A stretch of 64,000 nt of DNA, taken from Sphingorhabdus sp. EL138. Lineage in GTDB: Bacteria > Pseudomonadota > Alphaproteobacteria > Sphingomonadales > Sphingomonadaceae. The notes below the pieces were generated by a model. That model was not told the origin of the DNA and did not search any database. It worked only from the letters and a program-made list of their open reading frames with translations. This document shows, one piece after another, positions 1 through 64,000 of this stretch (the first letter of the stretch is position 1; the number at the start of each line of letters is the position of its first letter). Position numbers and translations under genes: made by a program. The DNA lies in assembly GCF_945890115.1 (NCBI RefSeq), contig NZ_CAMDCK010000003.1, positions 62,001 to 126,000 on the forward strand, written 5' to 3'.

Positions 1-1064
1 TGATGGCGCAAATCCGGGTCATTGTCGCGGCATTCATAGCCGAAATAAATCACCATTAACGACATGGATTGCTTGCGGAATTTCACCAAGGCATCGCGGT
101 TGATGCGCCGATGCGCCTTGTCGACCAGCTTGAGATAAGTATTGGCGTAATCGGCGTTGGACACCACAACATCGGCAAATATCGTCTCACCGCTTGCAAG
201 CTCCACGCCCTTGGCAACGCCGTCTTCCACCGATATGCGCTGCACCGGTGCATTGACCCGCAACTGGCCGCCCATGTCTTCAAATTTTTTAACTAAAGCT
301 GCCACCAGTGCGCCCGTCCCGCCCTTGGCATAATGAATGCCCCAGGTTTTTTCGACAAAATGGATCATCGCATAAATCGCTGGCACCTTCATCGGGTTGC
401 CACCGACCAGCAAGGGTTCAAAGCTGAACACCTGACGCATTTTGTCCGACTTGAAATATTTGCTGACCATGCCGAACAACGACCGCACCGCGCCAAGCTT
501 CAGCAAATCAGGCACCACGCGCAACATCGACCCGAGGCTGCCGAAATAAGTATATCCCAGCGTCAAAAATCCACGTTTGAATATGGCTCTGGCTTGCTCG
601 TGAAAGGCTTCATATCCCGCCAGATCCTCAGGTGCCAGCTGCTGGATCTGCGTCCGCGTGCTGACCGGATCGCCATCATAATCAAAAAACGTGCCGTCAT
701 CGAAATAGATGCGGTAAAATGGCAGTATCGGAATTATCTCGACATATTTGCTGGTATTGGGGCCTCCGGAGATGCCTTCACGCACGCGGTTATTTTCATC
801 CAAAACATGCGGCGGAAAGTCCGGCTCACCCAGCATGGCATGGTCTTGCTGCAGGCTAAACAATTCCTCAATGAAATGCGGCACGGTTAGGACCGTCGGA
901 CCCATATCAAATGTAAAGCCATCGGCCTTGCGGACATAGGCACGGCCGCCGGGGGCGTCGAGCGCCTCCAATATTTGCGTATCAAAGCCAAGGCTTTGTA
1001 ACCGCATGGCGCACGCTATGCCGCCAATACCTGCACCAATGACAACTGCTTTACGTCGCAACAT
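1..1064 (-). CDS. crtI: Phytoene desaturase (CrtI-type), partial
   Basis: FAD-dependent desaturase/isomerase that would introduce double bonds into phytoene in carotenoid synthesis at the membrane. The frame is open from an ATG at 1064 down to the window edge, so about 354 N-terminal codons of a usual ~500 are present and the C-terminus is outside. Residues 6-20 carry the dinucleotide-binding motif [13 protein letters not shown]. The stretch around residue 50 ([14 protein letters not shown]) and the later [16 protein letters not shown] segment match the CrtI/CrtN amine-oxidase-like family. The track omits it because no stop lies inside the window and shows only shadows. A related FAD retinol/carotenoid oxidase is the main alternative. 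Confidence 0.88.
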
Positions 1065-1115
1065 TCCGGATAACCCCTAATCGCATCGCTGCTACTGCCT
1101 AAAGCGCCACACAAC

Positions 1116-1137
1116 AACCTAGATGTTATCCTAGGTT
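1116..1137. promoter_or_regulatory. Inverted repeat upstream of crtI (operator candidate)
   Basis: AACCTAG and CTAGGTT form perfect 7-bp arms separated by 8 bp, lying 52-73 bp upstream of the crtI start. Position and symmetry fit a repressor/activator site. It does not fit the PpsR/CrtJ pattern TGT-N12-ACA, so no regulator is proposed. Confidence 0.3.
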
Positions 1138-1209
1138 ATCGCATGTCCGATATGGTCAGCAGCATCCGTAAAATAACCGTCTCCCCAGCGCAGGGTGGGG
1201 TGTTAAATA

Positions 1210-1363
1210 TCCTCCCCAGAATGGGGAGGTGGCAGTTGCGCAGCAACTGACGGAAGGGGGCCCGAAGTCTGGCGTAGCGCTTGAAGGGGCCGCCCCCTCC
1301 ACCGTCTGCGACGGTCCCGCTGTTGCTCCGCAACGCCTACGGCTCCCCCGTAATGGGGAGGAA
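1210..1363 (+). repeat. Sphingomonad-type palindromic repeat, copy A
   Basis: GC-rich element of about 154 bp bounded by hairpins: CCTCCCC-AGAAT-GGGGAGG on the left and CTCCCC...GGGGAGGA on the right. Internal marks are TGACGGAAGGGGG, CCCCCTCCACC and CGGTCCCG. Its right 51 nt (1312-1362) are identical to 22334-22384 inside lnt. It lies between crtI and the threonine aldolase gene and encodes nothing recognisable. Confidence 0.8.
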
Positions 1364-1390
1364 TTAAAATAGGGTGGAGGTGGTTGAATA

Positions 1391-1530
1391 TCCTCCCCAT
1401 CGACTTGCGATGGGAAGGGGGACCGCGCCGAAGGCGTGGTGGAGGGGCCTCTGAACGTCCCAAGCCCCTCCGTCAGTCGCCGCTATCGCGCGACCTGCCA
1501 CCTCCCCATCGCAAGTCGATGGGAGAGGAT
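1391..1530 (-). repeat. Sphingomonad-type palindromic repeat, copy B (inverted)
   Basis: Second element, in opposite orientation to copy A and 27 bp from it. Its ends are near-identical inverted repeats, each containing a hairpin: CCCATCG-ACTTG-CGATGGG on the left and its mirror CCCATCG-CAAGT-CGATGGG on the right. On the minus strand it shows the same internal marks as copies A and C (GGGGAGGTGGC, TGACGGAGGGG, CCCCTCCACC, CGGTCCC). The element stays open in one frame, which artificially extends the downstream ORF. Confidence 0.75.
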
Positions 1531-1602
1531 ATTCATGACGCCGACCCTGCCTCTCCCCTTACCCCCTTGACGCCGCGCGCGTTTTCCCGCCATGCGCTGC
1601 TT

Positions 1603-2619
1603 ATGCGTTTCTTTTCCGACAATGCCGCCCCGGTGCATCCTGCCGTCATGCAAGCCATGGCCGATGCCAATCATATCGACACCGCCTATGACGGTGACCA
1701 ATATAGCGCGCGGTTGGATGCGGCGTTTTCCGAACTCTTTGGCCGCGACGTCGCCGTTTTATGGGTGGCGACAGGGACCAGCGCGAATTGCCTTGCGCTC
1801 GCGTCCATGGTGCAGCCGCATCAGGGCGTCATTTGCCATCGGGAGGCGCATATTGAGGTTGATGAATGCGGCGCGCCCGGTTTCTACACCGCTGGCGCAA
1901 AGTTGATGTTGGTCGACGGCGACGGGGCGAAGATAACGCCAGCGACGGTTGGCGCCACCCTCGACGCCATTCGCAAGGATGTGCATCAGGTGCAGGCCGC
2001 CGCTGTCTCAATCACCAACGCTACGGAATATGGCATGGTCTACACCCCATCCGAAGTCGCGGCGTTGGGCGCGCTGTGCCGCGCACGCGGGCTTGGCCTG
2101 CATATGGACGGCGCGCGATTTGCCAATGCGGTGGCGCATTTGGGATGCAAGCCTGCCGATGTCACGGTAAACGCAGGGGTTGATATCTTAAGCTTCGGCT
2201 TTGTCAAAAATGGCGGCATGGGGGCAGAGGCCTTAGTCTATTTTGACCCCGCTTGGGCCGATGCCGCGCGCTATCGCCGCAAACGGGCGGGGCATTTGCA
2301 GTCAAAGGGCCGGTTCCTTGCGGTGCAATTGCTCGCCATGTTGCAGGATGATCTATGGCTGCACAATGCGCGGTCCGCCAATGCGGCGGCGATGGTCATT
2401 GCGCAGGCGGCGGGTGAACGCTTGTTATACCCTGTGCAAGCCAATGAATTGTTCCTGCGCCTCACGCCCGCCGAAGCGGCGGCATTGCGCGCGCAGGGTT
2501 TTGACTTTTACGATTGGGGCGGGATCGACGATGTTTGGGGCGCGGCGCGGTTGGTGACCAGTTGGCAACATAATGAAGCTGACGTGACCCCATTGGCCCG
2601 CGCGATAGCGGCCTTATGA
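1603..2619 (+). CDS. ltaE: Low-specificity L-threonine aldolase / beta-eliminating lyase family
   Basis: PLP enzyme that would cleave L-threonine or allo-threonine to glycine and acetaldehyde in the cytosol. The 338 residues match the family length. The start RFFSDNAAPVHP, the substrate/PLP segment LHMDGARFANA and the Schiff-base lysine K202 in LSFGFVKNGG are visible. I chose ATG 1603. The track start at 1384 lies inside repeat copy B and would add 73 low-complexity residues with no family counterpart. No strong Shine-Dalgarno is seen. It overlaps the downstream transporter by ATGA, so the pair is probably co-transcribed. Confidence 0.88.
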   Translation: MRFFSDNAAPVHPAVMQAMADANHIDTAYDGDQYSARLDAAFSELFGRDVAVLWVATGTSANCLALASMVQPHQGVICHREAHIEVDECGAPGFYTAGAKLMLVDGDGAKITPATVGATLDAIRKDVHQVQAAAVSITNATEYGMVYTPSEVAALGALCRARGLGLHMDGARFANAVAHLGCKPADVTVNAGVDILSFGFVKNGGMGAEALVYFDPAWADAARYRRKRAGHLQSKGRFLAVQLLAMLQDDLWLHNARSANAAAMVIAQAAGERLLYPVQANELFLRLTPAEAAALRAQGFDFYDWGGIDDVWGAARLVTSWQHNEADVTPLARAIAAL

Positions 2620-3548
2620 GCATGGCAGAAATTGCGCGCGCGGAAGAACCCGGTTTTCTGACGCCACGGGTATGGATACCCTTCATGGTGACGTCTTTGA
2701 TCTGGGGGTCGACCTGGTTGGTCATCCGCGATCAATTGGGCACGGTACCCACGACATGGTCGGTGACCTATCGTTTCGTGGTGGCGGCGATCGGCATGTT
2801 CATCCTTGCGCTGGTGATGCGGCAATCGCTGAAGATTGACCGGTCGATGGTCGGTTGGACGATGTTGCTGGGCGTGTTGCAATTCGGGCTGAACTTCAAC
2901 TTTGTCTATACCGCCGAACATTATGTGACCTCTGGCCTGGTCGCGGTGGTGTTCGCCTTGTTAATTGTGCCCAATGCAGTGTTGGCCAAATATTGGTTGG
3001 GGCGTCCCATCAGCGGGGCGTTCAAATTGGGATCCCTAATCGCCAGCGTCGGCGTAGGATTGCTAATGTTGCAGGAATATCGCGCGGCACCGGTTGGCGG
3101 GGCGGACGTGCTGCTGGGGCTATCGTTGGTGTTATGCGCGGTGACGACGGCGTCTGTGTCCAACGTGCTTCAGGTCACACCACGAATCGCGCGTGTTCCA
3201 ACGATCACGATATTGGCATGGTCGATGTTGTGGGGCAGCATTGGCAATAGCATCTATGCCTTCATCACAGCGGGTCCGCCGGTTATTGACATGCGTCCCG
3301 GCTATATCGGCGGTGTCCTGTATCTCAGCATCATTGGAACGGTCGTCACCTTCCCGTTGTATTTCCGTCTGATCCGCGACATTGGTCCCGGCAAGGCGGC
3401 CTATACCGGCGTCGTCATTCCCGTGGTCGCGATGATCCTGTCCACGATATTCGAAGGCTATGTCTGGTCAACGCTGGCGCTGGCGGGCGGCGCGTTGGCG
3501 ATGCTTGGCTTAGTCGTCGCGATGCAGGCCCCTAAGCCTAGCCGGTAA
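2616..3548 (+). CDS. DMT-superfamily (EamA) transporter
   Basis: Inner-membrane protein of 310 residues with about ten hydrophobic segments arranged as two EamA repeats (roughly residues 18-145 and 165-300), typical of drug/metabolite exporters. LIWGSTWLVIRDQLG near residue 28 is the usual first-repeat signature. ATGA overlap with the threonine aldolase gene suggests one operon, so an amino-acid-related substrate is possible but unproven. Its 3' end overlaps the convergent SDR gene by 91 bp. Confidence 0.85.
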   Translation: MSMAEIARAEEPGFLTPRVWIPFMVTSLIWGSTWLVIRDQLGTVPTTWSVTYRFVVAAIGMFILALVMRQSLKIDRSMVGWTMLLGVLQFGLNFNFVYTAEHYVTSGLVAVVFALLIVPNAVLAKYWLGRPISGAFKLGSLIASVGVGLLMLQEYRAAPVGGADVLLGLSLVLCAVTTASVSNVLQVTPRIARVPTITILAWSMLWGSIGNSIYAFITAGPPVIDMRPGYIGGVLYLSIIGTVVTFPLYFRLIRDIGPGKAAYTGVVIPVVAMILSTIFEGYVWSTLALAGGALAMLGLVVAMQAPKPSR

Positions 3549-4318
3549 TCGGCATATCGCGGTACCCAGTGGAGAAGCCGTTTCGCCTTTATATTCGCAA
3601 TGCGGCGGTTTTCGGCATAAAATCCGCGCGCCATAGGCGATAGGCCAGCCGCCGCGATGGATTGCAATGGCGGCCAATCCCGTTGCAGCAGGTCGCACGC
3701 ATATTCGATGACATCATTTTGCGGCGCGGGCATGTCATCGGCGATATTGTAAACGCCCGCCGGACCATCAAAGGCGGCAATGACAGCAGCGACAATGTCG
3801 TCAACATGGACGCGGCTGAAAATCTGATCCGGCATATTGATACGATGCGCCTTGCCCTCCGCCACTCGTTCCAGCGCCGATCTGCCGGGGCCGTAAATGC
3901 CGGGTAAACGGAAAACATGCACATCGTCGCGCAAGGCCTGCCACGCAAGGTCGGCTTCGGCCCGCGCGGTGCGGCGTCCGCTGCCTATCGGTGCGCTTTC
4001 ATCGACCCATGCGCCGCCGGTATCGCCATAGACTCCGGTGGAGGAGAGATAGCCAACCCATAAGTCTGCGCGCGCCGCAATCGCCGCGCCATATTTTTCG
4101 AGCACCGGATCGCCGCCCTCTGCCATGGGCGGAACGCTTGACAATATATGCGTTGCGGTCTCCAGCGCGGTCAGGACCGCCGCTTGATCGTCAAACGCAA
4201 TGGCATCGCCGCTGCTCATCCGCCTTGTGCCCGATACCAACCAGCCGTCGGCGCGCAAAGTGTCCGCAAGCCGAGTGGCGGTGAAGCCCATTCCAAATAT
4301 AAGCATATGTCGCTGCAT
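3458..4318 (-). CDS. Atypical SDR, YeeZ-like NAD(P)-dependent epimerase/dehydratase
   Basis: Rossmann-fold protein with the nucleotide-binding motif IFGMGFTATRLAD at the very N-terminus and the extended-SDR segments YLSSTGVYGDTGG, RLPGIYGPGRSALE and VHVDDIVAA. The YxxxK catalytic pair is not evident, as in the atypical SDR5/YeeZ group, so the substrate is unknown. I use ATG 4318 (MQRHMLIFGMG); ATG 4306 is nearly as good. The track start at 4393 would leave only 3 bp to the divergent pgeF. The last ~25 residues, past RYADYRLGLG, run antisense into the DMT gene and look like a late extension. Confidence 0.75.
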   Translation of the reverse strand: MQRHMLIFGMGFTATRLADTLRADGWLVSGTRRMSSGDAIAFDDQAAVLTALETATHILSSVPPMAEGGDPVLEKYGAAIAARADLWVGYLSSTGVYGDTGGAWVDESAPIGSGRRTARAEADLAWQALRDDVHVFRLPGIYGPGRSALERVAEGKAHRINMPDQIFSRVHVDDIVAAVIAAFDGPAGVYNIADDMPAPQNDVIEYACDLLQRDWPPLQSIAAAGLSPMARGFYAENRRIANIKAKRLLHWVPRYADYRLGLGACIATTKPSIANAPPASASVDQT

Positions 4319-4396
4319 ATATTCTGGATCGCAATCTAATGGCTTGCCGTCAAGCGCGGCAGTTGCGAATAGAGGTGGCGGGAGGAAGCACAAGGC

Positions 4397-5161
4397 ATGG
4401 CAGTTGAGGTGATCAGGTCGGATGCATTAGGTGACATTGCACATGGGTTTCTTGGCCGTATCGGTGGTGTTTCTACGGGAATCTATGCCGGGCTAAACTG
4501 CAGCCTTGGTTCGGACGATGTGCGCGAGAATGTCATCGAAAACCGGCGGCGCGCGGTTGCCGCAGTCATGCCCGGTGCAGCACTTGCACGTGTCTATCAA
4601 ATACATTCACCTGATGTGATCACTGTCACTGGTCCAATGGATCAAGACGACCCGCCCAAGGCTGACGCGCTGGTAACAGATCGTCCGGATATCTTGTTGG
4701 CTGTCCAAACTGCGGATTGCGTGCCCGTTTTGTTTGCAGACACCCGCGCTGGTGTCGTCGGCGCAGCGCATTCCGGATGGAAAGGCGCAATTACGGGGGT
4801 CAATGAAAGCACGATAGTCGCCATGGAAAAATTAGGGGCAACGCGGGACCAAATAGTGTGCGCCATTGGCCCCTGCATCGCGCAAAAAAGCTATGAAGTG
4901 GACGAAGGTTTTTTCCGCAATTTTGTGGAAAATGCCGCGCAAAACGAACGCTTCTTCACCGATGGGAAAGCGGGCCATTATCAATTTGATATCGAAGGCT
5001 ATGTCGCGTCGCGACTTGCTACGGCCGGCATTAATGTAGTCGAATGTTTGGGTCAGGATACCTACAGCCAACCCGAACGGTTTTTCAGTTACCGGCGCAG
5101 TTGCCACCTGAACGAACCAGGATATGGCGGGCAAATGTCTATGATCGGCCTACGCCCATGA
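4397..5161 (+). CDS. pgeF: Peptidoglycan editing factor PgeF (YfiH/DUF152 family)
   Basis: Cytosolic copper/zinc-type laccase-domain protein, 254 residues. In E. coli the family hydrolyses L-Ser-containing UDP-MurNAc precursors, and it was once annotated as polyphenol oxidase. Family motifs are present: QTADCVPVLFAD, HSGWKGAI and IGPCIAQKSYEVDE, which supply the conserved His and Cys residues, and a C-terminal SYRRSCHLNEPGYGGQMSMI. It overlaps the next gene by ATGA. Confidence 0.92.
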   Translation: MAVEVIRSDALGDIAHGFLGRIGGVSTGIYAGLNCSLGSDDVRENVIENRRRAVAAVMPGAALARVYQIHSPDVITVTGPMDQDDPPKADALVTDRPDILLAVQTADCVPVLFADTRAGVVGAAHSGWKGAITGVNESTIVAMEKLGATRDQIVCAIGPCIAQKSYEVDEGFFRNFVENAAQNERFFTDGKAGHYQFDIEGYVASRLATAGINVVECLGQDTYSQPERFFSYRRSCHLNEPGYGGQMSMIGLRP

Positions 5162-6567
5162 AGGCAGAGCAGGTCGGATTTTGGGGCGGACTTGTCGTCT
5201 TCTTAGTCATGCTGTTTTTGCCTGCACCAGCAGGTATGGAACCATCTGCGTGGCACGTGGCCGCCCTCACCATCTTGATGGCGACCTATTGGATGACGCA
5301 AGCTTTGCCGTTGACCGTCACCGCATTGCTGCCGTTTCTGGCGCTACCGCTGATGAATATTATGACCGCGCAGGACGTGGCGAAGGAATATTACTCGCCC
5401 ATCTTGTTCCTTATTCTTGGCGGCGCATTTCTGGCGCTCACCATTGAACGTACGGGCATGCACCGCCGCGTCGCCCTCGCCATATTGGGGAAATCGGGAC
5501 ATAGCGTCACGGGCCTCATGATCGCGTTCATGGGTTCAACTGCCTTGCTCAGCATGGTGATGTCCAACACCTCCATCGCGCTTATCATGGTGCCGATCGC
5601 GGTTGCCGTACTTGCCGCTGGCGGGACAAAGCCTGGAGAAACAGACGGCCTTGCAGGTGCGTTGATCATGGGCGTGGCCTTTGCTGCGTCAATTGGCGGG
5701 CTTGGGACGCTTGTTGGATCGCCGACCAACGCGATTGCAGCCGCGCTTGTGGAAAAGCAATTGGGTATCCAGATCAGCTTTCTAACATGGATGCTCTACG
5801 GCTTGCCCGTTGTGATTGTCGGCGTGCCCCTATGCGCGTTCATCCTGATGCGGGTGCAAAATGTTACGGCGGGCAGTTTCGACGTTGATGCCGCACGCGC
5901 ATCAATCGGTAAGGCACAGCCCATGTCCGTGGCGGAAAAGCGGCTCGTTCCAATATTTCTCTTGGTCATTGGCCTATGGGTGGGGCAACCTATGTTGGAA
6001 CCACTACTGCCCAAGGGCGGCATTACCGACGGCAGCATCGCGATTGCAGGGTCTTTGCTATTGTTCCTAATACCCGATGGCACCGGTCGCCCGTTGCTCA
6101 CATGGCAGGAGGCGGACAGAGCCCCGTGGGGCGTTATCATGATGTTTGGGGGTGGCCTGGCGCTCGCGGCTGGTATCACGCAGTCGGGGCTTTCTGGGTG
6201 GCTAGGAGAGGCATTAGAGCCCTTGTCCGTAGTGCATCCGGTCATCATCGCGCTTGCGCTGACCGCTTTGGTCATTTTGATCACCGAATTTGCCAGTAAT
6301 GTCGCGACCGCCAGTGGCGTGCTGCCCGTGGTGGCTGGCCTCGTGGCCGCGACGGGCGCTGACCCTTGGTTGATGGCGATGGCTGCATCCATGGCCGCAA
6401 GCTGGGGCTTTATGATGCCGTCAGGCACGGGGCCAAATGCCATTGCATGGGCCAGCGGGCATATTGCCTTGCCCAAAATGGTGAAGGCCGGATTTTATCT
6501 TGATCTTGCGGGCATTCCCCTGATCGTGGGGGCGGTGTGGCTCGTTGGTCAGCTGGCCATTTTGTAA
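5158..6567 (+). CDS. SLC13/DASS-family anion permease
   Basis: Integral membrane protein of 469 residues with about 11-12 hydrophobic segments. Two pseudo-repeat motifs are visible: MSNTSIALIMVPI in the first half with GSPTNAIAAAL, and TEFASNVATASGVLPV in the second half. These are the SNT-type substrate/sodium sites of dicarboxylate, citrate, sulfate or phosphate carriers. The substrate cannot be read from sequence. I chose ATG 5158 (MKAEQVGFW), which overlaps the pgeF stop as ATGA; the track start at 5044 lies inside pgeF. Confidence 0.85.
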   Translation: MKAEQVGFWGGLVVFLVMLFLPAPAGMEPSAWHVAALTILMATYWMTQALPLTVTALLPFLALPLMNIMTAQDVAKEYYSPILFLILGGAFLALTIERTGMHRRVALAILGKSGHSVTGLMIAFMGSTALLSMVMSNTSIALIMVPIAVAVLAAGGTKPGETDGLAGALIMGVAFAASIGGLGTLVGSPTNAIAAALVEKQLGIQISFLTWMLYGLPVVIVGVPLCAFILMRVQNVTAGSFDVDAARASIGKAQPMSVAEKRLVPIFLLVIGLWVGQPMLEPLLPKGGITDGSIAIAGSLLLFLIPDGTGRPLLTWQEADRAPWGVIMMFGGGLALAAGITQSGLSGWLGEALEPLSVVHPVIIALALTALVILITEFASNVATASGVLPVVAGLVAATGADPWLMAMAASMAASWGFMMPSGTGPNAIAWASGHIALPKMVKAGFYLDLAGIPLIVGAVWLVGQLAIL

Positions 6568-6591
6568 AAATTGGCATGCCTTGGCGCGCAA

Positions 6592-7290
6592 TCAGGTCTC
6601 CGCCACGCGCCAGTCGAGAATAGGCCAGCCCTTCGCCTCCGCCAATCGTGCAAGCGGACCGTGCGGGTTGGTGGCGAAGGGTTCATCGGCATAGCCAAGT
6701 AACGGCGCGTCGGAGACATGGTCGGAATAGGCACGGATATGACAATTGGCGCGCTCAAGGCCGTGTCGTTCCATCCACTCCTTCACCCGTTCCAGCTTTG
6801 CCGCATCATAGCAATTATGCCCGTCAATCCGCGCCAGCACATGGTCGCTGCTGTCCGTCGAAAGGTCTGTTGCAATGACATCATCAAAGCCCAGCCTTTT
6901 GGCAATCGCCTCCACATATAAACGATAAGAAGCCGTCGCCATGACATGACGATAGCCAGCCGCCTTCTCCTCCGCCACGCGCGCCCGCAATTGTGGATAG
7001 ACGTTTTTGCCCACAACCAAATCCGCGTGGCTTTCCAGATATTTAGTAAAATGCGCCTTGGGTACGCGTCTGCCGATCAGCAGAATTTGCGAAAACTGCT
7101 TAAGCCGCGCCCGGTCCCAAATCTTCAGCGCATATAAAACCAAACCAACTGGCAAAAATGGTGCAAGCAACAATCGCCACGGTGACTTGTTAAACGCCAT
7201 ATGCAGAAGAAACCCATTATAGGTGGCGCGCCGCGTGATTGTCTTGTCCATGTCATATATGGCCAGCAAGGTCGTTTTGGATTTCGTCAT
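6592..7290 (-). CDS. HAD-IB family phosphatase (SerB-like)
   Basis: Cytosolic phosphohydrolase of 232 residues. Motif I YDMDKTITR (residues 12-20) holds the nucleophile and acid aspartates, motif II is MATASYRLYVE, and motif IV is AYSDHVSDAPLL. This is the PSPase-like IB subfamily that also includes phospholipid-phosphate and CicA-type phosphatases. Residues 32-60 contain a hydrophobic stretch (LLLAPFLPVGLVLYAL) suggesting membrane association through the cap. The substrate is unknown. Confidence 0.85.
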   Translation of the reverse strand: MTKSKTTLLAIYDMDKTITRRATYNGFLLHMAFNKSPWRLLLAPFLPVGLVLYALKIWDRARLKQFSQILLIGRRVPKAHFTKYLESHADLVVGKNVYPQLRARVAEEKAAGYRHVMATASYRLYVEAIAKRLGFDDVIATDLSTDSSDHVLARIDGHNCYDAAKLERVKEWMERHGLERANCHIRAYSDHVSDAPLLGYADEPFATNPHGPLARLAEAKGWPILDWRVAET

Positions 7291-7368
7291 GATGATCTTA
7301 AAGGCATAACTTTACCTAAGAAGTCTACAGGCTTGTGATAGCCCTCATAATAGGCCAATTATATCGCC

Positions 7369-8478
7369 ATGGCTAACTCTGCCGAACTCACTGTTAAAGA
7401 TCTGCCCAGCGGTCAAGTTCTCCGGCTGTCTGGTGACTTCGCCATTGCGTCAATTAGTGATGTAGACCGCCATTTGCGCGACATTGGCGGCCCCATTTCT
7501 GAAATCGATATTTCCGGCGTCACCCATATGGACACAGTCGGTGCTTGGCTGGTCTATCGGACCGCTAAAGAACATGATGCGCAAATCACCGGCGGCGCGA
7601 ATGACGCGGATCGCTTGATTGATGCTGTTCGCGGTGTCGATCAAGCCGAAGTCGCCGCTAAACCACCTGTTTCATCGCTGTATCATTTTTTGGCTGAAGT
7701 GGGCGGCGGTGTTGTCGTCAGCGTAACGACTTTTATGCAATTCTTGGGCTTTGTCGGGCAAGTGGTCAAAGCGTTCTTCACTTTGCTGATCAGCCCGCGC
7801 CGCTTTCGTTGGCACGCGGTGGTTCAGCATTTCGACATGGTCGGTGTGCGGGCATTAGGCATTGTCGGCCTGATGAGCTTCCTCATCGGCATTGTCATTG
7901 CGCAGCAAGGCGCGGTGCAGCTCCGCCAGTTTGGCGCCGAGATATTTACCATCAACCTGATCGGGCGACTTACGTTGCGTGAACTGGGTATATTGATGAC
8001 TGCGATCATGGTTGCGGGTCGATCTGGGTCTGCCTTTGCGGCACAGATCGGAACGATGAAGATAACCGAAGAAATTGACGCCATGCGCACGATCGGTGTT
8101 GTCCCCGTAGAAGCGTTGGTCGTGCCGCGCGTGATCGCTGCGGTAGTCATGATGCCATTGCTCGGTATTTTCGCTTCGTTAATGTCCATCATTGGCGGCG
8201 GGTTATTGTGCTGGATTGTCCTCGATATCCCGCCAGCGACCTTTGTCCAGCGACTGCGCGAAGTAACGCCGATAACCGACTTCTGGGTTGGTATGATAAA
8301 GGCGCCAGTGTTCGGCGCAATCATTGCGATGGCGGGTTGTTTTCAGGGGATGCAGGTCAAAGGCAATGCTGAGCAGGTGGGCCTGAAGACCACCGCTGCC
8401 GTCGTACAGGCCATTTTCCTTGTTATCGTCCTCGACGCATTTTTCGCAGTGTTTTTTAGCGAAATTGGCTGGGATTAA
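7369..8478 (+). CDS. mlaE: STAS-MlaE fusion, ABC lipid-transport permease
   Basis: Inner-membrane permease of the Mla/MCE phospholipid transport system, 369 residues. Residues ~1-95 form a STAS-like domain (IDISGVTHMDTVGAWLV) corresponding to stand-alone MlaB. Residues ~110-369 form the MlaE permease with the family signatures IGRLTLRELGILMTAIM, AGRSGSAFAAQIGTMKITEEIDAM and IKAPVFGAIIA. It opens a four-gene operon and is followed by mlaF after 3 bp. The fusion explains why no separate mlaB is seen. Confidence 0.92.
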   Translation: MANSAELTVKDLPSGQVLRLSGDFAIASISDVDRHLRDIGGPISEIDISGVTHMDTVGAWLVYRTAKEHDAQITGGANDADRLIDAVRGVDQAEVAAKPPVSSLYHFLAEVGGGVVVSVTTFMQFLGFVGQVVKAFFTLLISPRRFRWHAVVQHFDMVGVRALGIVGLMSFLIGIVIAQQGAVQLRQFGAEIFTINLIGRLTLRELGILMTAIMVAGRSGSAFAAQIGTMKITEEIDAMRTIGVVPVEALVVPRVIAAVVMMPLLGIFASLMSIIGGGLLCWIVLDIPPATFVQRLREVTPITDFWVGMIKAPVFGAIIAMAGCFQGMQVKGNAEQVGLKTTAAVVQAIFLVIVLDAFFAVFFSEIGWD

Positions 8479-8481
8479 GCG

Positions 8482-9303
8482 ATGAACCCACCCAACATCA
8501 TTTCCGTAACTGGGCTGTGTAACAGCTTTGGCGACCAAGTGATCCATCAGGATCTCAACATCGAAGTTCGCCGTGGCGAGATATTGGGCGTCGTTGGCGG
8601 GTCGGGAACGGGCAAATCCGTACTCATGCGGTCAATCATCGGCTTGCAACAACCAGATTCAGGTGAAATTCGCGTCTTTGACGAAGGCATGATCGGCAAG
8701 GAAGAAGATGAAGCCACCGACGTCCGGCGACGCTGGGGCGTGTTGTTTCAGGGCGGTGCGTTATTTTCAACCTTAACCGTCGCGGAAAATGTGCAGGTGC
8801 CGTTGCGGGAATTTTATCCGGACTTCAGCAAAGAGCTGCTCGATGAAATCGCACGCTACAAAATTTTCTTAAGCGGCCTGCCGCCGGAAGCTGCGCATAA
8901 ATATCCATCCGAGCTATCGGGCGGTATGCGCAAGCGTGCTGGTGTGGCGCGGGCATTGGCGATGGACCCGGAGTTGTTGTTTCTGGATGAACCAACCGCT
9001 GGGCTTGATCCTATCGGGGCGGCCAAATTCGACAATTTAACGCGCGATCTGAAAGAGACGCTTGGCCTAACCGTCTTTTTGATTACGCATGATCTTGATA
9101 CGCTCTATTCCATTTGTGATCGCGTGGCCGTTTTGGCCGATCAGAAAGTTACAGCCATAGGCGCAATTGAAGAATTGCTCGCCATCGATCACCCGTGGAT
9201 CAACGAGTATTTCAGTGGCCCACGCGGCCGCGCGGCACGGCGCGGTCACAGCGACGGGAGCGAATCCGCAGGTGCAAAGATGCAGCATCCAGGAAGGTCA
9301 TAA
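8482..9303 (+). CDS. mlaF: MlaF, ABC transporter ATP-binding protein
   Basis: ATPase driving the MlaE permease, 273 residues. Walker A is GGSGTGKS (39-46), the signature LSGGMRKRAG lies near 145, and Walker B LLFLDEP is near 168 with an H-loop in LITHDLDTLY. The variant LSGGMRKR signature is typical of MCE-associated ATPases. A C-terminal tail rich in Arg/Gly/Ser follows residue 245. Tight spacing to mlaE and mlaD supports co-transcription. Confidence 0.93.
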   Translation: MNPPNIISVTGLCNSFGDQVIHQDLNIEVRRGEILGVVGGSGTGKSVLMRSIIGLQQPDSGEIRVFDEGMIGKEEDEATDVRRRWGVLFQGGALFSTLTVAENVQVPLREFYPDFSKELLDEIARYKIFLSGLPPEAAHKYPSELSGGMRKRAGVARALAMDPELLFLDEPTAGLDPIGAAKFDNLTRDLKETLGLTVFLITHDLDTLYSICDRVAVLADQKVTAIGAIEELLAIDHPWINEYFSGPRGRAARRGHSDGSESAGAKMQHPGRS

Positions 9304-9312
9304 GGCAGGCAT

Positions 9313-10293
9313 ATGGAAACTAAGTCCAATTATGTGATGGTGGGTGCTGTCACGCTTCTCCTTCTGGCGCTGCTGGCGGCCTTTACCGTTTGGCTTTCGC
9401 GGACAAGCGATGGCGACAAGAAAGAATATGACATATTCTTTCAGCAATCGGTCAACGGGCTGGCCAAGGGTTCAGGCGTGTCCTTTTCCGGTGTTCCGGT
9501 GGGCCAGATTGAGAGCATTGAGTTATGGGAGCCCGATCCGGATTTCGTTCGGGTGCGCATCAGCATCAAGGATACCGTACCCATACTTCTGGGCACGACG
9601 GCGACAATCAACGGCATCGGCTTCACCGGCGTTTCGGAAATTCAGCTTGATGGTGCGGTTAAAGGCGCGCCCGCACTGGATTGCCCTAAGGTGAATCCAC
9701 AGACCGCATGCCCCACAGGCGTGCCCGTCCTTCCGACAAAGCCAGGCGCTTTGGGCGAACTGCTCAACAACGCCCCTTTGCTTTTGGAACGGCTGTCGAC
9801 CTTGACCGAGCGGCTGACCAACATATTGTCCGACAAGAACCAACAGTCCGTCGAACAGATTTTGGACAATGTAGAGAGCATTTCGGGAACATTAGCAGCG
9901 CAAGGACCCGACTTGCGGGCGGCCATTCAGGAATCGCGCATTGCCTTGCAAAAGGCAGGCCTTGCTGCCGATGAGATTACCAAAATGGCAGGCTCTACAA
10001 ATAAGCTACTCGACAATGAAGGCCGCCCGATGCTGGATGAATTGCGTAAAACATTGCGGTCCGCAAATGGCAGTCTGGCTGCGTTGGAAACGACCTTGAA
10101 CAACGCGAACCCGGCAATTGAAACGTTGAATACCCAGACTTTGCCTGAAGTGACGCAACTGGCGCGTGACTTGAGAGACTTGTCGGTATCGTTAAAGTCC
10201 GTAACCGAGAAAGTGGACCAAGGCGGCATCGGCAGCGTCGTCGGCGCACCCGCCTTACCTGATTATAAACCCGGCAGCAGGAACCCAAAATGA
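9313..10293 (+). CDS. mlaD: MlaD, MCE-family substrate-binding protein
   Basis: Single-pass inner-membrane protein, 326 residues. One N-terminal transmembrane helix (about 8-29) is followed by an MCE domain (about 38-115) containing the GLAKGSGVSFSGVPVGQIESI core. A long helical, probably coiled-coil C-terminal half (about 145-300) should form the hexameric periplasmic barrel. The MCE protein hands lipid between MlaE and the envelope. It overlaps the next gene by ATGA. Confidence 0.92.
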   Translation: METKSNYVMVGAVTLLLLALLAAFTVWLSRTSDGDKKEYDIFFQQSVNGLAKGSGVSFSGVPVGQIESIELWEPDPDFVRVRISIKDTVPILLGTTATINGIGFTGVSEIQLDGAVKGAPALDCPKVNPQTACPTGVPVLPTKPGALGELLNNAPLLLERLSTLTERLTNILSDKNQQSVEQILDNVESISGTLAAQGPDLRAAIQESRIALQKAGLAADEITKMAGSTNKLLDNEGRPMLDELRKTLRSANGSLAALETTLNNANPAIETLNTQTLPEVTQLARDLRDLSVSLKSVTEKVDQGGIGSVVGAPALPDYKPGSRNPK

Positions 10294-10886
10294 TGTTCAG
10301 CAAAATCTCCGGTCCACGCTTATGTGCGTTACCTCTGATCATGGCTCTTGGCGCCTGCGTCAGCTTCGGCGGCAAGGCACCCGTCTCCATGCTGGTCCTG
10401 ACGGCCGACAATGTCGTGGCCGCTGGTGCTGCGCGAACAGCGACCGTCGCCGACGCCTTAGTTATCCAGATACCGCAAGTCCCGCGCAAGCTAGATAATA
10501 ACCGCGTTCCAGTTCAGATTGATGCCAGCAGCATGGCCTATCTCAAAGACGCATTTTGGGCGGACAAACCTGCCCGTTTGATGCAGATGTTACTCGTCGA
10601 AACTGTGTCGGCGAAGAGCGGCAATCTTGTGCTCAATGAAGTAGATGCAGGCGGAAAGGCCGTGCGCTATTTATCGGGAAGCCTGCTGGAATTTGGTATC
10701 GATGCCACCACCAACGAGGCCGTTGTGGTCTATGACGTGGTTAAAATCATACGCGGAAGTGCGACCGAAAAACGCCGGTTTGAAGCACGGCGACCCGTAA
10801 ACGCGATTGCGCCCGCACCGGCAGGGGCAGCGTTAAATGCCGCCGCGAACGATGTTGCGAGTCAGATCGCTGACTGGGCTGGCTAA
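10290..10886 (+). CDS. ABC-type transport auxiliary lipoprotein (PqiC/MlaC-position component)
   Basis: Probable outer-membrane lipoprotein of 198 residues. A short basic N-terminus and hydrophobic stretch lead to the lipobox LGAC with Cys23. The mature part (IQIPQVPRKLDNNRVPVQ, AYLKDAFWADKPARLMQMLL) fits the ABC-type transport auxiliary lipoprotein family that closes alphaproteobacterial MCE operons. No soluble MlaC carrier or MlaA is present here, so they must be elsewhere or replaced. The gene ends 4 bp into the convergent midA. Confidence 0.8.
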   Translation: MMFSKISGPRLCALPLIMALGACVSFGGKAPVSMLVLTADNVVAAGAARTATVADALVIQIPQVPRKLDNNRVPVQIDASSMAYLKDAFWADKPARLMQMLLVETVSAKSGNLVLNEVDAGGKAVRYLSGSLLEFGIDATTNEAVVVYDVVKIIRGSATEKRRFEARRPVNAIAPAPAGAALNAAANDVASQIADWAG

Positions 10887-11983
10887 AGACCAAAGCCCTG
10901 AGGCTGCGGCCAATCTGGGGGATAAGCGGCCAAGACCTTGAATAAGGTCCCCATGGCGTCCGGCGCGACCAGCCGGTTACGTGCGGCGGTGATGTCTGCA
11001 GCCCTGTCGGGGTTGGACGCCGCCAAAATTTGCGCACGTTGGTCAATGCCAAGACCCGAAAGCCATGCGCCTTGGTCGCCTGGTCCAGCCACCAAAAGAC
11101 CACATTTTTGCGCACAATTCGATAATTCAAAAAAGTCGACATGCGCCGTCAAATCAAGCTCGCCCGGATTGGTGAACGGGTCGCCATATGTGTGGCTTTG
11201 CACTGCTTGCAAAGTGTCGCCCAACGCAGGCTGTGTATAGCCATAGTCGATAACCAACATCACCCCGCCCTGCTTTGCCAGCCGGGCCGAAAGCTGCTGC
11301 ATGATCGATGATGCTTCAGGACAGATTTCGTAAATACTGCCCATGGCGGCAGTGCGAAATTGTTCGGGGATAAGGTCCTCGGTCGCGCAAGCGCCGGGCA
11401 TTGCGGCAAAGCCTGACACACCATCCTGCACAACGACCCGCTCCCGCCAGCCGCCTTGTGTTGAGACAATCTGCCGGATCGGCAAAGCGTCAAAAAATTC
11501 GTTTGCCACAACGAACAAGGGCGCATCGGTCGGAAGGGTTTCCAGATTGTCATGGAATGTCGCGTCCGGCACTGCCTGCACCTGCTTGGCGCGCAATGCA
11601 GGACTGTTTTCGACGAAATGGACCGATGGCTCCCAACCCAAACGCCGCATTGTTCTCAGCGCGTCTGCCCCCAAAGTCCCGCGTCCAGGGCCAATCTCTA
11701 CATAATAACAGGCAACTGGGCGATGGCGTAGCCATAAATCGCTCAGCCAAATGCCCACCATCTCGCCAAACATCTGGCTGATTTCCGGCGCAGTGATGAA
11801 ATCGCCTGCTGCGCCCAGCGGGTCAGCGCGACCATAATATGCGGTGTTGGCCACACGCATATATTCGGCAACGCTGACGGGGCCTGACGCCTCTATCTGT
11901 TGCGTAAGGCGGACTGCAACTTGCTCTGTGTCAGGTGACACTGTTACTGCCGGCCATGGCCACGGCGCGTTGCTTGCGCGCAC
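10883..11983 (-). CDS. MidA/NDUFAF7-family SAM-dependent methyltransferase
   Basis: Class I methyltransferase of the DUF185 group whose mitochondrial member methylates a complex I subunit arginine. The SAM motif YYVEIGPGRGTLGADALRTM, the FVVANEFFDALPIRQIV motif and VMLVIDYGYTQPALGDTLQA are visible. Both candidate starts are GTG: 11983 (366 residues) and 11941 (352 residues, VSPDTEQVAV). The second overlaps the lgt stop by only 11 nt and agrees better with where the family normally begins. It follows lgt on the minus strand, probably translationally coupled. Confidence 0.85.
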   Translation of the reverse strand: MRASNAPWPWPAVTVSPDTEQVAVRLTQQIEASGPVSVAEYMRVANTAYYGRADPLGAAGDFITAPEISQMFGEMVGIWLSDLWLRHRPVACYYVEIGPGRGTLGADALRTMRRLGWEPSVHFVENSPALRAKQVQAVPDATFHDNLETLPTDAPLFVVANEFFDALPIRQIVSTQGGWRERVVVQDGVSGFAAMPGACATEDLIPEQFRTAAMGSIYEICPEASSIMQQLSARLAKQGGVMLVIDYGYTQPALGDTLQAVQSHTYGDPFTNPGELDLTAHVDFFELSNCAQKCGLLVAGPGDQGAWLSGLGIDQRAQILAASNPDRAADITAARNRLVAPDAMGTLFKVLAAYPPDWPQPQGFGL

Positions 11984-12797
11984 CTGCAGTGAACAGTAAG
12001 AACAGTCCGACCAATATCATCGGAATAGTGAGCCACTGCCCCATGCTCAGGCCACTTGTTTCCACCAGCCACTGAAGCTGCTGGTCCGGCTCCCTGACAA
12101 ACTCGATAGAAAACCGGGCCGTGCCGTAAATGATTGCAGCCATACCCGTCAGGAACCCCGGCCTATACCGCGCATTGGTTTTCCAGAATAATGGCCACAA
12201 TATTGCGGCCATCAATAGCCCTTCGAGCACAGCTTCATACAACTGGCTTGGGTGGCGCGGCAAATCCCCGCCATTGGGAAACACAACGGCCCAAGGCACG
12301 TCGGTGACGCGGCCCCAAAGCTCATCATTCACAAAGTTCGCCAAGCGTACGAGGAATATCCCAAAAGGTACGACGCAGGCGACATAATCACAGACCCGTA
12401 AGAAAGAGATTTTATGCTTGCGCGCCAAAAGCCAGAGCGAAAATATGATACCAATTGCGCCGCCATGGAACGACATCCCGCCTTCCCAAATCTTGAAGAC
12501 ATCCATGGGGTTCTGCAAAATGGACGGTTGGTAGAATAAGATATAGCCAATGCGTCCACCCAAAATGATACCCAAGGTGGTGTACAAGATAATGTCATCG
12601 GATTGCGCGCGTGACATTGGCGCACCGGGACGGGCGAGCAATTTCAGCAACATCCAATAGCCAAGCACTATGCCAACCAGATAGCCAAGCGAATACCAAC
12701 GGATCTGAAAGAAGCCCAGATCAAGCGCAACCGGACCTACGCCAAGGTCGGTAAACTGAATATAGCCAGCAGCAGTTGAAATAATCTCAAATGACAC
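11931..12797 (-). CDS. lgt: Prolipoprotein diacylglyceryl transferase
   Basis: Inner-membrane enzyme that transfers diacylglycerol from phosphatidylglycerol to the lipobox cysteine, the first step of lipoprotein maturation. The 288-residue, seven-helix protein shows GGMSFHGGAIGII (essential His), RLANFVNDELWGR and the signature YGTARFSIEFVREPD. The start is GTG 12797. Lnt, which completes the same pathway, is encoded at 21.9 kb. Confidence 0.95.
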   Translation of the reverse strand: MSFEIISTAAGYIQFTDLGVGPVALDLGFFQIRWYSLGYLVGIVLGYWMLLKLLARPGAPMSRAQSDDIILYTTLGIILGGRIGYILFYQPSILQNPMDVFKIWEGGMSFHGGAIGIIFSLWLLARKHKISFLRVCDYVACVVPFGIFLVRLANFVNDELWGRVTDVPWAVVFPNGGDLPRHPSQLYEAVLEGLLMAAILWPLFWKTNARYRPGFLTGMAAIIYGTARFSIEFVREPDQQLQWLVETSGLSMGQWLTIPMILVGLFLLFTAGARKQRAVAMAGSNSVT

Positions 12798-12872
12798 AAT
12801 ATTTCCTCGGCATATTTTGACATTCCTATAGAGCCAAATAGAAGACGCACAAAGAGTTTAGGAGAGAATCAT

Positions 12873-14570
12873 ATGCCGTCGCAGTTGGACCTTGCAATCG
12901 ATGCCACCATTAACCGGCTTATGGCCAATGATGGCCCCTTGGCTGTTACATCTGCCGAGAAAAACGGTGTCCAATTGCCCGTTTTCGCCAAAGCGCCGGG
13001 TAACATGGCCGACTATTTCGCATTTTTCTGCGCAACCCATGCCGACAAGGAATTTTTGGTCGATGGCGATATCCGTTTAAGTTTCGCAGAAACTTATGGC
13101 GCGGCGCGCGCGTTGGCAGGTGGTCTTGTGGAAGGCCACAGACTGCAAAAGGGTGAGCGCGTTGGCATTGCGGCGCGTAATTCGGCCAATTGGATCATTG
13201 CCTATATGGCGATTGTGATGGCAGGCGGTGTTGCCACTTTGCTTAATGGCTGGTGGCAAGGCGGGGAGTTGGCTGAAGGCATTCGCATGGTCGGCTGCCG
13301 CTTCGTTCTTGCCGATGAACAGCGTGCAGCGCGCATGGCCGGACAGGATCTTGGCGGTTGCCAGCTCCTCATCATCAACCATGATTCCCGGCCCTTGGAT
13401 GGCTTATCGGTTTTGACCGCACAGGGTGGCGGTGCGGCAACAGCGCTGCCAACATTGGATCCGCTGGATAACGCGACGATTTTATACACCTCTGGCTCAA
13501 CCGGACAGTCCAAGGGTGCCGTGTCAGACCACCGCGCTGTCGTCCAAGGCGCGATGAGCTATGTGGGTCAAACGCTTGTGTTCTTCGAACTTATGTCCGC
13601 CAGTGGCCAATCAATGCCAGCGCAGCCCTCAGCGCTCGTCAATGTGCCATTGTTCCACGTCACCGCGTCGATTCCCTTGGTACTGCAAAGCTTCGCCATT
13701 GGCCGCAAGCTCGTGTTGATGCCCAAATGGGACGCCGAAGACGCGATGCGTATCATTGAAAAAGAACGCATCACTTATTTTGTGGGCGTTCCGTTGATGA
13801 GCATTGAGCTTGCGACGCACCCGGCCCGCCACAAATATGACCTCACCAGTTGCACCGCATTTGCCGCCGGCGGCGCACCGCGTCCTGTCGAGCATGTCAA
13901 AAAAATCCGTAAGGAAATGAGCTGGGGTTATCCGCTGTTAGGGTACGGCCTTACCGAAACCAACGGCGTTGGCTGTGGCAATTTCACCGACAATTATCTG
14001 GAAAAGCCAACCAGCACTGGCCCTGCGACCAAGCCGCTTGTCGAGGTCCAAATGCTGGACGATAACGGCAATGTCTTGCCGCAGGGTGAACGTGGTGAAG
14101 TGGGCATTCGGACCATTGCCAATTTCAATGGCTATTGGAATAACGAAGATGCCACGCGCGATGCCTTCACCGCCGATGGGTTTTTCCGGACCGGCGACAT
14201 TGGTTATCTCGACGAAGACGGCTATTTGTTCATCGTCGACCGCAAGAAAGATATCATCATCCGAGGCGGCGAGAATATCAGTTGCCCCGAGGTGGAAGCA
14301 GCAGCCTATGAGCATGACTCGATAGTCGAATTGTCGGTATTTGGTATCGCTGATGACAAATATGGTGAGGTTCCCGGCATCGTCTATCAGACAAAGGACG
14401 GCGTCACGCTGACAGAGGATGCGTTGAAAGCGTTTTTGGCGCCGCGTCTTGCACCCTTCAAGATTCCTGCGCATTTCTGGCAAGTTGCCGAACCCCTCCC
14501 CCGTCTGGGGACGCAGAAAATCGACCGGGTGACGCTGCGACGCGAATATAATGCCAAGATATCTGGTTGA
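12873..14570 (+). CDS. Class I adenylate-forming acyl-CoA synthetase
   Basis: Cytosolic AMP-dependent synthetase/ligase of 565 residues that would activate a carboxylic acid through an acyl-adenylate to its CoA thioester. The P-loop TSGSTGQSKGAV (~210), LGYGLTETNG (~355), the hinge segment RTGDIGYLDEDGYLFIVDRKKD (~425) and IIRGGENISCPEVE are intact, as is the catalytic lysine region LGTQKIDR near the C-terminus. Fatty or aryl acid specificity cannot be told. A good GGAGAG Shine-Dalgarno precedes ATG 12873. Confidence 0.88.
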   Translation: MPSQLDLAIDATINRLMANDGPLAVTSAEKNGVQLPVFAKAPGNMADYFAFFCATHADKEFLVDGDIRLSFAETYGAARALAGGLVEGHRLQKGERVGIAARNSANWIIAYMAIVMAGGVATLLNGWWQGGELAEGIRMVGCRFVLADEQRAARMAGQDLGGCQLLIINHDSRPLDGLSVLTAQGGGAATALPTLDPLDNATILYTSGSTGQSKGAVSDHRAVVQGAMSYVGQTLVFFELMSASGQSMPAQPSALVNVPLFHVTASIPLVLQSFAIGRKLVLMPKWDAEDAMRIIEKERITYFVGVPLMSIELATHPARHKYDLTSCTAFAAGGAPRPVEHVKKIRKEMSWGYPLLGYGLTETNGVGCGNFTDNYLEKPTSTGPATKPLVEVQMLDDNGNVLPQGERGEVGIRTIANFNGYWNNEDATRDAFTADGFFRTGDIGYLDEDGYLFIVDRKKDIIIRGGENISCPEVEAAAYEHDSIVELSVFGIADDKYGEVPGIVYQTKDGVTLTEDALKAFLAPRLAPFKIPAHFWQVAEPLPRLGTQKIDRVTLRREYNAKISG

Positions 14571-14607
14571 TGCTGACATGTTGCCGGATCGCGACTAAGG
14601 TCGCCTG

Positions 14608-17367
14608 ATGGCATCAACAGCAGAACGGATATTCAAGCAACGCGACATTATCGACCGGAGCGCGCTTGCCGAACAGATTGAAAGCATCGTGCGCGAGGAC
14701 GCGGCCCAAGCACGCCGTCCTCGTATCGTCGAGATATGGCAAACGGCGCTGACCAACGGTCGGACCGAGATTCAACAGCGCCTAAATGCGGAGCCGTCTC
14801 AAGGCTATCGCGCTTCGGCTGAGCAGGCATTTCTTGTCGATCAAATCGTTCGGCTCATCTACGACTATGTCACTGTTCATGCATATCCCGCTGCTAACCG
14901 CTCCGCATCCGAGAGGATCGCGGTGCTGGCGGTCGGTGGATATGGCCGCGGTGAAATGGCGCCGCACAGCGACGTCGATATTGGCTTTGTAACGCCTTTC
15001 AAGCGCAGTTCGTGGACGGAGCAGGTCGTCGAAGCGATCCTCTATTTGCTTTGGGACCTTGGGTTGAAGGTTGGCCAATCGAGCAGGTCCCTCGATGAAA
15101 CCGTAAAGATGGCGCAAGAGGATTTGACCATTCGCACCGCTTTGCTGGAAAGCAGGTTTGTTTGGGGCGATAGAGGCGTTTATGAAGAGGCTTCGCTGCG
15201 TTTCTGGAACGAAGTCGTCGCCAACACCGCATCTGACTTTGTACGCTTAAAAATGATTGAACGCGATGATCGGCACCGGCGTATGGGTGACAGCCGATAT
15301 GTGGTCGAGCCGAATATCAAGGATGGCAAAGGCGGGCTTCGCGACCTGCACACCCTCTACTGGATTGGAAAATATATCCACAAAGTGTCAGCCGCGTCCG
15401 AACTTGTCGACGTTGGCCTGCTCACAATCGATGAATATAACCGGTTCAAAAAGGCCGAAAATTTCTTGTGGGCGGTGCGCTGCCATATGCACAATATCAC
15501 CGGCCGCGCGGAAGAACGTCTGACATTTGATCTGCAGCGCGAAGTTGCGGAACTTATGCAATTTGCCGATCGCCCCGGACGCTCGGCAGTTGAACGGTTC
15601 ATGCACTTTTATTTTTTGAACGCAAAAACGGTTGGTGACGTGACGGGGCTTTTCCTGGCGCATTTGGATGAAGCTATGGCCAAAAAAGGCCGTCGCTTCT
15701 TACCCAGTTTTAGCCGGAAACCCCGAAAGCTAAACGGCTTTCAACTAGATCGCGGTCGCTTGGCGCTGCCCGATGACGGTTTTTTTGCGGAAGACCCCGT
15801 GCGTTTGCTCGAGATATTTCATTTGGCAGATGTGCATGAATTGGAAATCCACCCGCTGGCTATGCGCGCTGCCCAAAGGGATGCTCGGCTGATCGACAAA
15901 GTATTGCGACGCGACCCACGCGCTAACGCGCTGTTTCTGGATATATTGACGTCTCCGCGCGACCCGGAAACGGTGTTGCGTTGGATGAATGAATCCACCG
16001 TTTTTGGCAGGTTCATTCCCGATTTCCGCCGTGTCGTCGCGCAAATGCAGTTCGACATGTACCATCATTACACAGTAGATGAACATTCCATCCGCGCGAT
16101 TGGATTGCTGGCCGATATCAACAGGGGCAAGCTAAAACAGGATCACCCGCTGTCGACGGCGATAGTGCAACAGATTGTCAGCAAGCGGGTATTGTTTGTT
16201 GCAACGTTGCTCCACGACATTGCGAAAGGGCGTGGCGGTGACCATAGTGCGTTAGGTGCCGAGGTTGCCGAAAACTTATGCCCGCGGCTGGGTCTTTCTC
16301 CAGCCGAGACGGAAACCGTCGCTTGGCTGGTCCGTTATCATTTGTTGATGTCGGCCACAGCGTTCAAGCGGGACTTGGCGGATTTCAAGACTATCCTGGA
16401 TTTTGCGCAGGCCGTCCAGTCGCCCGAACGGTTGAAGCTGTTATTGGTCTTAACCGTCGTTGACATTCGCGCCGTGGGGCCGGGGGTTTGGAATAGTTGG
16501 AAGCGGCAGCTTTTGTCCGACCTGTTTGAAGCCACCGAAGAAGTGCTGCGTCTGGGACATAAGCAGCGCGGCCGGGACGAACGGATTGCCTCGAGAAAAG
16601 CGAAACTGGGCTCCGCGTTGCAAATGCCCGCCGATACATTTGCTGCTTTTGCCAAAACGCTTCCCGACGCTTATTGGATCGCGGAACCAGATGACATCAT
16701 TGAACGCAACGCCCGGCACCTGCTTTCCAATGCAGGCACGGGTCTTGCCATTGATGCGTGTTTCTATCCCGATCGCGGCGCGACGCTCGTCACGGTTTTT
16801 GCTGCCGACCATCCAGGGTTATTTTACCGGATAGCGGGCGCCATTCATCTGGCGGGCGGCAACATCATCGATGCGCGGATTCACACCAGCAGTGACGGCA
16901 TGGCGGTGGACAATTTCCTCATCCAGGATCCGCTGGGTCGCCCTTTTCAGGAACAAAGCCAGTTAAACCGCCTCAAGCGTATCATTGAAGAGGCGCTATC
17001 CAACCGCGCGCGTTTGATGACTCAACTGGATGCAAAACCGAAAGCGTTGCGCCGGGCCGACGCCTTTAAAATCGCGCCATCGGTGTTGATTGATAATCAA
17101 GCTTCCAACCGGTTTACAGTGATTGAGGTAAATGCGCTGGATCGGCCCGCCTTGCTCAACAATTTAGCGCTCGCGCTGTTTGAATCCAAAGTCACATTGC
17201 ACAGTGCGCACATCGCCACATACGGGGAACGCGCCGTCGACACATTTTATGTGACAGATTTGTTTGGCGGCAAAATCGAAAACAAAAACAAGTTAAAGGC
17301 ACTTGAGACGCGGCTTTTGGAAGCAGCAACAGGGACGGCGCGCGTGAAGGCGCAGGCTGCTGCCTAA
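14608..17367 (+). CDS. glnD: [Protein-PII] uridylyltransferase/uridylyl-removing enzyme
   Basis: Bifunctional nitrogen sensor of 919 residues that uridylylates PII when glutamine is low and deuridylylates it when high. The nucleotidyltransferase motif VGGYGRGEMAPHSDVDIGF lies near residue 110. The HD domain (VLFVATLLHDIAKGRGGDHS) is near 530. Two C-terminal ACT domains follow (LVTVFAADHPGLFYRIAGAI ~730 and RFTVIEVNALDRPALLNNLA ~840). All domains are in the usual order and length. A bidirectional terminator follows. Confidence 0.96.
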   Translation: MASTAERIFKQRDIIDRSALAEQIESIVREDAAQARRPRIVEIWQTALTNGRTEIQQRLNAEPSQGYRASAEQAFLVDQIVRLIYDYVTVHAYPAANRSASERIAVLAVGGYGRGEMAPHSDVDIGFVTPFKRSSWTEQVVEAILYLLWDLGLKVGQSSRSLDETVKMAQEDLTIRTALLESRFVWGDRGVYEEASLRFWNEVVANTASDFVRLKMIERDDRHRRMGDSRYVVEPNIKDGKGGLRDLHTLYWIGKYIHKVSAASELVDVGLLTIDEYNRFKKAENFLWAVRCHMHNITGRAEERLTFDLQREVAELMQFADRPGRSAVERFMHFYFLNAKTVGDVTGLFLAHLDEAMAKKGRRFLPSFSRKPRKLNGFQLDRGRLALPDDGFFAEDPVRLLEIFHLADVHELEIHPLAMRAAQRDARLIDKVLRRDPRANALFLDILTSPRDPETVLRWMNESTVFGRFIPDFRRVVAQMQFDMYHHYTVDEHSIRAIGLLADINRGKLKQDHPLSTAIVQQIVSKRVLFVATLLHDIAKGRGGDHSALGAEVAENLCPRLGLSPAETETVAWLVRYHLLMSATAFKRDLADFKTILDFAQAVQSPERLKLLLVLTVVDIRAVGPGVWNSWKRQLLSDLFEATEEVLRLGHKQRGRDERIASRKAKLGSALQMPADTFAAFAKTLPDAYWIAEPDDIIERNARHLLSNAGTGLAIDACFYPDRGATLVTVFAADHPGLFYRIAGAIHLAGGNIIDARIHTSSDGMAVDNFLIQDPLGRPFQEQSQLNRLKRIIEEALSNRARLMTQLDAKPKALRRADAFKIAPSVLIDNQASNRFTVIEVNALDRPALLNNLALALFESKVTLHSAHIATYGERAVDTFYVTDLFGGKIENKNKLKALETRLLEAATGTARVKAQAAA

Positions 17368-17405
17368 AATCTGCACGGCCATGCGCGGGACCATGCAGGC
17401 GATGC

Positions 17406-17442
17406 AAAAAAAAGGCCGGTCTTTCGACCAGCCTTTCTTTTT
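17406..17442. terminator. Bidirectional rho-independent terminator between glnD and ompA-like gene
   Basis: AAAGGCCGGTC and GACCAGCCTTT form an 11-bp stem (one G-T pair) around a TTTC loop. An A-run on the left and a T-rich run on the right flank it, so it can act for both convergent genes. Confidence 0.8.
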
Positions 17443-17462
17443 ACCTGAAAACAGTTTGGGAA

Positions 17463-18584
<1,122 letters not shown>

Positions 18585-18587
18585 CAA

Positions 18588-19068
18588 CTTTCCCCTTATC
18601 TATCTTAGGAACGGAAATTCGAGAACCTTTGTCTACCAATTCTGTTCCATTGATGCAAGTCGCTATGTATCTATACTGTTGCCAAAATGTCGCCATTGTT
18701 CACAATTTATCATAATATTTGCAGCGTTTTCCGGCGTTTTGGGCTCATGTTGCTAACATGCCTATCAACCTGAAATATTGTAAAATCGCAGCAAGAGCAG
18801 CGCGTGCCTCGCTATCGACGGCAGTACCACCGGTTGGATTAGGTACCGAAGGCGCAGTCGTCCATTGGCCGGATATGAACCGGCTGTGCCGCCGTGTAGA
18901 TTTGTTCCAAACCCCCATGCCTTCATGGGGAACGACAAAGCGCCAATGGTTACGATGTCAATATTTTTTTAGTCTATTTGGTTATTTTAGAAAAACTCCC
19001 ATAACCAACTATCCTCCCCCACCCACAACAGCATTTCGCATCGCCCCCGCTTTCGCTACAGCATCTCC
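18588..19068. other. Intergenic gap holding ompA promoter region and DUF2793 remnant
   Basis: The part next to ompA (18588-18744) is AT-rich and probably holds its promoter. The middle is the DUF2793 remnant. The right part (18958-19068) is AT-rich with an 8-bp inverted repeat, TTGGTTAT at 18978 and ATAACCAA at 19001. This could be a regulatory site or a scar of the event that left the phage fragment. Confidence 0.5.
18745..18957 (-). pseudogene. 3' remnant of a DUF2793 phage/GTA tail-type gene
   Basis: About 70 codons without an internal stop, not in the track because no usable start remains; an in-frame TGA lies immediately upstream. The frame reads WRFVVPHEGMGVWN, then a stretch ending SGQW, then NPTGGTAVDSEARAALAAIL and a short hydrophobic tail. 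From memory of the family, this is the C-terminal pattern of DUF2793 proteins found in alphaproteobacterial prophages and gene-transfer-agent clusters. No other phage gene is nearby, so it is a stranded fragment in the 480-bp gap between ompA and rluE-like. Confidence 0.5.
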
Positions 19069-19620
19069 ATGTCGCGCATCATCCTGTTCAACAAACCTTA
19101 TGGCGTCTTGCCGCAATTTACCGACAAGGGGACGGAGGGTTCGCCGCGGCCTACTTTGTCGCAGTTTGTCGATGTGCCCGGTGTCTATCCGGCTGGGCGG
19201 TTGGATATGGATAGTGAGGGGTTGATGCTGCTGACCGATGATGGCCGGTTGCAGGCGCGGATATCGGACCCGAGATATAAAATGGCCAAAAGCTATCTGG
19301 TGCAGGTGGAGGGCGAAGTGACCGACGATGCGCTGGTGCAGTTGCGGCGGGGGGTTTCGTTGAAAGACGGCTTGACCCTGCCCTGCGAAGCGGAGCGGAT
19401 TGCCGACCCCATGCTGTGGCCGCGCGACCCGCCGATCCGCGTGCGGCTGTCGGTACCCGATAGCTGGATGATGCTGACGATCCGTGAAGGCCGCAACCGT
19501 CAGGTCCGGCGCATGACCGCTGCCGTCGGGCATCCGACCTTGCGTCTGGTCCGCCGCGCGATTGGGGAATGGACGATGGATGGCCTTGCGCCGGGAAGCT
19601 GGCGCGCGGTTGAAGGCTAA
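19069..19620 (+). CDS. RsuA/RluE-type 16S/23S rRNA pseudouridine synthase
   Basis: RNA-modifying enzyme of 183 residues. [10 protein letters not shown], the catalytic-aspartate motif [18 protein letters not shown] and [24 protein letters not shown] define the RsuA/RluB/E/F family. There is no N-terminal S4 domain, and the short length resembles RluE (23S U2457), which is the favoured assignment. The target base is not provable from this sequence. Confidence 0.85.
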
Positions 19621-19630
19621 GGCGTTACGT

Positions 19631-19843
19631 TCAATCCGATGCTGGCCGCGGGATGCGCTTGCCCTTGGTCCGGCTGGTCAAATGAAACTTCCCGCAACGG
19701 TCGCAGGCATAATGCCGCAGCGTGATGGTCGCCGCTGCTATCGCCGATAGCGCGTCAGCCTCCGACACATAACGCGCTTTCTTCGCGCAGATGCTTAACC
19801 GCGTGCGCAGATCAATCCTCGCTATCAAATGCGATGCAGCCAT
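19631..19843 (-). CDS. Zinc-ribbon-like micro-protein, 70 aa
   Basis: Small basic protein of unknown function. The C-terminal half has YACDRCGKFHLTSR, a CxxC followed by a nearby His as in half zinc ribbons. The N-terminal part is helical and Ala/Arg-rich. The start lies 32 nt inside the 3' end of the RoxA-like gene on the same strand, so it is probably translated from that message. I recall similar short proteins in sphingomonads, which favours a real gene over a shadow. Confidence 0.6.
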   Translation of the reverse strand: MAASHLIARIDLRTRLSICAKKARYVSEADALSAIAAATITLRHYACDRCGKFHLTSRTKGKRIPRPASD

Positions 19844-20963
19844 TATTGCAGAGCTGAGTTAGCAAATCGATGGCCGCCGCGCTGCCCGCCAGTGCAACGT
19901 CGAGAACCACGCTATCCGCAGCGCACAAATCTCTCGCCAAGGCCGCCGTTTCGCCAATGCAGTCGAAGCAGACACCATCGGCAAACAGCATGAGCGCGTC
20001 CGCGCCTGTGGCGATAAAGGCCAGTCGGCTCGCCGGATTGCGCGACAGCGGCACTTGCGCGCTGATCGCCGCGCGCACGTCCTCCGGCGTAACGGGTATT
20101 TCGGGTCGCCAATCCATGTCGGGATATTTGGGCGCGCTGTTGAAGGTACCGAACCAGCGGGCGAAATGGGCAGGGTCGGACAGCGATTCCAACATCATCT
20201 GCTGCAAGCGACCCAGCGCCTCAGGCAAAATCTCGCCTGCATTGGCCTGGGCCTTCAAATCCGGGTCGCGGTAGAGTTCGTCATCGGGAATGCCATCCAG
20301 AACATCATCGACATAATGCCCCAAAAGGTCGGCGTGCGATGGTGCGCGGAAACCGACCGAATAGGTCATGCAATCCGAACCCACCGCAACGCCATTATGC
20401 GCGATGCCCGGCGGGACATAGAGGATATCGCCGGGCTCCAGCACCCATTCCTCGGTGGCCGCAAATGCGCTGAGCAATTTCAAATCGTCATGCGGCAGCA
20501 ACAAAGTATCGGCGTCGCAGTGCGGCCCGATCTGCCAGCGGCGGCGGCCAAGCCCTTGGATGAGGAAAACATCATATTGGTCGAAATGCGGCCCCACCCC
20601 GCCTTGGTCGGCGGCAAGGCTGACCATCACATCGTCAATGCGCCAATTGGGAATGAAACGGAACGGCGCGATCAGGTCGGCAACCGCCGGCACATGATGG
20701 TCGACCGCTTGCACCAGCAATGTCCAATGGCTTTCACCAAGGCCAGAAAGCCGTTCTTCGGCCAGCGGACCTTGCTCCATCTCCCACCCCGCATCGGTTT
20801 GGCAAATGAGCCGCGATTCCATTTCCTCTTCGCAAGCCAGCCCCGCCAGCTCGTCAGGCTCCAGCGGGTTTTGCCAGTCGCGAAACGCGTTGCGGATCAG
20901 CAGCGGTTTTTTCTGCCAATATTCGCGCAGAAATTGATCAATGTCGAAATTTTGAAAGTCCAT
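19812..20963 (-). CDS. JmjC/cupin ribosomal oxygenase, RoxA/YcfD-like
   Basis: Fe(II)/2-oxoglutarate oxygenase of 383 residues, family of the ribosomal protein L16 arginine hydroxylase. The iron ligands are in GVGPHFDQYDVFLIQ (HxD) and GIAHNGVAVG (distal His). The N-terminus DFQNFDIDQFLREYWQKKP is typical. I use ATG 20963; the track's 21176 runs back through the VOC gene. A C-terminal winged-helix-like part follows as in YcfD. It lies downstream of the VOC gene on the same strand. Confidence 0.8.
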   Translation of the reverse strand: MDFQNFDIDQFLREYWQKKPLLIRNAFRDWQNPLEPDELAGLACEEEMESRLICQTDAGWEMEQGPLAEERLSGLGESHWTLLVQAVDHHVPAVADLIAPFRFIPNWRIDDVMVSLAADQGGVGPHFDQYDVFLIQGLGRRRWQIGPHCDADTLLLPHDDLKLLSAFAATEEWVLEPGDILYVPPGIAHNGVAVGSDCMTYSVGFRAPSHADLLGHYVDDVLDGIPDDELYRDPDLKAQANAGEILPEALGRLQQMMLESLSDPAHFARWFGTFNSAPKYPDMDWRPEIPVTPEDVRAAISAQVPLSRNPASRLAFIATGADALMLFADGVCFDCIGETAALARDLCAADSVVLDVALAGSAAAIDLLTQLCNNGCIAFDSED

Positions 20964-21001
20964 GACGTCGCGCTGTGGCCTAAAGCGGCAAAATGCAAGC
21001 G

Positions 21002-21421
21002 TCAGCGCGCAAACAAATTCGCATCGTCGGCAAAGGCCTTGAACTCCAACGCATTGCCGCTTGGGTCCGTGAAGAACATGGTGGCTTGCTCGCCCACTTG
21101 CCCCTTGAACCGGATATGTGGCTCGATACCAAACCGGACGCCCGCCGCCTGCATGCGTTCTGCCAATGCCTCCCATTGGCCCATGTCCAAAACAACGCCG
21201 AAATGCGGCACGGGGACGTCATACCCATCGACGGGATTATGCGTCGAAACGCTACGCGCCGACCTATCCAAATATGCGACAATTTGGTGGCCGAAAAAAT
21301 TGAAATCGATCCATTGGTCGGATGACCGCCCTTCGGCGCAGCCCATGATGCCCCCGTAAAAATGCCGCGCTTCGGCAAGGTCGTGGACAGGAAAGGCCAG
21401 ATGGAAGGGGCGTAAGCTCAT
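21002..21421 (-). CDS. VOC-family protein (glyoxalase/bleomycin resistance fold)
   Basis: Protein of 139 residues with two beta-alpha-beta-beta-beta modules. The motifs [32 protein letters not shown] and [15 protein letters not shown] give the usual metal ligands (His, His, Glu). It is annotated in many genomes as a VOC or dioxygenase-like protein, and the reaction is unknown. Its ATG overlaps the upstream hypothetical's stop by ATGA, so the two are coupled. Confidence 0.85.
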
Positions 21422-21792
21422 TTGGATGTCACCGGCTTGGGCAAGGGTTTGTTGATGCTTTCGGCACTAGCAAGTTCCGCCGTCATTTGCACGGCGCAAT
21501 AGTTGATCCGCGCAAGATCACTTGGCCGCTGAAATTCGGCTTTCGCGGCTTCCGCCATAGCGACCGCGACCAATTCGCGCGGTTGCCCGCTTTGCGTGGT
21601 GATCCGGTTGCCGACAATGCCAGCCCATTTTTTGCCCGATTGGCGGACGTCGGGCGCATCGGCTGGCGCGATGCCTGTCCGCTGTTTCTCGGCCAAGGTC
21701 GCGATGACGGCCACACAGACGATATCGCCTTGATGGGCATCGGTGAGTGCAGAAGGGGTAATGGCGGCAAGCGCGATGGCGAAAAATAGCAT
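21418..21792 (-). CDS. Secreted hypothetical protein, 124 aa
   Basis: Not assigned to a family. The N-terminus [18 protein letters not shown] looks like a signal peptide. The rest is soluble and mostly helical, with two cysteines (IVCVAV and INYCAV) that could form a disulfide in the periplasm. It is the first gene of a minus-strand run with the VOC and RoxA-like genes, coupled by ATGA overlap. Coding potential is supported by that coupling rather than by homology. Confidence 0.65.
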
Positions 21793-21882
21793 GCACCTGA
21801 ATTAGCAGGCACACTGCGAACCGCAAGCAAGGACCTTGTTTGCCCGATTGCATTTGTCACATATGAACGGCAAAGGCGGTGC

Positions 21883-23604
21883 GTGCAGAAAATCTCCGCC
21901 CTGCTTCACCGATTTGCGCGCTCGACCGCTATAGGCGCTGGCGCATTGTCGGCTTATGGCTTTGAACCTTGGGGGCTTTGGCCGTTAACGCTCGTTTGCT
22001 TTGCGTTGCTGATCCACCTGATGGCGCATGCCCAAAATACACAGCGGGCTTTCATTCTTGGCTGGCTGTTCGGGGTCGGGCATTTCACCTTTGGTAATCA
22101 ATGGATTGCGGTCGCCTTTACCTTTCAGGCCGCGATGCCGATCTGGCTTGGCTATATCGCCGTGGTCGCGCTGGCGTTGTATTTGGCGGTTTACCCTGCC
22201 TTGGCGGCGGCAGGGGCGTGGCTGCTTTCAAATCCTCCCCGTTCACGGGGAGGTGGCGCGCGCGCAGCGCGTGACGGAGGGGGGCAGGCAGCAGACGCAG
22301 CGTCCGACTTCACGCCCCCTCCACCACCTTCGGCGGTCCCGCTGTTGCTCCGCAACGCCTACGGCTCCCCCGTAATGGGGAGGATTTCCCTCCCCCTCAT
22401 CTTGGCTTTTGCTGGCCTGTGGATCATCACCGAATGGCTGCGCAGTTGGGTGTTTACCGGCTATGCTTGGAATCCGCTCGCGGTCGGATTTGTTTCGCAC
22501 TGGTTTGATCTTTGGCTTCCGACAATCGGGACCTACGGCGCTGGGGGGCTGATGATCTTGGCCAGCGGTGCGATGGCGCTGCTCTGCAGTCGACGTTGGA
22601 CAAACGGATTTGTTTTGGCGGCGATTGTCGGCGTGGCCATTTTGTCGTCGGCCAATATTTATGTGGATGAGCCGTCGCTCAGCGGGCGAACCGCCGTCAC
22701 CGTCGTGCAACCCAATATCTCCCAAGCCGACAAATATGCACCCGGCTATGACGTGATCAACTTCGCCAAGCTGGCGATGCACAGCCGCCCTTTGCCAAAT
22801 CAAGCCCCGCGCCTGATCCTTTGGCCGGAGGCGGCGATTCCGGACTATCTGGAGGACGGATATCCCTATCGTTATTATCAGGGACAGGCTGGCGATAGCG
22901 CGGCTGGCGCGCGCGCGCGGCTCACTACGCTGATGGCAGATAATGATGTGTTGGTGACGGGTGCAAACCGCCTTATTTTTGAAAAACGTCAATTGGTCGC
23001 CGCGCGCAACAGCGTGTCGGCCATGGACGCCTTTGGCCGTGTCCTTGGCCATTATGACAAGGCGCATCTGGTGCCTTATGGCGAATATCTGCCCTTGCCA
23101 TGGTTGCTGAGGCCACTTGGCCTCGCGCGATTGGTGCCGGGCGATCTTGATTTCTGGCCGGGGCCGGGCGCGCAGACAATCACCGTGACCATTGACGGCA
23201 AACCAGTGAAAATTGGGATGCAGATTTGTTATGAGATTATTTTCTCGGGCCAGACGGTGGACCGCAAGAACCGACCCGATTTCATCTTCAACCCATCCAA
23301 CGACGCGTGGTTCGGCACTATTGGCCCGCCGCAGCATTTGGCGCAGGCTCGGTTGCGCGCCATTGAAGAAGGCCTGCCCGTCATCCGCGCAACACCCACA
23401 GGGATCAGCGCCATCATCGACGCCAATGGCCAGATCGTGCAAAGCCTGCCCTTGGGCACCGATGGCCGCATCGATGCCGTGATACCCCGCGCCACAGCAC
23501 CAACCCTGTTCGCGCGATTTGGTAATGTCATTCCGCTGGCTTTTGCTGGGCTGCTTATTCTGTTCGCATTGTTACCGCTTGCCCACCGTCGCGGTTCTCG
23601 CTAA
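21883..23604 (+). CDS. lnt: Apolipoprotein N-acyltransferase with in-frame repeat insertion
   Basis: Inner-membrane enzyme that N-acylates the lipoprotein cysteine, the last maturation step. Start is GTG 21883. N-terminal membrane helices are followed by a nitrilase-fold domain in which the catalytic triad is intact: Glu in LILWPEAAIPDY, Lys in YDKAHLVPYGEY and Cys in GMQICYEI. At 573 residues it is longer than usual because about 50 residues (SNPPRSRGGG...SPVMGRIS), encoded by palindromic repeat copy C, sit between membrane helices. The frame is preserved, so the protein is probably functional. Confidence 0.95.
   Translation: MQKISALLHRFARSTAIGAGALSAYGFEPWGLWPLTLVCFALLIHLMAHAQNTQRAFILGWLFGVGHFTFGNQWIAVAFTFQAAMPIWLGYIAVVALALYLAVYPALAAAGAWLLSNPPRSRGGGARAARDGGGQAADAASDFTPPPPPSAVPLLLRNAYGSPVMGRISLPLILAFAGLWIITEWLRSWVFTGYAWNPLAVGFVSHWFDLWLPTIGTYGAGGLMILASGAMALLCSRRWTNGFVLAAIVGVAILSSANIYVDEPSLSGRTAVTVVQPNISQADKYAPGYDVINFAKLAMHSRPLPNQAPRLILWPEAAIPDYLEDGYPYRYYQGQAGDSAAGARARLTTLMADNDVLVTGANRLIFEKRQLVAARNSVSAMDAFGRVLGHYDKAHLVPYGEYLPLPWLLRPLGLARLVPGDLDFWPGPGAQTITVTIDGKPVKIGMQICYEIIFSGQTVDRKNRPDFIFNPSNDAWFGTIGPPQHLAQARLRAIEEGLPVIRATPTGISAIIDANGQIVQSLPLGTDGRIDAVIPRATAPTLFARFGNVIPLAFAGLLILFALLPLAHRRGSR
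22230..22387 (+). repeat. Palindromic repeat copy C, inside lnt in frame
   Basis: Same element and orientation as copy A, with perfect 11-bp terminal inverted repeats (AAATCCTCCCC / GGGGAGGATTT). Internal marks are GGGGAGGTGGC, TGACGGAGGGG, CCCCCTCCACC and CGGTCCCG. The right-hand 51 nt (22334-22384) are identical to 1312-1362. It stays open in the lnt frame and encodes a Gly/Arg/Pro-rich segment. Confidence 0.9.
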
Positions 23605-23617
23605 AGGCGTCTAACGA

Positions 23618-23635
23618 TATAAAGAATTCTTTATA
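23618..23635. promoter_or_regulatory. SahR-like operator upstream of metK
   Basis: TATAAAGAATTCTTTATA is a perfect 18-bp palindrome 30 bp upstream of the metK ATG. SahR, an ArsR-family regulator of the S-adenosylmethionine cycle in Proteobacteria, is reported to recognise palindromes with ATAAAG/CTTTAT arms upstream of metK, ahcY and metH. The match to SahR is by memory of that motif. Confidence 0.55.
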
Positions 23636-23664
23636 CGCAGAAACAGCAACAGACTGGAAAAACC

Positions 23665-24873
23665 ATGCGCTCAAATTACCTCTTCACGTCCGAATCCGTG
23701 TCCGAAGGACATCCTGATAAGGTTTCGGACCAGATTTCCGACGCCATCGTCGATCTGTTTTTATCCAAAGATCCCGAAGCGCGCATCGCGTGCGAAACCC
23801 TGACGACGACGCAATTGGTAGTGCTCGCGGGCGAAATTCGCTGCAAAGGCGTGTATGAAAATGGTGAGTGGGCCCAAGGTGCCAAGGCAGAAATCGAGGC
23901 CACCGTCCGCCGCACCGTTAAGGAAATCGGTTACGCGCAAAAGGGTTTTCATTGGGAAACCCTGCGCTTTGAAAATAACCTTCATGGCCAATCTGTACAC
24001 ATCGCGCAGGGCGTAGACGCCGCGGGCGACAAGGACGAAGGCGCTGGCGACCAAGGCATCATGTTCGGTTATGCCTCGACTGAAACGCCTGACCTGATGC
24101 CAGCGACGCTGGATTACAGCCACAAGATCCTCGAGCGCATGGCCGCCGACCGCCATTCGGGCAAGGCGCCGTTCCTCGAGCCTGACGCCAAAAGCCAAGT
24201 CACCTTGCGCTACAACAGCGAAGGCAAGCCAGAGGCCGCCACTGCAATCGTTGTGTCCACACAGCACGCGCCGGGATATGACCAAGGCGCGCAGGAAGCC
24301 GAACTGCACAATTATGTGAAAAGCGTCATCGCTGACCTGTTGCCTGCAAGCATGCTCACTGAAACCGAATATCACATCAACCCAACGGGCAGCTTCGAAA
24401 TCGGCGGACCCGATGGCGACGCGGGTCTGACGGGCCGCAAGATCATTGTCGACACTTATGGCGGCGCAGCCCCGCATGGCGGCGGCGCGTTTTCAGGCAA
24501 GGACCCGACGAAGGTCGACCGTTCTGCAGCCTATATCACGCGTTATTTGGCGAAGAATATCGTCGCTGCTGGCCTTGCCACACGCTGCACCATTCAGCTC
24601 GCTTATGCCATTGGCGTGTCCAAGCCTTTGTCGCTTTATGTCGACACGCACCGCACTGGCACGGTCGACGATGACCAGATTGAAGCCGCCATCATGGGCA
24701 TCGAAAAATTGGGTGGCCTCACGCCGCGCGGCATCCGCACGCATCTTGGGCTGAACAAGCCCATTTACCGCAAGACCGCCGCTTATGGCCATTTCGGTCG
24801 CAAGCCCGAAGGTGACTTCTTCCCATGGGAACGCACGGACTTGGTCGAGGACCTCAAAGCCGCTTTGGCGTGA
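23665..24873 (+). CDS. metK: S-adenosylmethionine synthetase
   Basis: Forms SAM from methionine and ATP. The 402 residues include [33 protein letters not shown], the phosphate-binding segment [25 protein letters not shown] and the C-terminal lysine region. The order lnt-metK-trmB is on one strand. A palindromic SahR-like site precedes it, implying control by S-adenosylhomocysteine level. No SAM riboswitch fold was recognised in the 60-nt leader, which is too short. Confidence 0.97.
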
Positions 24874-24884
24874 TTAGGCTTGCA

Positions 24885-24914
24885 GGGTGGCGGCCGAAAG
24901 TTTAGCCGCCACCC
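24885..24914 (+). promoter_or_regulatory. Strong hairpin directly before the trmB start
   Basis: GGGTGGCGGC and GCCGCCACCC form a perfect 10-bp GC-rich stem with a 10-nt loop. It ends two bases before the trmB ATG (24917) and begins 11 bp after the metK stop. There is no T-run, so it is a poor intrinsic terminator, but it would occupy the ribosome landing site or attenuate readthrough from metK. Confidence 0.55.
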
Positions 24915-24916
24915 GC

Positions 24917-25621
24917 ATGACTGCGAACAAGATCGGCGATCCAACGACACTGAACCGCCTATATGGCCGTTCAAAGGGCAAGAAGCTGCATTCGGTGCAG
25001 GCTGACTTAATCGACAATCTGCTGCCGCAAATTGCGGTGCCGGGCGAAGGCGCGCTGGGCAGCAAGGAATTGTTCGGCGACGACCGCGCGATGCATTTCG
25101 AAATTGGTTTTGGCGGCGGCGAGCATTTGGCCTTCCGCGCCGACTTGCTACCCGATCATGGCTTTATTGGCTGCGAGCCATTTCTGAACGGCGTTGCACA
25201 AGCTTTGTCACATATCCGCGAAGGTGGCCTGCACAATGTCCGCCTGCATATGGGCGACGCGTTGGAAATGTTGCGCCGTGTTCCCGACGGGTCATTATCC
25301 TTCGTCTATCTGCTGCACCCCGACCCATGGCCAAAGGCGCGGCATATCAAGCGCCGGATGATGAATGACGGGCCGGTCGATTTGATTGCAGCAAAACTAA
25401 AACCCGGCGGCGAATTTCGCTTTGGCACCGACCATCCCGTCTATGTCCGCCACGCGCTGATGATTATGCAGCGCCACCGGCTGCAATTTGACTGGCTGTG
25501 CAATAACGCGTCCGATTTCCAGAACCGCCCCGGTGGCTGGCCGGAAACCCGCTATGAGGCCAAGGCGCGCCGCCTTGGGCATGAAGTTTGGTATTTCCGC
25601 TATCGCCGCAAAGAAACCTAG
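24917..25621 (+). CDS. trmB: tRNA (guanine-N7-)-methyltransferase
   Basis: SAM-dependent enzyme making m7G46 in tRNA, 234 residues from ATG 24917. The track's GTG 24887 lies in a hairpin and adds ten residues not typical of the family. Motifs are MHFEIGFGGGEHLAFRA (SAM binding), GCEPFLNGVAQAL, VYLLHPDPWPKARHIKRRMM and FGTDHPVYVRHAL. It follows metK, whose product it consumes. Confidence 0.93.
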   Translation: MTANKIGDPTTLNRLYGRSKGKKLHSVQADLIDNLLPQIAVPGEGALGSKELFGDDRAMHFEIGFGGGEHLAFRADLLPDHGFIGCEPFLNGVAQALSHIREGGLHNVRLHMGDALEMLRRVPDGSLSFVYLLHPDPWPKARHIKRRMMNDGPVDLIAAKLKPGGEFRFGTDHPVYVRHALMIMQRHRLQFDWLCNNASDFQNRPGGWPETRYEAKARRLGHEVWYFRYRRKET

Positions 25622-25683
25622 GGTCAGGACCTAAGCCAAAGATAAACATTCGACGAACTTGGCCAAGCGTTCGACGAGAGACG

Positions 25684-26853
25684 ATGCACGTGGTGCAAGC
25701 GGCGCAAAATACGGTATGGGAAGATATGGAGAGAGCCACGTCCCCGCATCCGCTCATTGGCCACAAGATGGCGTTGTTAACCATCATTGGCTTTTGGGCT
25801 TTTTATGCGCTCATCTTGTCGCTGCGCGCCGCATTGCTCGACTTTCCTGCGCAAGCTGTCTTGTTCGAACGGCGCTTGATAGTGGCGTTGGTCGGCGTGC
25901 TTGTGACGTGGATACTCTATGTCGGTTTGCGCATGGCCGACCGCCGCTCGCTTGGCTTTCGGGTCAGTCTGGCGTTCATTGGGGCCATTCCGTGCGCCGT
26001 GCTTCTGGCATCCGCCAATTTCTATATCTTCAACCTGTATGACCCCGTCAGCCTGTTTAAAGACCCAAGCATTGGCCGCTCGGTTGAAGATCTGAAAGCG
26101 CAACTGGGCCTGTCCTCTTGGCAGGAAATTGCCGATATCTCAGTGACGCATTATTTTTTCCTGATCGCATGGGGATCGCTCTATGTCGCCATTGGCTATG
26201 CGCGTGAAGTGCGCGAAGCCGAACGCAAAACGGGCCGCTTTGCACAAGCGGCCCAAGATGCAGAGCTGCGTTCCTTGCGCTATCAGGTCAATCCACATTT
26301 CCTGTTCAATACGCTGAATTCGCTGTCCAGCCTCGTCATGACCGGAAAGCCCAAAGAGGCCGAAGCGATGATCCAGAATCTGTCCAATTTTTACCGGACA
26401 AGCCTGTCGTCCGACCCGCTGGAGGATGTCACCCTGGCAGAAGAAGTCGAACTTCAGCGGCTATATCTCGAAATTGAAAGCGTGCGTTATCCCAAAAGGC
26501 TGCGTGTTAAAATCGACATTCCAGACGCCTTACTGGGGCAACATGTCCCAGCATTGATCCTGCAGCCTTTGGTCGAAAACGCGATTAAATATGGTGTCTC
26601 CCGCACCACCCGTCCTGTAGCATTGACCATCAGCGCCAAAATTGAGCGGGATGTTCTTATCCTCAGCGTCATCGATGATGGCGAAGCCGTCGATCCAGAC
26701 CATGTTGGCGGAAACGGCATTGGCTTGGCCAATGTCCGCGACCGATTGGAGGCACGCTATAAGTCGGCGGCGCGCCTCGATACACAAGCGATTCCGGGCG
26801 GGGGCTTTGTCGCCAATCTGCGTTTGCCCCTAAGCCGGAGGATAGCGGCATGA
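25684..26853 (+). CDS. LytS/YehU-type sensor histidine kinase
   Basis: Membrane-bound sensor kinase of 389 residues from ATG 25684, preceded by GAGAGACG. About four membrane segments (residues 25-175) are followed by a His_kinase domain with QVNPHFLFNTLNSL (phospho-His) and an HATPase core (QPLVENAIKYG, VIDDGEAVD, GGNGIGLANVRDRL). It overlaps the response regulator by ATGA, forming a LytS/LytTR pair. No neighbouring target gene is obvious. Confidence 0.9.
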   Translation: MHVVQAAQNTVWEDMERATSPHPLIGHKMALLTIIGFWAFYALILSLRAALLDFPAQAVLFERRLIVALVGVLVTWILYVGLRMADRRSLGFRVSLAFIGAIPCAVLLASANFYIFNLYDPVSLFKDPSIGRSVEDLKAQLGLSSWQEIADISVTHYFFLIAWGSLYVAIGYAREVREAERKTGRFAQAAQDAELRSLRYQVNPHFLFNTLNSLSSLVMTGKPKEAEAMIQNLSNFYRTSLSSDPLEDVTLAEEVELQRLYLEIESVRYPKRLRVKIDIPDALLGQHVPALILQPLVENAIKYGVSRTTRPVALTISAKIERDVLILSVIDDGEAVDPDHVGGNGIGLANVRDRLEARYKSAARLDTQAIPGGGFVANLRLPLSRRIAA

Positions 26854-27593
26854 GGCGGCTGCGGACGTTGATTGTCGATGACGAGCCTCTGGCGATTGAG
26901 CGCCTTCTAATATTAAGCGCGGATCATCCCATGATCGAAATTGTCGGCACGGCAAATGACGGTGTGGAGGCGCTGCGCATTGCCCAAACAGTGACGCCGG
27001 ACCTGATCTTTCTCGATATCGGCATGCCCAAAATGGATGGCATCAACGCCGCCCGCGCCTTGGGGCTGATGGCGAAAAAACCCGCAATCATCCTGATCAC
27101 GGCTTATGATAATTTCGCGGTTGAGGCGTTTGACCTTGATGTCGTGGACTATGTGCTGAAACCTGTATCCAGCGAGCGTCTTGGCCGTGCGATCACCCGC
27201 GCATCTGGCGCAACCGAAGCCGAACCGCAGTTGTCAGCCCCTTCGGCAAAGCCGGATAACCGCTACGCACATGAATTTTGGGTGTCCCACCGCGCGGAGC
27301 TTATTCGGGTCGCCGCCATGGACATTGAACGGATTGAGGCTGAGCGCGATTATATGCGGCTATATACCAATGGCCGCAGCTATTTGCTGCACCAGACGAT
27401 TTCTGTGCTGGAGCAAAGATTGGACCCCGAACAATTTCAGCGCATTCACCGCAGCCATATTGTGCGCCGCGATCTCATCACGGGCCTTCGGCATGAAGGT
27501 GGCGGGGTCTGGCACGCTTTGCTGGGCGAGGATCACGCGATGCGCATTGGGCGAAAATATCTCGCCGACGTGAAGCGGCTCGCCGGAAAGTAA
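26850..27593 (+). CDS. LytTR-family response regulator
   Basis: DNA-binding response regulator of 247 residues. The receiver domain (1-120) has the acidic pair DDE, the phospho-acceptor Asp in LIFLDIGMPKMDGI, and Lys in VVDYVLKPVSSERL. The C-terminal LytTR domain (145-245) shows IERIEAERDYMRLYTNGRSYLL and FQRIHRSHIVRRDLI. It is co-encoded with the upstream kinase. Confidence 0.92.
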   Translation: MRRLRTLIVDDEPLAIERLLILSADHPMIEIVGTANDGVEALRIAQTVTPDLIFLDIGMPKMDGINAARALGLMAKKPAIILITAYDNFAVEAFDLDVVDYVLKPVSSERLGRAITRASGATEAEPQLSAPSAKPDNRYAHEFWVSHRAELIRVAAMDIERIEAERDYMRLYTNGRSYLLHQTISVLEQRLDPEQFQRIHRSHIVRRDLITGLRHEGGGVWHALLGEDHAMRIGRKYLADVKRLAGK

Positions 27594-27623
27594 AAACGAC
27601 GACAGAGGTCTGCCCGCGTTTTT
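27592..27623. terminator. Weak terminator-like inverted repeat
   Basis: AAAAACG at the end of the response regulator gene pairs with CGTTTTT 18 nt later. It lies between two convergent genes and has a T-run on either strand, but the inner loop has little pairing. Confidence 0.3.
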
Positions 27624-27657
27624 AGGTCTTTGGTGATCAGTCGATGCGCTTATGTTT

Positions 27658-28665
27658 TTAAATCAATCCAGCAAGCGGGCTGGAGGGATCTGCATACATG
27701 CGCCGGCCCATTCGGCCAGCCAGATAAGCCATCCGACCTGACTGGACCGCCAATTTCATGGCCGTTGCCATCGCAACAGGATTCTTGGCCTCGGCAATCG
27801 CGGTGTTCATCAACACGCCGTCGCAGCCCAGCTCCATCGCAACTGCCGCATCGGACGCAGTTCCGACACCCGCATCGACCAATACCGGCACCTTTGCGCC
27901 TTCAACGATCAAACGGATGGTGACACGGTTTTGTATGCCAAGCCCCGAACCAATCGGCGCGCCAAGCGGCATCACGGCCACGGCGCCTGCATCTTCCAAT
28001 TGCTTGGCGGCAATCGGATCATCGACGCAATAGACCATTGGTAGGAAACCTTCCTTGGCCAAAACCTCAGTCGCCTTTAACGTTTCGCGCATGTTGGGAT
28101 ATAATGTCTTAGCCTCGCCCAACACCTCAAGCTTGACCAAATCCCAGCCGCCCGCTTCACGCGCCAAGCGCAAGGTGCGTATCGCATCATCGGCGGTAAA
28201 GCATCCGGCGGTGTTGGGCAGATAGGTATATTTTTTGGGATCGATATAATCGGTCAGCATCGGTGCCTTTGGGTCCGACACGTTCACGCGCCGCACGGCC
28301 ACGGTGATAATCTCCGCGCCCGACGCCACAAGCGCGGCGGCATTTTGTTCAAAATCCTTATATTTGCCTGTCCCCACAATCAGCCGCGAATGAAAAGTGC
28401 GTCCCGCCACTGTCCAGCTATCATTCGGGGCGCTGTCCTGCCCGCCGCCGACAAAATGGACGATCTCCAGCCGGTCACCATCGGCCAAGACCACATCTTC
28501 CAAGGTTGAGCGCGAGACAATCTCCAAATTACGCTCTACCGCCACCTTTGCCGGATCAAGTCCGATATCGCGGACAAGATCGGCCACGGTGGCATGAGTA
28601 CGAAAACGGCGCAATTCGCCATTGAGCGTCAGGGCAATGGAATCGGTGGACAGGATAGAGGTCAT
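27658..28665 (-). CDS. thiG: ThiS-ThiG fusion: sulfur carrier and thiazole synthase
   Basis: Makes the thiazole half of thiamine. Residues 1-73 are ThiS-like ([20 protein letters not shown], ending FVGGG). A short linker leads into ThiG, starting at [23 protein letters not shown]. ThiG has [18 protein letters not shown] with the Schiff-base lysine, [16 protein letters not shown], and [15 protein letters not shown] use ATG 28665; the track's first codon is a TTG four codons earlier. The ThiS Gly-Gly, which normally must be the free C-terminus, is internal. No TPP riboswitch was recognised upstream. Confidence 0.9.
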
Positions 28666-28753
28666 TTCATCTCGCAATTTTTATTCACCGGCATATAGTG
28701 TCGGGCGGGCAGTGTACGCAACCGCTGCTTTGACATTATCTGGGGAATATCCT

Positions 28754-29194
28754 TTGGCCGACCAGCCGGTAATCTTTGTTCTAAATGGACCAAATCTCAA
28801 TTTGCTGGGCACAAGAGAGCCCGAAATTTACGGCACCGACACGCTGGACGATATCGCCGGCCATTTGGACGACCGCGCGCGCGCCGCAGGGGCCGTCATC
28901 GATTTTCGGCAGTCCAACCATGAGGGCCATTTGATCGATTGGCTGCAAGAGGCGCAAGCCGTCGGCGCCAAGGCGGTGTTGCTGAACGCTGCTGGTTACA
29001 CGCACACGTCGATCGCGATTTTGGACGCAATCAAGGCGATTAACGTCCCGGTATTTGAAGTGCATTTATCCGACCCGCATCAGCGCGAAGAATTCCGGCA
29101 TTTAAGCTATGTTGGCATGGCCGCAAAAGCGGTGTTTGCGGGACATGGCGCAAAATCCTATGAACTGGCGCTGGACGTAGCGTTACAACTTTGA
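28754..29194 (+). CDS. aroQ: Type II 3-dehydroquinate dehydratase
   Basis: Shikimate-pathway dehydratase of 146 residues. The signature FVLNGPNLNLLGTREPEIYG, the catalytic Tyr in that segment, RQSNHEGHLIDWLQEA, LNAAGYTHTSIA and EVHLSDPHQREEFRH are complete. The start is most likely TTG 28754 (LADQPVIFVLNG), preceded by GGGGA; the longer track start at 28622 runs antisense through the thiS region. accB follows after 44 bp, the usual aroQ-accB-accC order. Confidence 0.93.
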   Translation: MADQPVIFVLNGPNLNLLGTREPEIYGTDTLDDIAGHLDDRARAAGAVIDFRQSNHEGHLIDWLQEAQAVGAKAVLLNAAGYTHTSIAILDAIKAINVPVFEVHLSDPHQREEFRHLSYVGMAAKAVFAGHGAKSYELALDVALQL

Positions 29195-29238
29195 CATTAG
29201 GCGCTCCAAAGTAAATTCAGAGGCGCAAGGAGTTTTAC

Positions 29239-29700
29239 ATGGCGGCAAAGACAGGAACTACTGGCAGCATGCAGGTCGACACAGACCTCGTCCGTGAACT
29301 GGCGGCGCTGCTGAACGACACAGGTCTTAGCGAAATTGAGGTTGAGGACGGCGAACGCAAAATCCGCGTATCCCGCAATATGACCGCTATAGCCGCGCCG
29401 ATGATGGCAGCGCCCGTCGCGCCACCCGCAGCCGCAGCCGCCGCACCAAGCGCCCCTGCGATATCCGCCAACGCCATGAAATCACCGATGGTCGGCACGG
29501 CGTATCTGACGCCTGAACCCGATGCCGCCCCCTTTGTCAGCGTGGGTCAGCAAGTGAAGGCGGGCGATACCGTTTTGATCATCGAAGCGATGAAGGTCAT
29601 GAACCCGATTGTCGCCGCCACGTCCGGTACGGTGACCGAAATCTTGGTCGAAAGCGGCCAGCCAGTTGAGTTTGATCAACCCCTGTTGGTGATTGCGTAA
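29239..29700 (+). CDS. accB: Biotin carboxyl carrier protein of acetyl-CoA carboxylase
   Basis: Carries carboxybiotin between AccC and the carboxyltransferase, 153 residues. An N-terminal helical part (1-50) is joined by an Ala/Pro-rich linker (50-75) to a biotinyl domain. The biotinylated lysine is K119 in [10 protein letters not shown], with Val in place of the more usual Leu/Met. A good AAGGAG Shine-Dalgarno precedes the start. Confidence 0.95.
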
Positions 29701-29702
29701 AC

Positions 29703-31052
29703 ATGGCCATTGAAAAAATCCTTATCGCCAACCGTGGCGAAATTGCGCTGCGTATTCACCGTGCGGCGCATGAAATGGGGATCAAAACGGTTGCCGTCCA
29801 TTCCACCGCTGATGCCGACGCCATGCATGTGCGGTTGGCAGATGAGGCAATTTGCATCGGGCCGCCTTCCGCGACCGACAGCTATTTGAATATTCCGGCG
29901 ATTATTTCTGCCGCCGAAATCAGCCATGCCGATGCGATCCATCCGGGCTATGGCTTCTTGTCGGAAAACGCACAATTTGCCGAAATCGTCGAAAGCCATA
30001 ATATCACATGGATCGGCCCCAAGCCCGAACATATCCGCACGATGGGCGACAAGGTGGAGGCGAAGCGGACCGCAGGCGCATTGGGCTTGCCGCTTGTTCC
30101 CGGTTCCGATGGCGCGATTGAGGATGTCAATGAAGCCAAAGCCATAGCGCGCAACATTGGCTATCCGGTCATCATCAAGGCGGCCTCCGGTGGAGGCGGG
30201 CGCGGCATGAAGGTCGTGAACAGCGAAGAAGAGCTTGAGACGCAGATGCAGCAAGCCGGGTCCGAAGCGAAAGCCGCCTTTGGCGACGCGACGGTCTATC
30301 TTGAAAAATATCTCGGCAATCCGCGCCATATCGAATTTCAGATTTTTGGTGATGGCAATGGCCATGCCGTCCATTTGGGCGAGCGCGACTGTTCCTTGCA
30401 ACGGCGGCACCAAAAGGTGCTGGAAGAAGCGCCCTCACCCGTGCTGGCAACGGCCGAGCGGGATCGCATGGGCAATATCTGCGCCAAGGCGATGGCCGAT
30501 ATGGGCTATCGCGGGGCTGGCACCATCGAATTTTTGTGGGAAAATGGCGAATTTTATTTCATCGAAATGAACACACGGTTGCAGGTCGAACATCCTGTCA
30601 CCGAGATGATCACTGGCATCGACCTTGTCCGCGAACAGATCCGCGTGGCCGAAGGCAAGCCGCTTTCGTTTCGCCAAGAGGATGTGACCTTTACAGGCCA
30701 TGCGGTGGAATGCCGGATCAACGCCGAAGATCCGCGCACCTTCATGCCGTCACCTGGCACCGTAAGCTGGTATCACCCGCCGGGCGGCTTGTATGTCCGC
30801 GTCGATAGCGGCCTATATCATGGCTATAAGGTCCCGCCATATTATGACAGCATGATCGCCAAATTGATTGTCTATGGTCAAACGCGGGAAGGATGCCTGA
30901 TGCGCTTGCGCCGTGCGCTGGGCGAATTTGTGATTGAGGGCATGAAGACCACGATTCCATTGCATCAACGGCTGTTGGAAGAGCCTGATTTCCAAAACGG
31001 CAATTACACCATCAAATGGCTTGAAGAATGGCTGGCGAAGGACGCAGAATAA
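29703..31052 (+). CDS. accC: Biotin carboxylase subunit of acetyl-CoA carboxylase
   Basis: ATP-grasp enzyme carboxylating AccB-biotin, 449 residues. [38 protein letters not shown] (ATP loop), [17 protein letters not shown] and the [13 protein letters not shown] segment are intact. Its start is 2 bp after accB, so they are translated together. The last 25 nt overlap the start of the VanX-like gene. Confidence 0.97.
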
Positions 31053-31741
31053 CCCCCTCCCGCCGTGAGGTGGCCTTTGGGCTGGCGGCCCTGCCGCTGG
31101 TCGGCTGCGCGCCCATAGGGCCCGACAGCGATGTGTTGTTCATTCCAGCGGACAAGGCCGCCGCGCTCAAGCCCGATGACCCGAAGCGGCTGTTAGAGCT
31201 GATAAATCTCGATCCGGCTATCCGGCTCGATATGCGTTATGCGACTGCCAACAATTTTACCGGCCGAATATTATATGACGAAGCGCGGGCTTTTTTGGCT
31301 GCGCCAGCAGCACAAGCGGTCGCACGCGCCAGCAAAATGGCGCAGGCCGACGGCTTTGGCCTGACCATTTACGATGCCTATCGCCCTTGGCGCATTACCA
31401 AAAAGCTGTGGGATGCAACGCCGGTAGGCCCGAAAAAGGAATATGTCGCCAACCCCAAGCGCGGGTCAAAACATAATCGCGGTTGCGCGGTCGATTTGAC
31501 CTTGCATGATCTGCAGACCGGACAGCTTGTCGACATGCCGACCGAGTTTGATGATTTTTCCGAAAAAGCGCATCGTGATTATATGGGTGCGTCCAGCGCC
31601 GCGATCGCCAACCGTGCACGGCTGGCAAGCTATTTGGAGGCGGAGGGTTTTGTCGGCCTGTCCAACGAATGGTGGCATTTTGATTTTACCGGCTGGGCGC
31701 AGTTCCCAGTCATGGATATTCCGTTTAACAAGATCGCCTGA
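31028..31741 (+). CDS. VanX-type D-alanyl-D-alanine dipeptidase (M15D), probable lipoprotein
   Basis: Zinc dipeptidase of 237 residues. The M15 metal and catalytic motifs [13 protein letters not shown] (SxHxxGxAxD) and NEWWHFDF (Glu, His) are intact, with [11 protein letters not shown] upstream. The N-terminus has a twin-arginine-like [17 protein letters not shown] ending in a lipobox, so the enzyme probably sits in the periplasm anchored by lipid. That fits cell-wall D-Ala-D-Ala recycling rather than vancomycin resistance, since no VanHA genes accompany it. The start overlaps accC by 25 nt. Confidence 0.88.
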
Positions 31742-31865
31742 CGAGTCCGTTCATCAAAAGACCTCCTTTCATGAACATGAATAGATAGTTCAGCTTCGCT
31801 TCAGCAGAATCGGTGCAGACAGGATCCAACGCAGAAGCATGGTGCCTCTGCCATGGGGACCTACC

Positions 31866-32678
31866 ATGAAAAAGTTTATCTTATTGAGTTTGGTAACCGC
31901 GACCACGCTGTCGCCACTTGCGGCGCATGCTGCGCCTGTCCGCCCGGATGTGATGATTGAAAACTATGCGGATGTTCAGAACGAGGGACGTCGCATCGAA
32001 CGGCAGGCGGCGCGGGCCAACCCGGCACCGGAGCAACGCGCAGAGCGGCAGCAAAACCGGCAGCAACGCCTGCAGTCATTGCAAGAACCCACGCCAGCAG
32101 CAGAAGTCATAAATCGCGCCGCGCCGCAGCGGGATGGTGCGCGCACCGATGCCCGCGAAGCGCGCCAAGACGACCGATATTATGATCGCAACCGCGATGG
32201 TGCCCTTGACCGCCGCTGGGACCGCAATCGCGATGGCAATCTGGACCGGAATTGGGATCGTAACCGTGATGGCCGTCTGGACCGCCGCTTCGACCGCAAT
32301 GACGATGAACGCATTGACCGTCGCTATGACCGCAACCGCGACGGCCAATTGGACCGGAATCAAATGGGCCGCTGGTCCAACAATTGGCGCAATGACAACC
32401 GCTATAACTGGCGCAAATACCGCGAGCAAAACCGAAATTATTACCGCCCTGGTCGGTATTATGCGCCCTATCGTGATCGCAGCTATAGCCGCATTTCCAT
32501 CGGCTTTTCTTTAGGTTCGGGCTATTTTGGTTCGCGTTACTGGATTAACGATCCTTGGCAATATCGTTTGCCAGCCGCTTATGGCAGCTACCGTTGGGTG
32601 CGTTATTATGACGATGTCCTTTTGGTCGATGTGCGCAACGGCCGTGTGGTTGACGTCATTCGCGACTTCTTCTGGTAA
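31866..32678 (+). CDS. RcnB-family periplasmic protein with five EF-loop-like repeats
   Basis: Secreted protein of 270 residues with signal peptide MKKFILLSLVTATTLSPLAAHA. A basic, Gln/Arg-rich segment (~35-105) precedes five tandem 12-residue units of the form DRNRDGxLDRxx (residues 107-166). The RcnB C-terminal region follows (YYRPGRYYAPY, WRKYREQ, then YRWVRYYDDVLLVDVRNGRV). RcnB in E. coli is a periplasmic nickel/cobalt homeostasis protein. The D-N-D-G-L-D pattern is that of calcium-binding loops. I use ATG 31866 rather than the track's 31839, because it starts the signal peptide. Confidence 0.8.
   Translation: MKKFILLSLVTATTLSPLAAHAAPVRPDVMIENYADVQNEGRRIERQAARANPAPEQRAERQQNRQQRLQSLQEPTPAAEVINRAAPQRDGARTDAREARQDDRYYDRNRDGALDRRWDRNRDGNLDRNWDRNRDGRLDRRFDRNDDERIDRRYDRNRDGQLDRNQMGRWSNNWRNDNRYNWRKYREQNRNYYRPGRYYAPYRDRSYSRISIGFSLGSGYFGSRYWINDPWQYRLPAAYGSYRWVRYYDDVLLVDVRNGRVVDVIRDFFW
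32184..32363 (+). repeat. Five tandem 36-bp coding repeats
   Basis: Five consecutive 36-nt units each encode a DRNRDGxLDRxx-like 12-mer. The fourth is degenerate (DRNDDERIDRRY). Synonymous differences between units show the array is not recent. Confidence 0.85.
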
Positions 32679-32691
32679 GCCTATAAAAACG

Positions 32692-32724
32692 AAAAGGCTC
32701 GGACTTCAACGTCCGGGCTTTTTT
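32692..32724 (+). terminator. Rho-independent terminator after the RcnB-like gene
   Basis: AAAAGGCTCGGAC pairs with GTCCGGGCTTTT (two G-T pairs) around a short TTCAAC loop and is followed by a run of Ts. It separates this gene from the amidohydrolase. Confidence 0.8.
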
Positions 32725-32783
32725 GCTTGTAACATTGGCCCAAGCTGACCAAACTCTCCGCTATGAACACAGGAGAGGTTTTG

Positions 32784-34052
32784 ATGTTACGTTGTCTATT
32801 ATTTGCAAGCGCCGCTGTGTCATTGGTCGCGCCCGCGTCCGCCGCGACGCAAGCTATCATCGTTGGCAACCTCATCCCCGATGCCGCGACAGGCCCCGTT
32901 GGGCCAGCCGTTATCTTAGTCGAAGACGGGCGGATTAAAGACATTGCCAAAGGCATCAACAACCCGTTTCAGGCGGACAAAGTCGTTGACCTGTCGACCA
33001 AGACATTGGTCCCCGGCCTCATTGACCTCCATGTCCATTTAACTGGCGACCCCGGCGATGATTATCGTGACGAGGCGGTGAACCCCGATGAATGGGGCGT
33101 GGTCATGGGCGTGAAGAACGCGGCGTTGACGGTCAAAGCAGGCTTCACGACGGTGCGTGAGGCAGGCTCTGCACAAAATACCGCTTTTGTCCTGCGCCGT
33201 GGCACCGCAGAAGGCCGCATCATTGGCCCGCGCATCATCGCCGCTGGCCCCGCTTTATCCATTGTCGGCGGCCATGCTGATGTGTCTGGCTTCCGCAACG
33301 ACGTCATTGCCACGTTGGAATCGGGCTACACCTGCACAGGGCCTATTGAATGCGCAGAAAAAGTGCGCAAATCGTCGCGCGCAGGTGCGGACGTCATCAA
33401 GATTACGGCGACGGGCGGCGTCTTGTCGCAACAGGGCCGCGGACTGGAAGCGCATTTCACGAGCGAAGAAATGCTATCCATCACCAACACCGCCCATTCG
33501 CTTGGGCTAAAGGTCATGGCGCATGCCCATGGCGCGCGCGGCATTGAGGCGGCATCCGCCGCGGGCATTGATTCCATCGAACATGGCACATTTGCCGATG
33601 AGGCGGCGTTGAAGATGATGAAGGCCAAGGGCACGGCTTTGGTTCCAACGCTGATGGCGCTGGAGGGCGTGCGCGCCCGTCTGGGCAAGGGCATTTACAC
33701 CCCCACAGTCGAGGTGAAGGCCAAACAAGCGGTTGAGGCTGCTGGCCGTCAGGTCCGCCGCGCAAGGGCCATGGGCGTCACTGTCGCCTTTGGCACCGAC
33801 GCTGGGGTGTTTGAACATGGCCGCAATGGCGGCGAATTTGCCTTGTTGGTGAACGCAGGAATGACCCCGACCGAGGCATTGGCCAGCGCCACCACGATTG
33901 CCGCCAAAACGCTTGGGCTGGAAAATGAAATTGGCCGCATTGCGGTTGGCTATTCGGCTGATCTGGTGGCGGTGAATGAAAATCCGCTCAATAATATTCG
34001 CACCCTCGAAACGGCGGAATGGGTCATGGTAAGAGGACGCATCATTCCGTGA
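32784..34052 (+). CDS. Secreted amidohydrolase-family metallohydrolase
   Basis: TIM-barrel hydrolase of the imidazolonepropionase/Xaa-Pro dipeptidase-like group, 422 residues from ATG 32784. The signal peptide LRCLLFASAAVSLVAPASA places it in the periplasm. Metal ligands are in GLIDLHVHL, VMAHAHGARGI, SIEHGTF and AFGTDAGVF, with a bridging lysine likely in ADVIKITATGG. AGGAGAGG lies six bases before this start, and the earlier track ATG (32763) precedes the Shine-Dalgarno. Substrate unknown. Confidence 0.88.
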   Translation: MLRCLLFASAAVSLVAPASAATQAIIVGNLIPDAATGPVGPAVILVEDGRIKDIAKGINNPFQADKVVDLSTKTLVPGLIDLHVHLTGDPGDDYRDEAVNPDEWGVVMGVKNAALTVKAGFTTVREAGSAQNTAFVLRRGTAEGRIIGPRIIAAGPALSIVGGHADVSGFRNDVIATLESGYTCTGPIECAEKVRKSSRAGADVIKITATGGVLSQQGRGLEAHFTSEEMLSITNTAHSLGLKVMAHAHGARGIEAASAAGIDSIEHGTFADEAALKMMKAKGTALVPTLMALEGVRARLGKGIYTPTVEVKAKQAVEAAGRQVRRARAMGVTVAFGTDAGVFEHGRNGGEFALLVNAGMTPTEALASATTIAAKTLGLENEIGRIAVGYSADLVAVNENPLNNIRTLETAEWVMVRGRIIP

Positions 34053-34064
34053 TTCGGTGATCCT

Positions 34065-34775
34065 ATGCAGACAGATACGCCCACCAAAGAATTTGATCCC
34101 AATAATGATCCCGCCAAGCTGGCGCGGATTGGGACGCATGTCACCAAAAGGTTGGATGCCAATCCGCTGGTGCAGCAGGTCGAACATGCCGATGCACAAT
34201 TATATATCTATCAAGGGTTTTTAAGCGCCAAAGACTGCAAGACATTGCGTGCGAAAATTGATGCCGATGCCGTACCCTCCACCTTATATGCAGGCACGGA
34301 GCAAGCGGGCTTTCGCACCAGTTACAGTTGCCATCTTAACCGGTGGGACGCGTTCATCGCCAAAGTCGAAGCGCGGATGAGCGATGTTTTGGGCATCGAC
34401 AATGATTATGCCGAAACCATGCAGGGGCAGCGTTACCAAGTCGGGCAAGAGTTTAAAGCGCATCACGATTTTTTCCACCCAGACCAAAGCTATTGGGTCC
34501 ACGAAGGCCCGAGCGGCGGGCAGCGCAGTTGGACCGCGATGATCTTTTTGAACGAACCCAAAGAGGGCGGCGCGACCGAATTCCCGCATCTGGGGCTGGG
34601 GATTCGTCCGCAAGCCGGCATGATGCTGATGTGGAACAATGTGAAGCCGGACGGGACGCTCAACTATAAAACATTGCATACCGGCACGCCGGTCATTCGC
34701 GGGGTGAAGCATATCATCACCAAATGGTACCGACAAAATGACTGGCTGGAGCTTACGACACCCAAAATGTCGTAA
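34065..34775 (+). CDS. Prolyl 4-hydroxylase-like 2-oxoglutarate/Fe(II) oxygenase
   Basis: Oxygenase of 236 residues. The iron-binding HxD is in EFKAHHDFFHP, and the distal His and 2-oxoglutarate-binding Lys/Arg are in LHTGTPVIRGVKHIITKWYR. AMIFLNEPKEGGATEFPHLG is the typical strand between them. Bacterial members hydroxylate proline in proteins or free substrates, and the target is unknown here. It follows the amidohydrolase by 12 bp and could be in the same transcript. Confidence 0.87.
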   Translation: MQTDTPTKEFDPNNDPAKLARIGTHVTKRLDANPLVQQVEHADAQLYIYQGFLSAKDCKTLRAKIDADAVPSTLYAGTEQAGFRTSYSCHLNRWDAFIAKVEARMSDVLGIDNDYAETMQGQRYQVGQEFKAHHDFFHPDQSYWVHEGPSGGQRSWTAMIFLNEPKEGGATEFPHLGLGIRPQAGMMLMWNNVKPDGTLNYKTLHTGTPVIRGVKHIITKWYRQNDWLELTTPKMS

Positions 34776-34917
34776 AAGGCATCGCGCATCTTTTGCCCCC
34801 CGCTTATTGTCGTCTGTCGAAACCATATTGCGCTTAGCCAGCAGGACGCCGACAGCAAGCGCCATTCCCATAATGCACCCCCTTAAGTGCATTTGAAATA
34901 TTGTCGGAGAATATCCC

Positions 34918-36723
34918 ATGAATATGAAGCACCATATCCTTCTGCTGAGCTGCGCTGCCTTGCTGTCGCCAGTGGTCGCGCAGGCGCAGATAGCCCCGAC
35001 AGAAACCGCCGCGACCGAAAGCCAGCGACTGGCTGCGTTATTCGCTGCCGATGATGAGGCCAGCCTGCAGCGTAACCCGTTGAACGCGATGTTCCGGGGC
35101 GACATGCGCTATGCCGACCGTTTTGGCGATTTCATCTCCGATGCCTATTTCGCCAATGAACGCAAAGCCGCCGAAGCCAATTTGGAGGGCTTGAAAAGCA
35201 TAGACCGTAACCGGCTGAACGCGACCGACAAGATCGCTTATGACGTGTTCAAACAGAACCAGACGGATGCGCTCAAGGGCTTATCCAAAGAGATTATGGA
35301 CCTGACCGTCGTCCGTCCGCTCAATCACTTTTTCGGTTTTCACACTTTCTACCCGACCTTTGCCAGCGGACAGGGCGCAGCGCCCTTCAAGACCGTGCAG
35401 GATTATGACAATAACCTGAAACGCCATAAGGAATTCATTATACTCATGGATCGGTCGATTGACCGTTTCCGTCAGGGCATGGCGACGGGCGTGTTTGAAA
35501 CGAAGATGACGATCACGAATGTCGTCGATCAATTGAATACGCAGCTTGCGCAAAAGACCGAAGAATCGCCATATTATGGGCCAGTCCTGAAATTCCCAGA
35601 CGGTTTCAGCGATGCCGACAAGGCGCGGCTCACGGCTGAATATCGGGATATCATCGAAAACGGCCTCTACCCCGCCAATGCCCGCCTGCGCGATTTTCTG
35701 CGCGACAGCTATTTGCCCTTGGCGCGCGAACAGGTCGGCCTATCGGCGATGAAGGGCGGCGAAGGCCTATATCAATATATGATCGAGCAAACGACGACTT
35801 TGCCGTTAAAGGCCGACGACGTCCACAATCTCGGATTATCCGAAGTCGCGCGGATCACATCGGGCATGGAAACGATCCGCAAGGAAGTCGGCTTCAAAGG
35901 CACTTTGTCGGAGTTTTTTGAACATTTGCGCTCGGATCCAAAATTCAAACTCGCCAGCCGTGATGCCTTGACCCAAGGCTATTATGACATTGGCAAGATT
36001 GTCGATGGACAGATTTCGACGCAGTTCAAATATCTTCCCAAGGCGCCGCTTGAGATCAAACCTTATGAAGAATTTCGCGAAAAATATGAAGCTGGCGGCA
36101 GCTATCAGTCCGGCACGCCCGACGGTTCACGCCCCGGCACATTTTATTTCAACGCTTATGACCTGCCAAGCCGCACGACGCCTGGCATGACGACGCTCTA
36201 TCTGCACGAAGGTGCGCCCGGGCACCATTTCCAGATCAGCATCGCGCAGGAAAATGAAAAATTGCCCGCCTTCATGCGCTTTGGCGGCAACACCGCTTAT
36301 GTGGAGGGCTGGGCGCTCTATTCGGAAACCTTGGGCTATGACATGGGCCTGTTCAAAGACCCCTATCAACGCTTCGGCACCTTGTCGGACGAAATGCTGC
36401 GCGCCATGCGGCTTGTGGTCGACACTGGCCTGCACAGCAAGGGTTGGACCCGCGAACAGGCCATAGATTATATGCTCGCCAATAGCGACATGGGCAAAAC
36501 CGATGCAACCGCAGAGGTGGAACGCTATATCGCCATTCCAACGCAAGCCTTGGCGTATAAAATCGGGGCGCTGACCATCATGCGCCTGAAGGACAAGGCC
36601 AAGGCGCAATTTGGCAAAAAATTCGACGTGCGCGAATTCCATAATCAGGTTTTGAACACAGGCGCGTTGCCGCTGACGGTCCTTGAAAAGAAAATCGACG
36701 AGTGGATATCAGCGTCAAAATAA
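34918..36723 (+). CDS. DUF885-family secreted metallopeptidase-like protein
   Basis: Exported protein of 601 residues with signal peptide ending VVAQAQ. The DUF885 hallmark HEGAPGHHFQISIAQEN (a zinc-binding HExxxxHH variant) lies near residue 435, followed by YVEGWALYSETLGYDMG with the likely third ligand Glu. The family is common in sphingomonads and related to dipeptidyl carboxypeptidases, but its substrate is not established. It is preceded by a TCGGAGAA Shine-Dalgarno. Confidence 0.88.
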   Translation: MNMKHHILLLSCAALLSPVVAQAQIAPTETAATESQRLAALFAADDEASLQRNPLNAMFRGDMRYADRFGDFISDAYFANERKAAEANLEGLKSIDRNRLNATDKIAYDVFKQNQTDALKGLSKEIMDLTVVRPLNHFFGFHTFYPTFASGQGAAPFKTVQDYDNNLKRHKEFIILMDRSIDRFRQGMATGVFETKMTITNVVDQLNTQLAQKTEESPYYGPVLKFPDGFSDADKARLTAEYRDIIENGLYPANARLRDFLRDSYLPLAREQVGLSAMKGGEGLYQYMIEQTTTLPLKADDVHNLGLSEVARITSGMETIRKEVGFKGTLSEFFEHLRSDPKFKLASRDALTQGYYDIGKIVDGQISTQFKYLPKAPLEIKPYEEFREKYEAGGSYQSGTPDGSRPGTFYFNAYDLPSRTTPGMTTLYLHEGAPGHHFQISIAQENEKLPAFMRFGGNTAYVEGWALYSETLGYDMGLFKDPYQRFGTLSDEMLRAMRLVVDTGLHSKGWTREQAIDYMLANSDMGKTDATAEVERYIAIPTQALAYKIGALTIMRLKDKAKAQFGKKFDVREFHNQVLNTGALPLTVLEKKIDEWISASK

Positions 36724-36784
36724 GCGCATGCGCTTGATTGGTGTGGCATGTTGCTATAGCCCGCCTGTCAGGGGGAAATTATTT

Positions 36785-37672
36785 ATGCCAAGTTTTGCCG
36801 CCAGATTTGCTGGTTTTGTCCTGCGCAGCACGGGTTATTATCGCCGGATGTTCAGCGGTGGGCCGCAATTTGAAAAGAATATTGCAAAGGTCCGTTCCGG
36901 GCCCTTGCCATCACCAAAAGCGCATGCCGACGTCGATATGCGGCACAGCGAATTTCAGGGCCGTCCTGTGTGGCACCTTGCGCCCAAGGGCCGCGCGCCG
37001 TCGGCGCATATCCTGTTCTGGCATGGCGGCGGCTATGTGTATCCGGCAACCGACATTCATTGGAAATTTCTATCGCGCATGGCGGCGCAACATGGCTGGT
37101 CCGTGACCGCGCCGCTCTATCCGCTCGCGCCGGAAAATACGGCCGCTTATATCACCAATTGGGCGATGGATTATTATACCGCCTATCTGGCGGAGATGGG
37201 TGACACCGCCTTTGTCATGGGCGGCGACTCTGCAGGTGGCGGCCTGACCGCTGCGTTGGCGCACATGGCGCGCGATGCGGGGCAGGCTTTGCCCGCTAGC
37301 CTGTTGCTCATTTGCCCTTGGCTCAACCTTGACCCCGCGCATCCCGACCAGTTGAAAACGGAACCACGCGACGGCATCCTGACCATCAGCGGCATTTCCG
37401 CAGGCGGCATGCTGTATGCGGGCGACCTGCCCCGCGATGACCCAAGATGCAGCCCGATTTTCGGCAATTGGGACGGATTACCACCTATTCTCGCCTTTGC
37501 CGGCGGCGACGACATATTGGTAACAGACTCGCGGGCGTTAAAGGCCAAGCTGCCTTCGATGGAGCTTATCGAGCATGCGGGCATGCTGCATGATTGGCCG
37601 ATTTTCAGCTTTCGTGAATCGCGCAAGGCGCAGGCAAGAATGGCCAATTTTGTTGCACCGGCAGTGACGTAA
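36785..37672 (+). CDS. Alpha/beta hydrolase, HSL-type esterase
   Basis: Esterase of 295 residues from ATG 36785, which has an AGGGGGA ribosome site; the track start at 36683 lies inside DUF885. The oxyanion motif FWHGGGYVYP, nucleophile GDSAGGG, acid GGDDILV and His in HAGMLHDWPIF define the hormone-sensitive lipase group. Likely cytosolic; natural ester unknown. Confidence 0.88.
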   Translation: MPSFAARFAGFVLRSTGYYRRMFSGGPQFEKNIAKVRSGPLPSPKAHADVDMRHSEFQGRPVWHLAPKGRAPSAHILFWHGGGYVYPATDIHWKFLSRMAAQHGWSVTAPLYPLAPENTAAYITNWAMDYYTAYLAEMGDTAFVMGGDSAGGGLTAALAHMARDAGQALPASLLLICPWLNLDPAHPDQLKTEPRDGILTISGISAGGMLYAGDLPRDDPRCSPIFGNWDGLPPILAFAGGDDILVTDSRALKAKLPSMELIEHAGMLHDWPIFSFRESRKAQARMANFVAPAVT

Positions 37673-37729
37673 CGCATTTGCGTTCGGGCCAGTGAAGCTT
37701 TATGCTATCCCTATGAAAAATGACGCATC

Positions 37730-38653
37730 ATGCCAGCGGTAAAGGCCGCCAACCCGCGCGACGTTTTCGCGGCAGAGGACTGGCGCGCCATTACCCGCCT
37801 GTCGCGTTGGCGCGGCATCTGGCTTGTGCTGCATGGTTGGATGGTGGTTGCGCTTGCGGCCTTTGGCGGCGCAGCGGCATGGGACTATCACTGGTTGGCC
37901 GGATTATTGGCAACGCCTGTGGTGCTGGCGATATTGGGCGGGCGGCAATTGGGGCTTTCGATCCTGATGCATGATGGCGCGCATGGTTTGCTGCACCCCA
38001 ACCGCAAGACCAACAACTGGCTCGGTCAATGGCCGACGGGCGCAGCGACGGGCAGCGATTTATTCGCCTATCGCACCTATCATTTGACGCACCATAAATA
38101 TACGCAGCAGCCCGAAGACCCCGACCTTTCTTTATCCGCCCCCTTCCCCACCAGCCGCGATAGCCTGCGTCGCAAGTTTATCCGCGATCTGACAGGACAG
38201 ACATTTTACAAGCAACGCCGGGCGCAATTTGCAGGCGCGTTGCGCGGGGCAAGCCCAACCGCGCACACGGTAGGCCGGTTTTTAGCCTTACAAGCCATAT
38301 TGCTGACGATATCTTTGCTCGTCTGGGGCTGGACGCCGTTTCTGCTTTGGCTGGCGGCGCTGGCCACGAGTTTTCAATTATTCCTGCGCATCCGTAACAT
38401 CGCCGAACATGCCTGCACCCCGACGGGCAGCGGCGACCCGTTCACCCATGCGCGGACCACTTATGCGGGCCTGATCGCCCGTGCGACGGTCGCGCCTTAT
38501 TGGGTCAATTATCACAGCGAGCATCATCTGTTCATGGGTGTGCCCTGCTATAATCTGGCGGCGACCCATCGCCTGCTGGGAAGCGGCGGCTATCATCCCA
38601 AGATGACGCTATCACCCCATTATCGGGATGTTCTGGCGCAAGCCGTCAACTGA
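37730..38653 (+). CDS. Fatty acid desaturase, membrane di-iron
   Basis: Membrane-bound desaturase/hydroxylase of 307 residues with hydrophobic pairs around residues 30-75 and 195-225. Three histidine boxes are present: HDGAHGLLHP, YHLTHHKYTQ and YHSEHHLFMG. It could act on phospholipid acyl chains or on a carotenoid. The FAD group of PF00487 includes both, and crtI lies 36 kb away. The end overlaps the convergent DUF1003 gene by 8 bp. Confidence 0.86.
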   Translation: MPAVKAANPRDVFAAEDWRAITRLSRWRGIWLVLHGWMVVALAAFGGAAAWDYHWLAGLLATPVVLAILGGRQLGLSILMHDGAHGLLHPNRKTNNWLGQWPTGAATGSDLFAYRTYHLTHHKYTQQPEDPDLSLSAPFPTSRDSLRRKFIRDLTGQTFYKQRRAQFAGALRGASPTAHTVGRFLALQAILLTISLLVWGWTPFLLWLAALATSFQLFLRIRNIAEHACTPTGSGDPFTHARTTYAGLIARATVAPYWVNYHSEHHLFMGVPCYNLAATHRLLGSGGYHPKMTLSPHYRDVLAQAVN

Positions 38654-39167
38654 CCGAGGGCGCACGTGCGCTTTGCCGGTCGATGATGTCCAGCAACGCG
38701 TCGATTTTTGCATGCAAGCTCAGGATTTCTAACTCGGCGCGCAAATTGACTTCATAATCATGCGCGGCGGCGATGCGGTCTTTGGCTGACTGGCGATTTT
38801 GGCTCATCATGATGATGGGCGCTTGAATCGCCGCCACCGTTGACAGCATCAAGTTGAGAAAGATGAACGGATAGGGGTCAAATGGCGTGCCCAATTTGCC
38901 CAATATCTGCGAGTTCAAAAGCATCCAGCCCAACAAGACAGCGGCAAAGACCATGATGAATTTCCATGATCCACCCACCGCCGCAACCTTGTCAGACAGC
39001 CGCTCACCAAAGGTCGACTGTTCATCGACAATATCGCCGACATCACGGCTGGTGCGCTGCGCATGGTGAATATGGTGCAGCACCTTGGCCTCTTCCGTCT
39101 CCAACTCGTCCAGCGACTTTCCAAGCAGATCAATCGCCAGTTTTTCGACGGAAGGCCGTTCTTTCAT
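38646..39167 (-). CDS. DUF1003 membrane protein
   Basis: Protein of 173 residues from ATG 39167 (MKERPSVEK); the track adds eight residues. Two transmembrane helices (WKFIMVFAAVLLGWMLL and FIFLNLMLSTVAAIQAPIIMM) are followed by the conserved QNRQSAKDRIAAAHDYEVNLRAE segment of DUF1003 and a helical C-terminus. Function is unknown. Confidence 0.85.
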   Translation of the reverse strand: MKERPSVEKLAIDLLGKSLDELETEEAKVLHHIHHAQRTSRDVGDIVDEQSTFGERLSDKVAAVGGSWKFIMVFAAVLLGWMLLNSQILGKLGTPFDPYPFIFLNLMLSTVAAIQAPIIMMSQNRQSAKDRIAAAHDYEVNLRAELEILSLHAKIDALLDIIDRQSARAPSVS

Positions 39168-39211
39168 GTCAACACTCCTGCAATGTTCCATCCGAATGGC
39201 GCGGGTCTTTT

Positions 39212-40777
39212 TTATGCAAGCGCCTCGGCGATGAGCTCGCGGCTATTGGCCAAGCCATAAAGCGCAATGAAGCTGCCCATGCGCGGTCCGGCGCTTGAAC
39301 CCAAAAGCGTTTCGTACAAGGCCTTGAACCAGTCGCGCAGATTTTCAAATCCGCCCTCTTTGCCGATTTCATAGACGATATTCTGAATATCCTCGGCGCT
39401 GGCATCGGCGGGCAATTGCGCCAGCCGCGCGTCCAATGTTTGCAAGGCCGCAATCTCGACGCCTTCGGGCTTACGCTTGTGCAGCGTCGGCGCGACGAAA
39501 TCGCGGTTATAGGCAAGCGCAATCGGGATCAATTCGGCCAGTTCCGGCGCGTTTTCCGGCGAGACATTATGGGCATAATTGCCAAGATAGGCCCAAACCT
39601 GCGCCTCGGTGGCGCCTGCCCCCATCACGCCGACAAGGTTGAGCAACAGGCCGAATGTCACTGGCGGCTGCCCCGTCGGCACTTGGCCATTGTGGACATG
39701 GTGCACAGGGTTGCCCAGCCGCTTTTCAATGGGTTGGTCATGCCATTGCGCGCGGAACTGGAAATATTCGTCCACAGCCTTTGGCACGACGCCCAAATGC
39801 AGTTGCTTGGCGCTTTTGGGTTCGCGAAAAGCGTAAAAGGCAACGCTGTTTTCGGTGCCATATTTCAACCAATCCTCCAGCGCGAGGCCATTGCCCTTGG
39901 ACTTGGAAATCTTCTCGCCCTTTTCATCGAGGAACATTTCGTAAATCAGGCTTTCGGGCGGCCGTCCGCCCAGTACGCGCGCGATTTTGCCCGACTGCAC
40001 GCCGCTGTCGGTCAAATCCTTGCCATACATTTCATAATCGACGCCCAACGCGACCCAGCGCATCGCCCAGTCGACCTTCCATTGTAGCTTTGACTGGCCG
40101 CCCAGAACCGATTGCGTGACCATGTCGCCATCATCATCGAAACGGATAAGGCCAGCCTCGGCATCGATAACCTCAACCGGCACCTGAAGCACAACGCCGC
40201 TCTTTGCGCTGATCGGCAATATCGGCGAATAGGTCGCGGCCCGTTCCTTGCGCAACGTCGGCAACATGATGTCCATTATGCCCTGATAATTGCGCAGCAC
40301 ATTTTTCAAGGCATCGTCAAACGCGCCGCTTTCATATTGCGACGATGAGGAGATGAATTCATATTCAAAACCAAACTGGTCCAGAAAATCGCGCAGCATC
40401 GCATTATTATGCGCGGCAAAGCTTTCGAACTTTTCAAACGGATCGGGGATGCGCGACAAGGGCTTGCCCAAATGTTCGGCGAGCATTGCTTGGTTGGGCA
40501 CATTGTCCGGCACCTTGCGCAGGCCATCCATATCGTCCGAAAATTCGATCAAGCGCGACGGCGCATCGGACAGGGTCTGGAACGCATTGCGCACCATCGT
40601 CGTGCGCAGCACTTCGTTAAAGGTGCCGATATGCGGCAAGCCCGACGGGCCATAGCCACATTCGAAGACAATCGCCTGACCATCGGCCTTGCCATGGGGA
40701 TAGCGTTTCAGCAAACGCCGCGCCTCTTCATAAGGCCAGGCTTTTGATGCCAATGCTATGTCCCGGTGGTCAGTCAC
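39212..40777 (-). CDS. lysS: Class I lysyl-tRNA synthetase
   Basis: Charges tRNA-Lys; archaeal-type class I enzyme (also called lysK) that replaces class II LysRS in many alphaproteobacteria. The HIGH-type motif is in GPSGLPHIGTFNE and the KMSKS-type motif in EKISKSKGNGL, with the helical anticodon-binding domain after residue ~370. I use GTG 40777 (VTDHRDIALASKAWPYEEAR, 521 residues), preceded by GAAAGAG. The track's 40852 start would run into the divergent helicase gene. Confidence 0.92.
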   Translation of the reverse strand: MTDHRDIALASKAWPYEEARRLLKRYPHGKADGQAIVFECGYGPSGLPHIGTFNEVLRTTMVRNAFQTLSDAPSRLIEFSDDMDGLRKVPDNVPNQAMLAEHLGKPLSRIPDPFEKFESFAAHNNAMLRDFLDQFGFEYEFISSSSQYESGAFDDALKNVLRNYQGIMDIMLPTLRKERAATYSPILPISAKSGVVLQVPVEVIDAEAGLIRFDDDGDMVTQSVLGGQSKLQWKVDWAMRWVALGVDYEMYGKDLTDSGVQSGKIARVLGGRPPESLIYEMFLDEKGEKISKSKGNGLALEDWLKYGTENSVAFYAFREPKSAKQLHLGVVPKAVDEYFQFRAQWHDQPIEKRLGNPVHHVHNGQVPTGQPPVTFGLLLNLVGVMGAGATEAQVWAYLGNYAHNVSPENAPELAELIPIALAYNRDFVAPTLHKRKPEGVEIAALQTLDARLAQLPADASAEDIQNIVYEIGKEGGFENLRDWFKALYETLLGSSAGPRMGSFIALYGLANSRELIAEALA

Positions 40778-40815
40778 ATGTTGCTCTTTCGTTCCAAATA
40801 CGCCTATCAGGGCTG

Positions 40816-43551
40816 ATGGAAACTCCACTAGCCTTTCCTGCGCTCCATGCAAGCCATGCCGGTATTTGGATGGGCAACAGCGACGGGCATCTGCAAACCA
40901 TAAGCAAAGGCGAGGCGGCGGGCCGCGCGGCGGAAACGCCGATGGTCATGCTGAATGCGCCCTTGGTCGCACAAAGGCTTGGCTATCCCGATTTGTCAGG
41001 GCTAGACCTTCTGGAGCTATATGCCTTTGTCTATCCGGCGCGCTTTGCCGTGCCGACGCCGAAGGGACTGGCGAAGACCTTAGACTTGCCAGCGCCCGCA
41101 ACAGACCAAGAGGTTCCGTTGTTCTTACTGCGCGCCACGCGCAAGTTGCTGTCGGTGCTCGGCGACCCAGATTGGGCCGAACGCGAAGGCGCGTGGGATT
41201 CGGCGCAAGCGTTGATGCGGCTGCGTTGGCCATGGGCCAATCTGGTGCTGGCCGCACTCAAAAAGCCCGAGCGCCCTGAACGCTGGCTGTTCAGCCGCTT
41301 GCCCGAATGGGAGGAAGCCGCACCGCGCACCCCGCCCCGCGTCGTGACGTTACAGGCCGATGCCGTGCAAGAACGCTTGGCATCTTTGGTCGGCGGCTCT
41401 GCAGAAACGCGGCAGGGCCAGCGCGATTTTGCGCAAGCGGCGGCGGACATTTTCGCGCCGCGCAAGGGCAAGGGCGAACCGCATATGCTGCTGGCGGAGG
41501 CTGGCACGGGTATTGGCAAGACGCTGGGTTATCTGGCCCCTGCCAGCCTGTGGGCGACCGCCGCCGATGGCACAGTGTGGATTTCCACCTTTACCAAGGC
41601 GCTGCAACGGCAATTGGTGCGCGAGGCAAAGCGCATTTACCCCGAACATGCAACATTCAAATCCAAGGTCGTGGTCCGCAAGGGGCGCGAAAATTATCTG
41701 TGCCTTCTGAATCTGGAGGATGCCTTGCAAGGCGGCTTTGCCGGACGTGCGGCCATCCTTGCGCATTTGGTCGCGCGCTGGGCGGCTTATTCGCATGATG
41801 GTGATATGATCGGCGGCGATTTGCCCGGCTGGTTGCCGACCTTGTTCCGGCGCAATGGCTCTACCGCTTTGACCGACCGGCGCGGCGAATGCATTTATGC
41901 CGGATGCCCGCATTATAAAAAATGCTTCATTGAACGCGCTGCGCGGTCGTCGGTGCAGGCCGAACTCGTTATCGCCAATCACGCTTTGATGATGGTCAAC
42001 GCCGCGCGCGGACGGGACGAACAGAACCGGCCAAGCCGGATCATTTTTGATGAAGGTCATCATCTGTTTGATGCCGCTGATTCCATGTTTGCCGCCGCGC
42101 TGACGGGTCAAGAAACGATTGAGTTGCGCCGCTGGGTCATTGGTCCCGAAGGCAAAGCGCGCGGGCGGCGGCGCGGGCTTTCGGCGCGGCTGGCCGATGT
42201 TGCGTCTTATGATGAAGAGGGCGGCTTGGCCATTGAAATGGCGCGCGTCGCTGCTGAGGCTTTGCCCGGCGACGGATGGCTTGCGCGTTTGGCCGAGGGC
42301 ATGCCGTCCGGGCCAATCGAACGATTATTGGCCGCGATCCGCGCGATGGTATTTGCCCGCGACGAAAGCAATGCGACCGAAAGCGGCTATGGGCTGGAGA
42401 CCGAGCTTGCCGACCCTGACCCGCGCGTCATTGACGCCGCCGCCGATGCCGCAACCGCCCTAGAAGCTCTGGCAAGGCCGCTGACGGTGCTGGGGCAGCG
42501 ATTGGAGGCGATGATAGCCGACCCGCCCGATTGGCTCGATGGCAGCGCCCGTGCACGCGTGGAAGGGGCAACCGCAGGCCTAAGCTGGCGCATCGACACA
42601 TTGCGCGCCTGGATATCGATGTTGGCGCGCGCCGTTGGCCCTGTTGACCCCGAATATGTCGACTGGCTGGCGATTGACCGGTTTGAAGGGCGCGAAATGG
42701 ATATTGGCATGCACCGCCGATGGCTCGACCCCATGAAACCCGTGGCGGAAATCGTGCTGAAGCCAAGCCATGGCGTGCTGGCCACCTCAGCAACCTTGCG
42801 CAGTGGCGGCGACTGGCAAAATGCCGAGGCGCGGACCGGGGCAAGTCATCTGGATAAGCCAGCGACGCATTTTTCGGCGATCAGCCCGTTTGACTATAAA
42901 GCGCAGGCCGAAGTCCTGATCGTCACCGACATTAAAAAGGGCGATGCGGCCGCCTTGGCCGGGGCTTATGCCGCGTTGATCACCGCGTCCGGCGGCGGCG
43001 TGCTCGGCCTATTTACCGCGATACGGCGCTTGCGTTCTACTTATGCGCGCATCGCCGACCGCTTGGCCCGCGACGGTCTGCCTTTATATGCGCAACATGT
43101 GGACCCCATTGATACCGGAACACTGGTCGACATATTCCGCGATGACCCCCATGCAAGCTTGCTTGGCACCGACGCCCTGCGCGACGGGGTGGACGTTCCT
43201 GGCCATTCGCTGCGGATGGTGGTCATGGAGCAAATTCCGTGGCCCCGCCCTGACATATTACACCGCGCGCGGCGTTTGAAACATGGCGGTATGGAATATG
43301 ATGACCGCATCATCCGCGCAAAAATGGCGCAGGCCTTTGGCCGCCTGATCCGCAGCGCCAAGGACAAAGGCCATTTTGTGCTGCTGTCATCGGCGGTACC
43401 AAGCCGGCTGCTGTCCGCATTCCCGCCGGGCACACCCATTCGCCGGGTGACGTTGGAGGAAGCGGTGAATTCTGTGAAATCAGGTCTTTCGTCTGACACA
43501 AATTTACGGCAGGACACAATAGACACGTTGGAAGCGAGCAACCCGATTTGA
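40816..43551 (+). CDS. Rad3/DinG-like Fe-S superfamily 2 DNA helicase
   Basis: ATP-dependent 5'-3' helicase of 911 residues from ATG 40816. Walker A LAEAGTGIGKTLGY is near residue 240. The four iron-sulfur cysteines lie between ENYLCLLN and GECIYAGCPHYKKCF. The DEAH-box variant RIIFDEGHHLFD is near 415, and helicase C motifs (LLGTDALRDGVDVPG, KMAQAFGRLIRS) close the protein. A long N-terminal extension of about 200 residues precedes the motor. It is coupled by TTGA to a SixA-like gene. Confidence 0.9.
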   Translation: METPLAFPALHASHAGIWMGNSDGHLQTISKGEAAGRAAETPMVMLNAPLVAQRLGYPDLSGLDLLELYAFVYPARFAVPTPKGLAKTLDLPAPATDQEVPLFLLRATRKLLSVLGDPDWAEREGAWDSAQALMRLRWPWANLVLAALKKPERPERWLFSRLPEWEEAAPRTPPRVVTLQADAVQERLASLVGGSAETRQGQRDFAQAAADIFAPRKGKGEPHMLLAEAGTGIGKTLGYLAPASLWATAADGTVWISTFTKALQRQLVREAKRIYPEHATFKSKVVVRKGRENYLCLLNLEDALQGGFAGRAAILAHLVARWAAYSHDGDMIGGDLPGWLPTLFRRNGSTALTDRRGECIYAGCPHYKKCFIERAARSSVQAELVIANHALMMVNAARGRDEQNRPSRIIFDEGHHLFDAADSMFAAALTGQETIELRRWVIGPEGKARGRRRGLSARLADVASYDEEGGLAIEMARVAAEALPGDGWLARLAEGMPSGPIERLLAAIRAMVFARDESNATESGYGLETELADPDPRVIDAAADAATALEALARPLTVLGQRLEAMIADPPDWLDGSARARVEGATAGLSWRIDTLRAWISMLARAVGPVDPEYVDWLAIDRFEGREMDIGMHRRWLDPMKPVAEIVLKPSHGVLATSATLRSGGDWQNAEARTGASHLDKPATHFSAISPFDYKAQAEVLIVTDIKKGDAAALAGAYAALITASGGGVLGLFTAIRRLRSTYARIADRLARDGLPLYAQHVDPIDTGTLVDIFRDDPHASLLGTDALRDGVDVPGHSLRMVVMEQIPWPRPDILHRARRLKHGGMEYDDRIIRAKMAQAFGRLIRSAKDKGHFVLLSSAVPSRLLSAFPPGTPIRRVTLEEAVNSVKSGLSSDTNLRQDTIDTLEASNPI

Positions 43552-44093
43552 CCTTCACCCTTACCTTGTTCCGCCATGCCAAATCGAGTTGGGATGACGC
43601 CGTCCCGCGCGACTTTGACCGTCCGCTTAATAAGCGCGGCGAAAGGGCGGCGATCACCATGGGCGTCTGGGTAAAACGCAATGGTTTGACCTTTGACCAT
43701 GTGGTTGCAAGTCCCGCCGTGCGCGTGATTGATACCATTGATCAATTTGTAAAGGGCACCGGCGGACGCATGGAGCCCAATTGGGACCGCCGTATTTATC
43801 TGGCGTCCTCTGCGACGTTGATGGACGTGCTGCGCGATCAGGCCGACGAACATAAAAATCTTTTGATGGTCGGGCATAATCCGGGGCTAGAGGATCTTGT
43901 GTTCGACATTTGCCCCGATGATGGCAGTTCCCCTTTACGCGATTTGGTGTGGGAGAAATATCCCACAGCCGCCATTGCGCGGTTGGCGTTGAACATCACG
44001 CGTTGGGCCGATGTTGATCGCAAATGTGGGCAGCTCACGCACTTCATCCGGCCCCGTGATCTCGACCCCGAACTCGGACCCGAGGACGAATGA
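43548..44093 (+). CDS. SixA-like histidine phosphatase
   Basis: Phosphohistidine/phosphoester phosphatase of 181 residues with TTG start overlapping the helicase stop (TTGA). The catalytic motif LFRHAKSSWDD (RHG variant RHA), VASPAVRVIDT and the second His in LLMVGHNPGLEDL are typical of SixA, which dephosphorylates phosphohistidine in Hpt domains. It is the middle gene of a helicase-sixA-GNAT unit. Confidence 0.88.
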   Translation: MTFTLTLFRHAKSSWDDAVPRDFDRPLNKRGERAAITMGVWVKRNGLTFDHVVASPAVRVIDTIDQFVKGTGGRMEPNWDRRIYLASSATLMDVLRDQADEHKNLLMVGHNPGLEDLVFDICPDDGSSPLRDLVWEKYPTAAIARLALNITRWADVDRKCGQLTHFIRPRDLDPELGPEDE

Positions 44094-44611
44094 CACCCAT
44101 TTTGTGGCGCACGGCCGATGCCGGTGATGCCGAAGCGCTCGCGTATTTGGGTGCGGCGACTTTCATGACAACTTTCGCCTTTGACCATCCCGGCCAAGCG
44201 ATGATGGAACATCTGCGGCACGCACATAGCGCCGAATATTATGCTTCCGCGCTCCGCGATCCGGCTTATGATATCTTGCTGGGCGAAACCCCGCTTGGCG
44301 CGCCTGTCGGCTATGCCATGGTCACGCCGCCGTCCCATCCTGCGTTGCAGCAAGATGGCGACATCGAACTGAAACGCATCTATTTGCTGGCACCTTGGCA
44401 AGGCAGTGGTAACGGCAAAGACCTGTTAGAGCGGGTTTTTGCAGTGGCCGAAAAACGCCTGGCACAACGCCTATTGCTGTCCGTCTACGAAAAAAATGTC
44501 CGCGCCATTGGCTTTTACGAACGGGCCGGCTTTGCGGCGATTGGTGAAACGGTCTTCATGGTCGGCCCAGTGCCATTCCGCGACTTGGTCTACGCCCAGA
44601 ATATGGATTAG
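44090..44611 (+). CDS. GNAT-family N-acetyltransferase
   Basis: Acetyl-CoA-dependent acetyltransferase of 173 residues. Motif A is visible as [23 protein letters not shown] (Q/R-x-x-G-x-G) and motif B as [17 protein letters not shown]. Substrate unknown. ATGA overlap with the SixA-like gene shows co-translation, and the 3' end overlaps convergent merR by 4 bp. Confidence 0.87.
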
Positions 44612-44973
44612 GCCGCCGCCAAAGCAGACGCCAGTCGGTCGCGCACCGCCTGCAAAGGGCCAAAGTCAAACGCCGCAACGGGCGATTGCATGGGCGCTGG
44701 CGTAGGTGCCTGCGCAGGCGCCGGCTGTGCCCCGCCTTCCGTCAGAAAACGGCGCGCGCCCTTCACGGTATAGCCTTCTTCATATAATAAGCGGTGGATG
44801 CTGAGCAGCAGGGCCACATCTTCGGGGCGATATAGCCGCCGGCCACCCGCCCGCGTAAGCGGCTTCAACATGGGAAATTGTTCTTCCCAATAACGCAATA
44901 CATGGGTGCGAACGCCCAAAGCCTCTGCCATTTCACCAATATTACGGAAGGCATCGGCCGATTTTTCACGCAT
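44608..44973 (-). CDS. MerR-family transcriptional regulator
   Basis: DNA-binding protein of 121 residues. The N-terminal winged HTH is clear ([46 protein letters not shown]). The C-terminus is Ala/Pro-rich with no metal-binding cysteines, so it is not a metal sensor. It ends the rpmF-plsX-fabH-ihfA-merR cluster, a position conserved in alphaproteobacteria. Confidence 0.9.
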
Positions 44974-44978
44974 GAAAG

Positions 44979-45269
44979 TTATTTAACCTTTTGACGCATG
45001 CCTTGGCTTGCACGGAATGTAAGAACCCGGCGCGGCGTGATTGGCACTTCCACACCCGTTTTCGGGTTGCGTCCGATACGCTCGGATTTGTCCCGAAGAA
45101 CAAAGGTGCCAAAACCAGAAATTTTGACATTGTCACCATTCAGTAAAGCAGTGGTCATATGGTTAAGTATTGATTCGACCATCGCGGCGGCGTCCGCGCG
45201 CGACAAACCGATTTGACGGTTAAGCATCTCGGCCAAATCGGCACGTGTTAATGTTCCTGCTTCAGCCAT
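44979..45269 (-). CDS. ihfA: Integration host factor subunit alpha
   Basis: Nucleoid-associated DNA-bending protein of 96 residues. [24 protein letters not shown] and the DNA-intercalating arm [18 protein letters not shown] are typical of IHF-alpha rather than HU. merR starts 5 bp downstream. The 86-bp gap to fabH may hold its own promoter. Confidence 0.92.
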
Positions 45270-45355
45270 ATTCGTCTCCGGACCTCGACTTGTATTGGTA
45301 AAATAAGACCATACATTAGAATTTCAATTTGTAAAATAGTGATGTTATCGGAAAT

Positions 45356-46324
45356 CTACATCCGTATGATGGATGCGCCCCAGGTGAATCCACCACCCAT
45401 TGCTTCCAAAACAACAATGTCCCCTATTTTGATCCGGCCATCGCGCACCGCGACATCTAAGGCCAATGGAACCGACGCTGCCGATGTATTTGCATGCTGA
45501 TCAACGGTGAGGACAACTTTGCTGGGATCGAGCGCCAGCTTCTTGGCCGTTGCCTCAATAATCCGGGCATTTGCCTGATGCGGAACGACCCAATCGATAT
45601 CGGCTGGCGTCAATTCTGTCGCGGCCAGCACCTCATGCAATACATTGGTGAGATTGGTCACGGCATGGCGGAACACCTCGCGTCCCTTCATCCGCAATTT
45701 GCCGACGGTGCCCGTCGTGGATGGACCGCCATCGACATATAATAATGCATTATGTTGGCCATCGGCATGCAATTTGGTCGCCAGCGCGCCGCGCGTTCCC
45801 ACTTCGCCTGACAACACAACCGCGCCAGCGCCGTCGCCAAATAATACGCAAGTCGTGCGGTCTTCCCAGTCCAATATGCGGCTAAAGGTTTCGGCCCCGA
45901 TGACCAATGCATTATGGGCGGACCCTGCGCGGATCATGCTTTCCGCGACGGAAAAGGCATAGAGGAAGCCCGAGCACACCGCTGCCACATCAAAGGCAAC
46001 GCCGCCATTGCAGCCAAGCGCATGTTGCACAATGGTGGCAGAAGCAGGAAATGTCTGGTCGGGCGTTGCGGTCGCCAAAATGATCAGATCAATGTCACAG
46101 GCCGACATGCCAGCCGCGTCCAGCGCCCGGCGCGATGCTTCGATTGCGAGGCTGGAGGTTGTTTCATCAGGCTCGGCAATGTGCCGGAACTTTATACCTG
46201 TCCGCTCGGTAATCCATTCGTCGGTCGTATCGACCTTATTGGCCAGATCTGCGTTCGACACGCGGTTGCGTGGAAGCGCCGACCCAGTGCCCTTGATAAC
46301 GGCACGAAGAGCGACTTCGGTCAC
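45356..46324 (-). CDS. fabH: 3-oxoacyl-ACP synthase III
   Basis: Initiates fatty acid synthesis by condensing acetyl-CoA with malonyl-ACP, 322 residues. The catalytic triad is Cys117 ([11 protein letters not shown]), His in [10 protein letters not shown] and Asn in [13 protein letters not shown] start overlaps the plsX stop (GTGA). Confidence 0.96.
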
Positions 46325-47346
46325 GCGGCCTGTATCCGCGCAAGATCTTGCGTGATGCGCGCCGTGATATCTTCTTCAACCAATCTGGCAGCCACCTCGA
46401 CGGCATGGGCCACGCCCTTGATGTTGGCGCTGCCATGGCTTTTGACGACCACACCATTCAACCCCAGGAACACCGCGCCATTATGATTATTGGGGTCAAG
46501 ATGATGCCGCAGCAATTCGGTGGCGGGACGCGAAACCAGAAATCCGAATTTCGAACGGATGGAGCTGGTGAACGCCCGGCGCAAAAGATCGGTTACGAAA
46601 CGGGCCGTGCCTTCGATCGATTTCAACGCGATGTTGCCCGTGAAACCATCGCAGACCACAACATCGCATTCGCCGCGGTTAATCTTGTCGGCCTCAACAA
46701 AGCCTTGAAAATCCATATGCAGGGCGGTTGCATCGCGTAAATGCTGCGCCGCGTCCCGCAGTTGATCGGTGCCCTTCATTTCCTCGGTACCGATATTCAA
46801 CAAGCGGACACGCGGGCGGTCAAAGCCGAAGATGATACGCGAATAGGCCGCACCCATGATGGCAAACTGGACAAGGTTTTTCGCCTCACACTCGGTGTTT
46901 GCGCCCAAATCGAGCATCACCACATCTGTGTCTTCAAGCGTTGGCAGCAAGGCGGAAAGTGCTGGCCGGTCGATGCCGGGCATCGTGCGCAGGGCAAGTT
47001 TGGCGGTGGCCATTAAGGCGCCGGTATTGCCGCCGCTCACGGCGGCGCTGGCATGGCCAGACTTCACGGCATTGATGGCCATGCCCATGGAACTGGTCTT
47101 GGCCTTGCGCAAGGCGGCGCTAACCTTGTCATCGGCGGTAATGACAATATCGCTATGCAGGATTTCGGAGGCAGCGCGCAGATTGGGATGCTTAACAAGC
47201 GCAGATTTAATCTGCGTTTCGTCACCTACCAATAAGAATTGGAAGTTTGCATGCCGGTGCCGTGCCAAAGCCGCGCCTGCGACCATCACCGCGACGCCTT
47301 CATCGCCGCCCATCGCGTCAATGGCGATACGCGGTTTCATCGACAC
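46321..47346 (-). CDS. plsX: Phosphate acyltransferase PlsX
   Basis: Converts acyl-ACP to acyl-phosphate for phospholipid synthesis, 341 residues. [19 protein letters not shown], the [14 protein letters not shown] loop and [17 protein letters not shown] are characteristic. GTG 47346 is favoured over ATG 47340 because AAGGAGAA lies at correct spacing from the GTG. It couples translationally to fabH, linking ribosomal protein, phospholipid and fatty acid synthesis. Confidence 0.95.
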
Positions 47347-47368
47347 CAGCTATTCTCCTTGAACAGGA

Positions 47369-47545
47369 TTAGGCGACTGCTACCACTTCGCGGCCATTAT
47401 AATGGCCGCACGCATCGCACAGATGATGTGGACGCTTTAGTTCGCCGCAATTGGCGCATTCTTGGTACGCAGCAACCTTAAGCGAATCATGGCTACGGCG
47501 CATGCCGCGCTTCGAAGGGGATGTTTTTCTTTTGGGGACAGCCAT
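47369..47545 (-). CDS. rpmF: 50S ribosomal protein L32
   Basis: Not in the ORF track because it is only 58 residues. The minus-strand frame reads [20 protein letters not shown] and ends in a zinc-ribbon with CANC (Cys30, Cys33) and CDAC (Cys43, Cys46), a four-cysteine L32. It lies 22 bp upstream of plsX, the usual rpmF-plsX pairing. Confidence 0.96.
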
Positions 47546-47875
47546 TTCGGCACCTGTTCCATTTCAAAATCAATAAGTTCTAGGCCATGCTAGGCGAAAG
47601 AGATGGTCGTGGCAAGTAATCGCCAGAATCGGCCTCATTCATCCGCACATGTCTGTGTGAGCGGCGCGATATACTTGTTTTTCGGTGCTTTGCAAGCCGA
47701 GAGATAGCAGTTAGGGTTAGGACCACTTAAATGTACCTTCGTGGTTTGAAGCCATACTGTTCAATGCAAGGCGGCAAGCGCAGGGCTTAGTGGTTCTAAG
47801 TCCAAGCTTGCCAACGCGGCAATGGACAAAATGGGTCAAATCCGAAGGACGTCAGCACAAACTGGGAGAGAATAT
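47546..47875. other. 330-bp intergenic region with a structured element
   Basis: No protein-coding frame is convincing. The part next to rpmF should contain its promoter. From about 47690 the sequence becomes repeat-like and contains a long hairpin at 47773-47812, followed by a Shine-Dalgarno for the MAPEG gene. Confidence 0.5.
47773..47812 (+). repeat. Two-tier hairpin, REP-like intergenic element
   Basis: Outer arms GGCAAGC/GCTTGCC (7 bp) and inner arms GGGCTTAG/CTAAGTCC (8 bp with one G-T) are separated by a GCA/AA internal loop and capped by TGGTT. No T-run follows, so it is not an intrinsic terminator. Only one copy is in this window. Confidence 0.5.
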
Positions 47876-48274
47876 ATGTTAAGTTTACCCGTCACCCTGA
47901 CAATAGCCGCAGGGGCCGCATTGGTGAATATCTGGCTGATGATCCGTTGCGGTCAAGCGCGCACCAAGGAGAGCGTCTCGGTTGGCGATGGCGGCAATGA
48001 ATTTGTCATCCGCCGGATGCGCGCGCACGCGAACTTCGTGGAAAGCGCGCCGTTCATCTTGATCCTGATTGCCGCACTCGAAGCGACAAGCGGAACCAAT
48101 AATTGGCTTTGGGGCCTTGGCCTCGTCTATATCATCGGGCGTTTCGCCCATGGCCTGGGCATGGATGGCGGAGCACTTGGCAAGGGCCGTATGGTCGGCA
48201 CGCTGACCACCATGATTACCTTGCTTGGCCTTGCTGGTTGGGCCTTGTGGAACGTATACGCAGCGGTTCTTTAA
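47876..48274 (+). CDS. MAPEG-family membrane protein
   Basis: Four-helix membrane protein of 132 residues from ATG 47876, preceded by GGGAGAG; the track start at 47822 is within the structured leader. The FVIRRMRAHANFVESAPFILI segment is the MAPEG (eicosanoid/glutathione metabolism) signature. Bacterial members are presumed glutathione transferases or simple membrane proteins. Confidence 0.87.
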   Translation: MLSLPVTLTIAAGAALVNIWLMIRCGQARTKESVSVGDGGNEFVIRRMRAHANFVESAPFILILIAALEATSGTNNWLWGLGLVYIIGRFAHGLGMDGGALGKGRMVGTLTTMITLLGLAGWALWNVYAAVL

Positions 48275-48296
48275 CTGAACCCTGTTTACCGAGCCG

Positions 48297-48986
48297 TTAG
48301 GGTCTCGCCCTCAGCACATCGTCTGCGACAAAGGCGTTGTGCTTGCGTTCATAGCCAAATTGGCTGGTTGGGCCATGGCCGGGGATGAAGGTGACATCAT
48401 CCCCCAATGGCCACAACTTCGTCGTGATCGCGTTGATTAAGTCGGCATGATTGCCGCGTGGGAAATCGGTGCGACCAATCGACCCTTGAAACAGAACATC
48501 GCCCACAATCGCCAGACGGCTGGGTTGATGATGGAAAATGACATGTCCGGGCGTGTGGCCGGGGCAGTGAATAACATCAAGCGTCAGATTGCCGACGGTT
48601 ACAGTGTCGCCGTCGACCAACCAGCGGTCAGGCTCAAAACTATGCGCCTCCATGCCATAACGCGCGCCGTCATCGTCGAGCTTATCGATCCAGAAACGGT
48701 CGTCCTCATGCGGGCCTTCAATCTTCAGGCCCAATTCTTGCGCCAGCATCCCTGCTTGCCCGCAATGGTCGAGATGGCCGTGCGTCACCAATAATTTTTC
48801 CAGCTCGACACCCGTTTGCGCCACCGCAGCCTTTAACTTGTCGAGGTCACCGCCGGGGTCAACCAAAGCGCCCTTGTTCGTTTGCGTGCACCAAAACAGC
48901 GTGCAATTCTGCTGCAATGGGGTGACGGGAATGATCGCGGCCTTTAACGGCGGGGTCATATTGGGCGTGGATGTAACATCTGACAT
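48297..48986 (-). CDS. MBL-fold metallohydrolase, glyoxalase II-like
   Basis: Metallo-beta-lactamase-fold hydrolase of 229 residues. Zinc ligands are visible in LLVTHGHLDHCGQ, the HTPGHVIF segment and LAIVGDVLFQGSIGR, with the last His in FIPGHGP. It is close to YcbL/GloC-type hydroxyacylglutathione hydrolases. It converges on the MAPEG gene with only 22 bp between them. Confidence 0.9.
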   Translation of the reverse strand: MSDVTSTPNMTPPLKAAIIPVTPLQQNCTLFWCTQTNKGALVDPGGDLDKLKAAVAQTGVELEKLLVTHGHLDHCGQAGMLAQELGLKIEGPHEDDRFWIDKLDDDGARYGMEAHSFEPDRWLVDGDTVTVGNLTLDVIHCPGHTPGHVIFHHQPSRLAIVGDVLFQGSIGRTDFPRGNHADLINAITTKLWPLGDDVTFIPGHGPTSQFGYERKHNAFVADDVLRARP

Positions 48987-49026
48987 ATCTATTCATGTGC
49001 CGCATGCGCGCAGCGGAGGCAAGCCT

Positions 49027-49662
49027 TCAAAGCCGCCGCCCTGCCCAAACAACCCTGCCGATGATGGCGATGGCAGCGCCGTCCACATCTGGCCAACCGG
49101 GATAGGCAGGATTGTCCGATAACACCGACAAGCGCCCTTTTGGTCGGCTGGCCAGCCGTTTGACCATCAACGCATCCTCCAGCCGGATGACATGAATGCC
49201 GTCGCGCAACGGCCCCGCCGCCGCACGGTTGTCGACCATGATGTCATCGCCATGGTTCAACGTGGGCGACATCGAATCACCCTCTACCTGAATCAATGAC
49301 AGCTTTGCCGGATCCAACCCCTGCTTCCGCAACCATTTTTCGTCAAAACCGATTTTACCAGCGAGCGTTTCGCTACTCGCAATCGCACCGGCCCCCGCCG
49401 ATGCGCCGACCGCAAGCTTGGGAATAAGCCGGATCCCGTTTCTGGTCGCACCCGCGTCCGGCCCACCCAGGACGCTTTCGTCCACACCAAAATATCGCGC
49501 CAATATCCCGCGCTCCGTCTCTGGCAGTTTTTTGGGGGATCCGCGTTTGATAAATTGTTGAATATAAGTGGGATTACGGCCCACCAGTTTCGATAGCCCC
49601 GCAAAATCTTCAGCATTTTCTGCAATCAAGCGCGCCAAAGCAGCCCTTGGGTCTTCCCCCAT
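49027..49662 (-). CDS. CI/LexA-like repressor with S24 peptidase domain
   Basis: Regulator of 211 residues. The N-terminal HTH (AGLSKLVGRNPTYIQQFIKRG, about 21-60) is followed by a hinge with Ala-Gly pairs near 89-92 that could serve as a self-cleavage site. The C-terminal S24 domain has the nucleophile Ser130 in EGDSMSPTL and the general base Lys168 in ALMVKRL. This is the architecture of phage CI and LexA, whose autocleavage is stimulated by RecA. It faces two small genes across a 122-bp region with an SOS box and an operator-like array. Confidence 0.88.
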   Translation of the reverse strand: MGEDPRAALARLIAENAEDFAGLSKLVGRNPTYIQQFIKRGSPKKLPETERGILARYFGVDESVLGGPDAGATRNGIRLIPKLAVGASAGAGAIASSETLAGKIGFDEKWLRKQGLDPAKLSLIQVEGDSMSPTLNHGDDIMVDNRAAAGPLRDGIHVIRLEDALMVKRLASRPKGRLSVLSDNPAYPGWPDVDGAAIAIIGRVVWAGRRL

Positions 49663-49690
49663 TTTGATCCCTCCGGTTCGGTTGGAAATT

Positions 49691-49715
49691 TCCTAGACTT
49701 GTAGGATTTATCCTA
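49691..49715. promoter_or_regulatory. Phased TCCTA/TAGGA operator array
   Basis: TCCTA-N6-TAGGA (49691-49706) overlaps TAGGAT-TT-ATCCTA (49702-49715). The three half-sites place two dyad centres 10 bp apart, one helical turn. The array is 29-53 bp upstream of the S24 gene start, a likely autoregulatory operator. Confidence 0.5.
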
Positions 49716-49722
49716 ACACCTT

Positions 49723-49737
49723 GTTCTATATTTGTTC
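49723..49737. promoter_or_regulatory. Alphaproteobacterial SOS (LexA) box
   Basis: GTTCTATATTTGTTC matches the alphaproteobacterial LexA direct-repeat consensus GTTC-N7-GTTC exactly. It sits between the S24 repressor gene (minus) and the two-gene unit beginning at 49785, 48-62 bp from the latter's start. Confidence 0.65.
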
Positions 49738-49784
49738 TTACTGATTCGGGCAAGCCAATCCGGGTCGAACGTGGAGGAGACAAC

Positions 49785-49985
49785 ATGCACATCACGCGCC
49801 TTATTGAGAGATTTCTTCGGGAACAAGACCTGCCACCCACCAAATTTGGGCGCTTGGCGGCTGGGGATCCACGGCTTGTGCTGGATATCCGCATGGGGCG
49901 GGAAATTAGACCCGAAATGGAGACAAAACTGCGGCAGTTCATGTCCAATTATGGCCAACACACCCACGGCAGGAAAGGCATATGA
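49785..49985 (+). CDS. Cro-like small HTH protein, 66 aa
   Basis: Small protein with a probable HTH: RLIERFLREQDLPPTKFGRL followed by AAGDPRLVLDIRMGREI and a terminal helix. Similar short proteins with the PTKFGR...DPR...R.GRE pattern recur in sphingomonads as I remember them. GGAGGAG precedes the ATG. It is divergent from the S24 repressor and overlaps the next gene by ATGA, an arrangement like a phage cI/cro switch. Confidence 0.7.
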   Translation: MHITRLIERFLREQDLPPTKFGRLAAGDPRLVLDIRMGREIRPEMETKLRQFMSNYGQHTHGRKGI

Positions 49986-50287
49986 ACATGCGGACACAAA
50001 AGGGGGCGCTTATACACGCCTTGCGCGCGCTCATCCCTGCGGCCGACATCAGCATATTGCACGAACGGCCATGGCACAGCCTCACTTTTTCTGGCACGCA
50101 ACTTTGCCTGTCGGTGCAGATGCAGGATGGCGCATGGCACGACAACGCGGAGGCGCTATCGCAGATGTTGTCAGAACATGAATTTGATTTGCCCCACCAG
50201 ATCGTCGCCGACATTGCGGTAACGCAGGCGATGGTGGTCAAAGGCGCGCACTGCTTGATCATCGATGCTTTGTTGCTGGATAGTTGA
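49982..50287 (+). CDS. Hypothetical protein, 101 aa, partner of the Cro-like gene
   Basis: No family recognised. It starts inside the stop of the Cro-like gene (ATGA), so the two are co-translated. Residues 15-100 alternate short strands and helices (HALRALIPAADISILHERP, then SQMLSEHEFDLPHQIVADIAV). There is no signal peptide or membrane segment, so it is probably cytosolic. The reading frame is well conserved in composition relative to its neighbours. Confidence 0.65.
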   Translation: MNMRTQKGALIHALRALIPAADISILHERPWHSLTFSGTQLCLSVQMQDGAWHDNAEALSQMLSEHEFDLPHQIVADIAVTQAMVVKGAHCLIIDALLLDS

Positions 50288-50335
50288 TGTACCGCAGAAC
50301 TTGTGCACCGTCGTCATCGACCGTACACAAGGGGC

Positions 50336-51508
50336 ATGACCACACAAACCGCACCGACCTTAGCGCGCATCGCCCCAGAGGCCATTGGCGCGCATCTGCA
50401 AAGCTATTGGCACGCCCTGACCATCTGGGTGCAGACCAATTATGTTGAACTGGGCATTGCCGTGGTGGCGGCACTCATCGTGTTTGTGGCGCTGAGCTGG
50501 CTGAAAAGAATTGCCGCAAATATCGCGCGCGCCAGCGAGCACCGGGCACATTTGAAATCGATCATCGCCCGCACCTTGGCACGGACGAGCAAATTTTTCC
50601 GCGTCATGGTGGCGATAGAATTGGTCAACCAGATGGCCAATGCGCCAGCGGCACTGACCCAGACCGTCGATATCTTGTTCACCATAGCTATTGTCATTCA
50701 AGTCGCCATCTGGCTGCGCGAAATCATCTTGGGCTTGATTGAGCGGCGCGCAGGCGAAGGCATTCATGAACATGATACCTTGCAAAGCGCGATGGTCCTC
50801 ATTCGCCTGCTCGTCAGCTTCGTCTTATTTGCTGTCGCGGCCATTGTCGTGCTCGACAATCTGGGTGTTAACGTCACGGGTCTCGTGGCCGGCCTTGGCG
50901 TTGGCGGCATTGCGATTGGCTTGGCCGCGCAAGGTATTTTCTCCGACCTGTTTGCGGCCATCTCGATCATTTTCGACAAGCCGTTCCGGCGCGGCGACAC
51001 AGTGTCCTATGACAATACGATAGCGCGGGTTGAAGTCATCGGCATGAAAAGCACGCGACTGCGTGCGCTGACAGGGGAAGAGAAGATTATTTCCAACAGC
51101 AAATTGCTGGAAAAGGAAATTACCAACAACACCCTGACCTTGTATCGGCGGGTCACTTTTGTCCTGACGCTTGTCTATCAAACACCCCCTGCCCTTGCCC
51201 GGCGTGTGCCCGACATTCTGCGTGCAGCGGTTGAGGCCAATGGCGCGCAATTCATCCGCGCCGGATTCAACAATTTTGCCCCAAGCTCGCTCGATTTCCA
51301 TCTGGTGTTCGACATTGAAAGCGATGATGTCGAAGAGATGTTTCAGGCGCGCCACGATATTGGCATTGCGATTATCGATAGCTTCGCCCGCGAAGGCATA
51401 GCTTTTGCTTATCCCACGCAGACGACTTTCACCGCTGCACCCGATGGCACGATGGTGATGCCTTATGCCGCGCCGCCCAAAACAGCCAAGGCACGTTCAA
51501 AAAGCTGA
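50336..51508 (+). CDS. MscS-family mechanosensitive channel
   Basis: Inner-membrane channel of 390 residues from ATG 50336 (AAGGGG site). Four or more membrane helices precede the pore helix VTGLVAGLGVGGIAIGLAAQGIFSDLFAAI, which has the Gly/Ala-rich packing of MscS TM3. The cytosolic beta domain follows (IFDKPFRRGDTVSYDNTIARVEVIGMKSTRLR). The protein ends in a basic tail. Confidence 0.92.
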   Translation: MTTQTAPTLARIAPEAIGAHLQSYWHALTIWVQTNYVELGIAVVAALIVFVALSWLKRIAANIARASEHRAHLKSIIARTLARTSKFFRVMVAIELVNQMANAPAALTQTVDILFTIAIVIQVAIWLREIILGLIERRAGEGIHEHDTLQSAMVLIRLLVSFVLFAVAAIVVLDNLGVNVTGLVAGLGVGGIAIGLAAQGIFSDLFAAISIIFDKPFRRGDTVSYDNTIARVEVIGMKSTRLRALTGEEKIISNSKLLEKEITNNTLTLYRRVTFVLTLVYQTPPALARRVPDILRAAVEANGAQFIRAGFNNFAPSSLDFHLVFDIESDDVEEMFQARHDIGIAIIDSFAREGIAFAYPTQTTFTAAPDGTMVMPYAAPPKTAKARSKS

Positions 51509-51540
51509 TTCGCAGCTGAGAGGTCAAAGAGCCGCAAGCA

Positions 51541-51553
51541 TGCCGTAACGGCA
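51541..51553. promoter_or_regulatory. Short palindrome upstream of maoC-thiolase genes
   Basis: TGCCGT-A-ACGGCA is a perfect palindrome with one central base, 72 bp upstream of the MaoC gene and just after the MscS gene. It is a candidate operator for the following lipid-metabolism cluster. Confidence 0.25.
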
Positions 51554-51624
51554 AACAGGCGGGGCTTGTATTGCGCGTTTGAAACCGCCACGGTGAGACG
51601 ATATTAGGAAGCAGGAGACTCCAT

Positions 51625-52083
51625 ATGACCGCAATTACCCCCGCTGAATTCGCAACCAAAGTCGGCGAAAATATCGGCGTATCGGAATGGATTTTGGTGG
51701 ATCAGGACATGATCAACAAATTTGCCGATGCAACAGGCGATCATCAATTCATTCACATCAACGAAGAATTGGCCAAGCAGACGCCGTTCGGCGGCACCAT
51801 TGCCCATGGCTTTTTGACCTTGTCTTTGTTCCCGGTGATGAGCGCCAAGTCCGATTGCCCCAAGGTGGCGGGCGTCAAAATGGGCGTCAATTATGGTGGC
51901 AACAAAACCCGTTTTCTCTCCCCTGTTCGTTCGGGCAAGCGCGTGCGCGGACATTTCAAACTTCTTGAACTCGTTGAAAAGCGCCCTGGCCAATGGCAGC
52001 AGACGCTTGAGTTCACCGTCGAGATTGAGGGTGAAGACAAACCAGCACTTCAGGCTGAATGGATCAGCCAGTTTTTCGTATAA
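51625..52083 (+). CDS. MaoC-family (R)-specific enoyl-CoA hydratase/dehydratase
   Basis: Hot-dog-fold hydratase of 152 residues. The hydratase-2 motif DATGDHQFIHINEELAKQTPFGGTIAHGFLTLSL holds the catalytic Asp and His. It would hydrate enoyl-CoA, feeding beta-oxidation or PHA monomer supply. A thiolase gene follows 24 bp later, supporting a fatty acid/PHA role alongside phaZ at 55.7 kb. Confidence 0.88.
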   Translation: MTAITPAEFATKVGENIGVSEWILVDQDMINKFADATGDHQFIHINEELAKQTPFGGTIAHGFLTLSLFPVMSAKSDCPKVAGVKMGVNYGGNKTRFLSPVRSGKRVRGHFKLLELVEKRPGQWQQTLEFTVEIEGEDKPALQAEWISQFFV

Positions 52084-52107
52084 TTTTCAATTCAAGGAAC
52101 CATTACC

Positions 52108-53286
52108 ATGCGTGACGCAGTAATCGTATCAACCGCCCGTACCGCCATTGGCAAAGCCTATCGCGGCGGATTTAACGCAACGCTTGGCGCGACGCTCGGC
52201 AGCTATTCGTTGAAGGCCGCTGTGGAGCGCGCTGGCATTGAAGGCGGCGAAATTGATGACGTCCTTTGGGGCTCCGCGCTGCAGCAAGGCACACAGGGCG
52301 GAAATCTTGCCCGTCAGGTTGCATTGCGCGCTGGCCTGCCGATTTCTGTTTCGGGCATGACCATGGATCGCCAATGTTCTTCCGGCCTGATGTCCATCGC
52401 AACTGCAGCAAAGCAAATCATCGTCGACAATATCGATGTGATGGCCGCTGGTGGTCAAGAATCCATCTCGCTGGTGCAAACTAAGGAAATGCGCGTTCAG
52501 GCCGACCCTGAATTGGTTGCCCTGCATAATTCGATTTACATGCCGATGCTGCAGACCGCTGAAGTCGTGGCCAAGCGTTACAATGTCAGCCGCGATGCGA
52601 TGGACGAATATGCCCTGCAATCGCAGCAACGCACCGCCGCCGCGCAAGCCGCTGGCTATTTTGATGCGGAAATCGTTCCCGTAACCACGATGATGAACGT
52701 CGTGAACAAGGAAACGGGCGAAGTCAGCCAGAAAGAAGTGACCATATCCAAGGACGAAGGCAATCGCGCCGATACGCAGTTGGCCGGTTTGCAATCGCTT
52801 CAGCCCGTGCTTGGCCCCGATATGACGATCACCGCCGGCAATGCAAGCCAGTTGTCCGACGGTTCTTCCGCCTCCATCTTGATGGAAGCAAAGCTGGCCG
52901 AGAAAAAGGGGCTCAACCCGCTTGGCCGTTATGTCGGCATGGCGGTAGCCGGGACAGAGCCAGACGAAATGGGCATTGGTCCTGTATTCGCAATCCCCAA
53001 ATTGCTGCAGCGTTTTGGCCTGAAGATGGACGATATCGGCATCTGGGAATTGAACGAAGCATTTGCTGTGCAAGTCCTATATTGCCGCGACAAATTGGGC
53101 ATTCCAAACGAGTTGCTGAACGTCAATGGCGGGTCGATTTCGATTGGCCATCCTTATGGTATGACGGGCGCGCGCTGCACCGGCCATGCCTTGATCGAAG
53201 GCAAGCGTCGCGGTGCGAAATATGGTGTCGTCACCATGTGCGTTGGCGGCGGAATGGGCGCCGCTGGCCTGTTCGAAATCTTTTAA
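52108..53286 (+). CDS. Acetyl-CoA C-acyltransferase (thiolase)
   Basis: Thiolase of 392 residues. Nucleophile Cys90 in [10 protein letters not shown], His in LNEAFAVQ.../[12 protein letters not shown] and the C-terminal Cys in [13 protein letters not shown] are present. It could work in beta-oxidation or in biosynthetic condensation. Clustering with MaoC favours fatty acid degradation, but PhaA-like function cannot be excluded. Confidence 0.93.
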
Positions 53287-53315
53287 TCGCACATAAGAAA
53301 ATAAGGAACAGCCGC

Positions 53316-53609
53316 ATGTCCGCCATTGGTGTAATCGCAACATTGACCGTTGCCGAAGGCAAGAATGAAGATTTTGAGGCTGTTTTTGCAGAACTCGCTG
53401 CAGCGGTTCGGGCCAATGAACCGGGGAACGTATTTTATACGCTCACTCGGTCACGGTCCAACCCGCAAGTGTACAAAGTGCTTGAGCAATATGTCGATCA
53501 AGACGCACTGACCGCACATGGCGCCAGCGCCTATTTCAAGGCCGCAGGACCCAAGCTTGGCCCATGCCTCGCGGGCGCATCCGATATTGAGTATCTTGAC
53601 GCGTTATAA
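53316..53609 (+). CDS. ABM-domain putative quinol monooxygenase
   Basis: Dimeric alpha+beta barrel protein of 97 residues from ATG 53316 (AAGGAACA site); the track version begins inside the thiolase gene. VIATLTVAEGKNEDFEAVFAE and VYKVLEQYVDQDALTAHGAS are the antibiotic biosynthesis monooxygenase signatures, close to YgiN. Physiological substrate unknown. Confidence 0.85.
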   Translation: MSAIGVIATLTVAEGKNEDFEAVFAELAAAVRANEPGNVFYTLTRSRSNPQVYKVLEQYVDQDALTAHGASAYFKAAGPKLGPCLAGASDIEYLDAL

Positions 53610-53695
53610 AGCTGATCCGCCGCATTAAGTGGCGTCCCCACCGGAACAGGCGCGGCTATCGCTCGTTTGCTTCACTTCCAACAAGGAGTGAAAAA

Positions 53696-54199
53696 ATGAC
53701 GCACGATACGGACATCAAAGAAAAATTCTGGACGTCACTCAAATCGGACCGGACCATGTTTTTGGGCCTAGCCGAAGGCAAAGACGGCCATGCGCGTCCA
53801 ATGACCGCGCAATTGGAGGACGCCCACTTCAACGATGGCCATTATGACGGGCCAATCTGGTTCTTCACCGCGCGTTCCGGCAGCCTGTATCAAGATGTGG
53901 GTGCAGGTGCCCGTGCGATGGCGCACTTCGCATCCAAGGGGAATGATATATGGGCCACGGTGCACGGCAATCTATCGCAATCCACCGATCAGGCGACCAT
54001 TGACCGTTTATGGAACCGCTTCGTTGCCGCTTGGTATACAGGTGGCAAGGACGACCCGGAAGTCGCCCTTATCCGGTTTGACCCCGAAAATGCCGAAATC
54101 TGGATTGATGCATCCAGCATGGTTGCTGGCATAAAGATGCTGATGGGTATCGACCCGAAGCAGGACGCCAAAGACAAGGTTGCGCGCGTTACCTTGTAA
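53696..54199 (+). CDS. Pyridoxamine-phosphate-oxidase-like FMN-binding protein
   Basis: Split-barrel flavoprotein-like protein of 167 residues, of the general stress protein 26 type. FLGLAEGKDGHARPMTAQLED, IWFFTARSGSLYQDV and VHGNLSQSTDQATIDRLWN are typical. No PNP-binding residues are obvious, so a role in vitamin B6 synthesis is unlikely. A clear AAGGAG site precedes ATG 53696. Confidence 0.85.
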   Translation: MTHDTDIKEKFWTSLKSDRTMFLGLAEGKDGHARPMTAQLEDAHFNDGHYDGPIWFFTARSGSLYQDVGAGARAMAHFASKGNDIWATVHGNLSQSTDQATIDRLWNRFVAAWYTGGKDDPEVALIRFDPENAEIWIDASSMVAGIKMLMGIDPKQDAKDKVARVTL

Positions 54200-54556
54200 G
54201 CGGTTAGAGGATTTAGGCCGGGGACAGGACCTAAGCCGGGGACAATTGCGTTGTCCCCGAAATAGGCGTTGATCCAACTCCCTCACCCCATAAGGCGTCA
54301 TCCTGAACTTGTTTGACCGATGGTCACTTCGTTCAAGGGTACATTTATCCTTTCTAGCTCTCGGCATGCTGCAAGATGGACTCTGGAACGACAGTCACCG
54401 AAGGTGAAACAAGTTCAGGGTCACGAAGTGGGAGGATGACGGCCCGCCTCAGATATGTAATAAAAATTTACGTTATTTTACCACTTTTTTTTGACTCAGA
54501 ATGAGATGTAATTCTTTAAAAAGGTCACGCCACGTAATTTTCGGGGGAAGATTCCG
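54200..54556. repeat. Repeat-rich intergenic region
   Basis: No gene is visible. A GGGGACAA-TTGCG-TTGTCCCC hairpin (54238-54258) may end the upstream transcript. A long inverted repeat follows: CGTCATCCTGAACTTGTTT at 54296-54314, mirrored by AAACAAGTTCAGG (54407-54419) and GGATGACG (54434-54441). The last 100 bp are AT-rich and should hold the promoter of the membrane protein gene. Confidence 0.65.
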
Positions 54557-55387
54557 ATGCCTTATAAATACGGACATTATTATGTGGTCTTCGTGCTGGC
54601 CGTTATCTTAGCGGGCTTTTGGAAAAGCTACTTTAGCATAGCAGGTGCAGTTCCATTTGCGTTTCATGCACATGCATTTTCAGCGACGATCTGGCTCCTG
54701 CTGCTGATCCTCCAAAGCGCGTCAATACACGGACGTCACAACGCTTTTCATAAACTAGCGGGATTGGCGAGTCTTGGTCTTTTCCCGCTTCTTATTGCTG
54801 GTTTTGTCATGATAATTAACGTGACCGCGGCGGGATACGCGGCTCAAGAAAGTCCGTTCGTCATGTTGCTTGGGCCATCATTCGGCATCGGCATGTTCAT
54901 CGCGATTGCAGCATATCTAACGCTTTTTTACCAAGCGTTGCGACATCGAAGAAACATTCGGTTGCATGCAGGGTATATGCTTGCGACCCCGCTAATCCTG
55001 TTTGAATCTCCATTTAGCCGGTTGATGGAGCAGGCATTCCCTTGGATGAACTTTATTGGCAGTGAAGGGCCAATGGCTGTGATCGACGTCATCTCAATTA
55101 GTAACGGCTTGGCAATCCTCTTTGCAATGACCCTCTACTTTATGGATCGCAAGCATGGCGCGCCTTGGTTAGTGGCCTCAGCGTTCATGGCGGCGCAAAC
55201 CATCATGATGTGGTTTGCACCATCCACTCCATTGTTGCATACACTGTTTCAATTCTACGCCATGCTTTCTCCGGAGATCACTGTCTTAACGGGGATGTTA
55301 GCGGCTGTTCTAGTTGGTTATTTCGGTTGGCTGCGGGGGGTACGACCGATCCGGCCACCAGTGCAAACCAGTCTGACTTCGGGTTAG
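54557..55387 (+). CDS. Polytopic membrane protein of unknown function, 276 aa
   Basis: Not assigned to a named family. About seven hydrophobic helices are visible (first VVFVLAVILAGFWKSYF, last VLTGMLAAVLVGYFGWL). Histidines lie near helix ends (FHAHAFSATIW, ASIHGRHNAFHKLAG, RLHAGYML), a pattern that could bind heme or metal. Base usage is visibly more AT-rich than the neighbours, and the gene is flanked on both sides by repeat-rich DNA, which suggests acquisition as a small insert. A GGGGGAA site precedes the ATG. Confidence 0.75.
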   Translation: MPYKYGHYYVVFVLAVILAGFWKSYFSIAGAVPFAFHAHAFSATIWLLLLILQSASIHGRHNAFHKLAGLASLGLFPLLIAGFVMIINVTAAGYAAQESPFVMLLGPSFGIGMFIAIAAYLTLFYQALRHRRNIRLHAGYMLATPLILFESPFSRLMEQAFPWMNFIGSEGPMAVIDVISISNGLAILFAMTLYFMDRKHGAPWLVASAFMAAQTIMMWFAPSTPLLHTLFQFYAMLSPEITVLTGMLAAVLVGYFGWLRGVRPIRPPVQTSLTSG

Positions 55388-55748
55388 GAATTACGGGGAA
55401 TTACGAAATTACGGTGAAAGTGCACTAAATTATAGCAAGCTGCGCATCACGGCTCTAAGCCGGAATTAAAGGTGTGATTTTCGACGTTGTGATGTTGCAT
55501 CTATTGAGGTTTTTAGGTGCTGGAATTACGGTGACAAGTGCGTCATCCCCGAAATAGCTTTGCACTATGACGGATCTGGCCAACATCTTCTTCGCGCCTC
55601 TGCGCTCTCTGCGCCTCTGCGTGAGATTATATTGGCGCAGCGTTCGATGCTGACTTTATTGTGCAGGGTCATCGCTGAAAACCCGCAGGAATCGGTGCTA
55701 CCCAAAACGCTATTACGCAGGTCCGAACAACGGGGAAAATTGCACCGC
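55388..55748. repeat. Intergenic region with AATTACGGTGA-type repeats
   Basis: No gene is visible. AATTACG occurs three times within 55389-55413, the last running into AATTACGGTGAAAGTGCACT. A related GGAATTACGGTGACAAGTGC sits at 55522-55541. I associate such motifs with REP-type tyrosine transposase remnants, but no transposase frame is found. A GCCTCTGCGC tandem-like run (about 55595-55620) follows. Confidence 0.5.
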
Positions 55749-56981
55749 TCAATTGTGGCTGGATATCCAGTCTTCGACAATCGGCGCAATTTTTTCGCGC
55801 CATTTGCTGCCGTTGAAAATGCCATAATGGCCGACTTCTGGCGCCATATGATATTTCTTCAACGCCGCAGGCAGGCTTGTCGCAATGTTCAACGCGGCCT
55901 GTGTCTGGCCCAATCCGCTGATATCATCGCGTTCGCCCTCAATCGCCAGCAAACCGATATCGGTGATAGCCGCAGGATCAACCAGCTTACCGCGATAGTT
56001 GAATTCGCCCTTTGGCAGCAAATGACGCTGGAACACCGTATCAACGGTTTGCAGATAGAATTCCGCCGTCATGTCGCAAACCGCGCGATATTCATCGTAA
56101 AATTCCTTATGCCGATCGGCACTTTCCCCATCGCCTTTCACAAGGTCGGAGAACATCGACCAATGGCTCATCATATGGTTGCCCAAGTTCATCGACATAA
56201 AGCCCGAAAGCTGCAGAAAACCCGGATATACGCGGCGGCCAGCACCCTTGTAATAAGGCGGCACAGTCGCAATCACATTTTGCACGAACCATTCATGCGG
56301 ACGCTGAGTCGCGTGGTTGTTCACAACGGTCGGCGCCTCGCGCGTATCAATGGGGCCGCCCATCATCGTCAATGTGCGCGGACGCAGTGGATGATCCTTT
56401 GCGCTCATAACCGCCGCAGCGGCATAAGCCGGGACCGACGGCTGGCAGACGGCCAGCATATGCGCGCCGCGCCCGCCTGCATCTGGGCCGAGAAACTCAA
56501 GCCACTCGATCAGATAATCGATATAGGTTTCAAGGTCGAACCCGCCACCCGTCAACGGCACATCGCGCGCGTCTTTCCAGTCGGTGATGTAGACGTCATG
56601 CGTGACTATCATGCGCTCGACTGTGCCGCGCAAGAGCGTCGCAAAGTGCCCGGACATCGGCGCGCAGATGAGAAGCCGTGGCTTATCGCTGCTGCCTTCA
56701 TAGGCGAAACGCTTCAACTGGCCGAATGGCTTACGCGCAAGATTTTCTTCCTGAACCACCAAAGTTTGGCCGTCGATGACAACTTCGTTCAATCCGAACG
56801 CTGGCTTTCCACGCGGCAGAACCGAATGGGCAAAGACTTCCAATGCGGAAGCCGCAACCGGAGCCATTCCGCCATAATTGAACGGCGAAGGCAGCGCGCT
56901 GAGCCATTCCGACTGCTTTTGCGCAACCCAGCCTGCGCCCGCAAGCCAGCCGCGTTGAAGGTCATATCCGGTGTACAGCAT
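55749..56981 (-). CDS. phaZ: Intracellular polyhydroxyalkanoate depolymerase
   Basis: Degrades stored PHA, 410 residues. Family marks are RPLLICAPMSGHFATLLRGTVE-like segments, DVYITDWKDARDVPL, and the lipase-like box AVCQPSVPA with Cys as nucleophile. The late GHYGIFNGSKWREKIAP supplies the active-site His. A PhaR-like palindrome lies 68-78 bp upstream. The long antisense ORF in the track (55560-57029) is its shadow. Confidence 0.93.
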   Translation of the reverse strand: MLYTGYDLQRGWLAGAGWVAQKQSEWLSALPSPFNYGGMAPVAASALEVFAHSVLPRGKPAFGLNEVVIDGQTLVVQEENLARKPFGQLKRFAYEGSSDKPRLLICAPMSGHFATLLRGTVERMIVTHDVYITDWKDARDVPLTGGGFDLETYIDYLIEWLEFLGPDAGGRGAHMLAVCQPSVPAYAAAAVMSAKDHPLRPRTLTMMGGPIDTREAPTVVNNHATQRPHEWFVQNVIATVPPYYKGAGRRVYPGFLQLSGFMSMNLGNHMMSHWSMFSDLVKGDGESADRHKEFYDEYRAVCDMTAEFYLQTVDTVFQRHLLPKGEFNYRGKLVDPAAITDIGLLAIEGERDDISGLGQTQAALNIATSLPAALKKYHMAPEVGHYGIFNGSKWREKIAPIVEDWISSHN

Positions 56982-57048
56982 GTTCAGGCCTTTAAAATTT
57001 GTATCGGCAATATTCTGCCGCAGTTGTAGGTGGCTTTACGCATTTATT

Positions 57049-57059
57049 GTGCATTGCAC
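57049..57059. promoter_or_regulatory. PhaR-like binding site between phaZ and ABC exporter
   Basis: GTGCATTGCAC is an 11-bp palindrome containing TGC-N3-GCA. PhaR, the PHA-responsive repressor of alphaproteobacteria such as Paracoccus, binds TGC-rich palindromes of this type. It sits in the divergent promoter region, 68-78 bp upstream of phaZ. Confidence 0.5.
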
Positions 57060-57127
57060 CATAGGAAAAGCGTTTACATTCTCCGTGGCGGATTGTTACC
57101 CGTCCGGCGCACTGCTAGGCGAGCGCG

Positions 57128-58927
57128 ATGACAAACGATATTTCCGAAACGCAGGCCATAACGCCATCCGAAGAAGCGGCTCCCGCCAAGCCCAAGCTTA
57201 ACTTTGGCAGTTTGCGCATGATAGGGCATTTCACGATCCGCTATCCGCGCCAGATCACTTATGCCCTGCTCGCGCTGATTGCAGCAGCGGCGTCGACACT
57301 TGCCATCCCTTATGGCCTGCGCCTGATTATCGATGAAGGCTTTGTCAAAAATGGCGGCGATCCTGCGCCCTATTTCTATTTGCTGTTGGGCATCGTGGTT
57401 GTCATCGGCATTTCGACGGCATTCCGTTTTTACTTCGTCAGCTGGCTAGGCGAGCGCGTGGTGGGTGATATTCGTGTTGCGGTGCAACAAAATCTATTGC
57501 GTTTGGCTCCGCGCTTTTTCGAAGAAAATCGTCCCGGAGAAATCGCCAGCCGCATGACCGCTGATACCGCGATTATCGAACAGATTGTCGGCACCACCGT
57601 GTCCGTTGCATTGCGCAATATCTTTATTGGCGTGGGCGGCGTTACCTTGCTCTTCGGCCTCGCTCCAAGCCTGACCATATGGTTACTCGCGGGCATCCCG
57701 GTGGTCGTTTTGCCAATTGTATTTCTGGGACGGCGACTGGAAAAGGCATCGCGCAATAGCCAAGATAATGTCGCCAGCGTCGGCACGATCATTTCAGAAG
57801 CGCTTGGCGCGATCAAGATCGTTCAGGCCTTTGGACAGGAAAGCCGCGAAGGCGTGCGTTTTGCCGATGCCGTAGAAGGCACGTTCAATGCCGCGAAAAA
57901 ACGTATCCGGTTGCGGGCGTTTCTGACTGCACTTGTAATGGCTTTGATATTCGGCGGCATCACGTTGCTCGTTTGGGAAGGCACCGACCAAGTGAAGGAA
58001 GGCGTCATATCCTCCGGAACTTTGTTCGCAGTCGTCCTGTATGGGGCATTGGTCGCGGGGTCATTTGGTGCGCTGACCGAAGTATATGGCGACCTTGTGC
58101 GCGCATCGGGCGCAGCATCGCGGCTCGCCGAATTGCTAAACGAAGTGCCCGAAATTGCGCCCCCTGCTAACCCAGTTATTATGCCGCCAGCGCGCGGGCA
58201 GTTGGAATTCCAACATGTCCGCTTCCGCTATCCCACACGGCCTGAGATCGCGGCGCTCGACGATTTCAGCCTAAAAGTATCGCCGGGGGAAACGGTTGCT
58301 GTTGTCGGGCCATCGGGCGCAGGCAAATCAACTTTATTCCAACTGGCGGAACGTTTTTACGACCCTGAAATCGGCACCGTGCGCATTGACGGTGTTTCCC
58401 TGACTAGCGCAGACCCCGCAGAATTCCGACGCCGGATATCGCTAGTGCCGCAAGACACCGTATTGTTCGCGGCCTCCGCGCGTGACAATCTGCGTTACGG
58501 CCAATGGGACGCGAGCGACGAGGCGATCTGGGCGGCAGCGGAAAAAGCAAACGCAGCGGGTTTCCTAAGTGAGCTACCCGAGGGACTGGAAACCTATCTC
58601 GGCGAGGGCGGCGCGCGGCTTTCGGGCGGCCAGCGGCAACGGCTAGCAATTGCCCGTGCCTTGTTGCGCGATTCGCCGATCTTGTTGCTTGATGAGGCCA
58701 CGAGCGCGTTGGACGCCGAAAGCGAGAAATTGGTGCAAGATGCGCTGGAGCGACTGATGGTCGGCCGCACCACAATCGTGATTGCGCACCGGCTGGCAAC
58801 CGTGCGTTCCGCCGACCGTATCATCGTGATGGACCAGGGCAGGATTGTTGAAGAGGGCGACCATGTAACGCTGAGCGCCGCAGGCGGATTATATGCCCGT
58901 CTCGCCAGCCTGCAATTTGATGCTTAA
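57128..58927 (+). CDS. ABC exporter half-transporter (permease-ATPase fusion)
   Basis: Type IV ABC exporter of 599 residues. Six transmembrane helices (residues ~35-320) precede the ATPase with Walker A VGPSGAGKSTLFQ, signature RLSGGQRQRLAIARALL, Walker B ILLLDEATSALD and the IAHRLATV switch. It acts as a dimer; lipid or peptide export is possible (MsbA/Atm1-like size), but no cysteine-rich or LPS-specific feature decides. Confidence 0.9.
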   Translation: MTNDISETQAITPSEEAAPAKPKLNFGSLRMIGHFTIRYPRQITYALLALIAAAASTLAIPYGLRLIIDEGFVKNGGDPAPYFYLLLGIVVVIGISTAFRFYFVSWLGERVVGDIRVAVQQNLLRLAPRFFEENRPGEIASRMTADTAIIEQIVGTTVSVALRNIFIGVGGVTLLFGLAPSLTIWLLAGIPVVVLPIVFLGRRLEKASRNSQDNVASVGTIISEALGAIKIVQAFGQESREGVRFADAVEGTFNAAKKRIRLRAFLTALVMALIFGGITLLVWEGTDQVKEGVISSGTLFAVVLYGALVAGSFGALTEVYGDLVRASGAASRLAELLNEVPEIAPPANPVIMPPARGQLEFQHVRFRYPTRPEIAALDDFSLKVSPGETVAVVGPSGAGKSTLFQLAERFYDPEIGTVRIDGVSLTSADPAEFRRRISLVPQDTVLFAASARDNLRYGQWDASDEAIWAAAEKANAAGFLSELPEGLETYLGEGGARLSGGQRQRLAIARALLRDSPILLLDEATSALDAESEKLVQDALERLMVGRTTIVIAHRLATVRSADRIIVMDQGRIVEEGDHVTLSAAGGLYARLASLQFDA

Positions 58928-58954
58928 CAGGAGGGAAACTCTCGTTCCTGTAAT

Positions 58955-59152
58955 TTAAGCAATGATATCAGGCACCAATTGATCTTCCAGACGCATGATC
59001 TGATCCTTCAAAATCAGCTTTTTCTTCTTCAGTCGCGCGATCTGGAGTTGGTCGATCACCGTCTGGGCTGTGAGCGCGCGAATGGCGTCGTCGAGATCGC
59101 GATGCTCAATCTTCAGTTGTTCTAGTTGCTGCTGATAGCCATCGTCGTTCAT
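58955..59152 (-). CDS. YdcH-like DUF465 protein, 65 aa
   Basis: Small helical-hairpin protein. LKIEHRDLDDAIRALTAQ, then DQLQIARLKKKKLILKDQIMRLE is the DUF465/YdcH signature. I use ATG 59152 (MNDDGYQQQ); the track adds 38 upstream residues. It forms a divergent pair with a second DUF465 gene. Confidence 0.85.
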   Translation of the reverse strand: MNDDGYQQQLEQLKIEHRDLDDAIRALTAQTVIDQLQIARLKKKKLILKDQIMRLEDQLVPDIIA

Positions 59153-59322
59153 ACGCCTTTCTACACAGACTGCGGCGAACAAGTCATCGTTAAAAAAACG
59201 GTCACTTGGCCGAAATCTGGGTTTAGCCCGCGCCCCGACAATAATTATCGGCAAGACTCCAATCACAATTCGTGATTTACTCCGTGGTCAGATCGCCGAG
59301 TCTCAGACTGAAGGAGAATGAT

Positions 59323-59493
59323 GTGCATAATAATCATCTGTCCGCGCTTCGTAACAAGCATGCCGAACTGGAGCAAAAACTGGAGCGCGAAGAAAACAGG
59401 CCGTTCCCCGACAGCCGAACCGTTCTCGATCTAAAAAAACAAAAGCTACATCTTAAAGACGTTATACTGCATGAATCGGCATCAACTGGTTGA
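59323..59493 (+). CDS. Second DUF465 protein, 56 aa
   Basis: Short paralogue of the neighbouring protein: HLSALRNKHAELEQKLEREE, then DLKKQKLHLKDVIL. The start is GTG 59323, six bases after AAGGAG; the track ATG (59272) lies upstream of that site. It lies 60 bp before ptsP, with which it may be co-transcribed. Confidence 0.82.
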   Translation: MHNNHLSALRNKHAELEQKLEREENRPFPDSRTVLDLKKQKLHLKDVILHESASTG

Positions 59494-59552
59494 CTACGAA
59501 TAATTTCAGACGGGGTATCGCTTGCCCTCTCGGTCTCTGCTAAGCGAGGTCT

Positions 59553-61817
59553 ATGGAAAGCGCTACCCGTTCTGCCCGCAATATCCTGACAGGTTTGCAC
59601 GAGGTGATGGCCTCGAAAAACCATGCACAGGGTAAGCTGAATCATGTGGTCAACATCATCGGCGAAGCGCTTTCAAGCGAAGTATGTTCAATTTACTTAT
59701 TGCGCGATGGCGCACTTGAGCTGTTTGCGACGCGCGGGTTGAACCAAGCTGCCGTGCACATTACGCGCTTGGGTTTGGGCGAAGGTCTCGTTGGGACAAT
59801 TGCTGAAAATGTCGAAACACTGAACCTGGATGAGGCGGCAGCGCATCCGAATTTCCGGTACGTACCGGAAACGGGTGAAGAACGCTTCCACAGTTTTGCA
59901 GGCGTGCCAATTGTCCGTTCCGAACGGGCCGTCGGCGTGCTCGCGGTCCAGCATGTCGAGCCGCGTAAATATGAAGAGATTGAGATTGAGGCGCTGCAAA
60001 CCGTTGCCATGGTGTTGTCGGAACTGATTGCCAACGCCGACCTAATTGACGAACCAACTGGCCGGGACGGCAATGAGACCGGCACGATTAGCCTCACAGG
60101 ATTAACGCTAGTTAAAGGTGCGGCGGCTGGCGTCGCTATTTTTCACCAGCCACATGTCCGCATCGAGCATACCGTTGCCGAGGATATCGAAGCCGAGCGC
60201 CAGCGTGTCTATTCCGCCTTCGATAAAATGCGTGAGCAAATCGACCGCATGGCGAGCCAGATAGATTTTGGCACAGGCGGAGAACATGAAGAGGTCATCG
60301 CGACCTACAAAATGTTCGCTTATGACGAAGGCTGGAGCCGTCGGATTAACGAAGCCATTGACAGCGGCCTAACCGCCGAAGCCGCAATTGAACGGGTTCA
60401 GCAACGCACGCGTATGCGCATGCGGCAGATTGACGACGCGCTGCTTGCCGATCGCATGCACGATCTGGAGGACCTGTCGAACCGTTTACTGCGCATCGTT
60501 TCCGGGCAGATGAGCACCGCCGCGCAGCTGGGGCTGAAAAAGGATTCCATCCTGATCGCGCGCAATTTGGGTCCCGCAGAATTGCTGGAATATGATAAAA
60601 GGCGCCTGCGCGGTGTGGTCTTAGAAGAAGGCTCGCTTACCGCACATGTGGTGATCGTGGCACGTGCCATGGGCATTCCGGTTCTTGGCCGGGTGCGCGG
60701 CATTCGCCACAAGGTGCGCGACGGCGACATGCTGTTGCTGAACGCTGACGACAAAAGCGTTATCGTGCGCCCTTCGTCTGCGACAGAAGAGATATTTCAA
60801 CATGATCTTGTTGATCGGCAAAAGAAAAAGGCGCGCTATGCCGCGATGCGTGATGAAGCATCTGTCACTAAAGACGGAGTGCCGGTTACGCTAATGATTA
60901 ACGCTGGCTTGCGCGATGACATGTCGGCTTTGGCGACAACCGGCGCGGAAGGCGTTGGCCTTTTCCGGACCGAGTTCCAGTTTCTGATTTCGGCAACCTT
61001 ACCCCAACGCGAGCGGCAGCAGCGCTTTTACCGCGACGTTTTAGACGCGGCTGGCGACAAGCCAGTGATTTTCCGCACGCTGGATATCGGCGGAGACAAG
61101 GCGCTTCCTTACCTCAAGGATGAGACGCACCAAGAGGAAAATCCCGCGCTGGGTTGGCGTGCGTTGCGGCTGTCGCTTGATCATGCCGGCTTGATGAAGG
61201 CGCAAGCGCGCGCGTTGATTGAGGCAGCGGCCGGTCGCACACTCAACGTCATGTTCCCGATGGTCTCTGAGCCATGGGAATTTGATGCGGCCAAGGCCAT
61301 TTTCGACGGCCAGATTGAATTTCTAGGGCGGCAGAAAAAGATATTACCTAACAAAATCCGTTATGGCGCGATGCTTGAGGTCCCTGCTCTGGCTGAGACG
61401 CTCGACATCCTGCTGCCCAAGATTAACTTTCTGTCTATTGGCACAAACGACCTGACCCAGTTTCTTTTTGCTGCGGATCGCGCTGATCCCCGTTTGGCAG
61501 AACGCTATGACTGGCTGAGCCCCGCTATCCTGCGGTTCATCCGGCGGGTCGTCAAAGCTACTGAGGGCCACGACGTCGACGTCGCGGTATGCGGCGAAAT
61601 GGGGGGACGGTCACTTGAGGCGCTTGCCCTTATGGGCATTGGCATTCATAGATTGTCGATCACACCAGCCGCCGTTGGGCCTATCAAGGCGATGATCCGC
61701 TCAACCAGCCATTTTGATATCCGCGCAAAAATGGAAGAGTTGCTCAACAATCCTACAGAGAATTTGCGTGAAGAACTGACGAGTTGGGCAATTGGTCAAG
61801 GCGTTGAAATCGGATGA
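59553..61817 (+). CDS. ptsP: PTS-Ntr enzyme I (PEP-protein phosphotransferase)
   Basis: First enzyme of the nitrogen-related phosphotransferase chain, 754 residues. An N-terminal GAF domain (~20-165, with AGVPIVRSERAVGVLAVQH) senses ligands such as glutamine in relatives. The phospho-histidine is His365 in EGSLTAHVVIVARAMGIP. The PEP-binding TIM barrel has GLFRTEFQFL, FRTLDIGGDKALPY, GTNDLTQFLFA and VCGEMGG. Along with glnD it ties nitrogen status to regulation. Confidence 0.95.
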   Translation: MESATRSARNILTGLHEVMASKNHAQGKLNHVVNIIGEALSSEVCSIYLLRDGALELFATRGLNQAAVHITRLGLGEGLVGTIAENVETLNLDEAAAHPNFRYVPETGEERFHSFAGVPIVRSERAVGVLAVQHVEPRKYEEIEIEALQTVAMVLSELIANADLIDEPTGRDGNETGTISLTGLTLVKGAAAGVAIFHQPHVRIEHTVAEDIEAERQRVYSAFDKMREQIDRMASQIDFGTGGEHEEVIATYKMFAYDEGWSRRINEAIDSGLTAEAAIERVQQRTRMRMRQIDDALLADRMHDLEDLSNRLLRIVSGQMSTAAQLGLKKDSILIARNLGPAELLEYDKRRLRGVVLEEGSLTAHVVIVARAMGIPVLGRVRGIRHKVRDGDMLLLNADDKSVIVRPSSATEEIFQHDLVDRQKKKARYAAMRDEASVTKDGVPVTLMINAGLRDDMSALATTGAEGVGLFRTEFQFLISATLPQRERQQRFYRDVLDAAGDKPVIFRTLDIGGDKALPYLKDETHQEENPALGWRALRLSLDHAGLMKAQARALIEAAAGRTLNVMFPMVSEPWEFDAAKAIFDGQIEFLGRQKKILPNKIRYGAMLEVPALAETLDILLPKINFLSIGTNDLTQFLFAADRADPRLAERYDWLSPAILRFIRRVVKATEGHDVDVAVCGEMGGRSLEALALMGIGIHRLSITPAAVGPIKAMIRSTSHFDIRAKMEELLNNPTENLREELTSWAIGQGVEIG

Positions 61818-61919
61818 GTAAAGGTACCTTAATTATCTGATTATCCCCAATTAACATTGACATTATTCAATTGGTGCTCATTATCCCCGCGACTGCACGC
61901 AGATGTGGGGGAGCGGGTC

Positions 61920-62345
61920 GTGGAGATTGCAGTGGACGAAATTCCTCAGGTGGAAGCGGAGCCTATGACTGTAGGTGAAGAACTGAAGGCCGCGCGCGCG
62001 CGGATGGACATGAGCTTGTCTGACCTCGCCACCGAGACACGCGTACCCGTGCGACATCTGGAATCCATTGAGCGATCCGAATTCAGCGCGTTGCCGGGAC
62101 ATACATATACGGTTGGTTTTGTTCGGTCTTACGCCCGTGCGGTCGCCCTCGACGATATTGCGATAGTGAATGCGCTACGCGCCGAATTATCTATCGGCGG
62201 ACATAAAAGATATGAGGCACCCCTGCAGAATTACGAGCCAGCGGACCCTGCGCGTGTTCCTTCCAAAACCTTGGCATGGACCGCCGCAGCAGTTGCGGGG
62301 CTAGTTTTGGTCGCTTATCTGATTTTCAGAAGCTACGCATACTAA
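61920..62345 (+). CDS. RodZ-like HTH membrane protein lacking the C-terminal domain
   Basis: Protein of 141 residues from GTG 61920 (GGGGGAG site); the track ATG 61857 is less likely. An HTH_25-type domain (VGEELKAARARMDMSLSDLA, then HLESIERSEFSALPGHTYTVGFVRSYA) is followed by a single membrane helix (LAWTAAAVAGLVLVAYLIF) and the chain stops 4 residues later. Longer relatives carry a periplasmic DUF4115 domain that is absent here. It may link a cytosolic partner such as MreB to the membrane. Confidence 0.82.
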   Translation: MEIAVDEIPQVEAEPMTVGEELKAARARMDMSLSDLATETRVPVRHLESIERSEFSALPGHTYTVGFVRSYARAVALDDIAIVNALRAELSIGGHKRYEAPLQNYEPADPARVPSKTLAWTAAAVAGLVLVAYLIFRSYAY

Positions 62346-62605
62346 CTACAGCATTCAAGGCAACAGCGCTCAAGCCGGTGGCCACTCTGAATGATGATAA
62401 AACCGCTGGGAATGTCGGCATGGACGAACAATATCCTCCGCTCGGCACATCTGTGGTCGCCACCCCCAAATCAGTAAGCCCAGTCATTACGGTCCGAAAT
62501 TTCGGTAAATTTCAATTTTTTGTACCGAAATGCTGCGTTGGGCTTTATCGTGGGATTGCACTAAGCTATGCTATCCATTCGATTTTAATAAAGGGAAGTA
62601 ACCCA
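62346..62605 (+). promoter_or_regulatory. 260-bp leader with competing CCGAAAT hairpins
   Basis: No convincing gene. CCGAAAT (62494), its complement ATTTCGG (62499) and CCGAAAT again (62525) allow two alternatives: a short perfect palindrome (62494-62505), or a hairpin of ATTTCGGTA with TACCGAAAT (9 bp, 15-nt loop, 62499-62531). The region precedes the CpoB-like gene and may hold its promoter and regulation. Confidence 0.4.
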
Positions 62606-63508
62606 ATGTATTTTCGGCGCGTTATTCTTATCGGCGCAGCGTTCGCGCTTAGCGCACCCACAATGGCGCAGGACGCGGCCATTGACGGGCGCGTGGGCAA
62701 ACTCGAGAAGGAAATGCGGGCGGTTCAGCGGCAGGTATTCCCAAATGGTTCCGGCAAATTTGTCGAAGCTGATATCCAGTCACCCACAGCGCCAAGCACG
62801 ACGACCAGTTCAACCACCACAACGGTGGATATGACCGCGCGTGTAGATGCATTAGAGGCGCAGCTTGCTACCCTAACCGGGCAGGTCGAATTGCAAGGCA
62901 ATGATATGCGCCGACTTGAAGGCAGGCTGAAGGCCGTCGAGACCCGACTAGCAACCCAGCCAGCACCGCCCGTTGAAACGGTGGTGCCAACGGCAACGCC
63001 CACAGCGGCAGCGCCGAAAGCCAAAGCTGGCGTAGTTCCTACAAAGCCTGTCACCTCCGCTAAGCCAAATCCCGCCCGCGTCGCCGCGGTTGCCACAATC
63101 GAACGTCCCGCCAGTGGGGATGCGTTCGAGGATGGCTACAATTATGGCTATCGCTTGTGGGAGGCCAAATTCTATCCGGAATCGCAAGCAACGCTTGAAG
63201 AAACCTTGGCCAAATTTCCCAAGCACAAACGCGCAAGCTACGCACGCAATTTGCTTGGCCGGGCATGGTTGGATGACAAAAAACCAGCGACTGCGGTGAA
63301 GGTTTTCTACGACAATTATAAGGCTGATCCACGCGGTGACCGAGCGCCCGAAAGCTTGTTTTTCTTGGGATCAGCTTTGACTGACCTTGGGAAGTCGCCC
63401 GAGGCATGCGAAGCTTTTGGTGAACTGGCAAGGGCGTATCCAGATGCGGCGACCGGCCGCTTGGCCGAAAGGATCACATCCGGCAAAACAAGGGCGAAGT
63501 GCAAGTAA
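62606..63508 (+). CDS. CpoB/YbgF-like periplasmic protein
   Basis: Exported protein of 300 residues from ATG 62606, after AAGGGAAG. Signal peptide ends in PTMAQ. A coiled-coil segment (VGKLEKEMRAVQRQV, MTARVDALEAQLATLTGQ) is followed by an Ala/Pro/Thr-rich linker and TPR-like repeats (YNYGYRLWEAKFYPESQATLEETLAKFP; GRAWLDDKKPATAVKVF; FLGSALTDLGKSPEACEAFGEL). This is the CpoB/YbgF layout of the Tol-Pal system. No tol genes are adjacent, but tilS, which follows CpoB in many alphaproteobacteria, overlaps its end by 10 nt. Confidence 0.82.
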   Translation: MYFRRVILIGAAFALSAPTMAQDAAIDGRVGKLEKEMRAVQRQVFPNGSGKFVEADIQSPTAPSTTTSSTTTTVDMTARVDALEAQLATLTGQVELQGNDMRRLEGRLKAVETRLATQPAPPVETVVPTATPTAAAPKAKAGVVPTKPVTSAKPNPARVAAVATIERPASGDAFEDGYNYGYRLWEAKFYPESQATLEETLAKFPKHKRASYARNLLGRAWLDDKKPATAVKVFYDNYKADPRGDRAPESLFFLGSALTDLGKSPEACEAFGELARAYPDAATGRLAERITSGKTRAKCK

Positions 63509-64000
63509 CGCTGACGCCAGTCATTCTCGACCGATTTAGAGCTGCACTTCGCAGGCTAGATTGTGCGGATGATGATCGGTTTTTATGCGGAGTGTCGGGC
63601 GGTCCCGATAGCCTGGCATTATTGTTGTTAGCGCAGCAAATTTTGCCCGGCAGATTGGTTGCCGCAACCGTAGATCATCAATTACGGCGAGAGTCTGCAG
63701 AGGAAGCACAGTTTGTTGGGGAAATCTGCCATAATCTCGGCGTACCGCATATCATTTTGACACCCGACAAAAAAATATCAGGCAATATCCAGTCATCGGC
63801 GCGCGCGGCCCGTTACGCGTTGCTGGAACGTGCGGCAGATGCGCAAGATTGCCAACACATTGCCACGGCACATCATGCCGATGACCAATTGGAAACGCTG
63901 CTCATGCGACTGGCGCGGGGAAGCGGCGTCGATGGATTGTCTGGCATTCGCGCCCGCAATGGACGCGTGGTGCGGCCACTACTAGAATTCACAAAAGCGG
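63499..64000 (+). CDS. tilS: tRNA(Ile)-lysidine synthase, partial
   Basis: Converts the anticodon wobble C of tRNA-Ile2 to lysidine, letting it read AUA. The frame from GTG 63499 is open to the window edge, giving 167 N-terminal residues. The PP-loop SGGPDS (33-38) and the family segment VDHQLRRESAEEAQFV, then AHHADDQLETLLMRLARG, identify it. The track omits it because no stop is reached. Its start overlaps the CpoB-like gene by 10 nt. Confidence 0.93.
   Translation, partial: MQVTLTPVILDRFRAALRRLDCADDDRFLCGVSGGPDSLALLLLAQQILPGRLVAATVDHQLRRESAEEAQFVGEICHNLGVPHIILTPDKKISGNIQSSARAARYALLERAADAQDCQHIATAHHADDQLETLLMRLARGSGVDGLSGIRARNGRVVRPLLEFTKA

Follow-up and report, generated by a model that had tools for sequence, protein, structure and literature searches.

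An in-frame palindromic repeat in the lnt gene of a Sphingorhabdus genome and its probable relationship to palindromes flanking DUF559 genes

The window, by which the whole analysed stretch of 64,000 nucleotides is meant, carries an intact gene for apolipoprotein N-acyltransferase (Lnt) that is interrupted, without loss of frame, by a palindromic element. The gene, the parts of the element and two related intergenic elements are located as follows.

21883..23604, + strand: lnt, apolipoprotein N-acyltransferase, a single open frame of 573 aa with a GTG start
22230..22387, + strand: palindromic element of 158 bp, in frame in lnt
22230-22283, + strand: left end of the lnt element, a CCTCCCC hairpin with a stem and TGACGGAGGGGG
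from about 22314, + strand: right end of the lnt element, after a spacer, with CCCCCTCCACC, the stem GGTCCC ... GGGGAGGATTT
22334..22384, + strand: 51 nt identical to 1312-1362, of a right-end subfamily carrying the CTGTTGCTCCGCAACGCCTACGGCTCCCCC insert
1207..1363, + strand: intergenic copy with the layout of the lnt element (78% identity, E 6.9e-29; exact palindrome match)
1387..1532, + strand: second intergenic family member with other end types, GGGGGACC with the stem GGTGGAGGGG on the left and a TGACGGAGGGG-type end on the right

The lnt product contains the Pfam domains LNT_N and CN_hydrolase, and its matches to Lnt structures in the PDB (E 5e-43) pass over the insert. A preliminary description of this DNA had placed an element of about 158 bp with 11-bp terminal repeats inside lnt, which was confirmed at 22230-22387; the terminal inverted repeats are perfect over 11 bp, starting with AAATCCTCCCC and ending with GGGGAGGATTT, and a repeat search returned arms of 23 nt that are 83% complementary. 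The description had also held that the frame stays open with a gain of about 50 residues and that the Glu-Lys-Cys triad is preserved, and both statements were borne out. A single reading frame out of six is free of stop codons in the element, and this is the frame that lnt reads, giving a peptide such as DGGGQAADAASDFTPPPPPSAVPLLLR; Glu316, Lys393 and Cys449, the presumed catalytic residues, are invariant in an alignment of 26 proteins. The element has terminal inverted repeats without an internal gene, as is characteristic of MITE-like elements. We regard it as shown, and as practically certain, that a palindromic repeat has been inserted here in frame.

The insert had been proposed to lie between membrane helices, and examination of the topology agreed with this, placing its approximately 50 residues in a loop between transmembrane helices 4 and 5. 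The loop is assigned to the cytoplasm on the basis of alignment to Lnt structures and of the published position of Arg123 of Escherichia coli Lnt at the cytoplasmic end of H5 (PMC5500888). In the AlphaFold model the insert is of low confidence (pLDDT 47-57) and is located between helices 103-116 and 170-190, both of which are confident, with the rest of the fold kept. The C domain of Lnt differs in length by 20 aa, which was initially suspected to reflect a further insert and remains unresolved.

The closest named relatives of lnt come from Sphingorhabdus and other Sphingomonadales genomes, many of them from fresh water. The comparison of orthologues with and without the element, which had been suggested as a check, showed that the helix 4-5 loop measures 10-20 aa in 54 outgroup sphingomonads, in which the segment is missing, whereas within the genus it measures 11-60 aa, with inserts that are always in frame. 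The genus loops hold repeats of the CCTCCCC, CGTC-REP or TCCCCTTTAGGGGA type, or probable remnants of such repeats. Family A (CCTCCCC) occupies the loop in the source genome (G000) and in G034, G020, G017 and G025; the complete form of family B (CGTC type, peptide RHSREGGNP) is seen in G026 and G036, and sequences resembling decayed remnants of it in G003, G019, G004, G033, G024, G006 and G016; and family C (peptide PHPNPSPKGEG) is found in G002. Several palindrome families that are unrelated to one another have thus landed repeatedly in the Lnt loop. It could instead be argued that sphingomonad Lnt has the insert as a functional, conserved segment of its own and not as a foreign repeat, as the insert sequence is nearly identical in G034 and G020; however, this view has practically no standing and is already contradicted by the short outgroup loops, by the near sisters G016 and G017 with their different inserts, and by the PDB structures of Lnt, which have no insert. 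Relative to the source genome, lnt of G034 and G020 has 91% identity in its N part and 74-75% in its C part (L023 and L024 versus L020 and L022), whereas lnt of G003 and G026 is about 90% identical over both parts; this is a sign that alleles have also been exchanged by intragenic recombination.

A search of the source genome (assembly 99.95% complete) with the element found the repeat elsewhere, so that its absence from the rest of the genome, which would have refuted the preliminary description, can be discarded; the other refuting condition, one conserved segment in lnt of all sphingomonads, fails on the short outgroup loops. The intergenic copy at 1207-1363 matches the lnt element over almost its full length, the longest common stretch being 51 nt. 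An identity of 51 nt to 1312-1362 had been reported as the last 51 nt of the element; the identity stands, but it ends 3 nt short of the element terminus. A third copy, previously given as 1391-1530 and now as 1387-1532, has arms of 26 nt that are 92% complementary; it shares the layout of the lnt element as stated, but little sequence beyond the ends. Across the genome, the pattern CCTCCCC-N3-25-GGGGAGG occurs 21 times at about 16 loci, compared with three occurrences of a reversed control pattern, and relaxed palindrome matches in the window number ten against a shuffled mean of 1.3. Family B (TCCCGC...GCGGGA) occupies approximately 25 loci. Among the family B loci that were read in the source genome, none lies inside a plausible gene, and a 223-aa frame spanning one copy was dismissed as apparently spurious. 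It was also observed that these many CGTC-type REP pairs (about 25 loci) are present although the genome has no Y1/RAYT gene.

Copies in other coding frames were looked for, and a family A element was found in frame in a cysteine desulfurase-like gene (Aminotran_5) of the source genome. This element is common to the source genome and G034; G020 and G026 carry an A element at a different junction of the gene, G025 has a third version, and 12 listed relatives have a stretch of 81 nt without the element at the site. The element replaces part of a loop with the loss of some local sequence, and therefore the insertion step was not a simple clean addition. These results support the earlier inference that the family is mobile or has been copied and can serve as an insertion embedded in a protein.

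The insert was compared with known systems. A palindrome that is in frame in a protein gene and absent from orthologues, as is required of a Rickettsia palindromic element, is what lnt contains, and the likeness to such elements that had been drawn originally was judged to be good. RPE-4 and RPE-6 are classed as CGTC repeats in PMC3733652 and thus, by description only, are of the same kind as family B in lnt of G026 and G036; family B of the source genome (TCCCGC..GCGGGA) likewise fits the CGTC-tagged REPs of that article by description only. Family A appears to differ from the Rickettsia elements in its CCTCCCC sequence, in its compound hairpins and in having relatives that flank a DUF559 nuclease gene. 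The earlier statement that REP and BIME sequences normally avoid genes is only partly right; PMC3733652 reports in-gene copies of CGTC REPs in other species, as well as in-gene GTAG REPs.

The system also resembles REP/REPIN elements with their RAYT genes, which are likewise short, dispersed, non-autonomous palindromes in inverted pairs with a linked gene flanked by the same palindromes; the linked gene here, however, is a PD-(D/E)XK nuclease of the DUF559 type and not a Y1 transposase. An explanation in which the palindromes are ordinary REP-like repeats moved in trans by RAYT/Y1 or another IS enzyme, with DUF559 genes as passengers between them, can draw on the fact that REP/RAYT is established, as far as the consulted parts of PMC3116915 and PMC3733652 go, and on the occurrence of family B, a CGTC-type REP, in lnt of G026 and G036. 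We nevertheless consider it quite unlikely. The Y1 transposase (PF01797, Y1_Tnp) is absent from the source genome and is found in three of the 37 genomes of the genus, leaving 34 without it; neither A nor B palindromes occur within 1.5 kb of Y1 genes at any of 16 loci; and flank type tracks the DUF559 tree at several genomic sites, as described below. RAYT/Y1 was accordingly rejected as the mobiliser, the linkage to a Y1 gene that defines REP/RAYT not being met. For CGTC REPs in particular, it has been stated that there is no dedicated transposase (Di Nocera 2013, PMC3733652).

The first clue to another linked gene was an inverted pair of family A ends around one DUF559 gene. DUF559 (PF04480) is presumably a Vsr-like PD-(D/E)XK nuclease, and the sequence matches the endonuclease-like protein of PDB entry 3HRL (E 8e-16). 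DUF559 genes were collected from the genus and order, and each was scored by the best local match of its upstream flank to its reverse-complemented downstream flank. In the genus and its relatives, inverted palindromic flanks beyond the 99th percentile of 3000 random sites were obtained at 53 of 60 DUF559 loci. Many further families across the Alphaproteobacteria gave scores above 14 at 24 of 29 loci and above 16.5, the 99th percentile of the controls for those loci, at 20 of the 29. For the two sets of loci taken together, such flanks are seen at about 1-5% of random sites. Outside the class (L338-L364), ten of 16 DUF559 genes have inverted palindromic flanks scoring above 16.5, with a noisier control because some control windows may overlap units. 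The class- and phylum-level loci were those with the strongest DUF559 scores and not a random draw, and loci in the same operon gap of related species are not independent. The arrangement expected of the proposed unit, in which inverted palindromes of a single type enclose a DUF559 gene, is thus present.

Furthermore, repeat type follows the DUF559 tree, and does so at several genomic sites. In a tree of 61 domains, all 21 genes with classifiable A-type flanks fall in one clade (100/99), the sole other member of which is truncated at the edge of a contig; the nine C2-flanked genes all belong to a separate clade of their own. The flank label changes 16 times on the tree, compared with 39.8 times after shuffling, and none of 200 shuffles was as low. 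Pairs of DUF559 genes have dN/dS values of 0.04-0.31, indicating purifying selection, and therefore the protein has been kept. Genomes with more DUF559 genes hold more such palindromes, with a modest correlation (Spearman 0.43, p 0.008). One genome, G028, has 65 CCTCCCC-type palindromes, of unresolved type, and one DUF559 gene.

The left end of the lnt element aligns over 54 nt to an intact DUF559 unit in the source genome (L141), at that unit's upstream end, with a score of 33.5 against a shuffled maximum of 14.5; the resemblance of its right end to DUF559 unit ends (second A type) is weak. That the lnt insert belongs with the palindromes flanking DUF559 genes is well supported, and we hold it with high confidence.

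Mobility of a DUF559 unit was indicated at one locus, between genes identified by eye from the sequence as YqeY-like and dnaG. The unit is present there in the source genome, G026, G013 and G002, and also in G020 as judged from a partial contig, and G203 has an insert of similar size; a clean empty site of 18 nt is found in G034, G003, G009, G004, G033 and G019. The flanks are 555 nt apart when filled and 18 nt apart when empty, which amounts to an insertion polymorphism. Relatives of G013 (G024, G204, G007 and G027) carry probable solo-palindrome scars, and ends of this unit lie 107-115 bp apart without a gene at about six places (for example, G026:C7:447-553 and G007:C14:147940-148049), with a palindrome family other than that of the lnt insert. 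No target-site duplication was visible at the unit with an empty site, and the lnt site could not be resolved in this respect; some transposon classes produce no such duplication.

The recurrence of DUF559 units in the same gaps (carA-carB, pnt and YqeY-dnaG) of several, partly distant genomes, together with the intragenic recombination in lnt (N part 91% and C part 75% between the source genome and G034), would also fit homing or gene conversion, in which DUF559 cuts empty alleles at fixed operon gaps, the palindromes are structural and the lnt copies arose by recombination and not by transposition. This explanation appears unlikely, as one DUF559 clade is found at several unrelated loci and gene-less elements occur at many sites.

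The in-frame palindrome in lnt and the framing of DUF559 genes by the same repeats suggest an unrecognised mobile element with gene-less offspring. The reading that we consider somewhat probable is that the lnt insert derives from a DUF559 mobile unit as a MITE-like, non-autonomous form without the gene, selected for its frame and its position in a loop; the full form of the unit, a palindromic end, a DUF559 gene and an inverted palindromic end, is proposed with the same reserve. The observed support for this reading consists of the left-end match, the association of DUF559 with palindromes, the co-variation of repeat type with the tree, one empty site and gene-less end pairs. In the inferred mechanism, the DUF559 nuclease would cut at or near the palindromic ends or at the target, and repair would then copy the unit, or short derivatives of it, to new places. 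Landings within genes would survive only with a length that is a multiple of three, one open frame and a tolerant surface loop, the tolerated site in lnt being the cytoplasmic loop already described; further insertions, recombination swaps and decay may then replace one palindrome family by another at this loop. Movement of these repeats by DUF559 is the strongest mechanistic candidate; it has been inferred without being demonstrated, and is favoured by us only slightly.

Several points weigh against this reading. Neither transposition nor cutting nor excision has been observed, and a target-site duplication did not come to light. It is also possible that the palindrome pairs were there first and that DUF559 genes settled in them. 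The palindrome-DUF559 correlation is modest, and some genomes are rich in palindromes with one DUF559 gene, as in G028, with 65 palindromes to a single gene. For the right end of the lnt element the match to DUF559 unit ends is weak, and the insertion in the cysteine desulfurase-like gene was not simple.

For many families of palindromic repeats in bacteria no mobiliser is known, and for CGTC REPs the lack of one has been stated explicitly (PMC3733652). A DUF559 gene between matching palindromes across a class of bacteria offers a testable candidate, and a likely role for a widespread but little-studied 'domain of unknown function'. It may be, with an even chance in our estimation, that DUF559 proteins mobilise a large and so far unrecognised group of bacterial elements with cognate ends for each family, and that the gene-less offspring constitute many of the GC-rich palindromic repeats found in Alphaproteobacteria, repeatedly becoming protein-coding loops. 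In lnt and the cysteine desulfurase-like gene, empty and filled alleles together show selfish palindromes turning into new protein segments, a conversion previously argued mainly from Rickettsia. A link between DUF559 and palindromes was not found in the searched open-access literature naming DUF559 or PF04480, as assessed from titles and abstracts and a single text search, and an earlier description is not excluded, subscription papers and preprints lying outside this scope; the abstract and examined sections of PMC3733652 do not name DUF559. Caulobacter VsrA, which has the same Pfam domain (DUF559, PF04480) and a predicted Vsr-like nuclease fold, has been studied as a possible mismatch-repair nuclease (PMC12907096), and a text search of that article returned no mention of palindromes or transposition.

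A further observation concerns the operon gaps, for which gene names were read by eye from the sequence. The carA-carB gap (L175, L177, L180, L186, L190, L192 and L232) holds DUF559 genes from more than one clade, in genomes that belong to different families, and most of these genes have palindromic flanks; the pnt, glyQ-glyS and odhB-lpd gaps are likewise reused by DUF559 genes.
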